DNA from: a bacterium
Lineage (GTDB): Bacteria; Patescibacteriota; Minisyncoccia; Phycocordibacterales; UBA2100
Reading direction: 5' to 3'
DNA: 44,743 bases
NCBI GenBank assembly: GCA_021781955.1
Contig: JAJXVV010000007.1
Coordinates: forward strand, 1 to 44,743
Part shown: positions 1 to 44,743 of the stretch, one piece after another
Numbering within the stretch: position 1 is the stretch's first letter
How the letters are laid out: each line of letters begins with the position of its first letter
Program-made: the position numbers and the translations under genes
The notes under the pieces: model-generated
The model's database searches: none
What the model saw: only the letters and a program-made list of their open reading frames with translations
Told to the model about the DNA's origin: nothing

Positions 1-2727
1 GGAACAGGAAATATGGTCCTGTCTAATTCACCAACACTGACTGGTCTTACCGTGAACGGCACACTCAATCAATCCGGAGGTTTTGCCTACCTCGGCCAGT
101 ACAACACGACCGCGAACCCATTGAATAACGCAACTCCGGGTCTCGCCGTGAGTTGGAATGGTACCAACGGCGGCGGCGAAACTGATCTCTGGAACACTTA
201 CACTCCTGCGAGCACTGCTTTTACATTCAAACAACTTAAAACATCGGGTGCTGCACACTCCGACCTCATGACCATTCTTAGTAACGGAGATGTTGGTATC
301 GGTACGACGGGTCCGACCTCACCTCTCACCGTGAACGAGAACACCCCGGGCGGCATTATCGTGCAAGGCGTCTCTGGCGTGAACGGTGGCAACGCGGACT
401 TGCAGCTCTTCACCGCATCTCAGAACGGCGAGTGGGACATTTCTTCGTCGAATTCAGCGGGCGCCTTCACCTTCTGGGATTCCTTGTATGGAACTGGTCC
501 GTTCACTATCGAATCAAACACCCCCTCAAACACGCTCTACGTCAAATCAACAGGTGCCGTCGGTATTGGTACCAATAACCCCGCATACACGCTCGATGTT
601 GCTGGAGACGTGAATGTTTCTTCCGGACATTGCTTCCGGGTTGCAGGCGTGTGCATCGGCTACATAGTCAAACTTGCTGGAATCTACACCAGCACCACAA
701 CTGTCAGTAACGCTAAAGTTTCCTTCAGCGGATCGCCAGGCAGTGCGCCGAGCTTCTCTGGCAGCACGCTCACACTTCCAAGCAATACAGTCTCGATTGC
801 AAGCGAAGTGTGGGGCGGTGGCGGCAATACTTCTGCCAGCGGCGGCGGCGGTGGCGGCGGGTATTCATACAAACTCTACACAGCGCCGCTTGCCTCAACT
901 TATTACTACAATATAGGAGGGGCAGCTACTGCGTCTTCGTTTGGAACTGGCTCAGCAACTTCGACTGCCAATGGCGGCGGCGGCGGCTATCAGTATGCCG
1001 GCGGCGCGGGTGGCACGGCATCTGGCGGTGATATAAACCTCACAGGTTCTGCGGGCGGTACCGGATCTTATAACCAGACTGTAAGTTATGTTGTTTATAC
1101 CAATACTGGCGCTGGCGGTAATGCACCGCGTGGCGCTGGCGGTGGTGTTGGTCAATATGACTCTACGGGTTATGGCGGTGGCGGTGGTGGTGCTACCGCG
1201 GGCAGTTCAGGCGGCACAGGCGGCGCGGGGGGTATCGTAATAACCATATATGCGACCTCGTCTCCGACTGCCGCCGGCAACGACTACGCTGAAATGTTCC
1301 CGGTCAGCAATCCGATGATCAATGCTGGAGACATCGTGGCTGTTGATGCGGGGACACCTGTCTCGATGAAGCTCGCGCAAAAAGGCGATCGCGCACTTGC
1401 GGGTGTGATCTCCACGGCGCCAGGACAAACATTGGGAGACCAGGGTACCGTTGGTATGCGTCCTGTTGCACTTGCTGGCCGCGTACCTACCAAAGTCTCG
1501 CTCGAGAACGGCCCGATTGCGATTGGCGATAGAATCGCTGTTTCTTCAACACCCGGCGTGGGCATGAAGGCCGGGCCGTTCGATGATTCAGTGGGCATCG
1601 CGCTTGAGAGCTACGACGGCACACAGGCTTCGAGCACCATCACAGTATTTATCGATCTGCAGAAGGGAATTGATATCAACGCAATCGGCATGACGCTCTT
1701 GGGGAGCAATACAGCGCTCTCTGCCGTTCCGACGGCAACATCATCGAGCGCAACGTCAACGGCATCTGCATCATCGGGATCGTTCGACTTTGTAGGAGGC
1801 ATGATGAATGCGATTGCTTCGCGTATTGGGCTTGTCGTGGCATCATCGGCGTCGAGTTCCGCCACTTCAACCGCGGCAACTTCAACTGCGGCTACCTCAA
1901 CGGCTGTAACATCGGCCGTGGATGAATTCATGAACAGCATCTTCACGCAGATTATTGCGTGGATGAGCAATGCGAACAACGGAGTTGCTGACTTCTTTGC
2001 GAACCGCGTGCACGCGAAGCAGTTGTGCCTTGCGAAGGCGGACGGCACCGAGGTGTGCGTGACGGGCGATCAGCTTGCGGCGGCGATCGCGGCAGGCGCG
2101 GGCACCTCCACGACCGCAACATCGACGCAAGGACCGCTCATTTCGGTGAACGGCAACAACCCTGCGAGCGTGGCGATCGGTTCCGTGTATAACGACCTCG
2201 GCGCGACGATCACTGGTCCGCAGGCCGACCTCAATCTCGGCATCGACGCGACGGTCGACGGCGGCGCGACCACGACGGCAACCAAGGTCTCAGTCAACAC
2301 TGCGAAGGCAGGCACGCATACGATCCTCTACTTTGCGACCGATCAAAACGGCGTGACCGGATACGCGACGCGCTCGGTAGTGGTGTACGATCCGTCCGCG
2401 ACCACTACGAGTGCCACCACGACCACCACTACCACCACGCCTCCTGCCACCACGACGACCGCAACGCCAACCGCAACAACGACGGCGACCACATCGACCA
2501 CACAATCAACTTCGCCAGCCACAACAACGACCGCAACGTCAACGGCGACATCAGCCACGGCTCCTGTCGCCACGACGACCGCAACGACGACCAGCAGCAC
2601 GACTTCCACGAGCACTCCGGCAACTTCAACTTCTACGACCACAGCGACAACAACGAGCAGCACCTCAACTCCTACGACGACCACGAGCACCTCGACCGCC
2701 ACGACCACGAGCGGCACCATCATATAG
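1..2727 (+). CDS. Large surface protein, 5'-truncated: tail-fibre-like repeats, Gly-rich domain, Ig-like/DUF5011-like region, Thr-rich C-terminal tail
   Basis: Open from the window edge (track ORF 13..2727). Contains 'VGIGTTGPTSPLTV' motifs, a GGGG-rich block, 'GPLISVNGNNPASVAIGSVYNDLGATITG' and a roughly 110-aa T/S/A/P-only tail. Confidence 0.8.
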   Translation, partial: GTGNMVLSNSPTLTGLTVNGTLNQSGGFAYLGQYNTTANPLNNATPGLAVSWNGTNGGGETDLWNTYTPASTAFTFKQLKTSGAAHSDLMTILSNGDVGIGTTGPTSPLTVNENTPGGIIVQGVSGVNGGNADLQLFTASQNGEWDISSSNSAGAFTFWDSLYGTGPFTIESNTPSNTLYVKSTGAVGIGTNNPAYTLDVAGDVNVSSGHCFRVAGVCIGYIVKLAGIYTSTTTVSNAKVSFSGSPGSAPSFSGSTLTLPSNTVSIASEVWGGGGNTSASGGGGGGGYSYKLYTAPLASTYYYNIGGAATASSFGTGSATSTANGGGGGYQYAGGAGGTASGGDINLTGSAGGTGSYNQTVSYVVYTNTGAGGNAPRGAGGGVGQYDSTGYGGGGGGATAGSSGGTGGAGGIVITIYATSSPTAAGNDYAEMFPVSNPMINAGDIVAVDAGTPVSMKLAQKGDRALAGVISTAPGQTLGDQGTVGMRPVALAGRVPTKVSLENGPIAIGDRIAVSSTPGVGMKAGPFDDSVGIALESYDGTQASSTITVFIDLQKGIDINAIGMTLLGSNTALSAVPTATSSSATSTASASSGSFDFVGGMMNAIASRIGLVVASSASSSATSTAATSTAATSTAVTSAVDEFMNSIFTQIIAWMSNANNGVADFFANRVHAKQLCLAKADGTEVCVTGDQLAAAIAAGAGTSTTATSTQGPLISVNGNNPASVAIGSVYNDLGATITGPQADLNLGIDATVDGGATTTATKVSVNTAKAGTHTILYFATDQNGVTGYATRSVVVYDPSATTTSATTTTTTTTPPATTTTATPTATTTATTSTTQSTSPATTTTATSTATSATAPVATTTATTTSSTTSTSTPATSTSTTTATTTSSTSTPTTTTSTSTATTTSGTII

Positions 2728-2746
2728 ATGATAGGGTAGGAGACAT

Positions 2747-3988
2747 ATGAAAGAGCAATCCCGCAAACTACTTTCGATCATAGCGGCGACCGCGCTCGTC
2801 GTGAGTTCGTTCGGCATCTTCCCGCAGAGCGCGCATGCCGTTTCGTGCGGTTTCGGCACCGACAACGGCAGCGGCGTATGCGTCGGCTTTCTCACCTCCG
2901 GCACAAGCTGGACCGCCCCGAGCGATTGGAACCCTTCGAACAACACGATCGAAACGATCGGAGGCGGCGGTGGCGGCGGCGCGGGTACAACGAACAGCGC
3001 AAATGGCGCAGGAGGAGGAGCAGGAGGGGGAGGATACTCGAAGATATCGAACTTCAGTTTGGCGCCGGGTAGTTCCGTCGCCTACTCTGTTGGCGCTGGC
3101 GGTGGCGGCGGAGCATCTAGCGGAGCGGCAGGGAGCGCTGGCGGCGATAGTTATTTCTGCAACTCGACATCAAATTGTGCTTCTATCGCAGGCACGGCTG
3201 TCGTTGTTGGTGCAAAAGGCGGCACGGCCGGGTCTTCTCATACTGCCGGGATTGGCGGCGGGCAGAGTGGTGACACGGGGGGCGTTGGTACGACCCAAAA
3301 CTTGGGAGGGAATGGAGGCGGCGTAGCGTATACCAGCAGCTATTCACAATATTTTTTTGTTGCCGGCGGCGGCGGCGGCGGTGCCGGCCCCCTAGGGAGC
3401 GGTGCCAGCGGAGCTCCTTCCTGGGGAAATGCTGCCGCAACTGAGTCAGGTACTGGCGGCGGAGGAGGAAACGGAGGCGGAACAGCCGGCACAAATACGA
3501 GCAGTACTGCTTCATGCGCAGGGGGCAATGGTGGTAATAATGCTCAGGGGTCGGGCGGCGGTATCGGCGGCCTCTCTACATGCACAGGCTCCTCTGGTGG
3601 GAATGCAGGAAATGGCTCGAATGGCGGCGGCGGCGGCGGTGCCGGTGCCGGCTCTTACAGTATTGGAACAGCTGGCGCGGGCGGTACGGGAATTGAGTGG
3701 AATGCCTCGTATGGTTCAGGAGGTGGAGGCGGTGGCGGGGGAGGCTACGGTAGCGCGGGAAGCACTCCTGGGGGGGCGGGCGGTTCTTATGGCGGTGGCG
3801 GTGGCGGCGGCGGCTCCAGTAGTGTTGGTTTTAGTAGCGGCGGCAACGGAGCACAAGGTTTGATTGTGATTACATACACCCCAACCGTAGCCCCTCCCGC
3901 TCGGCACATCATTCTTTTCCAGGGGTATAAATTGAAGATTTTCTCGAATTATGGCTCGAAGCCGAGCATCATCATCTATCAACTTTAG
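2747..3988 (+). CDS. Secreted glycine-rich protein
   Basis: N-terminal signal peptide (MKEQSRKLLSIIAATALVVSSFGIFPQSAHA), long poly-Gly blocks, AGGAG SD upstream. Confidence 0.75.
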   Translation: MKEQSRKLLSIIAATALVVSSFGIFPQSAHAVSCGFGTDNGSGVCVGFLTSGTSWTAPSDWNPSNNTIETIGGGGGGGAGTTNSANGAGGGAGGGGYSKISNFSLAPGSSVAYSVGAGGGGGASSGAAGSAGGDSYFCNSTSNCASIAGTAVVVGAKGGTAGSSHTAGIGGGQSGDTGGVGTTQNLGGNGGGVAYTSSYSQYFFVAGGGGGGAGPLGSGASGAPSWGNAAATESGTGGGGGNGGGTAGTNTSSTASCAGGNGGNNAQGSGGGIGGLSTCTGSSGGNAGNGSNGGGGGGAGAGSYSIGTAGAGGTGIEWNASYGSGGGGGGGGGYGSAGSTPGGAGGSYGGGGGGGGSSSVGFSSGGNGAQGLIVITYTPTVAPPARHIILFQGYKLKIFSNYGSKPSIIIYQL

Positions 3989-4595
3989 TATGCGGATGGA
4001 GAAGGGCGACCTATTTCTCTTGAGCGCGGTGGCGGTAGTAATCATCACGCTTGGCATAGGATTTTGGTTCATGAAGGGACGAGAAGCGCCGACGCCGCAA
4101 GCGACGCCAATCGCGACTTCAAATCCGCTTTTCGGTCTCCCAGGCGGTGATGCGGGGATAAAGGGTTCTGGCGCTTCGCCGGCGCCGCGCACGCCGCCGG
4201 CAGGTCAGCTCGAATATCACAACGTTCAGTACGGTTTCTCGCTCTTCTATCCGCAGAAACTCTCGGTAAAGCGATACGACGATCGTGGCGCGACCACACT
4301 TGTCTTTCAAAGCGTCGATCCGCCCGAAGGATTCCAGGTGTTCGTTGTTCCGTATAGCGGCACGACAGTGAGCGCGCAGCGCTTCGCGATGGACGAGCCT
4401 TCGGGCGAGCGGGTCAACCCGCGCTACGGCACGATCGACGGCGCCAACGTGGCCACCTTCTATAGTACGAGCCAGACACTTGGCGATACCTACGAAGTGT
4501 GGTTCATCCACGGCGGCTACCTCTACGAGGTGACGACCTTAAAACCGCTCGATACCTGGCTCCAGAGCATCATGCAGACGTGGCAGTTCATCTGA
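3989..4595 (+). CDS. Membrane-anchored hypothetical protein
   Basis: MRMEKGDLFLLSAVAVVIITLGIGFWFMKG single TM followed by an extracytoplasmic domain. ATG overlaps the upstream stop (tagtATG). Confidence 0.6.
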
Positions 4596-4670
4596 CAAAA
4601 AGAATCCCGCGAGTCTTTTCATGGTTGTACACAGGAGAGGGGCGGGTCGGATGAGGTACACTAGGTGCAT

Positions 4671-5681
4671 ATGGCACGCATAGCGATAAATGGGTTCGGT
4701 AGAATCGGGCGAGGGTTTTACAGGGCGGCGCACGCCAGGGGCGATCTCGAGATCGTGGCGATCAACGATCTCACGACGCCTGAGAATCTGGCTTACTTAT
4801 TGAAATACGACACCGTCTACAAGCGCGCCCCGTTTTCCGTGGCGGCGAAGGGGAGCGCGCTCGTCATCGACGGGAAGGAGATTCCTATCCTTACGGAAAA
4901 GGACCCGGCCGCGCTGCCGTGGAAAGACCTTGCCGTTGATGTGGTCGTCGAATCGACGGGCTTTTTCACGAAATTCGAGGATGCGCACAAGCACGTGCAA
5001 GCGGGAGCGAAGCGGGTCGTTATCTCCGCGCCGGGGAAAGGCGATGAATCCGTCGGCGCGACCGTGCTCATGGGGCTCAACGAGGAGAAGATGGGCACCT
5101 GCGCGGTTACGTCCAACGCCTCATGCACCACCAACGCCGCTTCGCCCCTCATCGCGATCCTCGATGAAGCGATAGGCATCGAAAAGGCCATCCTCTCGAC
5201 GACGCATGCCTACACCGCGAGCCAGGCGATCGTCGATTCTCCGGCGAAGAAAGACATGAAGGAGGGTCGCGCGGGCGCGCAGAATATCGTGCCCACCTCG
5301 ACCGGCGCGGCGATCGCGGTCACCAAAGCTTATCCGGCGCTCGCGGGCAAGTTCGACGGCATCAGCTTGCGCGTGCCGGTACCCGCCGGCTCCATCGCGG
5401 ACGTCACGTTCATCGCGAAACGCCCGACCAGCAGGGAAGAGGTCAACGATCTCCTGAGAAAGGCGGCCGCCGATCCCCGCTGGGAGAACACGTTCGCCGC
5501 ATCCGATGACGAACTCGTCTCTTCGGACATCATCGGCGAGCCGTTCGGCGCCATTGCCGACCTCGGCATGACGCGCGTCGTCGACGGCACGCTCGTCAAG
5601 GTGCTCTCGTGGTATGACAACGAGGCTGGGTACGTGCACACCTTGGTCGAGCATGTCGCGGCGGCCGCCGCGAAGCTTTAG
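4671..5681 (+). CDS. gap: Glyceraldehyde-3-phosphate dehydrogenase, type I
   Basis: ARIAINGFGRIGRGFYRAA, SNASCTTNAASPLIAIL (active-site Cys), SWYDNEAGYVHTLVEHV. Confidence 0.97.
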   Translation: MARIAINGFGRIGRGFYRAAHARGDLEIVAINDLTTPENLAYLLKYDTVYKRAPFSVAAKGSALVIDGKEIPILTEKDPAALPWKDLAVDVVVESTGFFTKFEDAHKHVQAGAKRVVISAPGKGDESVGATVLMGLNEEKMGTCAVTSNASCTTNAASPLIAILDEAIGIEKAILSTTHAYTASQAIVDSPAKKDMKEGRAGAQNIVPTSTGAAIAVTKAYPALAGKFDGISLRVPVPAGSIADVTFIAKRPTSREEVNDLLRKAAADPRWENTFAASDDELVSSDIIGEPFGAIADLGMTRVVDGTLVKVLSWYDNEAGYVHTLVEHVAAAAAKL

Positions 5682-5696
5682 ACCGATGCGCTCGCT

Positions 5697-6185
5697 ATGA
5701 AGATCTATTTCGCGGCCGATCACGCCGGTTTCGAGCTTAAAGGCGCGCTCATCGAATTCGTTCGCGGGCTGGGGCATGAACCGGAAGATTGCGGGGCGTT
5801 TGCGCACGACAAGGACGATGATTATCCGGGATTCGTCGCCGCAGCATCGCGCGCCTTGGCGCGCGATGCTGCGGCGGCCCTGCCTTCGCGCGCGGTCGTC
5901 ATCGGCGGCTCCGGCCAGGGCGAAGCCATCGTCGCCAACCGCTTCAAAGGCGTACGTTGCGCGCTTTATTACGGCGCTCCGGGGCGTTCGCAAACCGACA
6001 TGAGCGGCAAAGAGCTCGACATTCTCGCCTCGACCCGCGAGCACAACGATGCCAACGCGCTCTCGCTCGGCGCACGCTTCGTCACGGAAGATGAGGCAAA
6101 GCAGGTACTCAAAAAATGGCTTGAAATAAGCTTTCCTGGCGAGGAGCGGCACGCACGCCGCATCCGCGCGATAGACGCTGCGTAA
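5697..6185 (+). CDS. rpiB: Ribose-5-phosphate isomerase B/RpiB family
   Basis: MKIYFAADHAGFELKGALIEFV, DYPGF, GGSGQGEAIVANR. Confidence 0.88.
   Translation: MKIYFAADHAGFELKGALIEFVRGLGHEPEDCGAFAHDKDDDYPGFVAAASRALARDAAAALPSRAVVIGGSGQGEAIVANRFKGVRCALYYGAPGRSQTDMSGKELDILASTREHNDANALSLGARFVTEDEAKQVLKKWLEISFPGEERHARRIRAIDAA
5837..5876. repeat. 40-bp perfect inverted repeat (19-bp arms, TT centre) inside rpiB
   Basis: CGCCGCAGCATCGCGCGCC-TT-GGCGCGCGATGCTGCGGCG read directly. Confidence 0.9.
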
Positions 6186-6194
6186 GAGCTATCC

Positions 6195-6230
6195 ACAGCC
6201 CGCCGCCGCCCTTTGGGCGGCGGCGGGCTA
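6195..6230 (+). terminator. GC-rich hairpin after rpiB
   Basis: AGCCCGCCGCCGCCctttGGGCGGCGGCGGGCT. Confidence 0.6.
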
Positions 6231-6291
6231 CAATACGCGTGTGGAATAAGACGTTCTTTCGCTATTTATTAATTTAGCAAGCGTAAAAAAT

Positions 6292-6726
6292 ATGAAGACT
6301 CTTAGCAAACAGCGCGGTTTCACCCTGATCGAACTCTTGGTGGTCATCGCCATCATCGGCCTCTTGGCCTCGATCATCTTGGCCTCGCTCAACAGTGCCC
6401 GCGCCAAAGGCCGCGATGCGCGCCGCATCGCCGACCTGAAAGACATGCAGACGGCGCTCGAGCTTTACTACAGCAGCAACAACAACGCGTATCCGACGAC
6501 CGCGGCTGGTCTCGCTGCGCTCGCGCCCACCTACATCGCAACGGTACCGACGGATCCGGGCAGCTTCTCGTACACGTACGCGGTAAGTACCACCAGCCAG
6601 CAGTATTGCATCGAGGCTCGCCTCGAAGGCTCGCTCCCGACCGGTGGCGTCTCGGCTTGCGCGAACGGCGTAGTTCCAGCCGCTCCGTCCGGTTCTGGCG
6701 GTGTCGTGGACGCCGTAGGTAACTAA
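6292..6726 (+). CDS. Type IV pilin/pseudopilin-like protein 1
   Basis: KQRGFTLIELLVVIAIIGLLASIILASLNSARAKGRDARR: prepilin cleavage/N-methylation motif plus hydrophobic helix. Confidence 0.92.
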   Translation: MKTLSKQRGFTLIELLVVIAIIGLLASIILASLNSARAKGRDARRIADLKDMQTALELYYSSNNNAYPTTAAGLAALAPTYIATVPTDPGSFSYTYAVSTTSQQYCIEARLEGSLPTGGVSACANGVVPAAPSGSGGVVDAVGN

Positions 6727-6748
6727 AAAGAGCTTGCTGATACCACCT

Positions 6749-7192
6749 ATGCTTAACGCACGTAAAGATTCCGGCTTCACCCTGATCGAACTCTTGGTGG
6801 TCATCGCCATCATCGGCCTCTTGGCCTCGATCATCTTGGCCTCGCTCAACAGTGCCCGCGCCAAAGGCCGCGATGCGCGCCGCATCGCCGACCTGAAAGA
6901 CATACAAACGGCGCTTGAACTCGAATACAGCAGCGCCGGCAACGCGTACCCGGCTGCTGGCACGGCCGGCGCTCTTCCGCCCACGCTCGCGCCCACCTAC
7001 ATGGCGACGCTGCCGACGGATCCCGGCTCGAATTCGTACACGTACGCGATTTCCAGCGATGGTCAGCACTACTGCATGGAAGCTCGCCTCGAAGGCTCGC
7101 TCCCGACAGGCGCTGCTGCGGCGTGCTACAGCACGGTAACCGGGGTCGCCCCAGGCGGCAGCGGCGGCAGCGTGTACTTCGTCACGCAATAA
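6749..7192 (+). CDS. Type IV pilin/pseudopilin-like protein 2
   Basis: DSGFTLIELLVVIAIIGLLASIILASLNSARAKGRDARR. Confidence 0.9.
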   Translation: MLNARKDSGFTLIELLVVIAIIGLLASIILASLNSARAKGRDARRIADLKDIQTALELEYSSAGNAYPAAGTAGALPPTLAPTYMATLPTDPGSNSYTYAISSDGQHYCMEARLEGSLPTGAAAACYSTVTGVAPGGSGGSVYFVTQ

Positions 7193-7262
7193 TCTGAGGT
7201 AATCCGCCGGCCTCGCGTGCTCAAGTACGAGCGCGGTCACGGATATCACGGCCGCAGGCGAC

Positions 7263-7288
7263 GACTCCTACGTCGATCCGTAGGCGTC
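7263..7288. terminator. Hairpin downstream of pilin 2, possible terminator
   Basis: GACTCCTACG-tcgatc-CGTAGGCGTC, 10-bp stem with one mismatch; no clear U-tract. Confidence 0.35.
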
Positions 7289-7302
7289 GACCGCTCGCAC
7301 AG

Positions 7303-7334
7303 CGCACCATCCCGCCGATCGGCGGGATGGTGCG
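7303..7334. repeat. 32-bp perfect palindrome overlapping the rpe promoter region
   Basis: CGCACCATCCCGCCGATCGGCGGGATGGTGCG, followed by TATACT at 7336-7341. Confidence 0.85.
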
Positions 7335-7349
7335 TTATACTGTTTCGCG

Positions 7350-8054
7350 ATGCCCGAGATCATCCCTACCAACACCTGCCCGAAGGACCTCGCCGAGCTT
7401 GCCGAGCGCTCGCGCGCTTTTGCGGCATACGCGCCGCAGGTGCAGCTCGACGTGTGCGACGGCTCGTTCGTGCCGGCGATCTCGTGGCCATACGGGGCAG
7501 GGCAGTGGGACGAACTTGTGCGCATGACACAGGTAGGCGAGAAGCTTCCGCATGCCGAGGCCGTCCGCTATGAAGCGCACCTGATGATAGAGAGCCCGCG
7601 CGCATGCGGCGAGCTTTTGGCGCAGGTCGGCGTGCCGCGCATCATGGGACACTTTGAAGCGTCGGGTTCTATCGATAACGCTCGCGAGACGCTGCGTGCG
7701 TGGCGGGAGAGCGGCGCGCGCGAGGTCGGCCTCGCGCTCCTCATCGATACGCCGCTTGAGCGCGTTGAGCCTCTCATCGCGGAGCTCGACTGCGTGCTCC
7801 TCATGTCGATAGAGAAACTCGGCGCGCAGGGCGCCGCCTTCCAACCGCGCATCTATGAGCGAATCCGGCAACTCCACGCGGCGCACCCCTCGCTTACCGT
7901 TGCCATAGACGGCGGCGTCTCCGAGCAGAACATTGCCGAGCTCGCGCGCGCGGGCGCCTCGCGGTTCGGGGTCGGTTCCGCGATATCCAAAGCCGCCGAC
8001 CCGAAGAAAGCCTACGAGACGCTCTTCTCGCTCGCTATCCACACGCAGGATTGA
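7350..8054 (+). CDS. rpe: Ribulose-phosphate 3-epimerase family protein
   Basis: QLDVCDGSFVPAISW, EAHLMIESP, VAIDGGVSEQNIAELARAGASRFGVGSAI. Confidence 0.8.
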   Translation: MPEIIPTNTCPKDLAELAERSRAFAAYAPQVQLDVCDGSFVPAISWPYGAGQWDELVRMTQVGEKLPHAEAVRYEAHLMIESPRACGELLAQVGVPRIMGHFEASGSIDNARETLRAWRESGAREVGLALLIDTPLERVEPLIAELDCVLLMSIEKLGAQGAAFQPRIYERIRQLHAAHPSLTVAIDGGVSEQNIAELARAGASRFGVGSAISKAADPKKAYETLFSLAIHTQD

Positions 8055-8087
8055 GTCCGGGAGCGGACGATGCTACATTTACGACAT

Positions 8088-8588
8088 ATGGGGGGGACAC
8101 GAACTTCGCGCGCGGCCAGCTCGCGTGCAGCCGGTTTTACGCTCATCGAATTGCTCGTCGTCATCGCCATCATCGGCCTCTTGGCCTCGATCATCTTGGC
8201 CTCGCTCAACAGTGCCCGCGCCAAAGGCCGCGATGCGCGCCGCTTGGCCGATCTCAAAGAGATCGCGAACGTTATGGCGTTGACAGACAACGGCGCGTCG
8301 CCCGTTACGCTCGTTGGCTGCACCGCCGCGGATTCGAACGTATCGAAATGCACGACCCCGAATCTTTCTGCCTACAAGGATCCCTCAGGTGCGACGGCCG
8401 CTTGCGGGACGAGCAATACGAGCTCGTGCGACTACGCGATTGGTTCTCAATCGTCCGTCATGGCGGGAAACCCCACAACGCAGAATTTCGAAGTCTGTGC
8501 CTATCTTGAGACGGCTTCAGGCCCGCTTACGTCGCCCGGTATGGTCAGCATTACCTCGAACGGCACGGTCGTGGCAGGTTGCAACTGA
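8088..8588 (+). CDS. Type IV pilin/pseudopilin-like protein 3
   Basis: MGGTRTSRAASSRAAGFTLIELLVVIAIIGLLASIILASLNSARAKGRDARR. TACATT (8074-8079) ends 8 nt before the ATG, favouring this start over 8070. Confidence 0.85.
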   Translation: MGGTRTSRAASSRAAGFTLIELLVVIAIIGLLASIILASLNSARAKGRDARRLADLKEIANVMALTDNGASPVTLVGCTAADSNVSKCTTPNLSAYKDPSGATAACGTSNTSSCDYAIGSQSSVMAGNPTTQNFEVCAYLETASGPLTSPGMVSITSNGTVVAGCN

Positions 8589-8659
8589 TCGTCACCGCGA
8601 TCAGCCGGTCTCGCTCATTGGGTGCGCGCGCGTAAGACACATCTTGCTATACTACAGGT

Positions 8660-9514
8660 ATGCAGCCGCTGACCGATTCCGAAGCGAAGGATCTTGCGCT
8701 CAAGGCGAACGCGATCCGGCAGACCATCATCGAGATGCTGGTCGAAGCCGGGTCGGGCCACACGGCCGGCCCACTGGGCATGGCGGATATTTTCACCGCG
8801 CTCTATTTCCGCGTGCTCAAACACGACCCGAAGCGGCCCGACTGGCCGGAGCGCGACCGGCTCATTCTTTCGAATGGCCACATTGCGCCGGTGCGCTACG
8901 CGGCGATGGCGCACGCCGATTACTTTCCCGTCGAGGAGTGCCTCACGCTCCGCACGTTCGGATCGCGCTTGCAGGGGCACCCCGAGCGCGACATGCTCCC
9001 CGGCTTGGAAACGACCTCGGGGCCGCTCGGCTCCGGACTTTCGCAAGCGGCAGGCATGGCCTACGCGGCGCGCATGGATAGCAAGAAATTCCACGTCTAC
9101 TGCGCGATGTCCGACGGCGAGCACGACGAGGGCAACGCGTGGGAAGCGATCATGTTCGCCGGCGCGAAGCGGCTCGGCAACCTCACTGGTATCATGGATC
9201 GCAACAACATCCAGATCGACGGCGACACCGAAGACGTGATGCCGCTGGAGCCTTTGCGCGACAAGTACGAAGCGTTCGGCTGGCATGTCATCGAGACCGA
9301 CGGCCACGACATCCCGCGCTTCATCGCGGCATGTGAAGAGGCGAAAGCCATAGTCGAAAAGCCCGTGCTCATCCTCGCGCACACTATTCCGGGCAAGGGT
9401 ATCGCCTCGATCGAGCATGATTACCGCTGGCACGGCAAGCCGCCGTCGCGCGCGGAAGGCGACGCGTTCCTCGAGGAGCTGCGTTCCGAGCGCCGTCGGA
9501 TCGATGGGGTATAG
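8660..9514 (+). CDS. tktN: Transketolase, N-terminal (TPP-binding) subunit
   Basis: EMLVEAGSGHTAGPLGMADIFTALYF, SNGHIAPVRYAAMAHADYFP, SDGEHDEGNAWEAIMFAG. Confidence 0.93.
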   Translation: MQPLTDSEAKDLALKANAIRQTIIEMLVEAGSGHTAGPLGMADIFTALYFRVLKHDPKRPDWPERDRLILSNGHIAPVRYAAMAHADYFPVEECLTLRTFGSRLQGHPERDMLPGLETTSGPLGSGLSQAAGMAYAARMDSKKFHVYCAMSDGEHDEGNAWEAIMFAGAKRLGNLTGIMDRNNIQIDGDTEDVMPLEPLRDKYEAFGWHVIETDGHDIPRFIAACEEAKAIVEKPVLILAHTIPGKGIASIEHDYRWHGKPPSRAEGDAFLEELRSERRRIDGV

Positions 9515-9523
9515 TGCTCTCAC

Positions 9524-9994
9524 ATGAGATCGCGCGGCTTCACCCTGATCGAACTCTTGGTGGTCATCGCCATCATCGGCCTCTTGGCCTCGATCATCTT
9601 GGCCTCGCTCAACAGTGCCCGCGCCAAAGGCCGCGATGCGCGTCGAGTTGCGGATCTCCACAGCATTCAAACCGCGCTTGAACTGTACTACAGCGACCAC
9701 AACGGGTACCCAAGTTCTTCCGGAAATTGGTGGAACAGCACGTCGGGAACAAGTTGGATAACGGGTCTTGTACCGACCTACATAGCAGCGGTACCTCAGG
9801 ATCCTGTCAACGTAGGCTCGCCCGAACAGTATTACTACTACAATTCCGACGGTACCAGTTACTGTATCCAGATATCGCAAGAAAGTTCATCCGCGCAGAC
9901 GAATCCTATGTATTGGGGGGTCTGGAGCGGCACGTACAAGCTCCGCACGGGGCAGGGCACACCGACCGCGCTGACATGGTGCCAGACGCATTAA
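9524..9994 (+). CDS. Type IV pilin/pseudopilin-like protein 4
   Basis: MRSRGFTLIELLVVIAIIGLLASIILASLNSARAKGRDARR. Confidence 0.92.
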   Translation: MRSRGFTLIELLVVIAIIGLLASIILASLNSARAKGRDARRVADLHSIQTALELYYSDHNGYPSSSGNWWNSTSGTSWITGLVPTYIAAVPQDPVNVGSPEQYYYYNSDGTSYCIQISQESSSAQTNPMYWGVWSGTYKLRTGQGTPTALTWCQTH

Positions 9995-10026
9995 GAATTA
10001 TCGTGGGCAGTGTACAATGCCAGTGA

Positions 10027-10284
10027 ATGAGCGAGATCCACTTTCAAACCGATGAACCGAGTCACACGCATCGCGCGGCCGAATTAGCGCCGCGGATCGT
10101 CACGCTGCTCGTCCAAAAAGGAATCGTCTCTAATGAGCAGCAGGCGTACTACGTGCTCGCGGGACTCGCTGCGCTGTTTGCGGCCATCGCGCTGGCGGTG
10201 TGGCATATGTCGAGCGGCAGTATCAGTACCGTTGATACGTCGCGCTTGACTGCCCCTCCGCCTTCCGTCGGTCCAAGTCAATGA
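10027..10284 (+). CDS. Small single-TM hypothetical protein
   Basis: 85-aa ORF with YYVLAGLAALFAAIALAVWHM; TACAAT at 10013-10018. Confidence 0.6.
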   Translation: MSEIHFQTDEPSHTHRAAELAPRIVTLLVQKGIVSNEQQAYYVLAGLAALFAAIALAVWHMSSGSISTVDTSRLTAPPPSVGPSQ

Positions 10285-10374
10285 TCGTATGAACGGAGGT
10301 AGTATGTTCGGTCCAAAATAGTTCATGAGGCGTTCAGGCTTGGTATCATAGACTGGTCACGAACAAGTACGAAC

Positions 10375-10800
10375 ATGCGCTCAGTCCAGATACACAACGG
10401 CCACTTCCTGACCCTCTCTCGCGGCGAGGAGGTCACGAGCTCGATACAGGAATTCTGCGAGAGTCAGAAAATGCACTGGGCGCTCATACAGGCGATCGGC
10501 GCGGTCGAGGACGTGGAAATAGGGTACTACGACGCGCCGAGCCGCGAGTACGTGTTCATACAAGACGACGGCCCGTTCGAGGTCGCGAGCCTCTCCGGCA
10601 ACGTCGCCGAGCTCGACGAAGAGCCCGTCGTCCACCTGCACGCGGTGCTTTCGCGGGCGGACCGGACGCTCGGATGCATCGGCGGCCACCTGCGTTCGGC
10701 GCGCGTGTCGCTCACGCTCGAAGTGTGCCTGTGGGAAGTGAGCCAGCCGCTCGTACGGGAGTTCGATGACGAGACTGGTCTCGACTTGATCGAGTTGTAG
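10375..10800 (+). CDS. PPC/DUF296 domain protein
   Basis: Compact ORF: FLTLSRGEEVTSSIQEFCESQKMHWALIQAIGAVEDVEIGYYD, VHLHAVLSRADRTLGCIGGHLRSARVSLTLEVCL. Confidence 0.8.
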   Translation: MRSVQIHNGHFLTLSRGEEVTSSIQEFCESQKMHWALIQAIGAVEDVEIGYYDAPSREYVFIQDDGPFEVASLSGNVAELDEEPVVHLHAVLSRADRTLGCIGGHLRSARVSLTLEVCLWEVSQPLVREFDDETGLDLIEL

Positions 10801-10844
10801 GACGCACCGCCGCGCAGATTTATACGGTACAATACGGTATCGCT

Positions 10845-11840
10845 ATGCTTGATCCGGAACAAAAGCTCGCCGAGAACATTTTCGAGAACCCCGCGCTCGC
10901 CTCGACGCGCGAAGGCTTTGGCAAGGGCGTCGTCGAGGCGGGCCGCGCCGACGAGCGTATCGTCGTGCTCACCGCCGACCTCTCCGAATCGACGCAGGCG
11001 CACTTGTTCCAAAAAGAATTTCCCGGGCGCTTCGTGCAGATGGGCGTGGCCGAACAGAATCTCGCGGCCGTCGCTTCCGGCATGGCGGCCTACGGCAAGA
11101 TCCCGTTCATAACCTCGTACGCGGCGTTCAATCCGGGCCGCAACTGGGAGCAGGTGCGCACGACCATCGCGCTCAACAACGTGCCCGTCATCGTGTGCGG
11201 CATGCACGCGGGCGTGTCCGTCGGTCCCGACGGCGCGACGCACCAAATGCTCGAGGATGTCGCGCTCATGCGCGCCATTCCCAATATGACGGTCATTTCA
11301 GCGTGCGACGCCGAGGAGGGGAGGAAGGCGACGATCGCGGCGGCAAGCTTAGGCAAGCCGGTCTACCTGCGCTGGGGGCGCGACAAGACGCCGATCATGA
11401 CGACTGCGGATTCGCCGTTCGAACTCGGCAAAATGAACGTGCTCTGGAAGAATGATGCGCCTCACGCCGCGATATTCGCCACGGGGCCGCTCGTCCACAA
11501 CGCGCTCAAAGCCGCGCGCGATCTCGAGCAGGCGGGCACGCACGTGACGGTCGTCAACGTGCACACCATCAAGCCGCTCGACAGGGACACGCTCCTGCGC
11601 GAGGCGAGAAAGGCGGGCGCGGTCGTCTCCGTTGAGGAGCATCAGACGGCAGGAGGTTTGGGCGGCGCAATTGCCGAAGTGCTCGCGCAAGAGTCGCCGC
11701 TCCCGATGGAGTTCGTCGGCGTACATGATCGTTTCGGACAGAGCGGCACGCCGCAAGAGCTCGTCGAGCGCTACGGCATGGGCGTGCCGCACATTGTCGA
11801 GGCGGTAAAAAAGGTCGTCAGGAGAAAAGGTTCGGTTTAA
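10845..11840 (+). CDS. tktC: Transketolase, C-terminal subunit
   Basis: VVLTADLSESTQAHLFQKEFPGRFVQMGVAEQNLAAVASGMA, VSVGPDGATHQMLEDVALMRAIPNMTVI. Confidence 0.93.
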   Translation: MLDPEQKLAENIFENPALASTREGFGKGVVEAGRADERIVVLTADLSESTQAHLFQKEFPGRFVQMGVAEQNLAAVASGMAAYGKIPFITSYAAFNPGRNWEQVRTTIALNNVPVIVCGMHAGVSVGPDGATHQMLEDVALMRAIPNMTVISACDAEEGRKATIAAASLGKPVYLRWGRDKTPIMTTADSPFELGKMNVLWKNDAPHAAIFATGPLVHNALKAARDLEQAGTHVTVVNVHTIKPLDRDTLLREARKAGAVVSVEEHQTAGGLGGAIAEVLAQESPLPMEFVGVHDRFGQSGTPQELVERYGMGVPHIVEAVKKVVRRKGSV

Positions 11841-11849
11841 ATCGTTCGT

Positions 11850-12017
11850 ATGCTGCACGCAGATTTCTTCAAACAACGAGTGAATTTCCTCATCAGCGCG
11901 AGCTTCATCCTCGTTTTCGGTCTTTTCATGATGACGAGAATACTCGCCGCTGAGCAGCTCGCCGGTCCGCTCGTCGACGTCGCGACAGCAACACAGACTG
12001 CATTGGGGCAAAAGTAA
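11850..12017 (+). CDS. Small membrane protein (55 aa)
   Basis: MLHADFFKQRVNFLISASFILVFGLFMMTRILAAEQL..., terminator right after the stop. Confidence 0.5.
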   Translation: MLHADFFKQRVNFLISASFILVFGLFMMTRILAAEQLAGPLVDVATATQTALGQK

Positions 12018-12046
12018 AAGCCCGTGCGCGATAGCGCCGGGCTTTT
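12016..12046 (+). terminator. Intrinsic terminator
   Basis: AAAAGCCC-gtgcgcgatagcgcc-GGGCTTTT. Confidence 0.75.
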
Positions 12047-12064
12047 GGACGAGTGGCCGCACGG

Positions 12065-12226
12065 TCACCCAAAAACGTGAACAAGGGCTTTGAGGGGCCA
12101 GTTCACGATCGGGACATAGTCCCACTGCGAACCATTCGCGACCATGAGGAGGATCAGCATGTTATAGCCAACCCAGACCGACCCGATGATCGCCGCGCCC
12201 TTTGCCAAGAGCTTCAAGATACGCAT
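12065..12226 (-). CDS. Small membrane protein (53 aa)
   Basis: MRILKLLAKGAAIIGSVWVGYNMLILLMVANGSQWDYVPIVNWPLKALVHVFG read on the minus strand; not in the ORF track. Confidence 0.5.
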   Translation of the reverse strand: MRILKLLAKGAAIIGSVWVGYNMLILLMVANGSQWDYVPIVNWPLKALVHVFG

Positions 12227-12340
12227 CACACAACTCCACGAACTAAGTAGGGGAGTAGCTGCGCGAACAAATCGCGGCAGCTTTCCCGGATAGAATTATA
12301 TCACACCAACATGTACTGTCAAGTGCGGTAAAACCCCGCG

Positions 12341-13327
12341 TTACAGCTCCGTCGCTTGGAAGTCCGCGGGGCGCGCGGCGTAGAGAGCTTCGATCTCGTC
12401 GTGCGCGAGGAGTTTCGTCTGCGCGCCGATACCTTGCACCACAGACGCTGCGTTGATGAGGCCGCGCATGAGCGCCTCGTGCGGCGCAAGACCGAGCGCG
12501 ATGTACGAGACGGTCGTCGATGCGGTCGCGTCGCCGGCGCCGGTGCGCGAAACGGGCGGCGCGAGATCCGGGTACATCGGCAGGTGCCACGCCTTTCCGT
12601 CGGTGTCTAAAATGTTCGATCCGTTCGGACCGTCGGTCACGACGACGATCTTGGGGCCGAGCGCGCGAATACCCTCCATAAGCTCCTTCACGTCGGGCGC
12701 GGTCGTGCCAAGGATGGTCTGAGCTTCTTCCTTGTTGCAGAAAAATATCTCGGTCACCGCGTAAATATCCTTAAGCTCGGTTGCGCCGAGTTTTATCTGG
12801 AACGTGCCCGGCTGGAAGACGAGTTTGGTCTCTGGATGTGCGGCGCAGTATCGCGCGACCTCGTGGTGGAAGTCTTTGGCGCTCTCGGAAATGGACGAGA
12901 AGTAGAGGTAGCGCGGCGGCTCGGCGAAATCCGGCAAGCGATAGTCGTACGACTCGTGCTTGATGAGGATCGTGCGCTCGGGGCCGTACATGAGCACGTA
13001 GTGGTAATTGGTCTTCTTGCCTTTCTCGGTGGTCACGAATTCGTCGGCGACCCCTTGCGCGCGCAGGGTGTCGAGACAGTGCGCGCCGTTCTCGTCATCG
13101 CCGATCCAGGTGACGAATGCCGACGAAAGCCCGATGCGGCGCGCGGAAACGGCCGCGTTCGCGGCGTTGCCGACCGCTCGCACCTCGGTCATCTCCTCGT
13201 ACGGCACTTTATCGCCGAAGCGTACGCACAGCTCGCGTACGCCGTGGTCCACGAGTTCCTCGGCATCTTTCAATCTGATAAAAGCATCGGTCGTGATATC
13301 ACCGATCGCGACGAAGTCGTACTGCAT
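12341..13327 (-). CDS. PfkB-family carbohydrate kinase
   Basis: AVGNAANAAVSARRIGLSSAFVTWIGDDENG and DLAPPVSRTGAGDATAS (PfkB signature). Confidence 0.9.
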   Translation of the reverse strand: MQYDFVAIGDITTDAFIRLKDAEELVDHGVRELCVRFGDKVPYEEMTEVRAVGNAANAAVSARRIGLSSAFVTWIGDDENGAHCLDTLRAQGVADEFVTTEKGKKTNYHYVLMYGPERTILIKHESYDYRLPDFAEPPRYLYFSSISESAKDFHHEVARYCAAHPETKLVFQPGTFQIKLGATELKDIYAVTEIFFCNKEEAQTILGTTAPDVKELMEGIRALGPKIVVVTDGPNGSNILDTDGKAWHLPMYPDLAPPVSRTGAGDATASTTVSYIALGLAPHEALMRGLINAASVVQGIGAQTKLLAHDEIEALYAARPADFQATEL

Positions 13328-13401
13328 GGATCCATTGTACTACACGTGCGGGCCTGGAGTTTCGTCTTGCCAAAGGTGGAGAAATCCGTATACTGCAGCC
13401 C

Positions 13402-14043
13402 ATGTTGACGCTTGAGGTCACGCCGCGCGGCAAGGAAGTTGCCGCGATGATCCGCGAGGGCGGGCTTGTTCCGGCTGTCTGTTACGGTCCCAAACAAGAG
13501 GCGACCTCTTTCTCGGCCGATGCGCGCAACCTCGAGCAAGTGTGGCGACAGGCAGGCGAAACGACCATCGTTGTGCTCAAGGGCCTCGGTGAAGACAAAG
13601 AAACGCTCATCCGCGACGTGCAGTTCCATCCGGTCTCCGGCGCCGTGCTGCACGCCGATTTTTACGTGCTTGAAAAAGGCAAGAAGATCCGTGTGAGCGT
13701 GCCGCTCCAGTACATCGGCCAGGCGCCGGCGGAGAAAGCGGGCGGCATTATCTCCAAAGCGGTGCACGAGATCGAGATCGAGGTCGCGCCGGCCGAGTTG
13801 CCGCATCACTTGGAGGCCGATCTCTCGAAGCTCGCGAATATCGGCTCGCACATCACCGTAGGCGACATCCCGCTGCCGCCTTCGGCGAGGCTCATCACCG
13901 ATGGCGAAGAGATCGTCGCGTCCGCGACCGCGTTCGTCGAAGAGAAAGAAACGACGGTCGCTTCCGAAACGGTCATTCTTACCGCAAAACAGGAAGTCCC
14001 GGCTGCTGGCGGAGGCGCCGCGCCCGTCGAAGAGAAGAAATAA
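13402..14043 (+). CDS. rplY: 50S ribosomal protein bL25 (CTC form)
   Basis: LTLEVTPRGKEVAAMIREGGLVPAVCYGP, IRDVQFHPVSGAVLHADFYVL. Confidence 0.92.
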   Translation: MLTLEVTPRGKEVAAMIREGGLVPAVCYGPKQEATSFSADARNLEQVWRQAGETTIVVLKGLGEDKETLIRDVQFHPVSGAVLHADFYVLEKGKKIRVSVPLQYIGQAPAEKAGGIISKAVHEIEIEVAPAELPHHLEADLSKLANIGSHITVGDIPLPPSARLITDGEEIVASATAFVEEKETTVASETVILTAKQEVPAAGGGAAPVEEKK

Positions 14044-14072
14044 CGCGTTCCCCTTTCCACGTTCGATCGAAC

Positions 14073-14103
14073 GAGCCGCGCGCGCAACGCGCGCGGCTCT
14101 TGG
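14073..14103 (+). terminator. Hairpin after rplY
   Basis: GAGCCGCGCGCGcaaCGCGCGCGGCTCTT. Confidence 0.65.
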
Positions 14104-14115
14104 TATACTGGAAGC

Positions 14116-15405
14116 TTGTCTCGTATGCTCCAGGGAGTTTTGAGTATTACCATCGCAATCGCCGTTCTCGCTGCGCCGCTGGCGGCCTTTGCCGATACTG
14201 CCCAACAGAAAGCCGCGCTCCAGGCGCAGCTCGACGAGATCAATACGGAGATAGCGCAGAACCAGGCCCAGCTCGTAACGCAACAGAAACAACGCACCTC
14301 GTACGAGCGCGACGTCGCCATTCTCGACTCGAAGATCCAGCAGGCGCAATTACAGATAAAGCAGCGCAACCTCACAATATCGCAGATCGAGAGCGATATC
14401 GCGGATAAGCAAACCGGCATCGCGGCGCTCGATTCGCAGGTCGCGAAAGGGCAAGATTCGCTCGCGCAGATCCTGCGGCGCACGCAGCAGATCGACGGCC
14501 TTTCGTTCACCGAAGTCGCGCTCGCGGGCTCGTTCTCCGACCTTTTTAGCGAGATGAGCGATTTCGATGCGATACAGCGCGCGCTCGGCGATTCGTTCAC
14601 GCAGATGGCGGCGCAGCGTGCGGATCTCGCCGCGCGCGAAATCGCTCTCCAAGATCAGCAGCAAGAGGAGCAGAGCCTCTTGCAGGTGCAGGTACTGCAG
14701 CAGAACGCGCTCAAAGCGACCGAGCAGCAGAAGCAGGATTTAGTCAACGCCGCCAAAGGCCAAGAATCGATCTATCAGCAGATCATCGCGGACAAGCAGC
14801 AGACCGCCGCACAGATAAAAGCCGAGCTGTTCTCGCTCAACAACGCGAACCATACAACCTCGTTCGGCGACATGTACTCGTACGCGAAAGAAGCGAGCGC
14901 GGTGACGGGCGTCGCACCCGAGTTCATCCTCGCCATTCTCACGGAGGAGAGCGATCTCGGCCAGAACACCGGCTCGTGCACCTATGAGAGCGCGATGAGC
15001 CCGAGGCGCGACGTTCCGGATTACTTGCAGATCATGTCGCAGCTTGGGCTCGATCCGGATTCCGAGAAAGTGTCGTGCGCGCAAAGCTATGGCGCCTACG
15101 GCGGCGCCATGGGCCCGGCGCAGTTCATCCCCTCGACGTGGACGCTCTACCAAGACCGCATCGCACAGGCAACGGGGCAGAATCCGCCCAATCCTTGGGA
15201 CCCGCGCACGGCCACCTTCGCGACCGCGATCTACATGAGCGATCTCGGTGCCGACGCGGGCACGCTCGCTTCCGAGCGGCAGGCGGCATTGCGCTACCTC
15301 GCCGGCAGCCACTGGCAGAATCCCGCGTACGCGTTCTACTGGCAGAGCGTGCAAGGCTACATGCAGCAGTACCAGCAGAACATCAATGTTCTCAACGGAT
15401 CGTAA
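14116..15405 (+). CDS. Secreted coiled-coil protein with lytic-transglycosylase-like C-terminal domain
   Basis: Signal peptide, coiled coil (about aa 25-230), then VAPEFILAILTEESDLGQNTG and YGAYGGAMGPAQFIPSTW. Start is TTG 14116 or ATG 14125. Confidence 0.85.
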   Translation: MSRMLQGVLSITIAIAVLAAPLAAFADTAQQKAALQAQLDEINTEIAQNQAQLVTQQKQRTSYERDVAILDSKIQQAQLQIKQRNLTISQIESDIADKQTGIAALDSQVAKGQDSLAQILRRTQQIDGLSFTEVALAGSFSDLFSEMSDFDAIQRALGDSFTQMAAQRADLAAREIALQDQQQEEQSLLQVQVLQQNALKATEQQKQDLVNAAKGQESIYQQIIADKQQTAAQIKAELFSLNNANHTTSFGDMYSYAKEASAVTGVAPEFILAILTEESDLGQNTGSCTYESAMSPRRDVPDYLQIMSQLGLDPDSEKVSCAQSYGAYGGAMGPAQFIPSTWTLYQDRIAQATGQNPPNPWDPRTATFATAIYMSDLGADAGTLASERQAALRYLAGSHWQNPAYAFYWQSVQGYMQQYQQNINVLNGS

Positions 15406-15448
15406 AGCGGGTTGCGCGGAGCGCCACTTTTCTGTATAGTGCCGGGAC

Positions 15449-15718
15449 ATGAAAAAGGATATCCATCCGCAGGAATATCGGGAGGTCATCTTCGAGGACG
15501 TTACCTCGGGGAAGCGCTTTCTCATTGGCTCGACTATCGATACCGAAAAGACCGACAAGTGGGATGACGGGAAGGAATATCCGGTGGTGCAGGTGGAAAT
15601 TTCCTCCGCTTCGCACCCGTTCTACACCGGTATCTCCAAGACCATCGACACCGCCGGCCGCGTCGAGAAGTTCAACAAGAAGCGCGCGGCCGCGAAGAAG
15701 CCTTCCTCTAAAAAGTAA
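15449..15718 (+). CDS. rpmE: 50S ribosomal protein bL31 (type B)
   Basis: [45 protein letters not shown]. Confidence 0.92.
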
Positions 15719-15729
15719 CGACCCTGATG

Positions 15730-15762
15730 CGCCGCGCCCCGCTTTCGCGGGGCGCGGCGCTA
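15730..15762 (+). terminator. Strong GC hairpin between rpmE and prfA
   Basis: GCGCCGCGCCCCGCtttcGCGGGGCGCGGCGC. Confidence 0.6.
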
Positions 15763-15772
15763 CGCGAGTGCT

Positions 15773-16756
15773 ATGGCCGACCTAGAACACATCGATCCGC
15801 TCGAATACGCAGACGACCACCGCGTCTCTTTCTTGGTGGCCGAGTGGCAGCGGCTGACACAAGCCGAGAAGGATGCGCAGGAGCTTGTCGAGCTCGATCC
15901 GTCGATGAAAGGGCTCGCGGAGAAGGAGCTCGAGGAGATAGAAGCGCAAAAGAATACCTTGCTTGAGCAAATGGAGAAGATAGTCGGCGCGCCAGGCGAG
16001 CGCGAATGGCCGAACGAGATCGTCCTCGAAGTGCGCTCCGGCGTCGGCGGCGAGGAAGCGTCGCTCTTCGCCGAGGAACTCGCGGCGATGTACCTGAAAT
16101 ACGCGGAGTCGCACGGCTGGAGCGTTCGCAAGCTCTCCGAAAGTCGCGCTGCGCTCGGCGGGTATAAGGAAGCGGATTTTGAGCTAAAGGGCGAGGGCGC
16201 GTATCGCACGCTGCGTTTCGAGACGGGCGTGCACCGCGTGCAGCGCGTCCCGGCGACCGAAAAGCAGGGGCGCATCCACACCTCGACCGCTTCGGTCGTC
16301 ATTCTTCCGATATACAAGCGCACGAAGATCGAGATCAATCCGGCCGATATCGAGATGGAGACCTCGCGCTCCGGCGGCGCGGGTGGGCAAAATGTGAACA
16401 AGGTGGAGACTGCGGTGCGTATCATTCACAAGCCGACCGGTATCGACGTGCGCTGCACCTCGGAGCGCTCGCAGGCGCAGAACAAGGAAAAGGCGCTCAA
16501 GCTTCTCGCGAGCCGTTTGCAGCAGATGCAAGACGAGGAGGAGGACCGCAAGCGCGCGGCGGATCGCAAACAGCAGGTGGGCACGGGCGACCGAAGCGAG
16601 AAAATCCGCACCTACAATTTCCCGCAAGACCGCGTGACCGACCACCGCATCAAGGAATCATGGTCCAATCTCCCCAAGATAATGAACGGCGAGATCGGCG
16701 ACCTCCTCGCCGCGCTCGACCGCGCAGAAGGCGGGGAAGTTGCGCAGGAAAGCTGA
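15773..16756 (+). CDS. prfA: Peptide chain release factor 1
   Basis: [45 protein letters not shown] (GGQ motif), [14 protein letters not shown]. Confidence 0.97.
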
Positions 16757-16776
16757 GTTTGCTAGTATCACGCCAC

Positions 16777-17487
16777 ATGTCCACCGATATCAAAGCGCTC
16801 TTCGACGCCGGGACGCACTTCGGCTATGGCCGCGCGCGGCGCCATCCGACCGCCGCGCCGTACCTCTTCGGTACCAAAGACCGCACCGACATCTTCGATC
16901 TCGAGGAGACGGGCCGCAAGCTCGAAGCCGCCGCCGCGTTTGTTTCTTCGGTTTCGGGGAGCGGCAAGCAGGTACTTTTCGTCTCCGGCAAGCAGGAAGC
17001 GCTCGTGATCGTGAAAGAGACGGCGGAACGCATCGGCGCGCCGTACGTCGCGGGCCGCTGGATCGGCGGGACCCTGACCAATTTCAAGAATATCCGCAAA
17101 CGCATCGAGCGTCTCCAGAAGCTCATGGCCGAACGCGATTCCGGCGAGCTTGAGAAGTACACAAAGAAGGAACGCCTGCTTATCGACCGCGAGATCGAGG
17201 AGCTCTTGGGCCGCTTCGGCGGGCTCGTGAACATGCCCGAGCTTCCGGCCGCGCTCTTCGTCGTCGATACGCGCCATGAGGCGACCGCCGTGCAGGAGGC
17301 GAACCAACTCAAGATACCGGTCGTCGGGCTCGCGAGTTCCGACTGCGATTTCTCGCTCGTGCGGTATCCCATCCCTGGCAATGACACCTCCGTGCGCAGC
17401 GTTTCGTTCGTCGCTAAAGAGATCGCCGACGCGTACCAGGCAGGCAAGAAGGTCGCCGTCGCGAAGCCGCAAGTTGCGGCAAAGTAG
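16777..17487 (+). CDS. rpsB: 30S ribosomal protein uS2
   Basis: LFDAGTHFGYGRARRHPTAAPYLFG, YVAGRWIGGTLTNFKNI. ATG at 16777; TAGTAT ends 8 nt upstream. Confidence 0.95.
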   Translation: MSTDIKALFDAGTHFGYGRARRHPTAAPYLFGTKDRTDIFDLEETGRKLEAAAAFVSSVSGSGKQVLFVSGKQEALVIVKETAERIGAPYVAGRWIGGTLTNFKNIRKRIERLQKLMAERDSGELEKYTKKERLLIDREIEELLGRFGGLVNMPELPAALFVVDTRHEATAVQEANQLKIPVVGLASSDCDFSLVRYPIPGNDTSVRSVSFVAKEIADAYQAGKKVAVAKPQVAAK

Positions 17488-17555
17488 CGCGCAATACGCT
17501 CGTCGCACCTTCTACTACTTGCGCGTTTTCCTTTTTACCCGATACTTATCCCCGT

Positions 17556-18137
17556 ATGGCTACCACAGAAGAGATCAAGGCGCTCCGTGATCTGACGGGC
17601 GTGTCCGTTATGCAGTGCAAGAAAGCGCTCGAAGAGGCGGGCGGTGACATGGAGAAAGCGAAGATCATCCTGCGCAAACATAGTGCTGCGATCGCCACGA
17701 AGAAGGCGGATCGCGAGCTCGGCGCGGGCGTCGCGGCCGCGTATACGCACGCAGGCGGCTCGGTCGTCGGCGCGGTCGTACTCGCGTCCGAGACCGATTT
17801 CGTTTCAAAGAATGAGGAATTCGCGCGATTGGCGTACGACATTGCGATGCACGTAGCGGCGATGAACCCGCAGTTCGTGTCTCGCGACGACGTGAGAGAA
17901 TCCGACCTGAAAGCCGCGCGCGAGGTCTTTGCCAAGGAGGTCGAGAAAGTGCCCGAAGCGGCGCGTTCCAAGGCGCTCGAAGGCAAGGTGGACAGCTACC
18001 TGCGCGAGCGGGTGCTTCTGGAACAGCCGTTCGTGAAGCAGGGCGACCTCACCGTACGCCAGCTCATCGATGCGGCCGTACAGAAGTTCGGCGAGAAGAT
18101 CGCGATCGTCAAGATGGCGCGTCTCTCCGTGAAGTGA
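17556..18137 (+). CDS. tsf: Elongation factor Ts
   Basis: IKALRDLTGVSVMQCKKALEEAGGDMEKAKIILRK, ETDFVSKNEEF. Confidence 0.96.
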   Translation: MATTEEIKALRDLTGVSVMQCKKALEEAGGDMEKAKIILRKHSAAIATKKADRELGAGVAAAYTHAGGSVVGAVVLASETDFVSKNEEFARLAYDIAMHVAAMNPQFVSRDDVRESDLKAAREVFAKEVEKVPEAARSKALEGKVDSYLRERVLLEQPFVKQGDLTVRQLIDAAVQKFGEKIAIVKMARLSVK

Positions 18138-18139
18138 CC

Positions 18140-18550
18140 ATGACACTTCTCGCTGCGGCTATATTCTCCCTGTCGCTCGTCGGCATCATCGCGCTCTTTG
18201 TGCTCAAGCAGCAGGAGCTGAAGCGCGGCGCCGTCTTTTTTCCGGACGCCCGCTTGCAGGCGGATAAGCGCGCGATGCGCCTGAAGGAACTCGCGCTCGC
18301 GGCGCGCAGCGATCTTTCCAAAGTGCCGCCGCTCATGGTGCGCACGGGCCGCACGCTCGTCCATGATGCGGCGCTCACCTCCGCGGGTATCGCGCGCGCT
18401 GCCGAGCGCGGTGCGTACCGCATTGCCGATCTCGTTTCCCACAAGCGCCACTTCGAGCGCCGCGAGACGCGCTCCGAGTTCCTCAAAAAGGTCGCGGAGC
18501 ATAAAAGCAGCGGGCTTGATACGGCGAGCGAAGACGGGCACAATACGTAA
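18140..18550 (+). CDS. Hypothetical membrane-anchored protein
   Basis: MTLLAAAIFSLSLVGIIALFVLKQQELKRG..., N-terminal TM, compact between tsf and the tRNA. Confidence 0.6.
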   Translation: MTLLAAAIFSLSLVGIIALFVLKQQELKRGAVFFPDARLQADKRAMRLKELALAARSDLSKVPPLMVRTGRTLVHDAALTSAGIARAAERGAYRIADLVSHKRHFERRETRSEFLKKVAEHKSSGLDTASEDGHNT

Positions 18551-18552
18551 GT

Positions 18553-18624
18553 GCCGCCTTAGCTCAGCGGTAGAGCAACTCTTTTGTAAAGAGAAGGTCC
18601 CCGGTCCGAATCCGGGAGGCGGCT
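18553..18624 (+). tRNA. tRNA-Thr (anticodon TGT)
   Basis: Acceptor GCCGCCT...AGGCGGC, D arm AGCTCAGCGGTAGAGC, anticodon loop TTTGTAA, T arm GGTCCGAATCC. No encoded CCA. Confidence 0.93.
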
Positions 18625-18633
18625 CCGAACATT

Positions 18634-20199
18634 ATGAACGACACGCATAACTCGCCGTACTGGTACCTGCACGTTGCTCGCGCGACCGACCTCACCGGCT
18701 GGGACGCGCGCGTGTACCGGGCGCTCGAAATGCTGCCCGGGGCGCTTTCGATCGGTACGCTCGTGCTGTTCGTCGGTCTTTCGTTTTGGCATCCGGCCGT
18801 TGCGGCGTTCCTCACCATAGCTTTTTCCATTTATTGGGTGTTCAAGACGTTCTATCTTTCGCTCCACTTGCGGCACAACTTCGTGCGTATGCGCCACCAC
18901 ATGGCGCTCGATTGGAACGAGCGCCTCGAGGGTATCCCGCACGACCACCTACTGCAGCTCGCCATGTTCCCGCTCTACCGGGAAAGTTACGAGGTGATAG
19001 CGGAAAGCATCGAGGGGTTGCTCGCCGCGAAGTGGGACTCGAAGCGGATCGCGCTCGTCGTTGCGACCGAGGCGCGCGGGGGAGCGGAGGATGCGGAAAA
19101 GGCGCGGCGCATCATTGAGCGGTACGGTCACCGCTTTTTCGCTGCCATCGCGACGACGCATCCCGCCGACCTCCCCGGCGATATTCCGGGAAAAGGATCG
19201 AACATGTCGTATGCGGCCGAAGAGGCGCGCGTGCGCATCCTCGATGCGCATCACGTCCCGTACGAGCAGGTGCTCGTCTCCGCGTTCGACGTCGACACGG
19301 TCGTCTACCCGCAGTATTTCGCGTGCCTCACCTGGCACTATCTCACTGCGGAGAACCCGCGCCGCGCTTCGTTCCAGCCGGTACCGCTCTATAACAACAA
19401 CATCTGGCATGCGTCGTTCGTCTCGCGCGTCATGGCCTACTCGAGCTCGTTCTGGCAGATGATCCAGCAGGAGCGGCCGGAAAAACTCTCGACCTTCTCC
19501 TCGCACGCGGTGCCGTTCGACGCGCTTCGCGCGATAGGATACTGGCAGCGCAACGTCGTCTCGGAAGATTCGCGCATATTCTGGAACCTCTTCATCCGAT
19601 TTGACGGCGATTACGAGGTGATACCGCTCGCGTACCCGGTCTCGATGGACGCCAACGCCGCGCCGAGCCTCTGGCGCACGGTGCGCAACATCTACCTGCA
19701 GCATCGCCGCTGGACCTACGGCGCGGAGAACATTCCGTACATGCTCTTCGCGTTCATGCATAATCCGCGCATTCCGCGCGGGAAGAAATTCCGTGCCGCC
19801 ACGGTGCAGATCGAAGGCTTTTGGTCGCTCGTGACGCACCCGCTCGTCCTCTTCTTCGTGGGTTGGCTGCCGCTTTTCATCGGCGGGGCGGACTTCAACG
19901 CGACCGTCCTCTCGTATAATTTGCCGGTCGTCGCGCGCATGTTCCTCACCTTCGCGATGCTCGGGCTCGTGCTCTCGGCTGCTCTCTGCATGTACCTGAT
20001 ACCGCCGCGCCCCGCCGACATACCGCGTTGGCGCAAACTCACGATGGTCCTGCAATGGGTATTGGTGCCCATCACGATGGTGGTGTTCAGTTCGATCCCG
20101 GGGCTCGAATCGCAGATCCGACTCCTGTTCGGCCGGTACCTCGGCTTTTGGGTGACGCCGAAGGATCGTGAGTTCCGTCGTGATACTGTTACCGCATGA
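18634..20199 (+). CDS. Multi-TM glycosyltransferase family 2-like protein
   Basis: ALVVATEARGGAEDAEKARRII, VLVSAFDVDTVVYPQYFACLTW, TM segments at both ends. Confidence 0.7.
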   Translation: MNDTHNSPYWYLHVARATDLTGWDARVYRALEMLPGALSIGTLVLFVGLSFWHPAVAAFLTIAFSIYWVFKTFYLSLHLRHNFVRMRHHMALDWNERLEGIPHDHLLQLAMFPLYRESYEVIAESIEGLLAAKWDSKRIALVVATEARGGAEDAEKARRIIERYGHRFFAAIATTHPADLPGDIPGKGSNMSYAAEEARVRILDAHHVPYEQVLVSAFDVDTVVYPQYFACLTWHYLTAENPRRASFQPVPLYNNNIWHASFVSRVMAYSSSFWQMIQQERPEKLSTFSSHAVPFDALRAIGYWQRNVVSEDSRIFWNLFIRFDGDYEVIPLAYPVSMDANAAPSLWRTVRNIYLQHRRWTYGAENIPYMLFAFMHNPRIPRGKKFRAATVQIEGFWSLVTHPLVLFFVGWLPLFIGGADFNATVLSYNLPVVARMFLTFAMLGLVLSAALCMYLIPPRPADIPRWRKLTMVLQWVLVPITMVVFSSIPGLESQIRLLFGRYLGFWVTPKDREFRRDTVTA

Positions 20200-21023
20200 A
20201 ACCGCTCTCGCCGCGCCGCCGACGCCTCTACCTCATCGCGCTCTTCGCGCTTTTCTGTGCGGTCGTACCGGCAGCGTTCCTCTACGCTGCGGGCTGGCGC
20301 TACAAACCAGGCTTCGGCATCGTGCGCACAGGCGGCATCTTCGTGAGCGTGCCGTACTCCGGCGCGACCATCTCCCTCGACGGCGCTGTCGTGGGCGAGA
20401 GCGGCTTTCTCAACCATCGGCTCTATTTGAGCGACTTGGCGCCATCGGCTTATACCGTGCGCGTCGAGGAGCAGGGGTACCGCACATGGGACAAAACGCT
20501 CATCGTGGAGCCTTCGCTCGTCACCGACGCACAGGCGCTCCTCATCCCCACGTCGACACCTGCGCTCAGACTGACGCTCTCACCAGCGGCGACCGGCACC
20601 GAGCAGATCTCGGCCGGTCAGCTCACCGGCATTCGCGCGACGTTCAACGAGTCGTTCGCGAGCTCGTCGGTCGATTCGCTCGTCGAGGGGAGTATGGCGG
20701 TCAGCGTTGAACACGGCGATGTGCTCGTACGCTGGCTTGGCACTTCGGAGCGTGAGCCGAGTGTCTTTTGCGGCCGGCCCTCGTACTGCGTCGATGCCAT
20801 ACCCGTCGAACGCTCACCCGAGACGGCGCTCTCAGCGGCGTTCTACGGCGGCGGCGTCGTCTACGCGACACGCGAAGGCGGCATATACTTCTCCGAGGTC
20901 GACATGCGGCCGAGCGTATCCTCGGCGGCGCTTTTCCCGCATGCGGGAGCGACATTCCGCATCGTGCAAGGACAGATCATCATCAAGTACAACGGTTCCT
21001 ACTACCACCTCACTGGCATCTAG
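20196..21023 (+). CDS. PEGA-domain-like membrane-anchored protein
   Basis: GGIFVSVPYSGATISLDGAVVGESGFLNHRLYLSDLAPSAYTVRVEEQGYRTWDKTLIVEP after an N-terminal TM. Overlaps the upstream stop by 4 nt. Confidence 0.7.
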   Translation: MKPLSPRRRRLYLIALFALFCAVVPAAFLYAAGWRYKPGFGIVRTGGIFVSVPYSGATISLDGAVVGESGFLNHRLYLSDLAPSAYTVRVEEQGYRTWDKTLIVEPSLVTDAQALLIPTSTPALRLTLSPAATGTEQISAGQLTGIRATFNESFASSSVDSLVEGSMAVSVEHGDVLVRWLGTSEREPSVFCGRPSYCVDAIPVERSPETALSAAFYGGGVVYATREGGIYFSEVDMRPSVSSAALFPHAGATFRIVQGQIIIKYNGSYYHLTGI

Positions 21024-21050
21024 GACAGCGGCCGAGTACACTACGTCGAT

Positions 21051-21782
21051 ATGGAACGCGGGCATATCCACCCCATCTCCTCGCTCATCCGTGAGGCCAA
21101 CGCCATTTTCTACGACATGGGTTTCGCGCTCGCCCAAGGGCCGCTCATCGAGGACGAATGGCACAACTTCGATGCGCTCAACGTGCCGAAGGACCATCCC
21201 GCACGCGACATGCAGGACACGTTCTACTTGAAAGGAGAGCCGGGCATGGTGTTGCGCACGCACACCTCGCCGGTGCAGATACGCTATATGGAAGCGCAAA
21301 TAAAAAAAGGCACGCAGCCGCCCTATCGCGTGATCGTGCCGGGCAAAGTGTTCCGCAACGAGGCGACCGACATGACGCACGAAGCGGAATTTTTCCAGAT
21401 AGAAGGCCTTGCGGTCGGCGAGGACATCACGCTTGCGCACCTCAAGGGTACGCTCGCCTCGTTCCTCGGGAAACTTTTCGTCGGCTCATCGGTCGAGATA
21501 CGGTTTCGCCCAAGTTTTTTTCCTTTTACTGAGCCGTCGGTTGAGGTGGATATGCGTCTGGTCGGCGAACACGTGCCGGGAAAGCTGCGCGGCAAATGGA
21601 TCGAGATGATGGGCGCTGGCATGGTGCATCCGCAAGTGCTCAAGAACGCAGGCGTCGACGCGACCAAGTATCAAGGCTTCGCCTTTGGCATGGGCCTTGA
21701 TCGCCTCGCCATCTTGCGCTGGGGCATCGACGATATCCGCCTCATGCACTCGGCCGATCTGCGGTTCGTGAGCCAGTTCTAG
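21051..21782 (+). CDS. pheS: Phenylalanyl-tRNA synthetase alpha subunit, N-terminally short
   Basis: HPISSLIREANAIFYDMGFALAQGPLIEDEWHNFDALNVPKDHPARDMQDTFYL, GFAFGMGLDRLAILRWGIDDIR. Confidence 0.95.
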   Translation: MERGHIHPISSLIREANAIFYDMGFALAQGPLIEDEWHNFDALNVPKDHPARDMQDTFYLKGEPGMVLRTHTSPVQIRYMEAQIKKGTQPPYRVIVPGKVFRNEATDMTHEAEFFQIEGLAVGEDITLAHLKGTLASFLGKLFVGSSVEIRFRPSFFPFTEPSVEVDMRLVGEHVPGKLRGKWIEMMGAGMVHPQVLKNAGVDATKYQGFAFGMGLDRLAILRWGIDDIRLMHSADLRFVSQF

Positions 21783-21783
21783 T

Positions 21784-23622
21784 ATGAAGGTATCCTACAA
21801 CTGGCTCAATACGTTCTTCGACAAGAAATTGCCGAGCGCGGATGCGGTGGTGGAGGCGCTAACCTTCCACGTCTTTGAGGTCGACGGCGTCGAGCGGATC
21901 GATGACGACGTGGTGCTCGATGTGAAGGTCACCGCCAATCGCGGGCACGACTGCCTCTCGCATCGCGGCATCGCCAGAGAGCTCTCCGCCATACTCAAGC
22001 TTCCGATCGATCCGCAGCGCGACCCGTTTGCAAAGAAGCCGGACTTGTCGAAGCGCACCGGCAAAGTGAAAGTGAGTATCGAAGACCAGGAATCTTGCCG
22101 CCGTTTTACTGCGGCGTATTTGACCGGCGTGAAGGTCGGCCCGTCGCCGGAGTGGCTGAAGCAGTCGTTGGAAGCAATCGGGCAGCGCAGCATCAACAAC
22201 GTCGTGGACGCGACCAACTTCGTCATGTTCGACACGGGGCAGCCGCTCCATGCCTACGACGCGGGCAAACTTTCCAGAGGACGGTCCTCTGGAAATACAG
22301 AGGACCGTCCTCTGTATGCGATCGAGGTGCGGGCGGCGAGAGCAGGCGAGCGTATGATCGCGCTCGATGACAAGGAATATGCGCTCAAGCCGAGCGACCT
22401 GGTCGTCGCCGATGCGAATGCCGATACGGCCGTCGGCATTGCAGGCGTGAAAGGCGGCAAGCCGAGCGGCGTCGATGATCAGACGACCGATATCATCCTC
22501 GAATCGGCGAATTTCGACGGCGCGTCGGTGCGGCGCACCGCCGCGTCGCTCAAGCTGCGCACCGACGCCTCCGATCGGTTCCAGCAGGTCATCTCATCGG
22601 AGCTCGCGGCGTACGGCTTGCAGCAAGCCGTCGAGCTCATTCGCTCGCTCGCGGACGGAGAAGTCGAGGGGTTTGCCGACGAATATCCGTCGCCGTTCGC
22701 TACTGTCGCCATCACCGTCCCGATGCAAAAAGTGAACGCCGTGCTCGGCACGAAGCTTGCCGATGCGGACATCTCTGACGTGTTCACGCGGCTCGGTTTC
22801 TCGTTCAAGTACGGAGGAGGCGCATTCATCGTCGAAGCGCCGTCCGAGCGGCTTGATCTGACGATACCCGAAGACCTCATTGAGGAGGTCGGACGCATCG
22901 TCGGCTACGACGCGGTACTTGCGACGCCGCTCCTACCCCTTGACTCCGCTCGAGGTAAGCCAAAAGTGAACGCGGATTTCCTTGCGGCAGAGCAATTGCG
23001 CGAGGAGCTGATGGCGCGAGGATACTCGGAAATGTTCACGAGCGTCTTTGCGGAGAAAGGGGAGCGAGTCGTCGCCAATAAGGTCGACGGCGTGCGACCG
23101 TTCTTGCGCCGAAGTTTGTTGCCGGGACTGCAGGAGGCGCTCGAACGCAACGTGCGCACCAAGGCGATACTCGGCTTGCGGGAGGTGAAGCTCTTCGAGA
23201 TAGGCGCCGTCTGGCGCGATGGCCGGGAGCTCGTCGTCGTCGGTACGGTCGGCGAGAAAGAGGAGCCAGCGGAACGAGTCATCGATCCCGGCGCGGGCGA
23301 CGCCTACCCAAGTTTGCCCGTATCGAACACCAGGCAGTATCGATCGTTCTCCAAGTTCCCCTTCATCGTGCGCGACATCGCGATGTGGATACCAGAGGAT
23401 CCCAATGCTTTTTCCGAGGCGGTCTCCGTGTTCGCGGAACACAATCATGGGCTGCTCCAGCATGTGGACCTCTTTGATCAGTACCACAAAGACGGCCGCG
23501 CCTCGTACGCGTTCCATCTCGTGCTGCAGTCGTTTGAGAAAACGCTTACCGACGGGGAGGTGAATGCGATCATGGAGGAGATATACGCGGCGGTCAAAGC
23601 GAAGGGGTGGGAAGTGCGCTAG
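21784..23622 (+). CDS. pheT: Phenylalanyl-tRNA synthetase beta subunit, short form
   Basis: MKVSYNWLNTFF, KVTANRGHDCLSHRGIARELSAI, RSINNVVDATNFVMFDTGQPLHAYDAGKL, C-terminal FDX-ACB-like region. Confidence 0.95.
   Translation: MKVSYNWLNTFFDKKLPSADAVVEALTFHVFEVDGVERIDDDVVLDVKVTANRGHDCLSHRGIARELSAILKLPIDPQRDPFAKKPDLSKRTGKVKVSIEDQESCRRFTAAYLTGVKVGPSPEWLKQSLEAIGQRSINNVVDATNFVMFDTGQPLHAYDAGKLSRGRSSGNTEDRPLYAIEVRAARAGERMIALDDKEYALKPSDLVVADANADTAVGIAGVKGGKPSGVDDQTTDIILESANFDGASVRRTAASLKLRTDASDRFQQVISSELAAYGLQQAVELIRSLADGEVEGFADEYPSPFATVAITVPMQKVNAVLGTKLADADISDVFTRLGFSFKYGGGAFIVEAPSERLDLTIPEDLIEEVGRIVGYDAVLATPLLPLDSARGKPKVNADFLAAEQLREELMARGYSEMFTSVFAEKGERVVANKVDGVRPFLRRSLLPGLQEALERNVRTKAILGLREVKLFEIGAVWRDGRELVVVGTVGEKEEPAERVIDPGAGDAYPSLPVSNTRQYRSFSKFPFIVRDIAMWIPEDPNAFSEAVSVFAEHNHGLLQHVDLFDQYHKDGRASYAFHLVLQSFEKTLTDGEVNAIMEEIYAAVKAKGWEVR
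22271..22317. repeat. Double palindrome in pheT with GGACGGTCC/GGACCGTCC core
   Basis: TTTCCAGAGGAC-G-GTCCTCTGGAAA (22271-22295) abutting ATACAGAGGAC-C-GTCCTCTGTAT (22295-22317). Confidence 0.93.
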
Positions 23623-23718
23623 TCGCGGCGGTTCCGGTCGAGTACTGGGATCTCTCGCGGGTCATTTTTCCACCGCTGGCGGAACGAGCACTTTTTTGCT
23701 ATACTCGGGACACGAAAT

Positions 23719-25827
23719 ATGGCTGAAAAACAGGCGAAAAAGGGCAAAGAAACCACCGCCGATAAGGCGGGTTCGTCGTACACGGCCAAAGACATCACGG
23801 TTCTCGAAGGTTTGGAGGCAGTGCGCCGCCGCCCGGGCATGTACATCGGTACCACTGGCTCGGCCGGCTTGCATCACCTCGTTTGGGAAGTTTTCGACAA
23901 TTCGCGCGACGAGGCGATGGGCGGCTTTTGCAACGACATCGAGATCGCGCTTCTGCCGAACAATCGCGTGCGCGTCGCAGACAACGGCCGCGGCATTCCG
24001 GTCGACGTTCACCCCAAAACGAGAGTCTCGACGCTTGAGACGGTCATGACGGTTCTGCATGCCGGCGGGAAGTTCGGCGGCCAAGGCTACAAAGTATCCG
24101 GCGGTCTGCACGGCGTCGGCGTCTCCGTCGTCAATGCGCTCTCCACGTGGGTGCGTGCCGAAGTGCATCGCGATGGCGGCCGGTTCGTCCAGGAGTACAA
24201 AAATGGCGGCAAACCGGTCGGCAAAGTCAAGAAAGTGTCGGCATCAAAAGCGAACGGCACGATCATTTCCTTCGAAGCCGACGCGAGCATTTTCCCCGAC
24301 CGCGCGTTCAACTGGGACACGATCGTCTCACACATGCGCCAGCAGGCATACCTCGTGCGCGGCCTCCGTATCTCGATGCTCGACCTACGGAACGTCGAGA
24401 GTGGGCCGAGGACGGTCCTTAAGGGGTCCCAAGGACCGTCCTCGGCATCCTTATTGGCCGGTCTCGACGAGGTGTTCTACGTGCGCGAACTCGGTCTCGA
24501 CGTGCCGTCCTTCACCTTCTACTTCGAGGGAGGATTGCGCAGCCTCATCGGTTTTCAAAATCACTACCTCGAACCGGTACACAAGAATATTTTCTATGTC
24601 GAGAAGGAGCAGGACGGCGTGCAGGTGGAGGTCGCGCTCCAATATGTCGACGACATATCCTCGCGCATCTCGGCATTTGCCAACAACATCTACAACAGCG
24701 AAGGCGGTACGCACGTGACCGGCTTCAAGACGGCGCTCACGCGCACGCTGAACGCTCTCGATAAGAATGGGAAAAACGGCGACTCCTTCACGGGCGATGA
24801 CGTGCTCGAAGGTCTCACGGCGGTCGTTTCCATCAAGATGCGCGAGGTGCAATTCGAAGGGCAAACGAAAGGCAAGCTCGGTTCCACCGAGGCGCAAGGC
24901 GCGACCGCGACCGTTTTCGGCGAGGCTTTCGCCGCGTTCCTGGAGGAACATCCGGACGACGCGCGCGCCATCATCGGCAAGGTCACGCTCGCGATGAAGG
25001 CGCGCAAGGCCGCCAAGGCCGCCAAAGAGTCCATCCTCCGCAAAGGCGCGCTCGACGGCATGACGCTTCCCGGCAAGCTCGCCGATTGTCAGACGAGGTC
25101 GGCCGAAGAAGCGGAGCTTTTCATCGTCGAGGGAGATTCGGCAGGCGGCACCGCCAAGATGGGCCGCGATCGGCGCATCCAAGCGATATTGCCCTTGCGC
25201 GGGAAGATCCTCAACATCGAACGCGCACGCCTCGACAAAATGCTCTCTTCGGAGCAGATAAAAAATCTTGTCGTCGCGCTCGGTACGGCGATCGGCGACA
25301 TTTTCGATATCGAGAAGCTGCGCTACCACAAGATAATCATCGCGACCGACGCCGACGTGGACGGCGCGCACATCCGCACGCTCCTCCTCACGCTCTTTTA
25401 TCGCCACTTCCGCCCCGTCATCGATCAGGGGTACCTCTACATCGCGCAGCCGCCGCTCTTCAAGGTGAAGAAAGGCAAGGAAGTGTTCTACGCATTCTCT
25501 GACGAAGAGCGCATCAAGCTCGCCGGCAAGGATATCGAGATCGAGAGCGAGGCCGCTGCCGACGAACAGGAAGAGGAGCAAGGGGAGACCGCCGTCGCCA
25601 AGAGAACGCCGAAGGTTTCGGTGCAGCGCTACAAGGGTTTGGGCGAGATGAATGCCGAGGAGCTGTGGGAGACGACCATGGACCCGGCGCGCCGCATCTT
25701 GAAGCGCGTCGCCATCGAGGACGCGCAGGAGGCCGACATCGTTTTCGACATGCTCATGGGCACCGATGTGCCCGCGCGCAAATCCTTCATCCAATCGCAC
25801 GCGAAAGAAGCGACGATCGACATTTAG
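23719..25827 (+). CDS. gyrB: DNA gyrase subunit B
   Basis: LEGLEAVRRRPGMYIG, GGKFGGQGYKVSGGLHGVGVSVVNALS, EGDSAGGTAKMGRDRRIQAILPLRGKILN, ATDADVDGAHIRTLLLTLFYR. Confidence 0.98.
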   Translation: MAEKQAKKGKETTADKAGSSYTAKDITVLEGLEAVRRRPGMYIGTTGSAGLHHLVWEVFDNSRDEAMGGFCNDIEIALLPNNRVRVADNGRGIPVDVHPKTRVSTLETVMTVLHAGGKFGGQGYKVSGGLHGVGVSVVNALSTWVRAEVHRDGGRFVQEYKNGGKPVGKVKKVSASKANGTIISFEADASIFPDRAFNWDTIVSHMRQQAYLVRGLRISMLDLRNVESGPRTVLKGSQGPSSASLLAGLDEVFYVRELGLDVPSFTFYFEGGLRSLIGFQNHYLEPVHKNIFYVEKEQDGVQVEVALQYVDDISSRISAFANNIYNSEGGTHVTGFKTALTRTLNALDKNGKNGDSFTGDDVLEGLTAVVSIKMREVQFEGQTKGKLGSTEAQGATATVFGEAFAAFLEEHPDDARAIIGKVTLAMKARKAAKAAKESILRKGALDGMTLPGKLADCQTRSAEEAELFIVEGDSAGGTAKMGRDRRIQAILPLRGKILNIERARLDKMLSSEQIKNLVVALGTAIGDIFDIEKLRYHKIIIATDADVDGAHIRTLLLTLFYRHFRPVIDQGYLYIAQPPLFKVKKGKEVFYAFSDEERIKLAGKDIEIESEAAADEQEEEQGETAVAKRTPKVSVQRYKGLGEMNAEELWETTMDPARRILKRVAIEDAQEADIVFDMLMGTDVPARKSFIQSHAKEATIDI
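24405..24446. repeat. Palindromic element in gyrB (same core as in pheT)
   Basis: GCCGAGGACGGTCCTT-aaggggtccc-AAGGACCGTCCTCGGC, 16-bp perfect arms. Confidence 0.93.
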
Positions 25828-25903
25828 GTTATTCACTTGCCCGGCCTGCGCAAAGCGCGTCGAACGCTATCATGCCGGTATAACCGCTAATCGCGAATAC
25901 GTT

Positions 25904-26281
25904 ATGTTGGAAGGTCAACCGACACCAGATAAGAAGAAGGAGAACGTTGACGTAAGTCGGCGGCAACTGCTGGGCGCCGCTTTGTTCGGTGCGGGAGTTG
26001 TTGCCGGAGCGTTGGGCAAAGGGGAGCTCGATGCGCGGATGAAAGCGGAAGTTGAGCGCCGCGTTCAAGAGGAATTGGCGAAACGCGCGCACGTGCCCGG
26101 AGATTCGCTCGGAGACGGCTATTCGTCTCCGTCCGACAAGTCTGGCGAGCCGCACGGCCTCGAAGACACGACGCCGGCGCCGGAACCTGCCAAACCAACT
26201 CCGCCGCAGGAAACGCCGTCGCAGCCCTCAGAACAAACTCCGCCGATCGACGAACGGCGATACGGCCGAGACATTATCTAA
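25904..26281 (+). CDS. Putative Tat-type exported protein with Pro-rich tail
   Basis: MLEGQPTPDKKKENVDVSRRQLLGAALFGAGVVAGALG: twin-Arg followed by hydrophobic stretch. Confidence 0.55.
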   Translation: MLEGQPTPDKKKENVDVSRRQLLGAALFGAGVVAGALGKGELDARMKAEVERRVQEELAKRAHVPGDSLGDGYSSPSDKSGEPHGLEDTTPAPEPAKPTPPQETPSQPSEQTPPIDERRYGRDII

Positions 26282-26297
26282 CCCGACGTCCGTCACG

Positions 26298-27233
26298 TCA
26301 GTAGGACACGTACGGGTACGGTTGCGGATAGTATTGCGGGTAGTACTGCTGGTACGGCGGCTGCGGCGAGTACGGCATCGAGAGCGCCGCGCTCGCATAG
26401 TTGTTGGTCTGATCGACGTCGCGCGAGGCGTTGACGACGATGGAGATGGTGCCTGAGACGGCTTGCGTGAAGTGCAGCGTGTTGACGATGTGCGATCCGG
26501 GAGAAAGCGGTGATTGGTCGGGCGAGTAGTAAGTGTATGAACGCGAGACCGTCGGAAGGTAAACGGTGAAGCTGTAGCGGTCGGAAGCCCCGCTGCCGTT
26601 GTTGGCGATCTCAAAGACAAGCGTCGCGTTGCCGCTGCCGTCGCCGGTCGCCGAGATTATCCGCACGGCGAGATCGGGGCGGCCGCTCGAGACGACCTGC
26701 GCAGGCGCGCTCGCGGTCGCCACCGATGCCGGTGCGATCGGATTCGCACCGGGTTTGATCGCGATGGTCGCCGATCCCTGCGCGGAAGCGCCGCCGCTGC
26801 CGAACGCCGGCGTGAAGATGATGCTCAGCGGTTCATTGATCGTCGTCGTGCCGGCCAAAAGCGGCACGAGCGAGACCGAGTTGCCCGAGACGGTGAATGC
26901 GGCGCCGCACGGAATGTTGGCCTGCGTACTGCTCGCGCTGACCGCTCGGAATGACAGCGCCGCGCTGCACGGGTAAATAAGCCCATAGGTCCCTTGCGCC
27001 GAAGCGGGAGAACTCCAGGTCAGCGTGAACGGTTGTCCCGATACGGCGGACCCGGGAGCTTGTACCTCGAGAGGCGTTTGCGACGTCCCTGCCGGCGAGA
27101 AAAGGGAAGAGAGCCACGGCGAGGCGAGCGTCGAGAGGTGAATGAGGCCCCAAATGATGATGATAACGACGACGACGAAGCCCGCGATCGCGAGCGCGTT
27201 GGCCACCGGCCCAGGACGAGAGGCACTGTTCAT
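26298..27233 (-). CDS. Membrane-anchored protein with CARDB-like domain and Tyr/Pro/Gln-rich C-terminus
   Basis: PDLAVRIISATGDGSGNATLVFEIANNGSGASDRYSFTVYL...DVDQTNNYASA. Preferred start MNSASRPG (27233) over the track start 27302. Confidence 0.7.
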   Translation of the reverse strand: MNSASRPGPVANALAIAGFVVVVIIIIWGLIHLSTLASPWLSSLFSPAGTSQTPLEVQAPGSAVSGQPFTLTWSSPASAQGTYGLIYPCSAALSFRAVSASSTQANIPCGAAFTVSGNSVSLVPLLAGTTTINEPLSIIFTPAFGSGGASAQGSATIAIKPGANPIAPASVATASAPAQVVSSGRPDLAVRIISATGDGSGNATLVFEIANNGSGASDRYSFTVYLPTVSRSYTYYSPDQSPLSPGSHIVNTLHFTQAVSGTISIVVNASRDVDQTNNYASAALSMPYSPQPPYQQYYPQYYPQPYPYVSY

Positions 27234-27288
27234 AGGTGAAAGGTGCCGGAATGCTACTACATTCGTGAGATTTGTCAAGCTCTGTATA

Positions 27289-27317
27289 TTGACATGCGCC
27301 ATTTTATGATGTAAGAT
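27289..27317 (+). promoter_or_regulatory. Sigma70-type promoter for the sortase gene
   Basis: TTGACA (27289-27294)-N17-TAAGAT (27312-27317). Confidence 0.6.
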
Positions 27318-27330
27318 TGCGCCATCAAGT

Positions 27331-28005
27331 ATGGACCGCTTTACGACATATCCGGCGGCTCAAAGCAGACCCGAACGCGCTCCTGCGGGCGTCTTTCTCG
27401 CTGCGCTCATCGTCATCTTCGTGACCGGGCTCTCGGCTGCCGATTCGATCGGGTTCGTACCGTGCCAGCTCGACGGCTCGTGCGCGTCCCAGTCGGTCGC
27501 GCTCTCGCAGTTGCCGATGCTCGGCATATCGGGCACGACGACACCCGCAGCCGTGCCGCAAGGGATTGAGCCGACGCACATCGCGATACCGTCGGTCGGC
27601 ATCGATCTGCCGGTGCAGAACCCGACGACGCTCGACGTGAACGCGCTCGACAACTTGCTCAAACAGGGGCCCGCGCACTATGCGGATTCCGCCGACCTCG
27701 GACAGGACGGCAACGTCATCATATTCGCGCACTCGTCGCACCTGCCCATCGTGCATAACCAAATGTTCCGCGCGTTCAACAACATCCCGAACCTCACACA
27801 GGGCGACCTCATCACGCTCACCGGCTCCGACGGCAAGAAATATCTCTATTCGGTGGATTCGGTCGTGAAGGCCAACACGAAGGACGGCACGACCATCCCG
27901 CTCTCGCCATCGATCGGCAAGAAACTCACGCTCGTCACCTGCGACACGCTCACGGGCGTCTCCGCGCGCTTCATCCTCACCGCGACCTTCGTCGGCACCG
28001 AATGA
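27331..28005 (+). CDS. Sortase family protein
   Basis: GNVIIFAHSSHLPIV (catalytic His), LTLVTCDTLTGVSARFILTATF (catalytic Cys and Arg), N-terminal TM. Confidence 0.9.
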   Translation: MDRFTTYPAAQSRPERAPAGVFLAALIVIFVTGLSAADSIGFVPCQLDGSCASQSVALSQLPMLGISGTTTPAAVPQGIEPTHIAIPSVGIDLPVQNPTTLDVNALDNLLKQGPAHYADSADLGQDGNVIIFAHSSHLPIVHNQMFRAFNNIPNLTQGDLITLTGSDGKKYLYSVDSVVKANTKDGTTIPLSPSIGKKLTLVTCDTLTGVSARFILTATFVGTE

Positions 28006-28009
28006 GCCT

Positions 28010-28585
28010 ATGACCATTTTCGAGAACAGGACGGTATTCTTTTCCGCGCTCGTCGCGGCGGTCTTGTGCGCGTCGCTCGTCGACCCGGGGGCGCTCGTCG
28101 CGCGGGCCGACGGCTACGTAGTGACCGATGAGTATGTAACGGTCGATGAATACGCGGTCGCTGGCGCCTATCCGCAAGCGGTCGTCTATCCGTACGCAGG
28201 TTCACAACCGTATTTTGGCTCGATGCCCTACGCAGGTTCGGTCCCTGCACAGGTCGGGATACCCGCGCAAACCGCTCTGCCAGAGAGCGTCGCTTATCCT
28301 GTCAGCGTCGCTCGTCCGGTCCCTGTTGCCGCGCCCGTCAGCGTTGCGCACGCCGTGAACGTTGGCGTACCGTCTGGCTCGGGCGGCGGCGTGACCATCA
28401 CGCCGGTCACGGTCGCGCATGCGGTCTCCGTGGCGCAGCCGGTCAATGTTGCCCATGCGGTATCGCTCGCGCATCCGGTCTCTGTCGGCTCAAGCGTATC
28501 GCTCGGCACGGCAGCAGCATCCGGCCGCGCGGTCGCCGTCGGCTATGCGGCCGACGCGGGCGAGCCCGTGATCTTTGCGAAATAA
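28010..28585 (+). CDS. Secreted Val/Ala/Pro periodic-repeat protein
   Basis: Signal peptide, then repeated [PA]V[SN]VAH/AV units: PVSVAHAVNV...VAHAVSVAQPVNVAHAVSLAHPVSV. Confidence 0.65.
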   Translation: MTIFENRTVFFSALVAAVLCASLVDPGALVARADGYVVTDEYVTVDEYAVAGAYPQAVVYPYAGSQPYFGSMPYAGSVPAQVGIPAQTALPESVAYPVSVARPVPVAAPVSVAHAVNVGVPSGSGGGVTITPVTVAHAVSVAQPVNVAHAVSLAHPVSVGSSVSLGTAAASGRAVAVGYAADAGEPVIFAK

Positions 28586-28695
28586 ATTCGTAAGCGTCCG
28601 ATAGTGTCCGCTCGCGGACATTGCCGGACTCTCACGAACCTGCCGTCGGCGGGATTCGAGATGAGAGTCAATCGATTTTCCCTGAGGAGGGGAAG

Positions 28696-29328
28696 ATGAA
28701 AAAGATCTTTGGCAACTTTATCGTCGCATTCGTGCTGGCGATCGCGGCGCTCGTCGTCGCGGGACAAGTCCCCGCCTCGGCGCAAGTCGGCTGCAGCCCC
28801 TACGTGGGCGGAGCGTGCGGGTGGCGGGATACGCACCCGCCGGTCCCGTTCTACGGTCAGCGTCCGTATTACAACGGATTCGGCAGTGGGGCGTACATGG
28901 GCGGTGGCTATGGCGGCGGCTATGCCCCGTACGGCGGCGGTTATGCGCCGTACGGGGGCGGATACGGCTATGGCGGGCTCGGTCTCGGCGGCGGAGGGTT
29001 CAACAGCGGATCCTTCTACCAGCAGAGCGGCTCGAGTTATGCCTGGCATAGGCATGTCGAGCAACGCTTCGTGATCCATCAGTCCCAACCGCGCGTTGTC
29101 TATGCCGCGCCGCGATATCGCCACTATCGGCACGTCGCGCATCATCGGCATTGCTGCTGCTGCAACGTGGCCGTGAGGCACGTCGCCCCGACCTGCGGTT
29201 CGCCGCAAGCGGTCGATCAGCCGATGCAATCGTCGTATCCCCCGACGGTTATCAGGTCCTCGCCCATCACGCAGGATGAGTGGCATGGTCCCATCGGCGA
29301 CATGGTCTTTGTGTCGGACAAGAATTAA
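28696..29328 (+). CDS. Secreted Gly/Tyr-rich protein with His/Cys cluster
   Basis: MKKIFGNFIVAFVLAIAALVVAGQVPASAQ signal peptide; GGGYAPYGGGYAPYGGGYGYGG; RHYRHVAHHRHCCCCNVAVRH. GAGGAGGGG SD. Confidence 0.7.
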   Translation: MKKIFGNFIVAFVLAIAALVVAGQVPASAQVGCSPYVGGACGWRDTHPPVPFYGQRPYYNGFGSGAYMGGGYGGGYAPYGGGYAPYGGGYGYGGLGLGGGGFNSGSFYQQSGSSYAWHRHVEQRFVIHQSQPRVVYAAPRYRHYRHVAHHRHCCCCNVAVRHVAPTCGSPQAVDQPMQSSYPPTVIRSSPITQDEWHGPIGDMVFVSDKN

Positions 29329-29348
29329 ATTGTTCGGCCGAGCAAAAC

Positions 29349-29390
29349 AGGCGCGCAGAGTCTTCGGACCCTGTGCGCCTCTCTTTTTTG
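29349..29390 (+). terminator. Intrinsic terminator
   Basis: AGGCGCGCAGAGTC-ttcg-GACCCTGTGCGCCT followed by CTCTTTTTT. Confidence 0.8.
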
Positions 29391-29451
29391 GCTTATCCAC
29401 AATCTTTCTTCATGTCCTTGCGCAATCCCTGCACTTTGCCACAATACCCCC

Positions 29452-30627
29452 ATGGGAATGGAGAACATGTATCGCATGCGCGCCGCGCACAAGGAGATGC
29501 AAGAAGAGGAGAAGACCGCGCACCCCGTTACGGAAGAAGCGATGGAGTTGGGGGAGTACGATCGTACGCTCGCAGAGATACTAGGCGACCGTGACGAGCA
29601 GGACAAGTTCCTCAATAAATTTTTGTGGGCGAAAGATCCGGATAAGGCGAAGGACATCGTTGACTCGCTCGCAGAGAATACTGTTTTGAGCCCTGAGCAG
29701 GACAAATTCCTCGAACAAGCGCGCGTCGAGTTCAATCTGCGCAGCGCGGAGATCGAACAAGTGCAAGAGATGCTCCCTGCCGAACTCGTCCATTTGAAGG
29801 ATATCGACCCGCGCATCGCGCAGGTCATCGGCAAGGTCGGCCCCGACGAAGCCGCCGAGGTGCTCGGCGCGGAGTTCGCTGATCTCGCACTTTCCGATCC
29901 GAAAGTGTTCAAGAAAATGGTGGGCCAGATGCGCCACCTGCGGGAGATACGCACGAGTAAGGAGGCCGCACAGCGAGAGGAGGACCTCACGCACATGCTT
30001 GCGGAGTTCGGCATAAAGGAGGAGGACTACTGGAACGCAACGCGCTCGAGCGCCGGTATGACGAGCGGCGTGACAGGCGAGACACGCGATCAATTGGGCA
30101 AGCTCGTATTCGACAACTACGGCTGGTTCAAGAAAACGCTCGATGTCATATCGAGCGGTCATTTTTCTGCGAACGCCACGCGAGACCTGGTCGCGAATTT
30201 CGAGGATCAGCAGCGTTTGCTCGCGGAATGCGACAAGCATATGAAGGTGGTCGGCAAAGTGCTGCAGGGTACGCTCACGCCGGAGGTGCGGCTCATGTTC
30301 CAAAAGGCGATGACCGAGGGCGGATTGGTCAAGGACAAGAAAGTCGAGAACAACGTGAAGACCATTCAAGACTATCGGCAGGTTAAGAACGCGTTCGAGC
30401 CAGCCGATATGCAGAAACGATGGGAGGAGTACAAGAGAGCGGAGTTAAAGCGGCGCAACATTACGGACATCACTAAACAACCTGTTGCTGCCGAGAACAT
30501 CAAGAACTCGTTCGCGCAGAAGGAGCTGGACCAGCAAAAGGGTTTTCGTGCGGGCGGAATATTGGCGGCGCTCATCGCGCTGCTTTTCGGCACGAAGGAT
30601 GACATTAAGAACACGTTGAAATTCTAA
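29452..30627 (+). CDS. Charged hypothetical protein with C-terminal TM
   Basis: 391-aa ORF, no recognised family; C-terminal AGGILAALIALLFGTK. Confidence 0.65.
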   Translation: MGMENMYRMRAAHKEMQEEEKTAHPVTEEAMELGEYDRTLAEILGDRDEQDKFLNKFLWAKDPDKAKDIVDSLAENTVLSPEQDKFLEQARVEFNLRSAEIEQVQEMLPAELVHLKDIDPRIAQVIGKVGPDEAAEVLGAEFADLALSDPKVFKKMVGQMRHLREIRTSKEAAQREEDLTHMLAEFGIKEEDYWNATRSSAGMTSGVTGETRDQLGKLVFDNYGWFKKTLDVISSGHFSANATRDLVANFEDQQRLLAECDKHMKVVGKVLQGTLTPEVRLMFQKAMTEGGLVKDKKVENNVKTIQDYRQVKNAFEPADMQKRWEEYKRAELKRRNITDITKQPVAAENIKNSFAQKELDQQKGFRAGGILAALIALLFGTKDDIKNTLKF

Positions 30628-30631
30628 GCGT

Positions 30632-30898
30632 ATGACCAACGAAGAACTGCTCAAAGAGATGGAGACGGCATTCGAGACACAAGGCGAGAAGGGGCTTGAG
30701 GCTTACGTGATCGAACATTTCGCCGAGCTGCCGAAAGCGGTGCAGGGCAAAGCGCTCATGAGTTTCGCGCAAGACGCGCTCGATACAGAAGCGGGGGAGG
30801 CGGCGATAGGTGAAATACAAGAGCAGGGGATGCAAGCGCTCGAAATACTCCAGCACTTCAAGAACGAAGTATCACAAGCCGGCGCTACGCAAGCTTGA
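30632..30898 (+). CDS. Small acidic hypothetical protein
   Basis: 88-aa ORF directly downstream, probably same operon. Confidence 0.55.
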   Translation: MTNEELLKEMETAFETQGEKGLEAYVIEHFAELPKAVQGKALMSFAQDALDTEAGEAAIGEIQEQGMQALEILQHFKNEVSQAGATQA

Positions 30899-30922
30899 CA
30901 TCCGTGTATATCGAGATATAAT
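30895..30922 (+). promoter_or_regulatory. Canonical sigma70 promoter
   Basis: TTGACA (30895-30900)-N16-TATAAT (30917-30922). Confidence 0.8.
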
Positions 30923-30983
30923 ATCGACAGTGCTCGTCCGGCAAGTCGGATGGGTTGGATTCACGCAACAAGAGGAGGCAGTC

Positions 30984-31517
30984 ATGCCGCTCGGCAACAT
31001 CAACTTGAATGAACCGAAAAGATCGGCTTGGCGACATGTGTGGGGCGAGAAGCCGGAGGACCACATGGTCCACATCGGCTATCTATCATCGATAGTGTTC
31101 GCGCTTCTCATGGTCGGCTCGCTCTGGGTTCGGCCGTTCCTGAACCTGCTGTTCTCGAGCGTGTCGCCCGACGAGGCGACGCGGCAGCTCGTCATTAGCT
31201 GCATGATCTTGGGCAGCGGGTGGGTCATCGCGTCTTTCTACAAGGACATACAGGCCGCCCAGGTGCTCGCGCGCCAGGTGACGAACGTCGCGCAGGACGA
31301 AGCCGATTTCTGGCTTTCGCTGCTGCCCGTCGTGGCGATGGTCGCTATTTTGGCGATGTGGGTCGTCGGACGCGTGCATGTCGGCGCGGCGGAATGGCTC
31401 GTGCTGTGGATGTTCACCAAGGAGGCGATAGCCGATCTGGTGTTCGAGTTCTGGACGTCGCGTCGGCTCACACTGCGTACGGTCGGCGTCGACCCGCTTG
31501 CCGGACGCACGGTATAA
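30984..31517 (+). CDS. Multi-TM hypothetical membrane protein
   Basis: AGAGGAGG SD then ATG at 30984; about 4 hydrophobic segments. Confidence 0.65.
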   Translation: MPLGNINLNEPKRSAWRHVWGEKPEDHMVHIGYLSSIVFALLMVGSLWVRPFLNLLFSSVSPDEATRQLVISCMILGSGWVIASFYKDIQAAQVLARQVTNVAQDEADFWLSLLPVVAMVAILAMWVVGRVHVGAAEWLVLWMFTKEAIADLVFEFWTSRRLTLRTVGVDPLAGRTV

Positions 31518-31577
31518 CGAGATCGTTCTCGCATAGTATGGGCGGATTTATCAAGTAAATCCGCCCTCTTTTAATGC

Positions 31578-31605
31578 TTGACATATCTTATCTATCTGCT
31601 ATAAT
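31578..31605 (+). promoter_or_regulatory. Canonical sigma70 promoter
   Basis: TTGACA (31578-31583)-N16-TATAAT (31600-31605). Confidence 0.8.
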
Positions 31606-31667
31606 ATCGGCAACACAAAGGGAAAGGTTTTCTTTGTGAGCACGTTGTAAATTCAGTGGAGGGTTCC

Positions 31668-32081
31668 ATGTCGAAGACCGTTTTGATCGTCGGCGGTATC
31701 GCCGCTCTCACTCTGGGCGCGTTCATCGTCTTCCAGCCGGGGTATGACGCCTCGACCGGCAAGGTGATGTACAATCCGCCGTCCGTGGCGTTCTCGGGCT
31801 TCGAAGCTCGTGCGCCACAACACGTGTATGTGCCGGTCCCGGCTGCGCAGCCTACTCCGGCACCAACCGCTGCCCTGGCACCGGCCGCGACTCCGCAGCC
31901 GCAGACCGGATCGTTGCTCGTCGTGACCGGAGGGCATCGCCCGGCCGACGAGTTCATTGCCGAGGCGAAGAAGCGCGGCATCGAATTCCAGCAAGGCCAG
32001 GCGACCGACAGCGACTGCTTCAAGGTGGTCGTGAACGGCCAGCCCAAGCTGCGCTGCCCGAACCGTTGGGTTCACCGCTGA
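31668..32081 (+). CDS. Hypothetical membrane-anchored protein
   Basis: GGAGGG SD, ATG 31668; MSKTVLIVGGIAALTLGAFIVFQPG. Confidence 0.6.
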   Translation: MSKTVLIVGGIAALTLGAFIVFQPGYDASTGKVMYNPPSVAFSGFEARAPQHVYVPVPAAQPTPAPTAALAPAATPQPQTGSLLVVTGGHRPADEFIAEAKKRGIEFQQGQATDSDCFKVVVNGQPKLRCPNRWVHR

Positions 32082-32089
32082 ACCTCCTG

Positions 32090-32136
32090 CGGGTCGGAGA
32101 GCATAGGATGATTCCTATGTCTCTCCGACCCGCAAA
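32090..32136 (+). terminator. Intrinsic terminator
   Basis: GCGGGTCGGAGAGcATAGGATGATTCCTATGtCTCTCCGACCCGC. Confidence 0.75.
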
Positions 32137-32239
32137 ATTTCTTTCGTTATTGCCTGAGTAGTCATCTGCGCGTAAGGTGACCAGCCAGGCTTTCACGAAC
32201 TCATCCGGTCGGATGGGGCCGAACAAAAAGGAGGAAGCC

Positions 32240-32689
32240 ATGTTGAAAAAGCTCTTTGGCAGCATCGGCTTTGCAATGCTCCTGCTCGCGTCGGTTCCGG
32301 CGTCCGCAGGGGAGCGTTGCGCGAACGCGCGTTGCGTTGCGGCGCATCGTCCACAGCAGGCGAGACCCGCCGTGCCGGACGAAGTGTGCATTCCGTTCAT
32401 CCAGCCCGAGCCAGGCGTGGTCGTGCTCACGATCAAGCTCGGCAACGGCGAGACCAGGCGGTACTCGCGTCCGAAGGGAAGGGGCGACTTTTACTGCATC
32501 GGGAGGCATTGGCTCACGCGTGAAGGCGCGACCAAGGTCGAGCTGTGCAATCAGTTCGTCGGGAATGCCGAATACTTCGGCGAAGACCTCGCGAAATTGG
32601 CGCGCAAGCCGAAGGATTCGCGCGTGCTGACCGCCTGCCTCTACGGCAAACAGAAATGCGGCCAGATGGGCTTCAAAATGATGCCCTGA
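32240..32689 (+). CDS. Secreted hypothetical protein, Cys-containing
   Basis: AAGGAGG SD; MLKKLFGSIGFAMLLLASVPASAGERCANARC. Confidence 0.65.
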   Translation: MLKKLFGSIGFAMLLLASVPASAGERCANARCVAAHRPQQARPAVPDEVCIPFIQPEPGVVVLTIKLGNGETRRYSRPKGRGDFYCIGRHWLTREGATKVELCNQFVGNAEYFGEDLAKLARKPKDSRVLTACLYGKQKCGQMGFKMMP

Positions 32690-32701
32690 TCGTCGCAGCA
32701 G

Positions 32702-32732
32702 GTGCCGCCGGACATGAAAACCGGCGGCACCA
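32702..32732 (+). terminator. Hairpin terminator
   Basis: GTGCCGCCGG-acatgaaaa-CCGGCGGCAC. Confidence 0.6.
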
Positions 32733-32739
32733 CAATCTC

Positions 32740-32767
32740 TTGACAATATAGAAATAGTAAGTATAAT
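32740..32767 (+). promoter_or_regulatory. Canonical sigma70 promoter
   Basis: TTGACA (32740-32745)-N16-TATAAT (32762-32767). Confidence 0.8.
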
Positions 32768-32820
32768 AGCTCTGTGAGAATGAGAATTACGAGAATTACT
32801 AACGGTAAGATAAAAATACT

Positions 32821-34242
32821 ATGAACCAGAAAATTGCTCAGGTTTTCAACGCCCAGACTCTCGGTGCTGGTGTTCTTGCCGTGCTTCTTGTGGGTTTCTC
32901 GCTCCCTGCGACCGCGTTCGCGCAATACAGCGGTGACGGAAGTTGTTGCGGTGATGCCGGCTACACCGACTATTCCTCTATCGATCCTAGTTATACGGAC
33001 TACTCTTACTCCAACCCCGGCTACACCGACTACTCATATTCCAACCCCGGCTACACTGACTACTCCTATTCGAGTCCCGGCTACACCGATTATTCTTACT
33101 CCAACCCCGGCTATACCGACTATTCGTCCTACAGCCCGAGTTACACCGACTACTCGACCCCGAGCACCGACATCTACGGCAATTCGACCTATGATTCGGG
33201 CGGCGTCGGATACTCGTACAACAACTACGGCGGCAACTACGGCGGTTCGTATTACATGCCCTCGTACTATGGTAGCGGGTATGGTTACATGCCTTCGTAC
33301 TACGGCGGTTACGGCTATTCGAACCCGGGCTACAGCTTCTCGGCGCCGTCGAGCTACTACACGCAGCCGGTCGCGTACTCGGCTCCGCAGCAGCAACAGC
33401 AACAGCAGCAGCAACAGCAGGCCTCGGCGCAGCCGATCAACATCGTCAACAATAACGTCAACACGAACACCAACACCAACACGAATACGCCGGCCACGAC
33501 GGTGACCCCGGTCATCTCGGGCTCGGTGCAGTACCCGGCCGTCTATACGCAGCCGACGTACTACCAGCCGACGTACTACCAGCAGCCGACCTACGTGAGC
33601 CCCGCGCCCACCTGCACCATCAATCTGAGCGGTTACAACGGCTACGGCTACGGCGCGTACGGCAACCAGCTCGCGACCCTGACCTGGAGCTCGAGCTACG
33701 GGACATCGGCGACCATTTACCCCAACATCGGCTCGGTAGCGGTCTCCGGTTCGCAGACGGTCTATCCCGTCAACGGCCAGTCCTACACAATGACGGTCTA
33801 TGGCCCCGGCGGCTCCAGCACCTGCGTCTCCGCGCCGTACTACGTTCAGCCGATCGTTTACAACAACCCGGCTCCGTCGGTCACGCTCAACCAGATCCCG
33901 TACACCGGCTTCGACTTCGGCTTCCTCGGCGACTCGCTCTACTGGCTCGCGCTCTTCGCCTTCGCGGCGGCCGGCGCCTACCTCATGGTCTACTACCGCG
34001 GCGGCGCGATGACGCTCGCGACCGCGATGGTGGCCCGTCGCACGGCGATGAAACCGGTCGCGGCACTCGAAAAGGCGGTCGCTGCGACGGCTCAGACCAT
34101 CGAAGAAAAAGTCGTCGAACCGGTCCGCACAACCCTCGAGCACCTACCGGTCCTTGAGCGCTACGCGACCCGTGACTCGATGACGGTCGTGCAGGCGAAG
34201 AAGGAGCACGAGATGCCGCGCATCGTCATCAACCGCTCCTGA
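32821..34242 (+). CDS. Secreted Tyr-rich repeat protein with sortase-like IPYTG motif and C-terminal TM
   Basis: Signal peptide; seven YTDYS repeats; 11 Gln; NQIPYTGFDFGFLGDSLYWLALFAFAAAGAYLMVYYRGG. Confidence 0.8.
   Translation: MNQKIAQVFNAQTLGAGVLAVLLVGFSLPATAFAQYSGDGSCCGDAGYTDYSSIDPSYTDYSYSNPGYTDYSYSNPGYTDYSYSSPGYTDYSYSNPGYTDYSSYSPSYTDYSTPSTDIYGNSTYDSGGVGYSYNNYGGNYGGSYYMPSYYGSGYGYMPSYYGGYGYSNPGYSFSAPSSYYTQPVAYSAPQQQQQQQQQQQASAQPINIVNNNVNTNTNTNTNTPATTVTPVISGSVQYPAVYTQPTYYQPTYYQQPTYVSPAPTCTINLSGYNGYGYGAYGNQLATLTWSSSYGTSATIYPNIGSVAVSGSQTVYPVNGQSYTMTVYGPGGSSTCVSAPYYVQPIVYNNPAPSVTLNQIPYTGFDFGFLGDSLYWLALFAFAAAGAYLMVYYRGGAMTLATAMVARRTAMKPVAALEKAVAATAQTIEEKVVEPVRTTLEHLPVLERYATRDSMTVVQAKKEHEMPRIVINRS
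32962..33165 (+). repeat. Tandem 30-bp coding repeats (YTDYSYSNPG)
   Basis: Seven YTDYS units at 10-codon spacing. Confidence 0.9.
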
Positions 34243-34269
34243 AGCCCGCCGCCCAAGGGCTCCAAGGTG

Positions 34270-34311
34270 AAAACAAAAGCTCTCCCTTCGGGGAGAGCTT
34301 TTGTTTTTGGT
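34270..34311. terminator. Bidirectional intrinsic terminator
   Basis: AAAACAAAAGCTCTCCcttcGGGGAGAGCTTTTGTTTT between convergent genes. Confidence 0.85.
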
Positions 34312-34314
34312 GCG

Positions 34315-34341
34315 GTGCGGCCCGCCGGAGGCGGGCCGCAC
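34315..34341. terminator. Second hairpin next to thrS 3' end
   Basis: GTGCGGCCCGCCggaGGCGGGCCGCAC. Confidence 0.6.
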
Positions 34342-34348
34342 CCGATGC

Positions 34349-36091
34349 TTACATCGCGCGCGTTCGTATCTCCTCCTGCAGCTTCGCGGTGAGCTCCGTA
34401 AGCGGCAGCGTGCCTACTTTGCCGGCGCGCCCTTCGAGGGTCGCGGTCTTGCCTGCGACCTCATCGTCGCCGAGGACGAGGAAGTAGGGGACTTTCATCG
34501 TTTTCACGCCGCGGATGCGCTTGCCGAGCGATTCGTCGGCTGAGAGTTCCGCTCGGATTCCTGAGCCAATGAGTTGCGCCAAGGTCTCCTGCGCGTACAC
34601 GGCGTGTTTTTCCGAGACGGGAAGCACGGCCACCTGTACCGGCGAGAGCCACAGCGGGAACGCTCCGCCCAGGTGCTCGATGAGAACGGCGCTGAAGCGC
34701 TCGATGGATCCCATGATGGCGCAGTGGATCATGACGACGCGCTCGCGCTCGCCTTTTTCGTTGATGCAGGAGAGGTCGAAGCGCTCCGGCTGGTTCATGT
34801 CGAGCTGGATGGTCGCCACCTGGTGCTCGCGGCCCATCGAGTCGGTCGCCATGAAGTCGAGCTTCGGGCCGTACATCGCCGCCTCGCCGGGTGCCTCGAA
34901 GAAATCGGCTTCGCGCTCTTCGGCGATGGAGCGCAGTGCGCTTTCAGCTGCTTGCCATATCTCGGGCGTGCCGAGGTACTTCTCGGGGGTCTTGGGATCG
35001 TGGAACGAGAGGCGGACGCGCAACGTGAAGCCGAAGGCGGCGTAGAACGTGTCGACGATATCCCAGATCTTGAAATACTCGTCCCGCACTTGGCTGTGCC
35101 GGCAGAAGACGTGCGAATCGTCCTGCGTGATGGAAAGCACGCGCGTGAGGCCGCCGAGCTCGCCGCTCTGTTCGTCGCGGTAGACCATGGTCGTCTCCGC
35201 GTAGCGCTGCGGCATTTCGCGGTATGAGTGCGGTTTGCGTGCGAATATCTGCGCGTGGTGCGGACAGTTCATCGGCTTCAGCGCGTATTCCTTGCCCTCG
35301 CGCGTGGAGATGCGAAACAGCTCGTCCGAGAACTTCGCCCAATGTCCCGAGGTCTCGTACAGATCTTTCTTGGTGATGTGCGGAATGGTGACGCGCTGGT
35401 AGCCGTGCTTCTCGCGCAGCTCCCACACGTAGCGGTCGAGCTCGGTGCGTACGATGGTGCCGCGCGGCGTCCAGAGCGGCAGGCCCGAGCCGACGAGTTC
35501 CGAGGTGAGGAAGAGGTCGAGCTCTTTGCCGAGCTTGCGGTGGTCGCGTTTCGCCGCCTCTTCGCGCTGGGCGAGGTAGGCGTCGAGCTCATCTTTGCGC
35601 TCGAACGCGAGGCCGTAGATGCGGGTGAGCATCTCATTTTTCTCATCGCCGCGCCAATAGGCGCCGGCGATGCGGTCGAGCTTGAAGGAATCCGGCGAGA
35701 TTTCTTTCGCCGGATGCTCCGCGTGGCCGCCGCGGCAGAGATCGGTGAAGCCGCCGCAGGCGTAGAGCGTGATGGCCGCACCCTCGCGCTCGAGCTCGTC
35801 GATGATCTCGATCTTATACGGGTTGTCCTTGAATACCGCGCGAGCCTTGTCGGCGGTCACCGTTTCGTGCGTGAACTCTTTCCACGCGGGCAGGAGCTGG
35901 CGCATTTTCTTCTCGATCTTGGCGAGATCGGCCTCTTTCACGTCGCTCGTATCGAAATCATAGTAGAAGCCGTTGTCGACGGCGGGGCCGATGGTCGGCT
36001 TGGCGGCGGGGTAGAGCTCCTTCATCGCGGCGGCCAAGAGGTGGGCAAGGGTGTGGCGGCGGTGTTCGAGCGCTGGAGCATCAGAAACCAT
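34349..36091 (-). CDS. thrS: Threonyl-tRNA synthetase
   Basis: RRHTLAHLLAAAMKELYP, MNCPHHAQIFARKPHSYREMPQRYAE, TRVLSITQDDSHVFCR. Confidence 0.97.
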   Translation of the reverse strand: MVSDAPALEHRRHTLAHLLAAAMKELYPAAKPTIGPAVDNGFYYDFDTSDVKEADLAKIEKKMRQLLPAWKEFTHETVTADKARAVFKDNPYKIEIIDELEREGAAITLYACGGFTDLCRGGHAEHPAKEISPDSFKLDRIAGAYWRGDEKNEMLTRIYGLAFERKDELDAYLAQREEAAKRDHRKLGKELDLFLTSELVGSGLPLWTPRGTIVRTELDRYVWELREKHGYQRVTIPHITKKDLYETSGHWAKFSDELFRISTREGKEYALKPMNCPHHAQIFARKPHSYREMPQRYAETTMVYRDEQSGELGGLTRVLSITQDDSHVFCRHSQVRDEYFKIWDIVDTFYAAFGFTLRVRLSFHDPKTPEKYLGTPEIWQAAESALRSIAEEREADFFEAPGEAAMYGPKLDFMATDSMGREHQVATIQLDMNQPERFDLSCINEKGERERVVMIHCAIMGSIERFSAVLIEHLGGAFPLWLSPVQVAVLPVSEKHAVYAQETLAQLIGSGIRAELSADESLGKRIRGVKTMKVPYFLVLGDDEVAGKTATLEGRAGKVGTLPLTELTAKLQEEIRTRAM

Positions 36092-36134
36092 ATCGGGCCA
36101 TCATAGCAGCTTGCGCGCGTGAGGCAAAAAGAAA

Positions 36135-36160
36135 ACGGCGGGCTGTGTGCCCGCCGTCGA
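36135..36160 (-). terminator. Terminator for the 36180..36590 minus-strand gene
   Basis: ACGGCGGGC-tgtgt-GCCCGCCGT, followed on the minus strand by TTTCTTTTT. Confidence 0.7.
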
Positions 36161-36179
36161 AAGAACGTGAACTGCCCGG

Positions 36180-36590
36180 TCAGCGATGCGCATGGTGCTC
36201 TTGTGCGTGTACCCGACGGCTGTTGACATGGTCGAGGATCCGCCGAAATGCCTTGGAAAGTTCCTGGAGGAAATCTCGGAGGTCGATCAGTGTTTGACGG
36301 TCGATGGGCTCGTCGTCTTTGACATGGTCGAGACAGTCCGCGAGGTCTACGAGAAGTGGGACTACAACACCCGCAGACCACCGCTCATGGTGAGGGTATG
36401 GTTTCCGAAGTGCTGCGTTGAACGCATTTGTCCATGCAGGGTCCCAGTTGTCGGCTTTGAGCGCGATCGTACGGAGTTTCCCCACCGCCGGGGTGATTTT
36501 TCTGGCATCCACAACGCGTGAATGCAATTTGTTTTCGACCTCATCAGCAGCGTTGCTGAAGACCTGGTCGTCAGAGAGGCGAGTCGCCAT
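36180..36590 (-). CDS. Hypothetical protein (136 aa)
   Basis: Own downstream terminator; no family recognised. Confidence 0.6.
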   Translation of the reverse strand: MATRLSDDQVFSNAADEVENKLHSRVVDARKITPAVGKLRTIALKADNWDPAWTNAFNAALRKPYPHHERWSAGVVVPLLVDLADCLDHVKDDEPIDRQTLIDLRDFLQELSKAFRRILDHVNSRRVHAQEHHAHR

Positions 36591-36664
36591 TCCCGGTAGC
36601 CTTTTTGTTAGGAGAACGATGCCGATTCCGGCGAAAGCATCCTAACACACCTGGGCTAGCTTGT

Positions 36665-39600
36665 CTACAACGGCTTCGCTTTCTCGACGACGAAGCTCGC
36701 TTCGCCGTTTCGTTCGGATATCCGGCCCTTGACCGCGATGAGCGCGCCCGGGACGAGCAGCCGCTCCAACTCTTTGAACGTGCGCGGGAATACGACAAGC
36801 TCGATCGTGTCGGTGTAATCCGTGAGCTTCAAAAAGGCCATGCGCTCGCCGTTTTTGGTCGTCGTCGCGCGAGCCTCGTCGATGTGTCCGGCGATGACGA
36901 TCTCGACGCCGCGCAGCGCTTCTTTGGCGTGCTTGATGGTCTTCTTCGGATCGTTGAACTTCTCGCGGTGTTTGTCGAGTGGATGGCCGGAGACGTAGAG
37001 ACCGAGCAGCTCCTTTTCCCACGTGAGCAAGGTGTCGAGCGGTACCGGAGCGGCTTGCCTCAGGGTCAATTCCGTGCGGTGCGATCCGAGCGAGCCGAAG
37101 AGCGAGCCTTGGTCCTGCGGGGTGTTCACGTGCTGCCGGTGGAAATCGAGCAGCGTGTCGAGGTTTTCGAGCAGCTCGCCGCGCGAGACGCCGAGGTCGT
37201 CGAAGGCGCCGCACTGTATCAATGACTCGAGCGATTTTTTGTTGAGGTTCTTGTCGGCGATGCGCGAGAGGAAGTCGGCGATGCCCTTGAAGCGGCCGCC
37301 GCCCTCGCGAGCCTCGATGATGGAATCCGCGACGCCCTCGCCGAAGTTCTTGATCGAATAGAGCCCGAAGCGGATGCGCTGGTCGTCGATCACGCTGAAG
37401 CGGCCGCGGCTTTCCTGTACCGACGGCGGCAGCACCGAGATGCCCATGCGCTTGCACTCGCTCACGACCTCAGCGACCTTTTCCACGTCGCCGGCGTCGG
37501 CGGTCAAGAGTGCCGCCAGGTAGTCGACCGGGAAGTTGGCTTTCATGTAGGCGGTCTTGTACGCGAGGTTGCCGTAGGAAGCGGCGTGCGCCTTGTTGAA
37601 CCCGTATGCGGCGAAGGTCTCGATCTGGTCCCAGAGCTTCTGCACGGCGTCTTTCTTCATGCCGCTGGCGAGGCAGCCTTTGGTGAAGTGGTCCTTCTGA
37701 GCCTTCATTTCCTCCGGAATCTTCTTGCCCATCGCCTTGCGGAACTTGTCGGCCTCGCCCCAGCTGTAGCCGGCGAGCTGCACCGCGATCAGCATGACGT
37801 CGTCTTGATAGATGAGGACGCCGTACGTCGGTTTCAGGATCGCCTCCATGCGCGGATCGAGGTAGCGCACGCGCGCCGGATTTCTTTTGCGTTCGATATA
37901 CTCGGGGATGAATGCCATCGGGCCGGGGCGGTAGAGCGCGACCATCGCGTTCAAGTCGTGGATGACGGTCGGGCGGAGCTCTTTGAGGTACGCGGTCATG
38001 CCGGAGCCGGCCATCTGGAAGACGCCGAGCGTTTCGCCGCGCGAGAGCATATCGTAGGTCTTCTTGTCGTTGAGCGGAATGCGGGCGAGATCGATATCGG
38101 TTCCGAGGCGCGTCTTCACGCGCGCGACCGCGTCGGCGAGCACCGAGAGGTTGGTGAGCCCGAGCATGTCGAATTTGAGCAGCCCGACCCCGCCGTATTC
38201 GTCGACGATCGAGTACATGTCGTACTGCGTGATGGTCTTGCCGCCCTTCGGATCGAGTTGGATGGGGGAGTAATCGGTCACCGAGGATGGCGCGATGACG
38301 ACGCCGGCCGCATGCACGCCGATGTGTCGCGCATTGCTCTCGATGCGCCGTGCGAGGTCGAGGACCTCGTGCGAGTCGGCATCGCGCTGGTAGATTTCGG
38401 CCAACTCCGGCGTCTCTTTGAGCGCGCTGTCGATCGTGACCGGAAAGCCTTGCTTCCCGAAGGGGATGAGCTTGGCGATGGTGTCGCCAACGCTGTAGGA
38501 GTGGCCGAGCGCGCGGGAGACGTCGCGCACGGCCGCGCGCGCGAGCATGGTGCCGAACGTACCGATCTGGATAACGTGGTCGCGGCCGTACTTCTGCCGC
38601 GCGTATTCGATGAGTTCGTCGCGGCGATCGTCGGCGATATCCATGTCGATATCCGGAGCCGAAGGGCGTTCCGGATTGAGGAATCGCTCGAACGGCATAT
38701 TGAACGCCAAGGGATCGACGGTCGTGATGCCGCAGAGGTAGGACACGAGCGAGCCTGCGGCCGAACCGCGCGTGTTGGTGAAGATGCCCGCCTCCTGCGC
38801 GTGATTCAGGAGATCGGCGACGATGAGGAAGTACGAGGCGTAGCCTTTCTTGGCGATGACGTCGAGTTCGTACTCCATGCGCGTACGCAGCTCGGGTGTG
38901 TCTTTGAGGCTGCGGGCAGCGATGCCGCGTTCGGAGAGCGTGCGCAGCTCGCCGTCGGCGGTCGTGCCGGGAGGGATAGGGAAGACGGGAAAGATGCCTT
39001 TGCCGAGCGTAAGCTCGAGGTCGCACATACGCGCGATGCGGTCGGCGTTGACGAGTGCTTCGGGAAGGTCGTCGAACGCCTCACGCATATCGGCTCGCGT
39101 TTTGAACGAGAAATCGCGGCTTTGATACTCGCCACCTTCCCGATTGAGAACGCCGCCAGTGCCGATCTTGTTCACGAGATCACACGCGAGGCCGTCCTCG
39201 CGTTGAAGGTAATAAATATCCTGTGCCGCGACGACCGGCACGCCGGAACGCTCAGAAAAAGAAGCGAGCCTGCGCATCTCTTCGCGGTGTCCGGCAATCT
39301 CAGGATGGTGGGTGATCTCGACGAACAGGTCGCTGTCGAAGAGTTTCGAGAACCACTCGAGCGACTGTGATGCGCGATCATGTTCCCCGTGCCGGAGCGC
39401 GTGCGCCACTTCGCTCCCGTGCGCAGGGAGTATCGCGACGAGGCCGTCGCGATACTGCTCGATGAGCTCATGATCGATGCGCGGCCTGTTGTTGTGCACG
39501 CCCTCAAGGCTCGAGCGCGAGACGAGCAGCATGAGATTGCGATAGCCGCGCTCGTTCTTGGCGAGCAGGATGAGCCGCGAGGAGACGTCGTCGGCCGGAG

Positions 39601-39841
39601 ACTCCTTGTCGTGCCGCGTGCGCGCCGCGACGAAGAAATCGACCCCGATGATGGGCTTCAATCCCTGTTTCTTGCACTCTTTGTAGAATTCGATAGAGCC
39701 GTACATGGTGCCGTTGTCCGTGAGCGCGAGCGAATGTTGCCCGTCCATCTTCGCCGCCTCGACGAGTTCGGGTATCCGGGGCAGCGCCTGCAGGAGCGAG
39801 TAGTGGGAATGAACGTGGAGGTGTACGAAATCGGCTCTCAT
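36665..39841 (-). CDS. dnaE: DNA polymerase III alpha subunit
   Basis: MRADFVHLHVHSHYSLLQALPRIPELVEAA (PHP), APDIDMDIADDRRDELIEYARQKYG, YGFNKAHAASYGNLAYKTAYMKANFPVDYLAALL. Start set at 39841 (TATACT 7 nt upstream). Confidence 0.97.
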   Translation of the reverse strand: MRADFVHLHVHSHYSLLQALPRIPELVEAAKMDGQHSLALTDNGTMYGSIEFYKECKKQGLKPIIGVDFFVAARTRHDKESPADDVSSRLILLAKNERGYRNLMLLVSRSSLEGVHNNRPRIDHELIEQYRDGLVAILPAHGSEVAHALRHGEHDRASQSLEWFSKLFDSDLFVEITHHPEIAGHREEMRRLASFSERSGVPVVAAQDIYYLQREDGLACDLVNKIGTGGVLNREGGEYQSRDFSFKTRADMREAFDDLPEALVNADRIARMCDLELTLGKGIFPVFPIPPGTTADGELRTLSERGIAARSLKDTPELRTRMEYELDVIAKKGYASYFLIVADLLNHAQEAGIFTNTRGSAAGSLVSYLCGITTVDPLAFNMPFERFLNPERPSAPDIDMDIADDRRDELIEYARQKYGRDHVIQIGTFGTMLARAAVRDVSRALGHSYSVGDTIAKLIPFGKQGFPVTIDSALKETPELAEIYQRDADSHEVLDLARRIESNARHIGVHAAGVVIAPSSVTDYSPIQLDPKGGKTITQYDMYSIVDEYGGVGLLKFDMLGLTNLSVLADAVARVKTRLGTDIDLARIPLNDKKTYDMLSRGETLGVFQMAGSGMTAYLKELRPTVIHDLNAMVALYRPGPMAFIPEYIERKRNPARVRYLDPRMEAILKPTYGVLIYQDDVMLIAVQLAGYSWGEADKFRKAMGKKIPEEMKAQKDHFTKGCLASGMKKDAVQKLWDQIETFAAYGFNKAHAASYGNLAYKTAYMKANFPVDYLAALLTADAGDVEKVAEVVSECKRMGISVLPPSVQESRGRFSVIDDQRIRFGLYSIKNFGEGVADSIIEAREGGGRFKGIADFLSRIADKNLNKKSLESLIQCGAFDDLGVSRGELLENLDTLLDFHRQHVNTPQDQGSLFGSLGSHRTELTLRQAAPVPLDTLLTWEKELLGLYVSGHPLDKHREKFNDPKKTIKHAKEALRGVEIVIAGHIDEARATTTKNGERMAFLKLTDYTDTIELVVFPRTFKELERLLVPGALIAVKGRISERNGEASFVVEKAKPL

Positions 39842-39914
39842 TACGCCGAGTATATCATCGCGTGTTTTCAACAGCTCGCGCGCCGGTTGCTTGCGCGGTT
39901 GGTATACTTGAAGC

Positions 39915-40529
39915 GTGAGATACCTCATTGGTATCGACGAGGCGGGGCGCGGCGCACTTGCGGGGCCGGTGTGCGTCGGAGCAGTGCTTTACCCGGAGGA
40001 TCTCGATTGGCGCGAGGGATTCTCCCTCGTATCGCGCCGCGAGCCCATTCTGCGCGATTCAAAGAAGCTTTCCGCGCAGCAGCGCGCCATCCTGTACGAG
40101 TACGTTACGCAGCACGGGCGGCTCCGGCACTCGTTCGCGCTCGTTGATGCCAAGGCCATCGATTCGATCGGCATCGTGAATGCCGCGCACGAGGCGGTCG
40201 CTATCGCACTTTCGCGTCTCGGCATCACGCCCTCGAAGGTCGAGGTATTGCTCGATGCCGGTTTGCGCGCGCCGGGCGTGTGGGAGCAGCGATCCATCAT
40301 CCGAGGCGATGAGACGATACCAGCCATCGCGTTCGCGTCCATCATCGCCAAGGTGACGCGCGATCGCCTCATGGAGGAGGTCGCGCTCATGTACACCGCG
40401 TACCGCTTTCAGGAGCACAAGGGCTATGGGACGCTCGCGCACCGCCGCGCCATCGCGCTCGAGGGACTCTGCGAGCTTCACCGGACGACCTTCTGCTCGC
40501 ATTTGCTTCATGCGGAAAAGTCGGTATAA
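39915..40529 (+). CDS. rnhB: Ribonuclease HII
   Basis: YLIGIDEAGRGALAGPVCVGAV; GTG start. Confidence 0.96.
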   Translation: MRYLIGIDEAGRGALAGPVCVGAVLYPEDLDWREGFSLVSRREPILRDSKKLSAQQRAILYEYVTQHGRLRHSFALVDAKAIDSIGIVNAAHEAVAIALSRLGITPSKVEVLLDAGLRAPGVWEQRSIIRGDETIPAIAFASIIAKVTRDRLMEEVALMYTAYRFQEHKGYGTLAHRRAIALEGLCELHRTTFCSHLLHAEKSV

Positions 40530-40538
40530 TCGCGATTC

Positions 40539-40811
40539 ATGGTAGTACGAATGCGCCGGAACCGTTCCCAGACCGCCAAGCGGCGCTCTCACCACGCGAT
40601 AGCGGGCGCGCGGCTTGTGAAGTGCGAATGCGGTACGCTTCACCTCCCGCACCGCGTGTGCCCCTCGTGCGGCAAGTACAAGGGCCGCGTCGTCGTCGAT
40701 GTCGTCGCGATCAAAGAGCGCGAGGCGCGACGCGCCAAGCGCAAAGAGCGCGAGATAGGCACCATCGCGGACACCGAGACGCGTTCGGATACCGAGAAAA
40801 CCTCCGCGTAG
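40539..40811 (+). CDS. rpmF: 50S ribosomal protein bL32
   Basis: RMRRNRSQTAKRRSHHAIAG, CECGTLHLPHRVCPSCGKYKGR. Confidence 0.93.
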   Translation: MVVRMRRNRSQTAKRRSHHAIAGARLVKCECGTLHLPHRVCPSCGKYKGRVVVDVVAIKEREARRAKRKEREIGTIADTETRSDTEKTSA

Positions 40812-40890
40812 AGTTGTCCCCTTTTTCCGCTTGGAACAAGCATTCGCTCTTTTTTCATTTCGTGTACAATAACTTGACGTTCTTTTTTCT

Positions 40891-41805
40891 ATGGCCAACA
40901 GACATCTCGCGCGCTCCGTCGTTCTCCAAGTGCTCTTCGAGCGCGACGCTTTGAGCGGCGTCATGACGATCGAGGAAGCGATCTCGCGCCTCTCCGGCTA
41001 TGCTTCGGAGTTCGGCGCGCGCCAAAGCGACATGCCGTTCATGCAGGAGCTCCTCAAGACGACCATCGCGAAACAGAAAGAGATCGACGAGGTCATCGCC
41101 CGCGCGGCGCCCGAATGGCCGATCGAGAAGATCGCCGCCATCGATCGTAATATCCTGCGCCTCGGCCTCTCCGAACTCCTCTACGCGGATCGCACGCAGG
41201 TGCCGGCGAAAGTCGCTATCAACGAGGCGATCGAGCTTGCCAAGACGTTCGGCTCGGGCTCATCTAGTCGTTTCGTCAACGGCGTGCTCGGCGCCGTCTA
41301 CGTCGAGCTCGGCGAGCCGGGCAAGAACGAGGGCAGCATGCGCAAGAAAGAAGGCGTGAAGCCGGCGAAGATGCCGACCGAGCATCTCGCGGGCGCCGTC
41401 GTCTATGCGCGCTCGGACGGAGAAACGTACCTCGCCTTCGTGCACGACATCTTCGGGCACTGGACCATTTCGAAAGGCAAGATAGAAGAGAGCGAGGACA
41501 TGCGCGCGGGCGCCGTACGCAAGATCAAAGAGGAAATGGGTCTTGATACCACCATAATCGAGGAACTCGGGGTGAATGAATACACCGCCAACGATTCAAA
41601 GGTGGAGGGCGGCAAAAAGCGCAAGCGCGTCACCTATTTCCTCGCGGAATCGCCGTTCTCGGATATCAAGCTGGGTTCGACCGGCGGCTTGGACGATGCG
41701 CAGTGGTTCCCGATCACCGCAGTCGGCGATCTCAATTTCTACGACGATACGCTCAAGATCATTATTCCCGCGATCAACCGGCTCGCCCAGAAGGGGAAAC
41801 AGTAG
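40891..41805 (+). CDS. nusB: NusB-NUDIX hydrolase fusion protein
   Basis: NusB part: HLARSVVLQVLFERD...WPIEKIAAIDRNILRLGLSELLY...VAINEAIELAKTFGSGSSSRFVNGVLGAV. NUDIX part: GHWTISKGKIEESEDMRAGAVRKIKEEMGLD. Confidence 0.9.
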   Translation: MANRHLARSVVLQVLFERDALSGVMTIEEAISRLSGYASEFGARQSDMPFMQELLKTTIAKQKEIDEVIARAAPEWPIEKIAAIDRNILRLGLSELLYADRTQVPAKVAINEAIELAKTFGSGSSSRFVNGVLGAVYVELGEPGKNEGSMRKKEGVKPAKMPTEHLAGAVVYARSDGETYLAFVHDIFGHWTISKGKIEESEDMRAGAVRKIKEEMGLDTTIIEELGVNEYTANDSKVEGGKKRKRVTYFLAESPFSDIKLGSTGGLDDAQWFPITAVGDLNFYDDTLKIIIPAINRLAQKGKQ

Positions 41806-41823
41806 CCTGACGCCGCGTTCGCC

Positions 41824-42513
41824 ATGCCAGATTTCTCGCGCTTCGAGCAACGGATAGGGCACCCGTTCAAGGATGCGAGTCTCATCGCGACCGCTTTCAC
41901 GCATCGTTCCTACCTCAACGAGAACCGTGAGGTCGGGCGCGAGCACAACGAGCGGCTGGAATTCCTGGGCGATGCGGTCCTTGAGCTCGCGGTCACCGAC
42001 TTCCTTTTCGCGAAATATCCGGAAAAGCCCGAGGGCGATCTCACCGCCTATCGCGCGGCGCTCGTCAACACGCAATCGATCTCGGCGGCGGCCGCAGGAC
42101 TCGGCATGAACGACTTCTTGCTCCTCTCTCGCGGCGAAGCGAAGGACACCGGCCGCGCGCGGCAGATCATCCTCGCGAACGCCTTCGAGGCGCTCATCGG
42201 CGCGCTCTACCTCGACTCGGGGTACAAGGTCGCCGAGAAGTTCATCGCCGAACAGCTCTTCCACAAGGCCGATGAGGTGGTCGAGAAGCGCCTCTGGCAG
42301 GACGCCAAGAGCCGCTTGCAGGAGCTCGCGCAAGAAAAGCTCAAGATAACGCCGACGTACGCGGTCACCGCCCAGACCGGCCCCGACCACGACCGCGTCT
42401 TCACCGTCGCCGCATACATAGGGCAGCGAAAGTTGGCCACGGGCGAAGGAAGAAGCAAGCAGGAGGCGGAGCAGCGGGCCGCCGAGAACGCACTCAACGC
42501 GAAAGCGTGGTAA
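41824..42513 (+). CDS. rnc: Ribonuclease III
   Basis: RSYLNENREVGREHNERLEFLGDAVLELAVTDFLF, ANAFEALIGALYLDSGY, C-terminal dsRBD. Confidence 0.96.
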   Translation: MPDFSRFEQRIGHPFKDASLIATAFTHRSYLNENREVGREHNERLEFLGDAVLELAVTDFLFAKYPEKPEGDLTAYRAALVNTQSISAAAAGLGMNDFLLLSRGEAKDTGRARQIILANAFEALIGALYLDSGYKVAEKFIAEQLFHKADEVVEKRLWQDAKSRLQELAQEKLKITPTYAVTAQTGPDHDRVFTVAAYIGQRKLATGEGRSKQEAEQRAAENALNAKAW

Positions 42514-42522
42514 CGCATGGCG

Positions 42523-42545
42523 GCGCGGCCGAAGGCCGCGCCGCT
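42523..42545 (+). terminator. Hairpin after rnc
   Basis: GGCGCGGCCgaaGGCCGCGCC. Confidence 0.6.
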
Positions 42546-42635
42546 CCCGTCTCCCGTGCCATGGTCACCCGCGCCATCTCCGCCGGTGGAGCGATTATCC
42601 ACATCTTTCGCCACGCCGCATCGCGGTGAGCACGC

Positions 42636-42653
42636 GGGGGGGGGGGGTATAAT
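42636..42653 (+). promoter_or_regulatory. G12 homopolymer abutting a perfect TATAAT -10 box
   Basis: G tract 42636-42647 then TATAAT 42648-42653, ATG at 42663. Confidence 0.85.
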
Positions 42654-42662
42654 ACCAACCAT

Positions 42663-42773
42663 ATGAAATGGGGCTTTCTCTCCGCGATCGTTGCGCTCAT
42701 TCTCTCGGCGCTCGGCATTCACGTCGGCGCTCCCGCGGCGCAAACCGCAGCCGCTGCTACCCCCCCCCTCTAG
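42663..42773 (+). CDS. Signal-peptide fragment of the surface protein, stopped after a C9 tract
   Basis: MKWGFLSAIVALILSALGIHVGAPAAQTAAAATPPL* with TAG immediately after C9 (42760-42768). Confidence 0.8.
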   Translation: MKWGFLSAIVALILSALGIHVGAPAAQTAAAATPPL

Positions 42774-44743
42774 TGAAGTAGCGCAGGTGACCGCCCCGCC
42801 GCAAACAAGCTTCGATTCCGGTGCCGCAGCAAGAACCTCCTCGCCCCTAGCGTCCGTCGCCGCCATCCCACAATCCGCGCCCGCCACGATTTCGTTCCCG
42901 AAAGCCAAGCCGCAGCCGCTCGCCATCCAGGGGTCTCTCACCGTCTCGTCCCTCGACGGCAGCGTTCTGAACAACATAGCCGCGCTGCTCGCCAATATGG
43001 ACGCGTACCTTGCTTCGACGACTCCGCAGCGATCGGCAGCCGTCCCTCAGAGTGTCGCGGCAGGCGGCGCTCCCAACACGATCGCGGCCGCCAGCAACAT
43101 CGGCCAGCTCAGCAACGTGACGATCAACAACCCGACGATCACAGGATTGAGCGCGGGCGACATCCCCGACCTCTCCGGCAAATACCTCTCCCTTTCTGGT
43201 GGAGCCGTCACGGGCACGACGACGTTTGCGAAGGCGGTCGGCATCGGGACGACGGCGCCGAGCGAAATGCTTTCAGTTAATGGTGTTATTGGCGCAAGCG
43301 ATGCCTTCGGCGACGCGAACGGATTCAGCGGCTTCACATGGGGATCAGACCCAGGAATTCCATTGATCTCTATCGGCTGGCCGGGTTCAACGACAGACAC
43401 GAACTACATTAAATCTTCCGACGGTGATAACCATTCACTTGGAATTGGAGCTGCGACGACAGGATCGGGGAACATCCGCCTGCTGGCGGGACTTGGCAGC
43501 ATCATTTTCTACAACAACGCCGCTGAAACAATGCTGATCGACAGCGCCGGCAACGTCGGCATCGGCACCACCACCCCATGGGCGCGGCTCTCGCTCGACA
43601 CCTCGAATCTTGCTGCCGGCGTGCCGGAATTCACGATCGGCTCATCGACGCGGCAGGACTTCATCGTCACACAGGCGGGGAATGTGGGAGTTGGTACTTC
43701 GAGCCCGACTGCGCAATTCGTGATCGCAAAACCGGAAGGGAGTGTGATCGCGAGCAACGCATCCCAGCTAGTCGTAAGCCACACATCAAACGGGGCCGCG
43801 TACCCTTACGCAGGGATTGATCTTGTCCACTACGATTCAAATCTCTCGCAAAACCAAGGAGGCGCAGTTTTGAATTTCCTCAATGGCACGACGATAGAAG
43901 CGACCTTGCGTTTTGATTCCGGGATTGGCGTCGCAAATGGACTCGGCCTTATCAATGACACCAATAACGGCGTCATATACTTTTCAACGAACGAATCGAG
44001 CGATTCCTACAACACGCCGACCGTGCGCTTGCTCATAAACGCGAGTGGCAACGTCGGCATCGGGACGACGACGCCTGATACATTACTCACGGTCGGCAGC
44101 GCAACGCCCACCGGCGCGGTCGCCCACTTCGAAAACTCCACCGGCTCCTGCTACATCAACCCCACGACCACATCACTTTCCTGCTCATCCGACGCACGCC
44201 TCAAGACCAATGTGGTGCCGCTCACGAGCGCCGAGGGGCTCGCTGCGCTCTTGCAGCTCGATCCGATCACCTTCAACTGGAAGACCGAGAGCGCCACGAG
44301 CTCGCCGCACACCGGCTTCATCGCGCAAAGCGTGCAGACGATCTACCCCGACCTCATCTCGCAAGGCCCCGACGGTTACTACACGATGAACTACGCCGGC
44401 CTCACGCCGTACCTCGTAAAGGCCGTACAGCAGATCGCCACCATCAGCGATGCGTTCCAGCAAAACCTCATCGCATGGCTCGGCAATGCCGGAAACGGTA
44501 TCGACAACCTCTTCGCCAAGAATCTCTACGCGAGCAACGTCACGGCGCAAACCGCCAACTTCCAGACGATGGACGCCTCAACGACCAAGACGGACGAACT
44601 CTGCGTCGGCTCCGTCTGCGTCGATCAGCAGCAGCTCGCCGCCATGCTCGCCACGGCTGGCCAGCCTTCCGCGTCCCTCGTATCGCCCAACGCCCCAACC
44701 TCACCCAGCGCGACCTCGACGCCGCCGCAGCTCCAGGTCAACG
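42769..44743 (+). pseudogene. Body of large surface protein with endosialidase-type intramolecular chaperone (Peptidase_S74-like) domain; out of frame with its signal peptide, runs off window
   Basis: Continuous +1 frame I read from 42769 to the window end: SSEVAQVTAPPQTSF...TINNPTITGLSAGDIPDLSGKYLSLSGG...SDARLKTNVVPLTSAEGLAALLQLDPITFNWK...GFIAQSVQTIYPDL. Confidence 0.85.

Follow-up and report, generated by a model that had tools for sequence, protein, structure and literature searches.

The window, i.e., the whole stretch of DNA that was analysed, is the entire contig C2 of 44,743 bp, and its end is occupied by a gene for a secreted fibre protein, the 3' end of which lies beyond the contig. 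The genome consists of 741,301 bp in 12 contigs, is about 99.95% complete, and stems from a tiny, probably host-dependent cell of Candidatus Kaiserbacteria. The fibre gene possesses two homopolymeric tracts (Table 1): a run of G adjoins a TATAAT element, which is followed after 9 nt by the start codon, and a run of C is found within the coding region, immediately behind the signal-peptide segment. Transcription would appear to start a few nucleotides 5' of the ATG, which would make the message nearly leaderless.

Table 1. Features of the fibre gene in the window and positions of the tracts at the two other loci of the genome.
Feature	Position	Strand	Remarks
Weak candidate -35 element GTGAGC (tentative)	42626..42631	+	3/6 matches to TTGACA, 16-bp spacer; no better than background
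Promoter-side G12 tract	42636..42647	+	one of two runs of at least 12 in the genome; expected 0.001-0.006
TATAAT -10 element adjoining G12	42648..42653	+	from sequence; layout of poly-G, TANNNT and ATG enriched order-wide
Start codon and signal-peptide segment MKWGFLSAIVALILSALGIHVGAPAAQTAAAAT	42663..42759	+	from translation; signal peptide judged by eye
Coding C9 tract	42760..42768	+	in frame at C8/C11, out of frame at C9/C10
Body of secreted fibre protein	42769..44743	+	open to contig end; frame shifted relative to signal peptide
Peptidase_S74 domain (intramolecular chaperone of endosialidase)	44188..44355	+	PF13884, 64 bits (cut-off 22), E 5.4e-16
G10 in 5' coding region of secreted Fib_succ protein	C6:19462-19471 (L010)		from sequence
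G12 between head-to-head avd and RT genes	C10:71051-71062 (L011 10052-10063)		from sequence

As assembled, the frame of the ATG at position 42663 reads MKWGFLSAIVALILSALGIHVGAPAAQTAAAATPPL and is then closed by TAG (42771-42773); about 658 codons 3' of the C9 tract are open in a different frame and include the intact S74 domain. Replacement of C9 in silico by C8 or C11 joined the signal peptide to this body in a single frame of at least 693 or at least 694 amino acids, respectively, which is open to the end of the window and contains the S74 domain at residues 509-564 (E 5e-16, profile search). In the C9 state a TTG at 42691 also opens the frame of the body, but without the signal peptide. A first-pass annotation of the sequence had described this arrangement, i.e., G12 directly upstream of TATAAT, a signal peptide read into C9 and a stop, a body with an S74-like domain open in another frame, and fusion of the two at C8 or C11; coordinates, translation, profile match and in silico replacement bear it out in each part.

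Only four runs of G or C of at least 9 nt are present in the whole genome, and they are located at three loci: the G12 and C9 of the window, the G10 on contig C6 and the G12 on contig C10, that is, at the 5' ends of two secreted genes and in the core of one diversity-generating retroelement (DGR). Markov models of order 2-4, trained on 89 kb of the same genome, predict per 741,301 bp 0.25-0.75 runs of at least 9 (4 observed), 0.04-0.15 of at least 10 (3 observed) and 0.001-0.006 of at least 12 (2 observed). On contig C6, the secreted protein MTVVAEIVRVLGSGIATFFAG... runs into G10 and terminates as assembled; at G9 or G12 it would comprise 696-697 amino acids with a Fib_succ_major domain at its end, and an S74 gene follows directly downstream. 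The end of the Fib_succ protein resembles a DGR variable region; no template repeat for it was found in this genome.

The DGR locus on contig C10 contains a bAvd gene on the minus strand and a reverse transcriptase (RT) gene on the plus strand, with G12 between them (profile search: RVT_1, E 1e-21; bAvd, E 1e-10). Template repeat (TR) and variable region (VR) differ at 20 positions, all 20 of them at adenines of the TR (17 A>G, 2 A>T, 1 A>C). Such A-specific substitutions from TR to VR are the signature of an active DGR, and with RT, bAvd and a TR/VR pair of this kind the locus has the components by which DGRs are recognised. At L011 15260-15908 part of the DGR cassette is present a second time, as a duplicated TR and an avd lacking its N-terminus (89% identity over 651 bp).

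The position of the tract on C10 was compared with other loci from RT-anchored searches, which comprised the genus and 80 Patescibacteria contigs (L132-L211). Among the 76 avd/RT junctions with enough sequence, 67 contained a run of G or C of at least 7 nt, compared with 2 of 5143 control windows taken from these loci. Six further junctions carried other repeats at the same spot, with unit lengths of 4, 4, 4, 4, 7 and 2, none of which is a multiple of 3; the remaining ones had a G6, a (GGC)3 and, in one case, no repeat. Tract lengths in the assemblies of the DGR set ranged from 6 to 14. In loci which are 83-90% identical over 1.4 kb, the same spot is occupied by G9, (TTGG)n, (TTGA)n or (TTCG)n. 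Swapping of the repeat type, with units that are not multiples of 3, is the expected trace of selection for a hypermutable site which breaks the frame. A junction tract is thus nearly universal in this DGR clade of Patescibacteria, and possibly this is a larger finding than that in the window itself. DGR RT starts in viral contigs were without a run of G or C of at least 6 nt in 71 of 74 cases; L261, a close relative among the viral-contig DGRs, has G11.

Several single loci may be recorded here. L276, a contig classed as viral with a DGR of the same clade, carries (CT)19 at roughly the position of the junction tract. A DGR RT in L088 contains G10 (4049-4058) in its catalytic core, preceding LMGIPIGNLTSQ; only with G8 or G11 is this enzyme complete. 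In L129, where the DGR RT is more distant, an ATG is followed immediately by C9 (ATGACCCCCCCCCGC), i.e., by a tract of opposite sense, 17 nt beyond the site that aligns with residue 1 of RT.

Whether the junction tract is translated bears on the alternative which survives best, namely that Avd and RT start 3' of the tract at non-ATG codons and that the tract is an untranslated spacer between divergent promoters, similar to that of hifA/hifB. The head-to-head layout of the genes, the TTG often present after the tract in avd, and an ATG after the tract in 52 of 82 RT genes would fit such a spacer. So would the avd frames as assembled: among 65 loci with a unique length class, 17 were in frame, 23 off by one and 25 off by two, which is indistinguishable from equal shares and compatible with a slipping, translated tract as well as with an untranslated one. 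Against it stand the 30 of 82 RT genes in which no ATG follows the tract, and which must be read across it unless they begin at a codon other than ATG, and the avd strand, which has no ATG within 15 codons 3' of the tract in 75 of 80 loci and, for one or more length classes, an ATG 5' of it in all 80. Furthermore, in the 50 loci with an avd ATG opposite the RT His codon, the avd frame from this upstream ATG to the tract was open in 50/50 cases, versus 8/50 and 11/50 for the other frames; part of this evidence is non-independent, because the conserved ATG lies opposite the conserved RT histidine codon and an antisense frame bias feeds into the result. Outside RT coding sequence the figures are weaker, with 17/17 open versus 13 and 7. 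On balance we regard the spacer as unlikely, while granting it more weight than any of the alternatives treated below.

On the RT strand, TANNNT abuts the tract in 23 of the 52 genes with an ATG 3' of it, and adjoins it in 27 of all 82, where shuffling gave an expectation of 3.3. Sequences upstream of the DGR tracts matched a -35 element no better than shuffled ones (3.56 versus 3.29). Two arguments were discarded. The matching lengths which open both avd and RT are not independent evidence; one length class opens both, because a codon-aligned antisense His codon CAT reads ATG. A first impression that all avd genes are OFF, obtained from sites with G of at least 10 nt, was due to ascertainment bias, and the RT-anchored sample was used instead.

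In relatives, the dual layout of the window gene is encountered again. An S74 fibre gene of the same genus (L222, genome G064) encodes 1211 amino acids and has G9, then TAGTGT, then ATG, with a second G9 in codons 5-8; it is intact and in frame over its whole length. The same genome contains a second S74 copy with both tracts (L223), truncated where its contig stops. L099 possesses a G10 in its 5' coding region, and its frame holds over 990 amino acids. In genome G030, an S74 protein of 1516 amino acids (L224) has a coding G13 just after the signal peptide and would be in frame, counted from the ATG, at G12. Where the 5' end of an S74 gene of the genus can be seen, a tract is absent in most cases; that tracts are a general trait of S74 genes was therefore rejected, and they characterize a subset.

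For the promoter side, poly-G followed immediately by TANNNT and by ATG within 3-16 nt was counted in 297 genomes of the order: 50 instances were found versus 9 of the reversed pattern (binomial P 3e-8, a few sites being multiply counted through alternative ATGs). About two thirds of 30 such loci that were read are DGR RT genes; the window gene is among the others, as are genes whose products are secreted or pilin-like (L231, L240, L241). The proposal of the first-pass annotation that this gene is a phase-variable surface protein with two tracts thus gains from L222 and L223, and for the coding tract from L224. Its promoter switch fares less evenly, with the adjacency of G12 to TATAAT and the order-wide enrichment in its favour and a -35 region that does not rise above background.

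Among single observations in these sets, L240 has G10 and TATACT directly 5' of a type IV pilin-like gene (MNTTHSSSHTKAFTLIELLVVIAIIG). In L098, G10 (4053-4062) falls on the glycine-rich ATP-binding box of a gene that resembles histidine kinases and could possibly encode a phase-variable sensor. Upstream of a gene of unknown function, L092 (4020-4049) shows C19, GAG and then G9, the C19 being the longest run seen in the genus.

That the tract lengths are unreliable owing to sequencing or assembly errors, the true coding tract being a fixed C8 and the gene always ON, is improbable, if less so than the two explanations that follow. Long homopolymers are error-prone, the fibre gene is otherwise intact, and it shares with the C6 gene the property of being assembled exactly one base over its in-frame length. 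Such errors leave unexplained, however, that long runs occur at functional sites and that the place of poly-G is taken in some loci by repeats of other types, and they would have to account for an equal split of avd frames (17/23/25) across assemblies of many projects. Very unlikely is a decaying pseudogene, in which the C9 frameshift would be a fixed loss and the body would make no protein: the gene is out of frame as assembled, the contig ends inside it, and fibre genes turn over rapidly, yet the long open frame with its S74 domain persists 3' of the tract, a pseudogene would hardly retain TATAAT and a signal peptide beside two statistically extreme runs, and L222 provides an intact, in-frame relative with both tracts. 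Equally remote is a DNA or RNA structure of fixed length, e.g., a G-quadruplex-like element, a spacer or a binding site without phase variation; G runs are able to form quadruplexes and the tracts adjoin -10-like elements, yet where (TTGG)n, (TTGA)n, (TTCG)n or (AG)n stands in for poly-G, a repeat is retained and the G-richness is not, and the C9 of the window and the poly-C of avd have effects on the frame.

We consider it probable, at roughly 0.75, that the tracts are slipped-strand contingency switches acting on the S74 fibre and on the DGR core. As at other contingency loci, the repeats exceed chance, and a change in their length alters a frame or a promoter (C8/C11 ON, C9/C10 OFF; G12 abutting TATAAT). 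They also recur in relatives with differing lengths (L222, L223, L224; DGR junction runs of 6-14), compared at one genome per species and with all lengths taken as assembled. A tract directly 5' of the -10 element, as in promoter-spacer switches of the porA/fetA type, is likewise present. Gain or loss of C at 42760-42768 would shift the signal peptide into and out of the frame of the fibre, which would be ON at 8 or 11, and changes in the length of the G tract next to the -10 element could tune or gate transcription, so that the window gene would possess two switches in series, one on the promoter side and one in the coding region. At the DGR, the tract would be read as poly-proline close to the avd start, and slippage would toggle Avd on and off; on the other strand the tract would abut the -10 element of RT or be itself translated into RT. 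One tract could in this way serve both genes, as a frame switch for Avd and as a promoter-side or frame switch for RT. The role of such switches might be varied presentation of surface fibres together with intermittent diversification.

It is more apt to regard the window locus as the visible portion of a series of repeat switches that concern both surface fibres and the DGR core. With more reservation we lean towards a wider reading, in which the Patescibacteria DGR is itself a contingency locus: a junction repeat that is kept and re-invented would toggle the diversifier, and the fibres would be switched likewise, in two stacked layers. If this is true, minimal uncultured CPR cells would invest in stochastic surface variation, and targeted hypermutation would be limited in time by slippage switching of the mutator. 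The prediction should be directly checkable in existing metagenome reads.

Simple-repeat phase variation is known mainly from cultured, host-associated bacteria. In the open literature searched, with subscription papers mostly outside the search, no report was found of a gene in CPR bacteria that varies in phase through a homopolymer, in agreement with the first-pass annotation, which knew of no such example, nor of simple repeats or phase variation tied to control of a DGR; no report was found there of fibre tracts combined with a DGR-core tract in one genome, either. A hypervariable repeat gene has been reported in Gracilibacterium (PMC6851277). A Patescibacteria-restricted DGR clade 2 and aquatic CPR DGRs are described in those passages of Roux 2021 (PMC8144416) that were searched, and no mention of a conserved avd/RT junction repeat was found in them. 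The C10 locus, with RT, Avd, TR and VR, resembles these CPR DGRs, and its RT would belong to clade 2 on the basis of taxonomy rather than of a tree.

Homopolymer tracts at promoters of surface-protein genes are known from Neisseria fetA and porA and from Treponema tp0126 and tprL; for porA and tp0126, transcription is best at about 17 bp between -35 and -10 (PMC5320596, PMC7864442). The window gene is similar to these in having a homopolymer at or in the promoter core of a surface-protein gene, and differs by its second, coding tract, its weak -35 element and its CPR host. With the coding repeat contingency loci of Neisseria, of Haemophilus (lav) and of the Campylobacter phasome (PMC9022572, PMC6321876) it shares a repeat in the 5' coding region that determines, by its length, in which frame a surface protein is read; here, in contrast, the repeats occur in Patescibacteria, on an S74 fibre and a DGR core. 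Like other fibres with the Peptidase_S74/endosialidase chaperone, the window protein is secreted, repetitive and fibre-like and ends in an S74 domain on its C-terminal side; this copy is distinguished by its two homopolymer tracts and is truncated where the contig stops. In Haemophilus, an AT-dinucleotide repeat between the overlapping divergent promoters of hifA and hifB controls both genes. The DGR junction likewise has a single repeat between two divergent genes, but one that is mostly poly-G/C and lies within the coding frame of avd.
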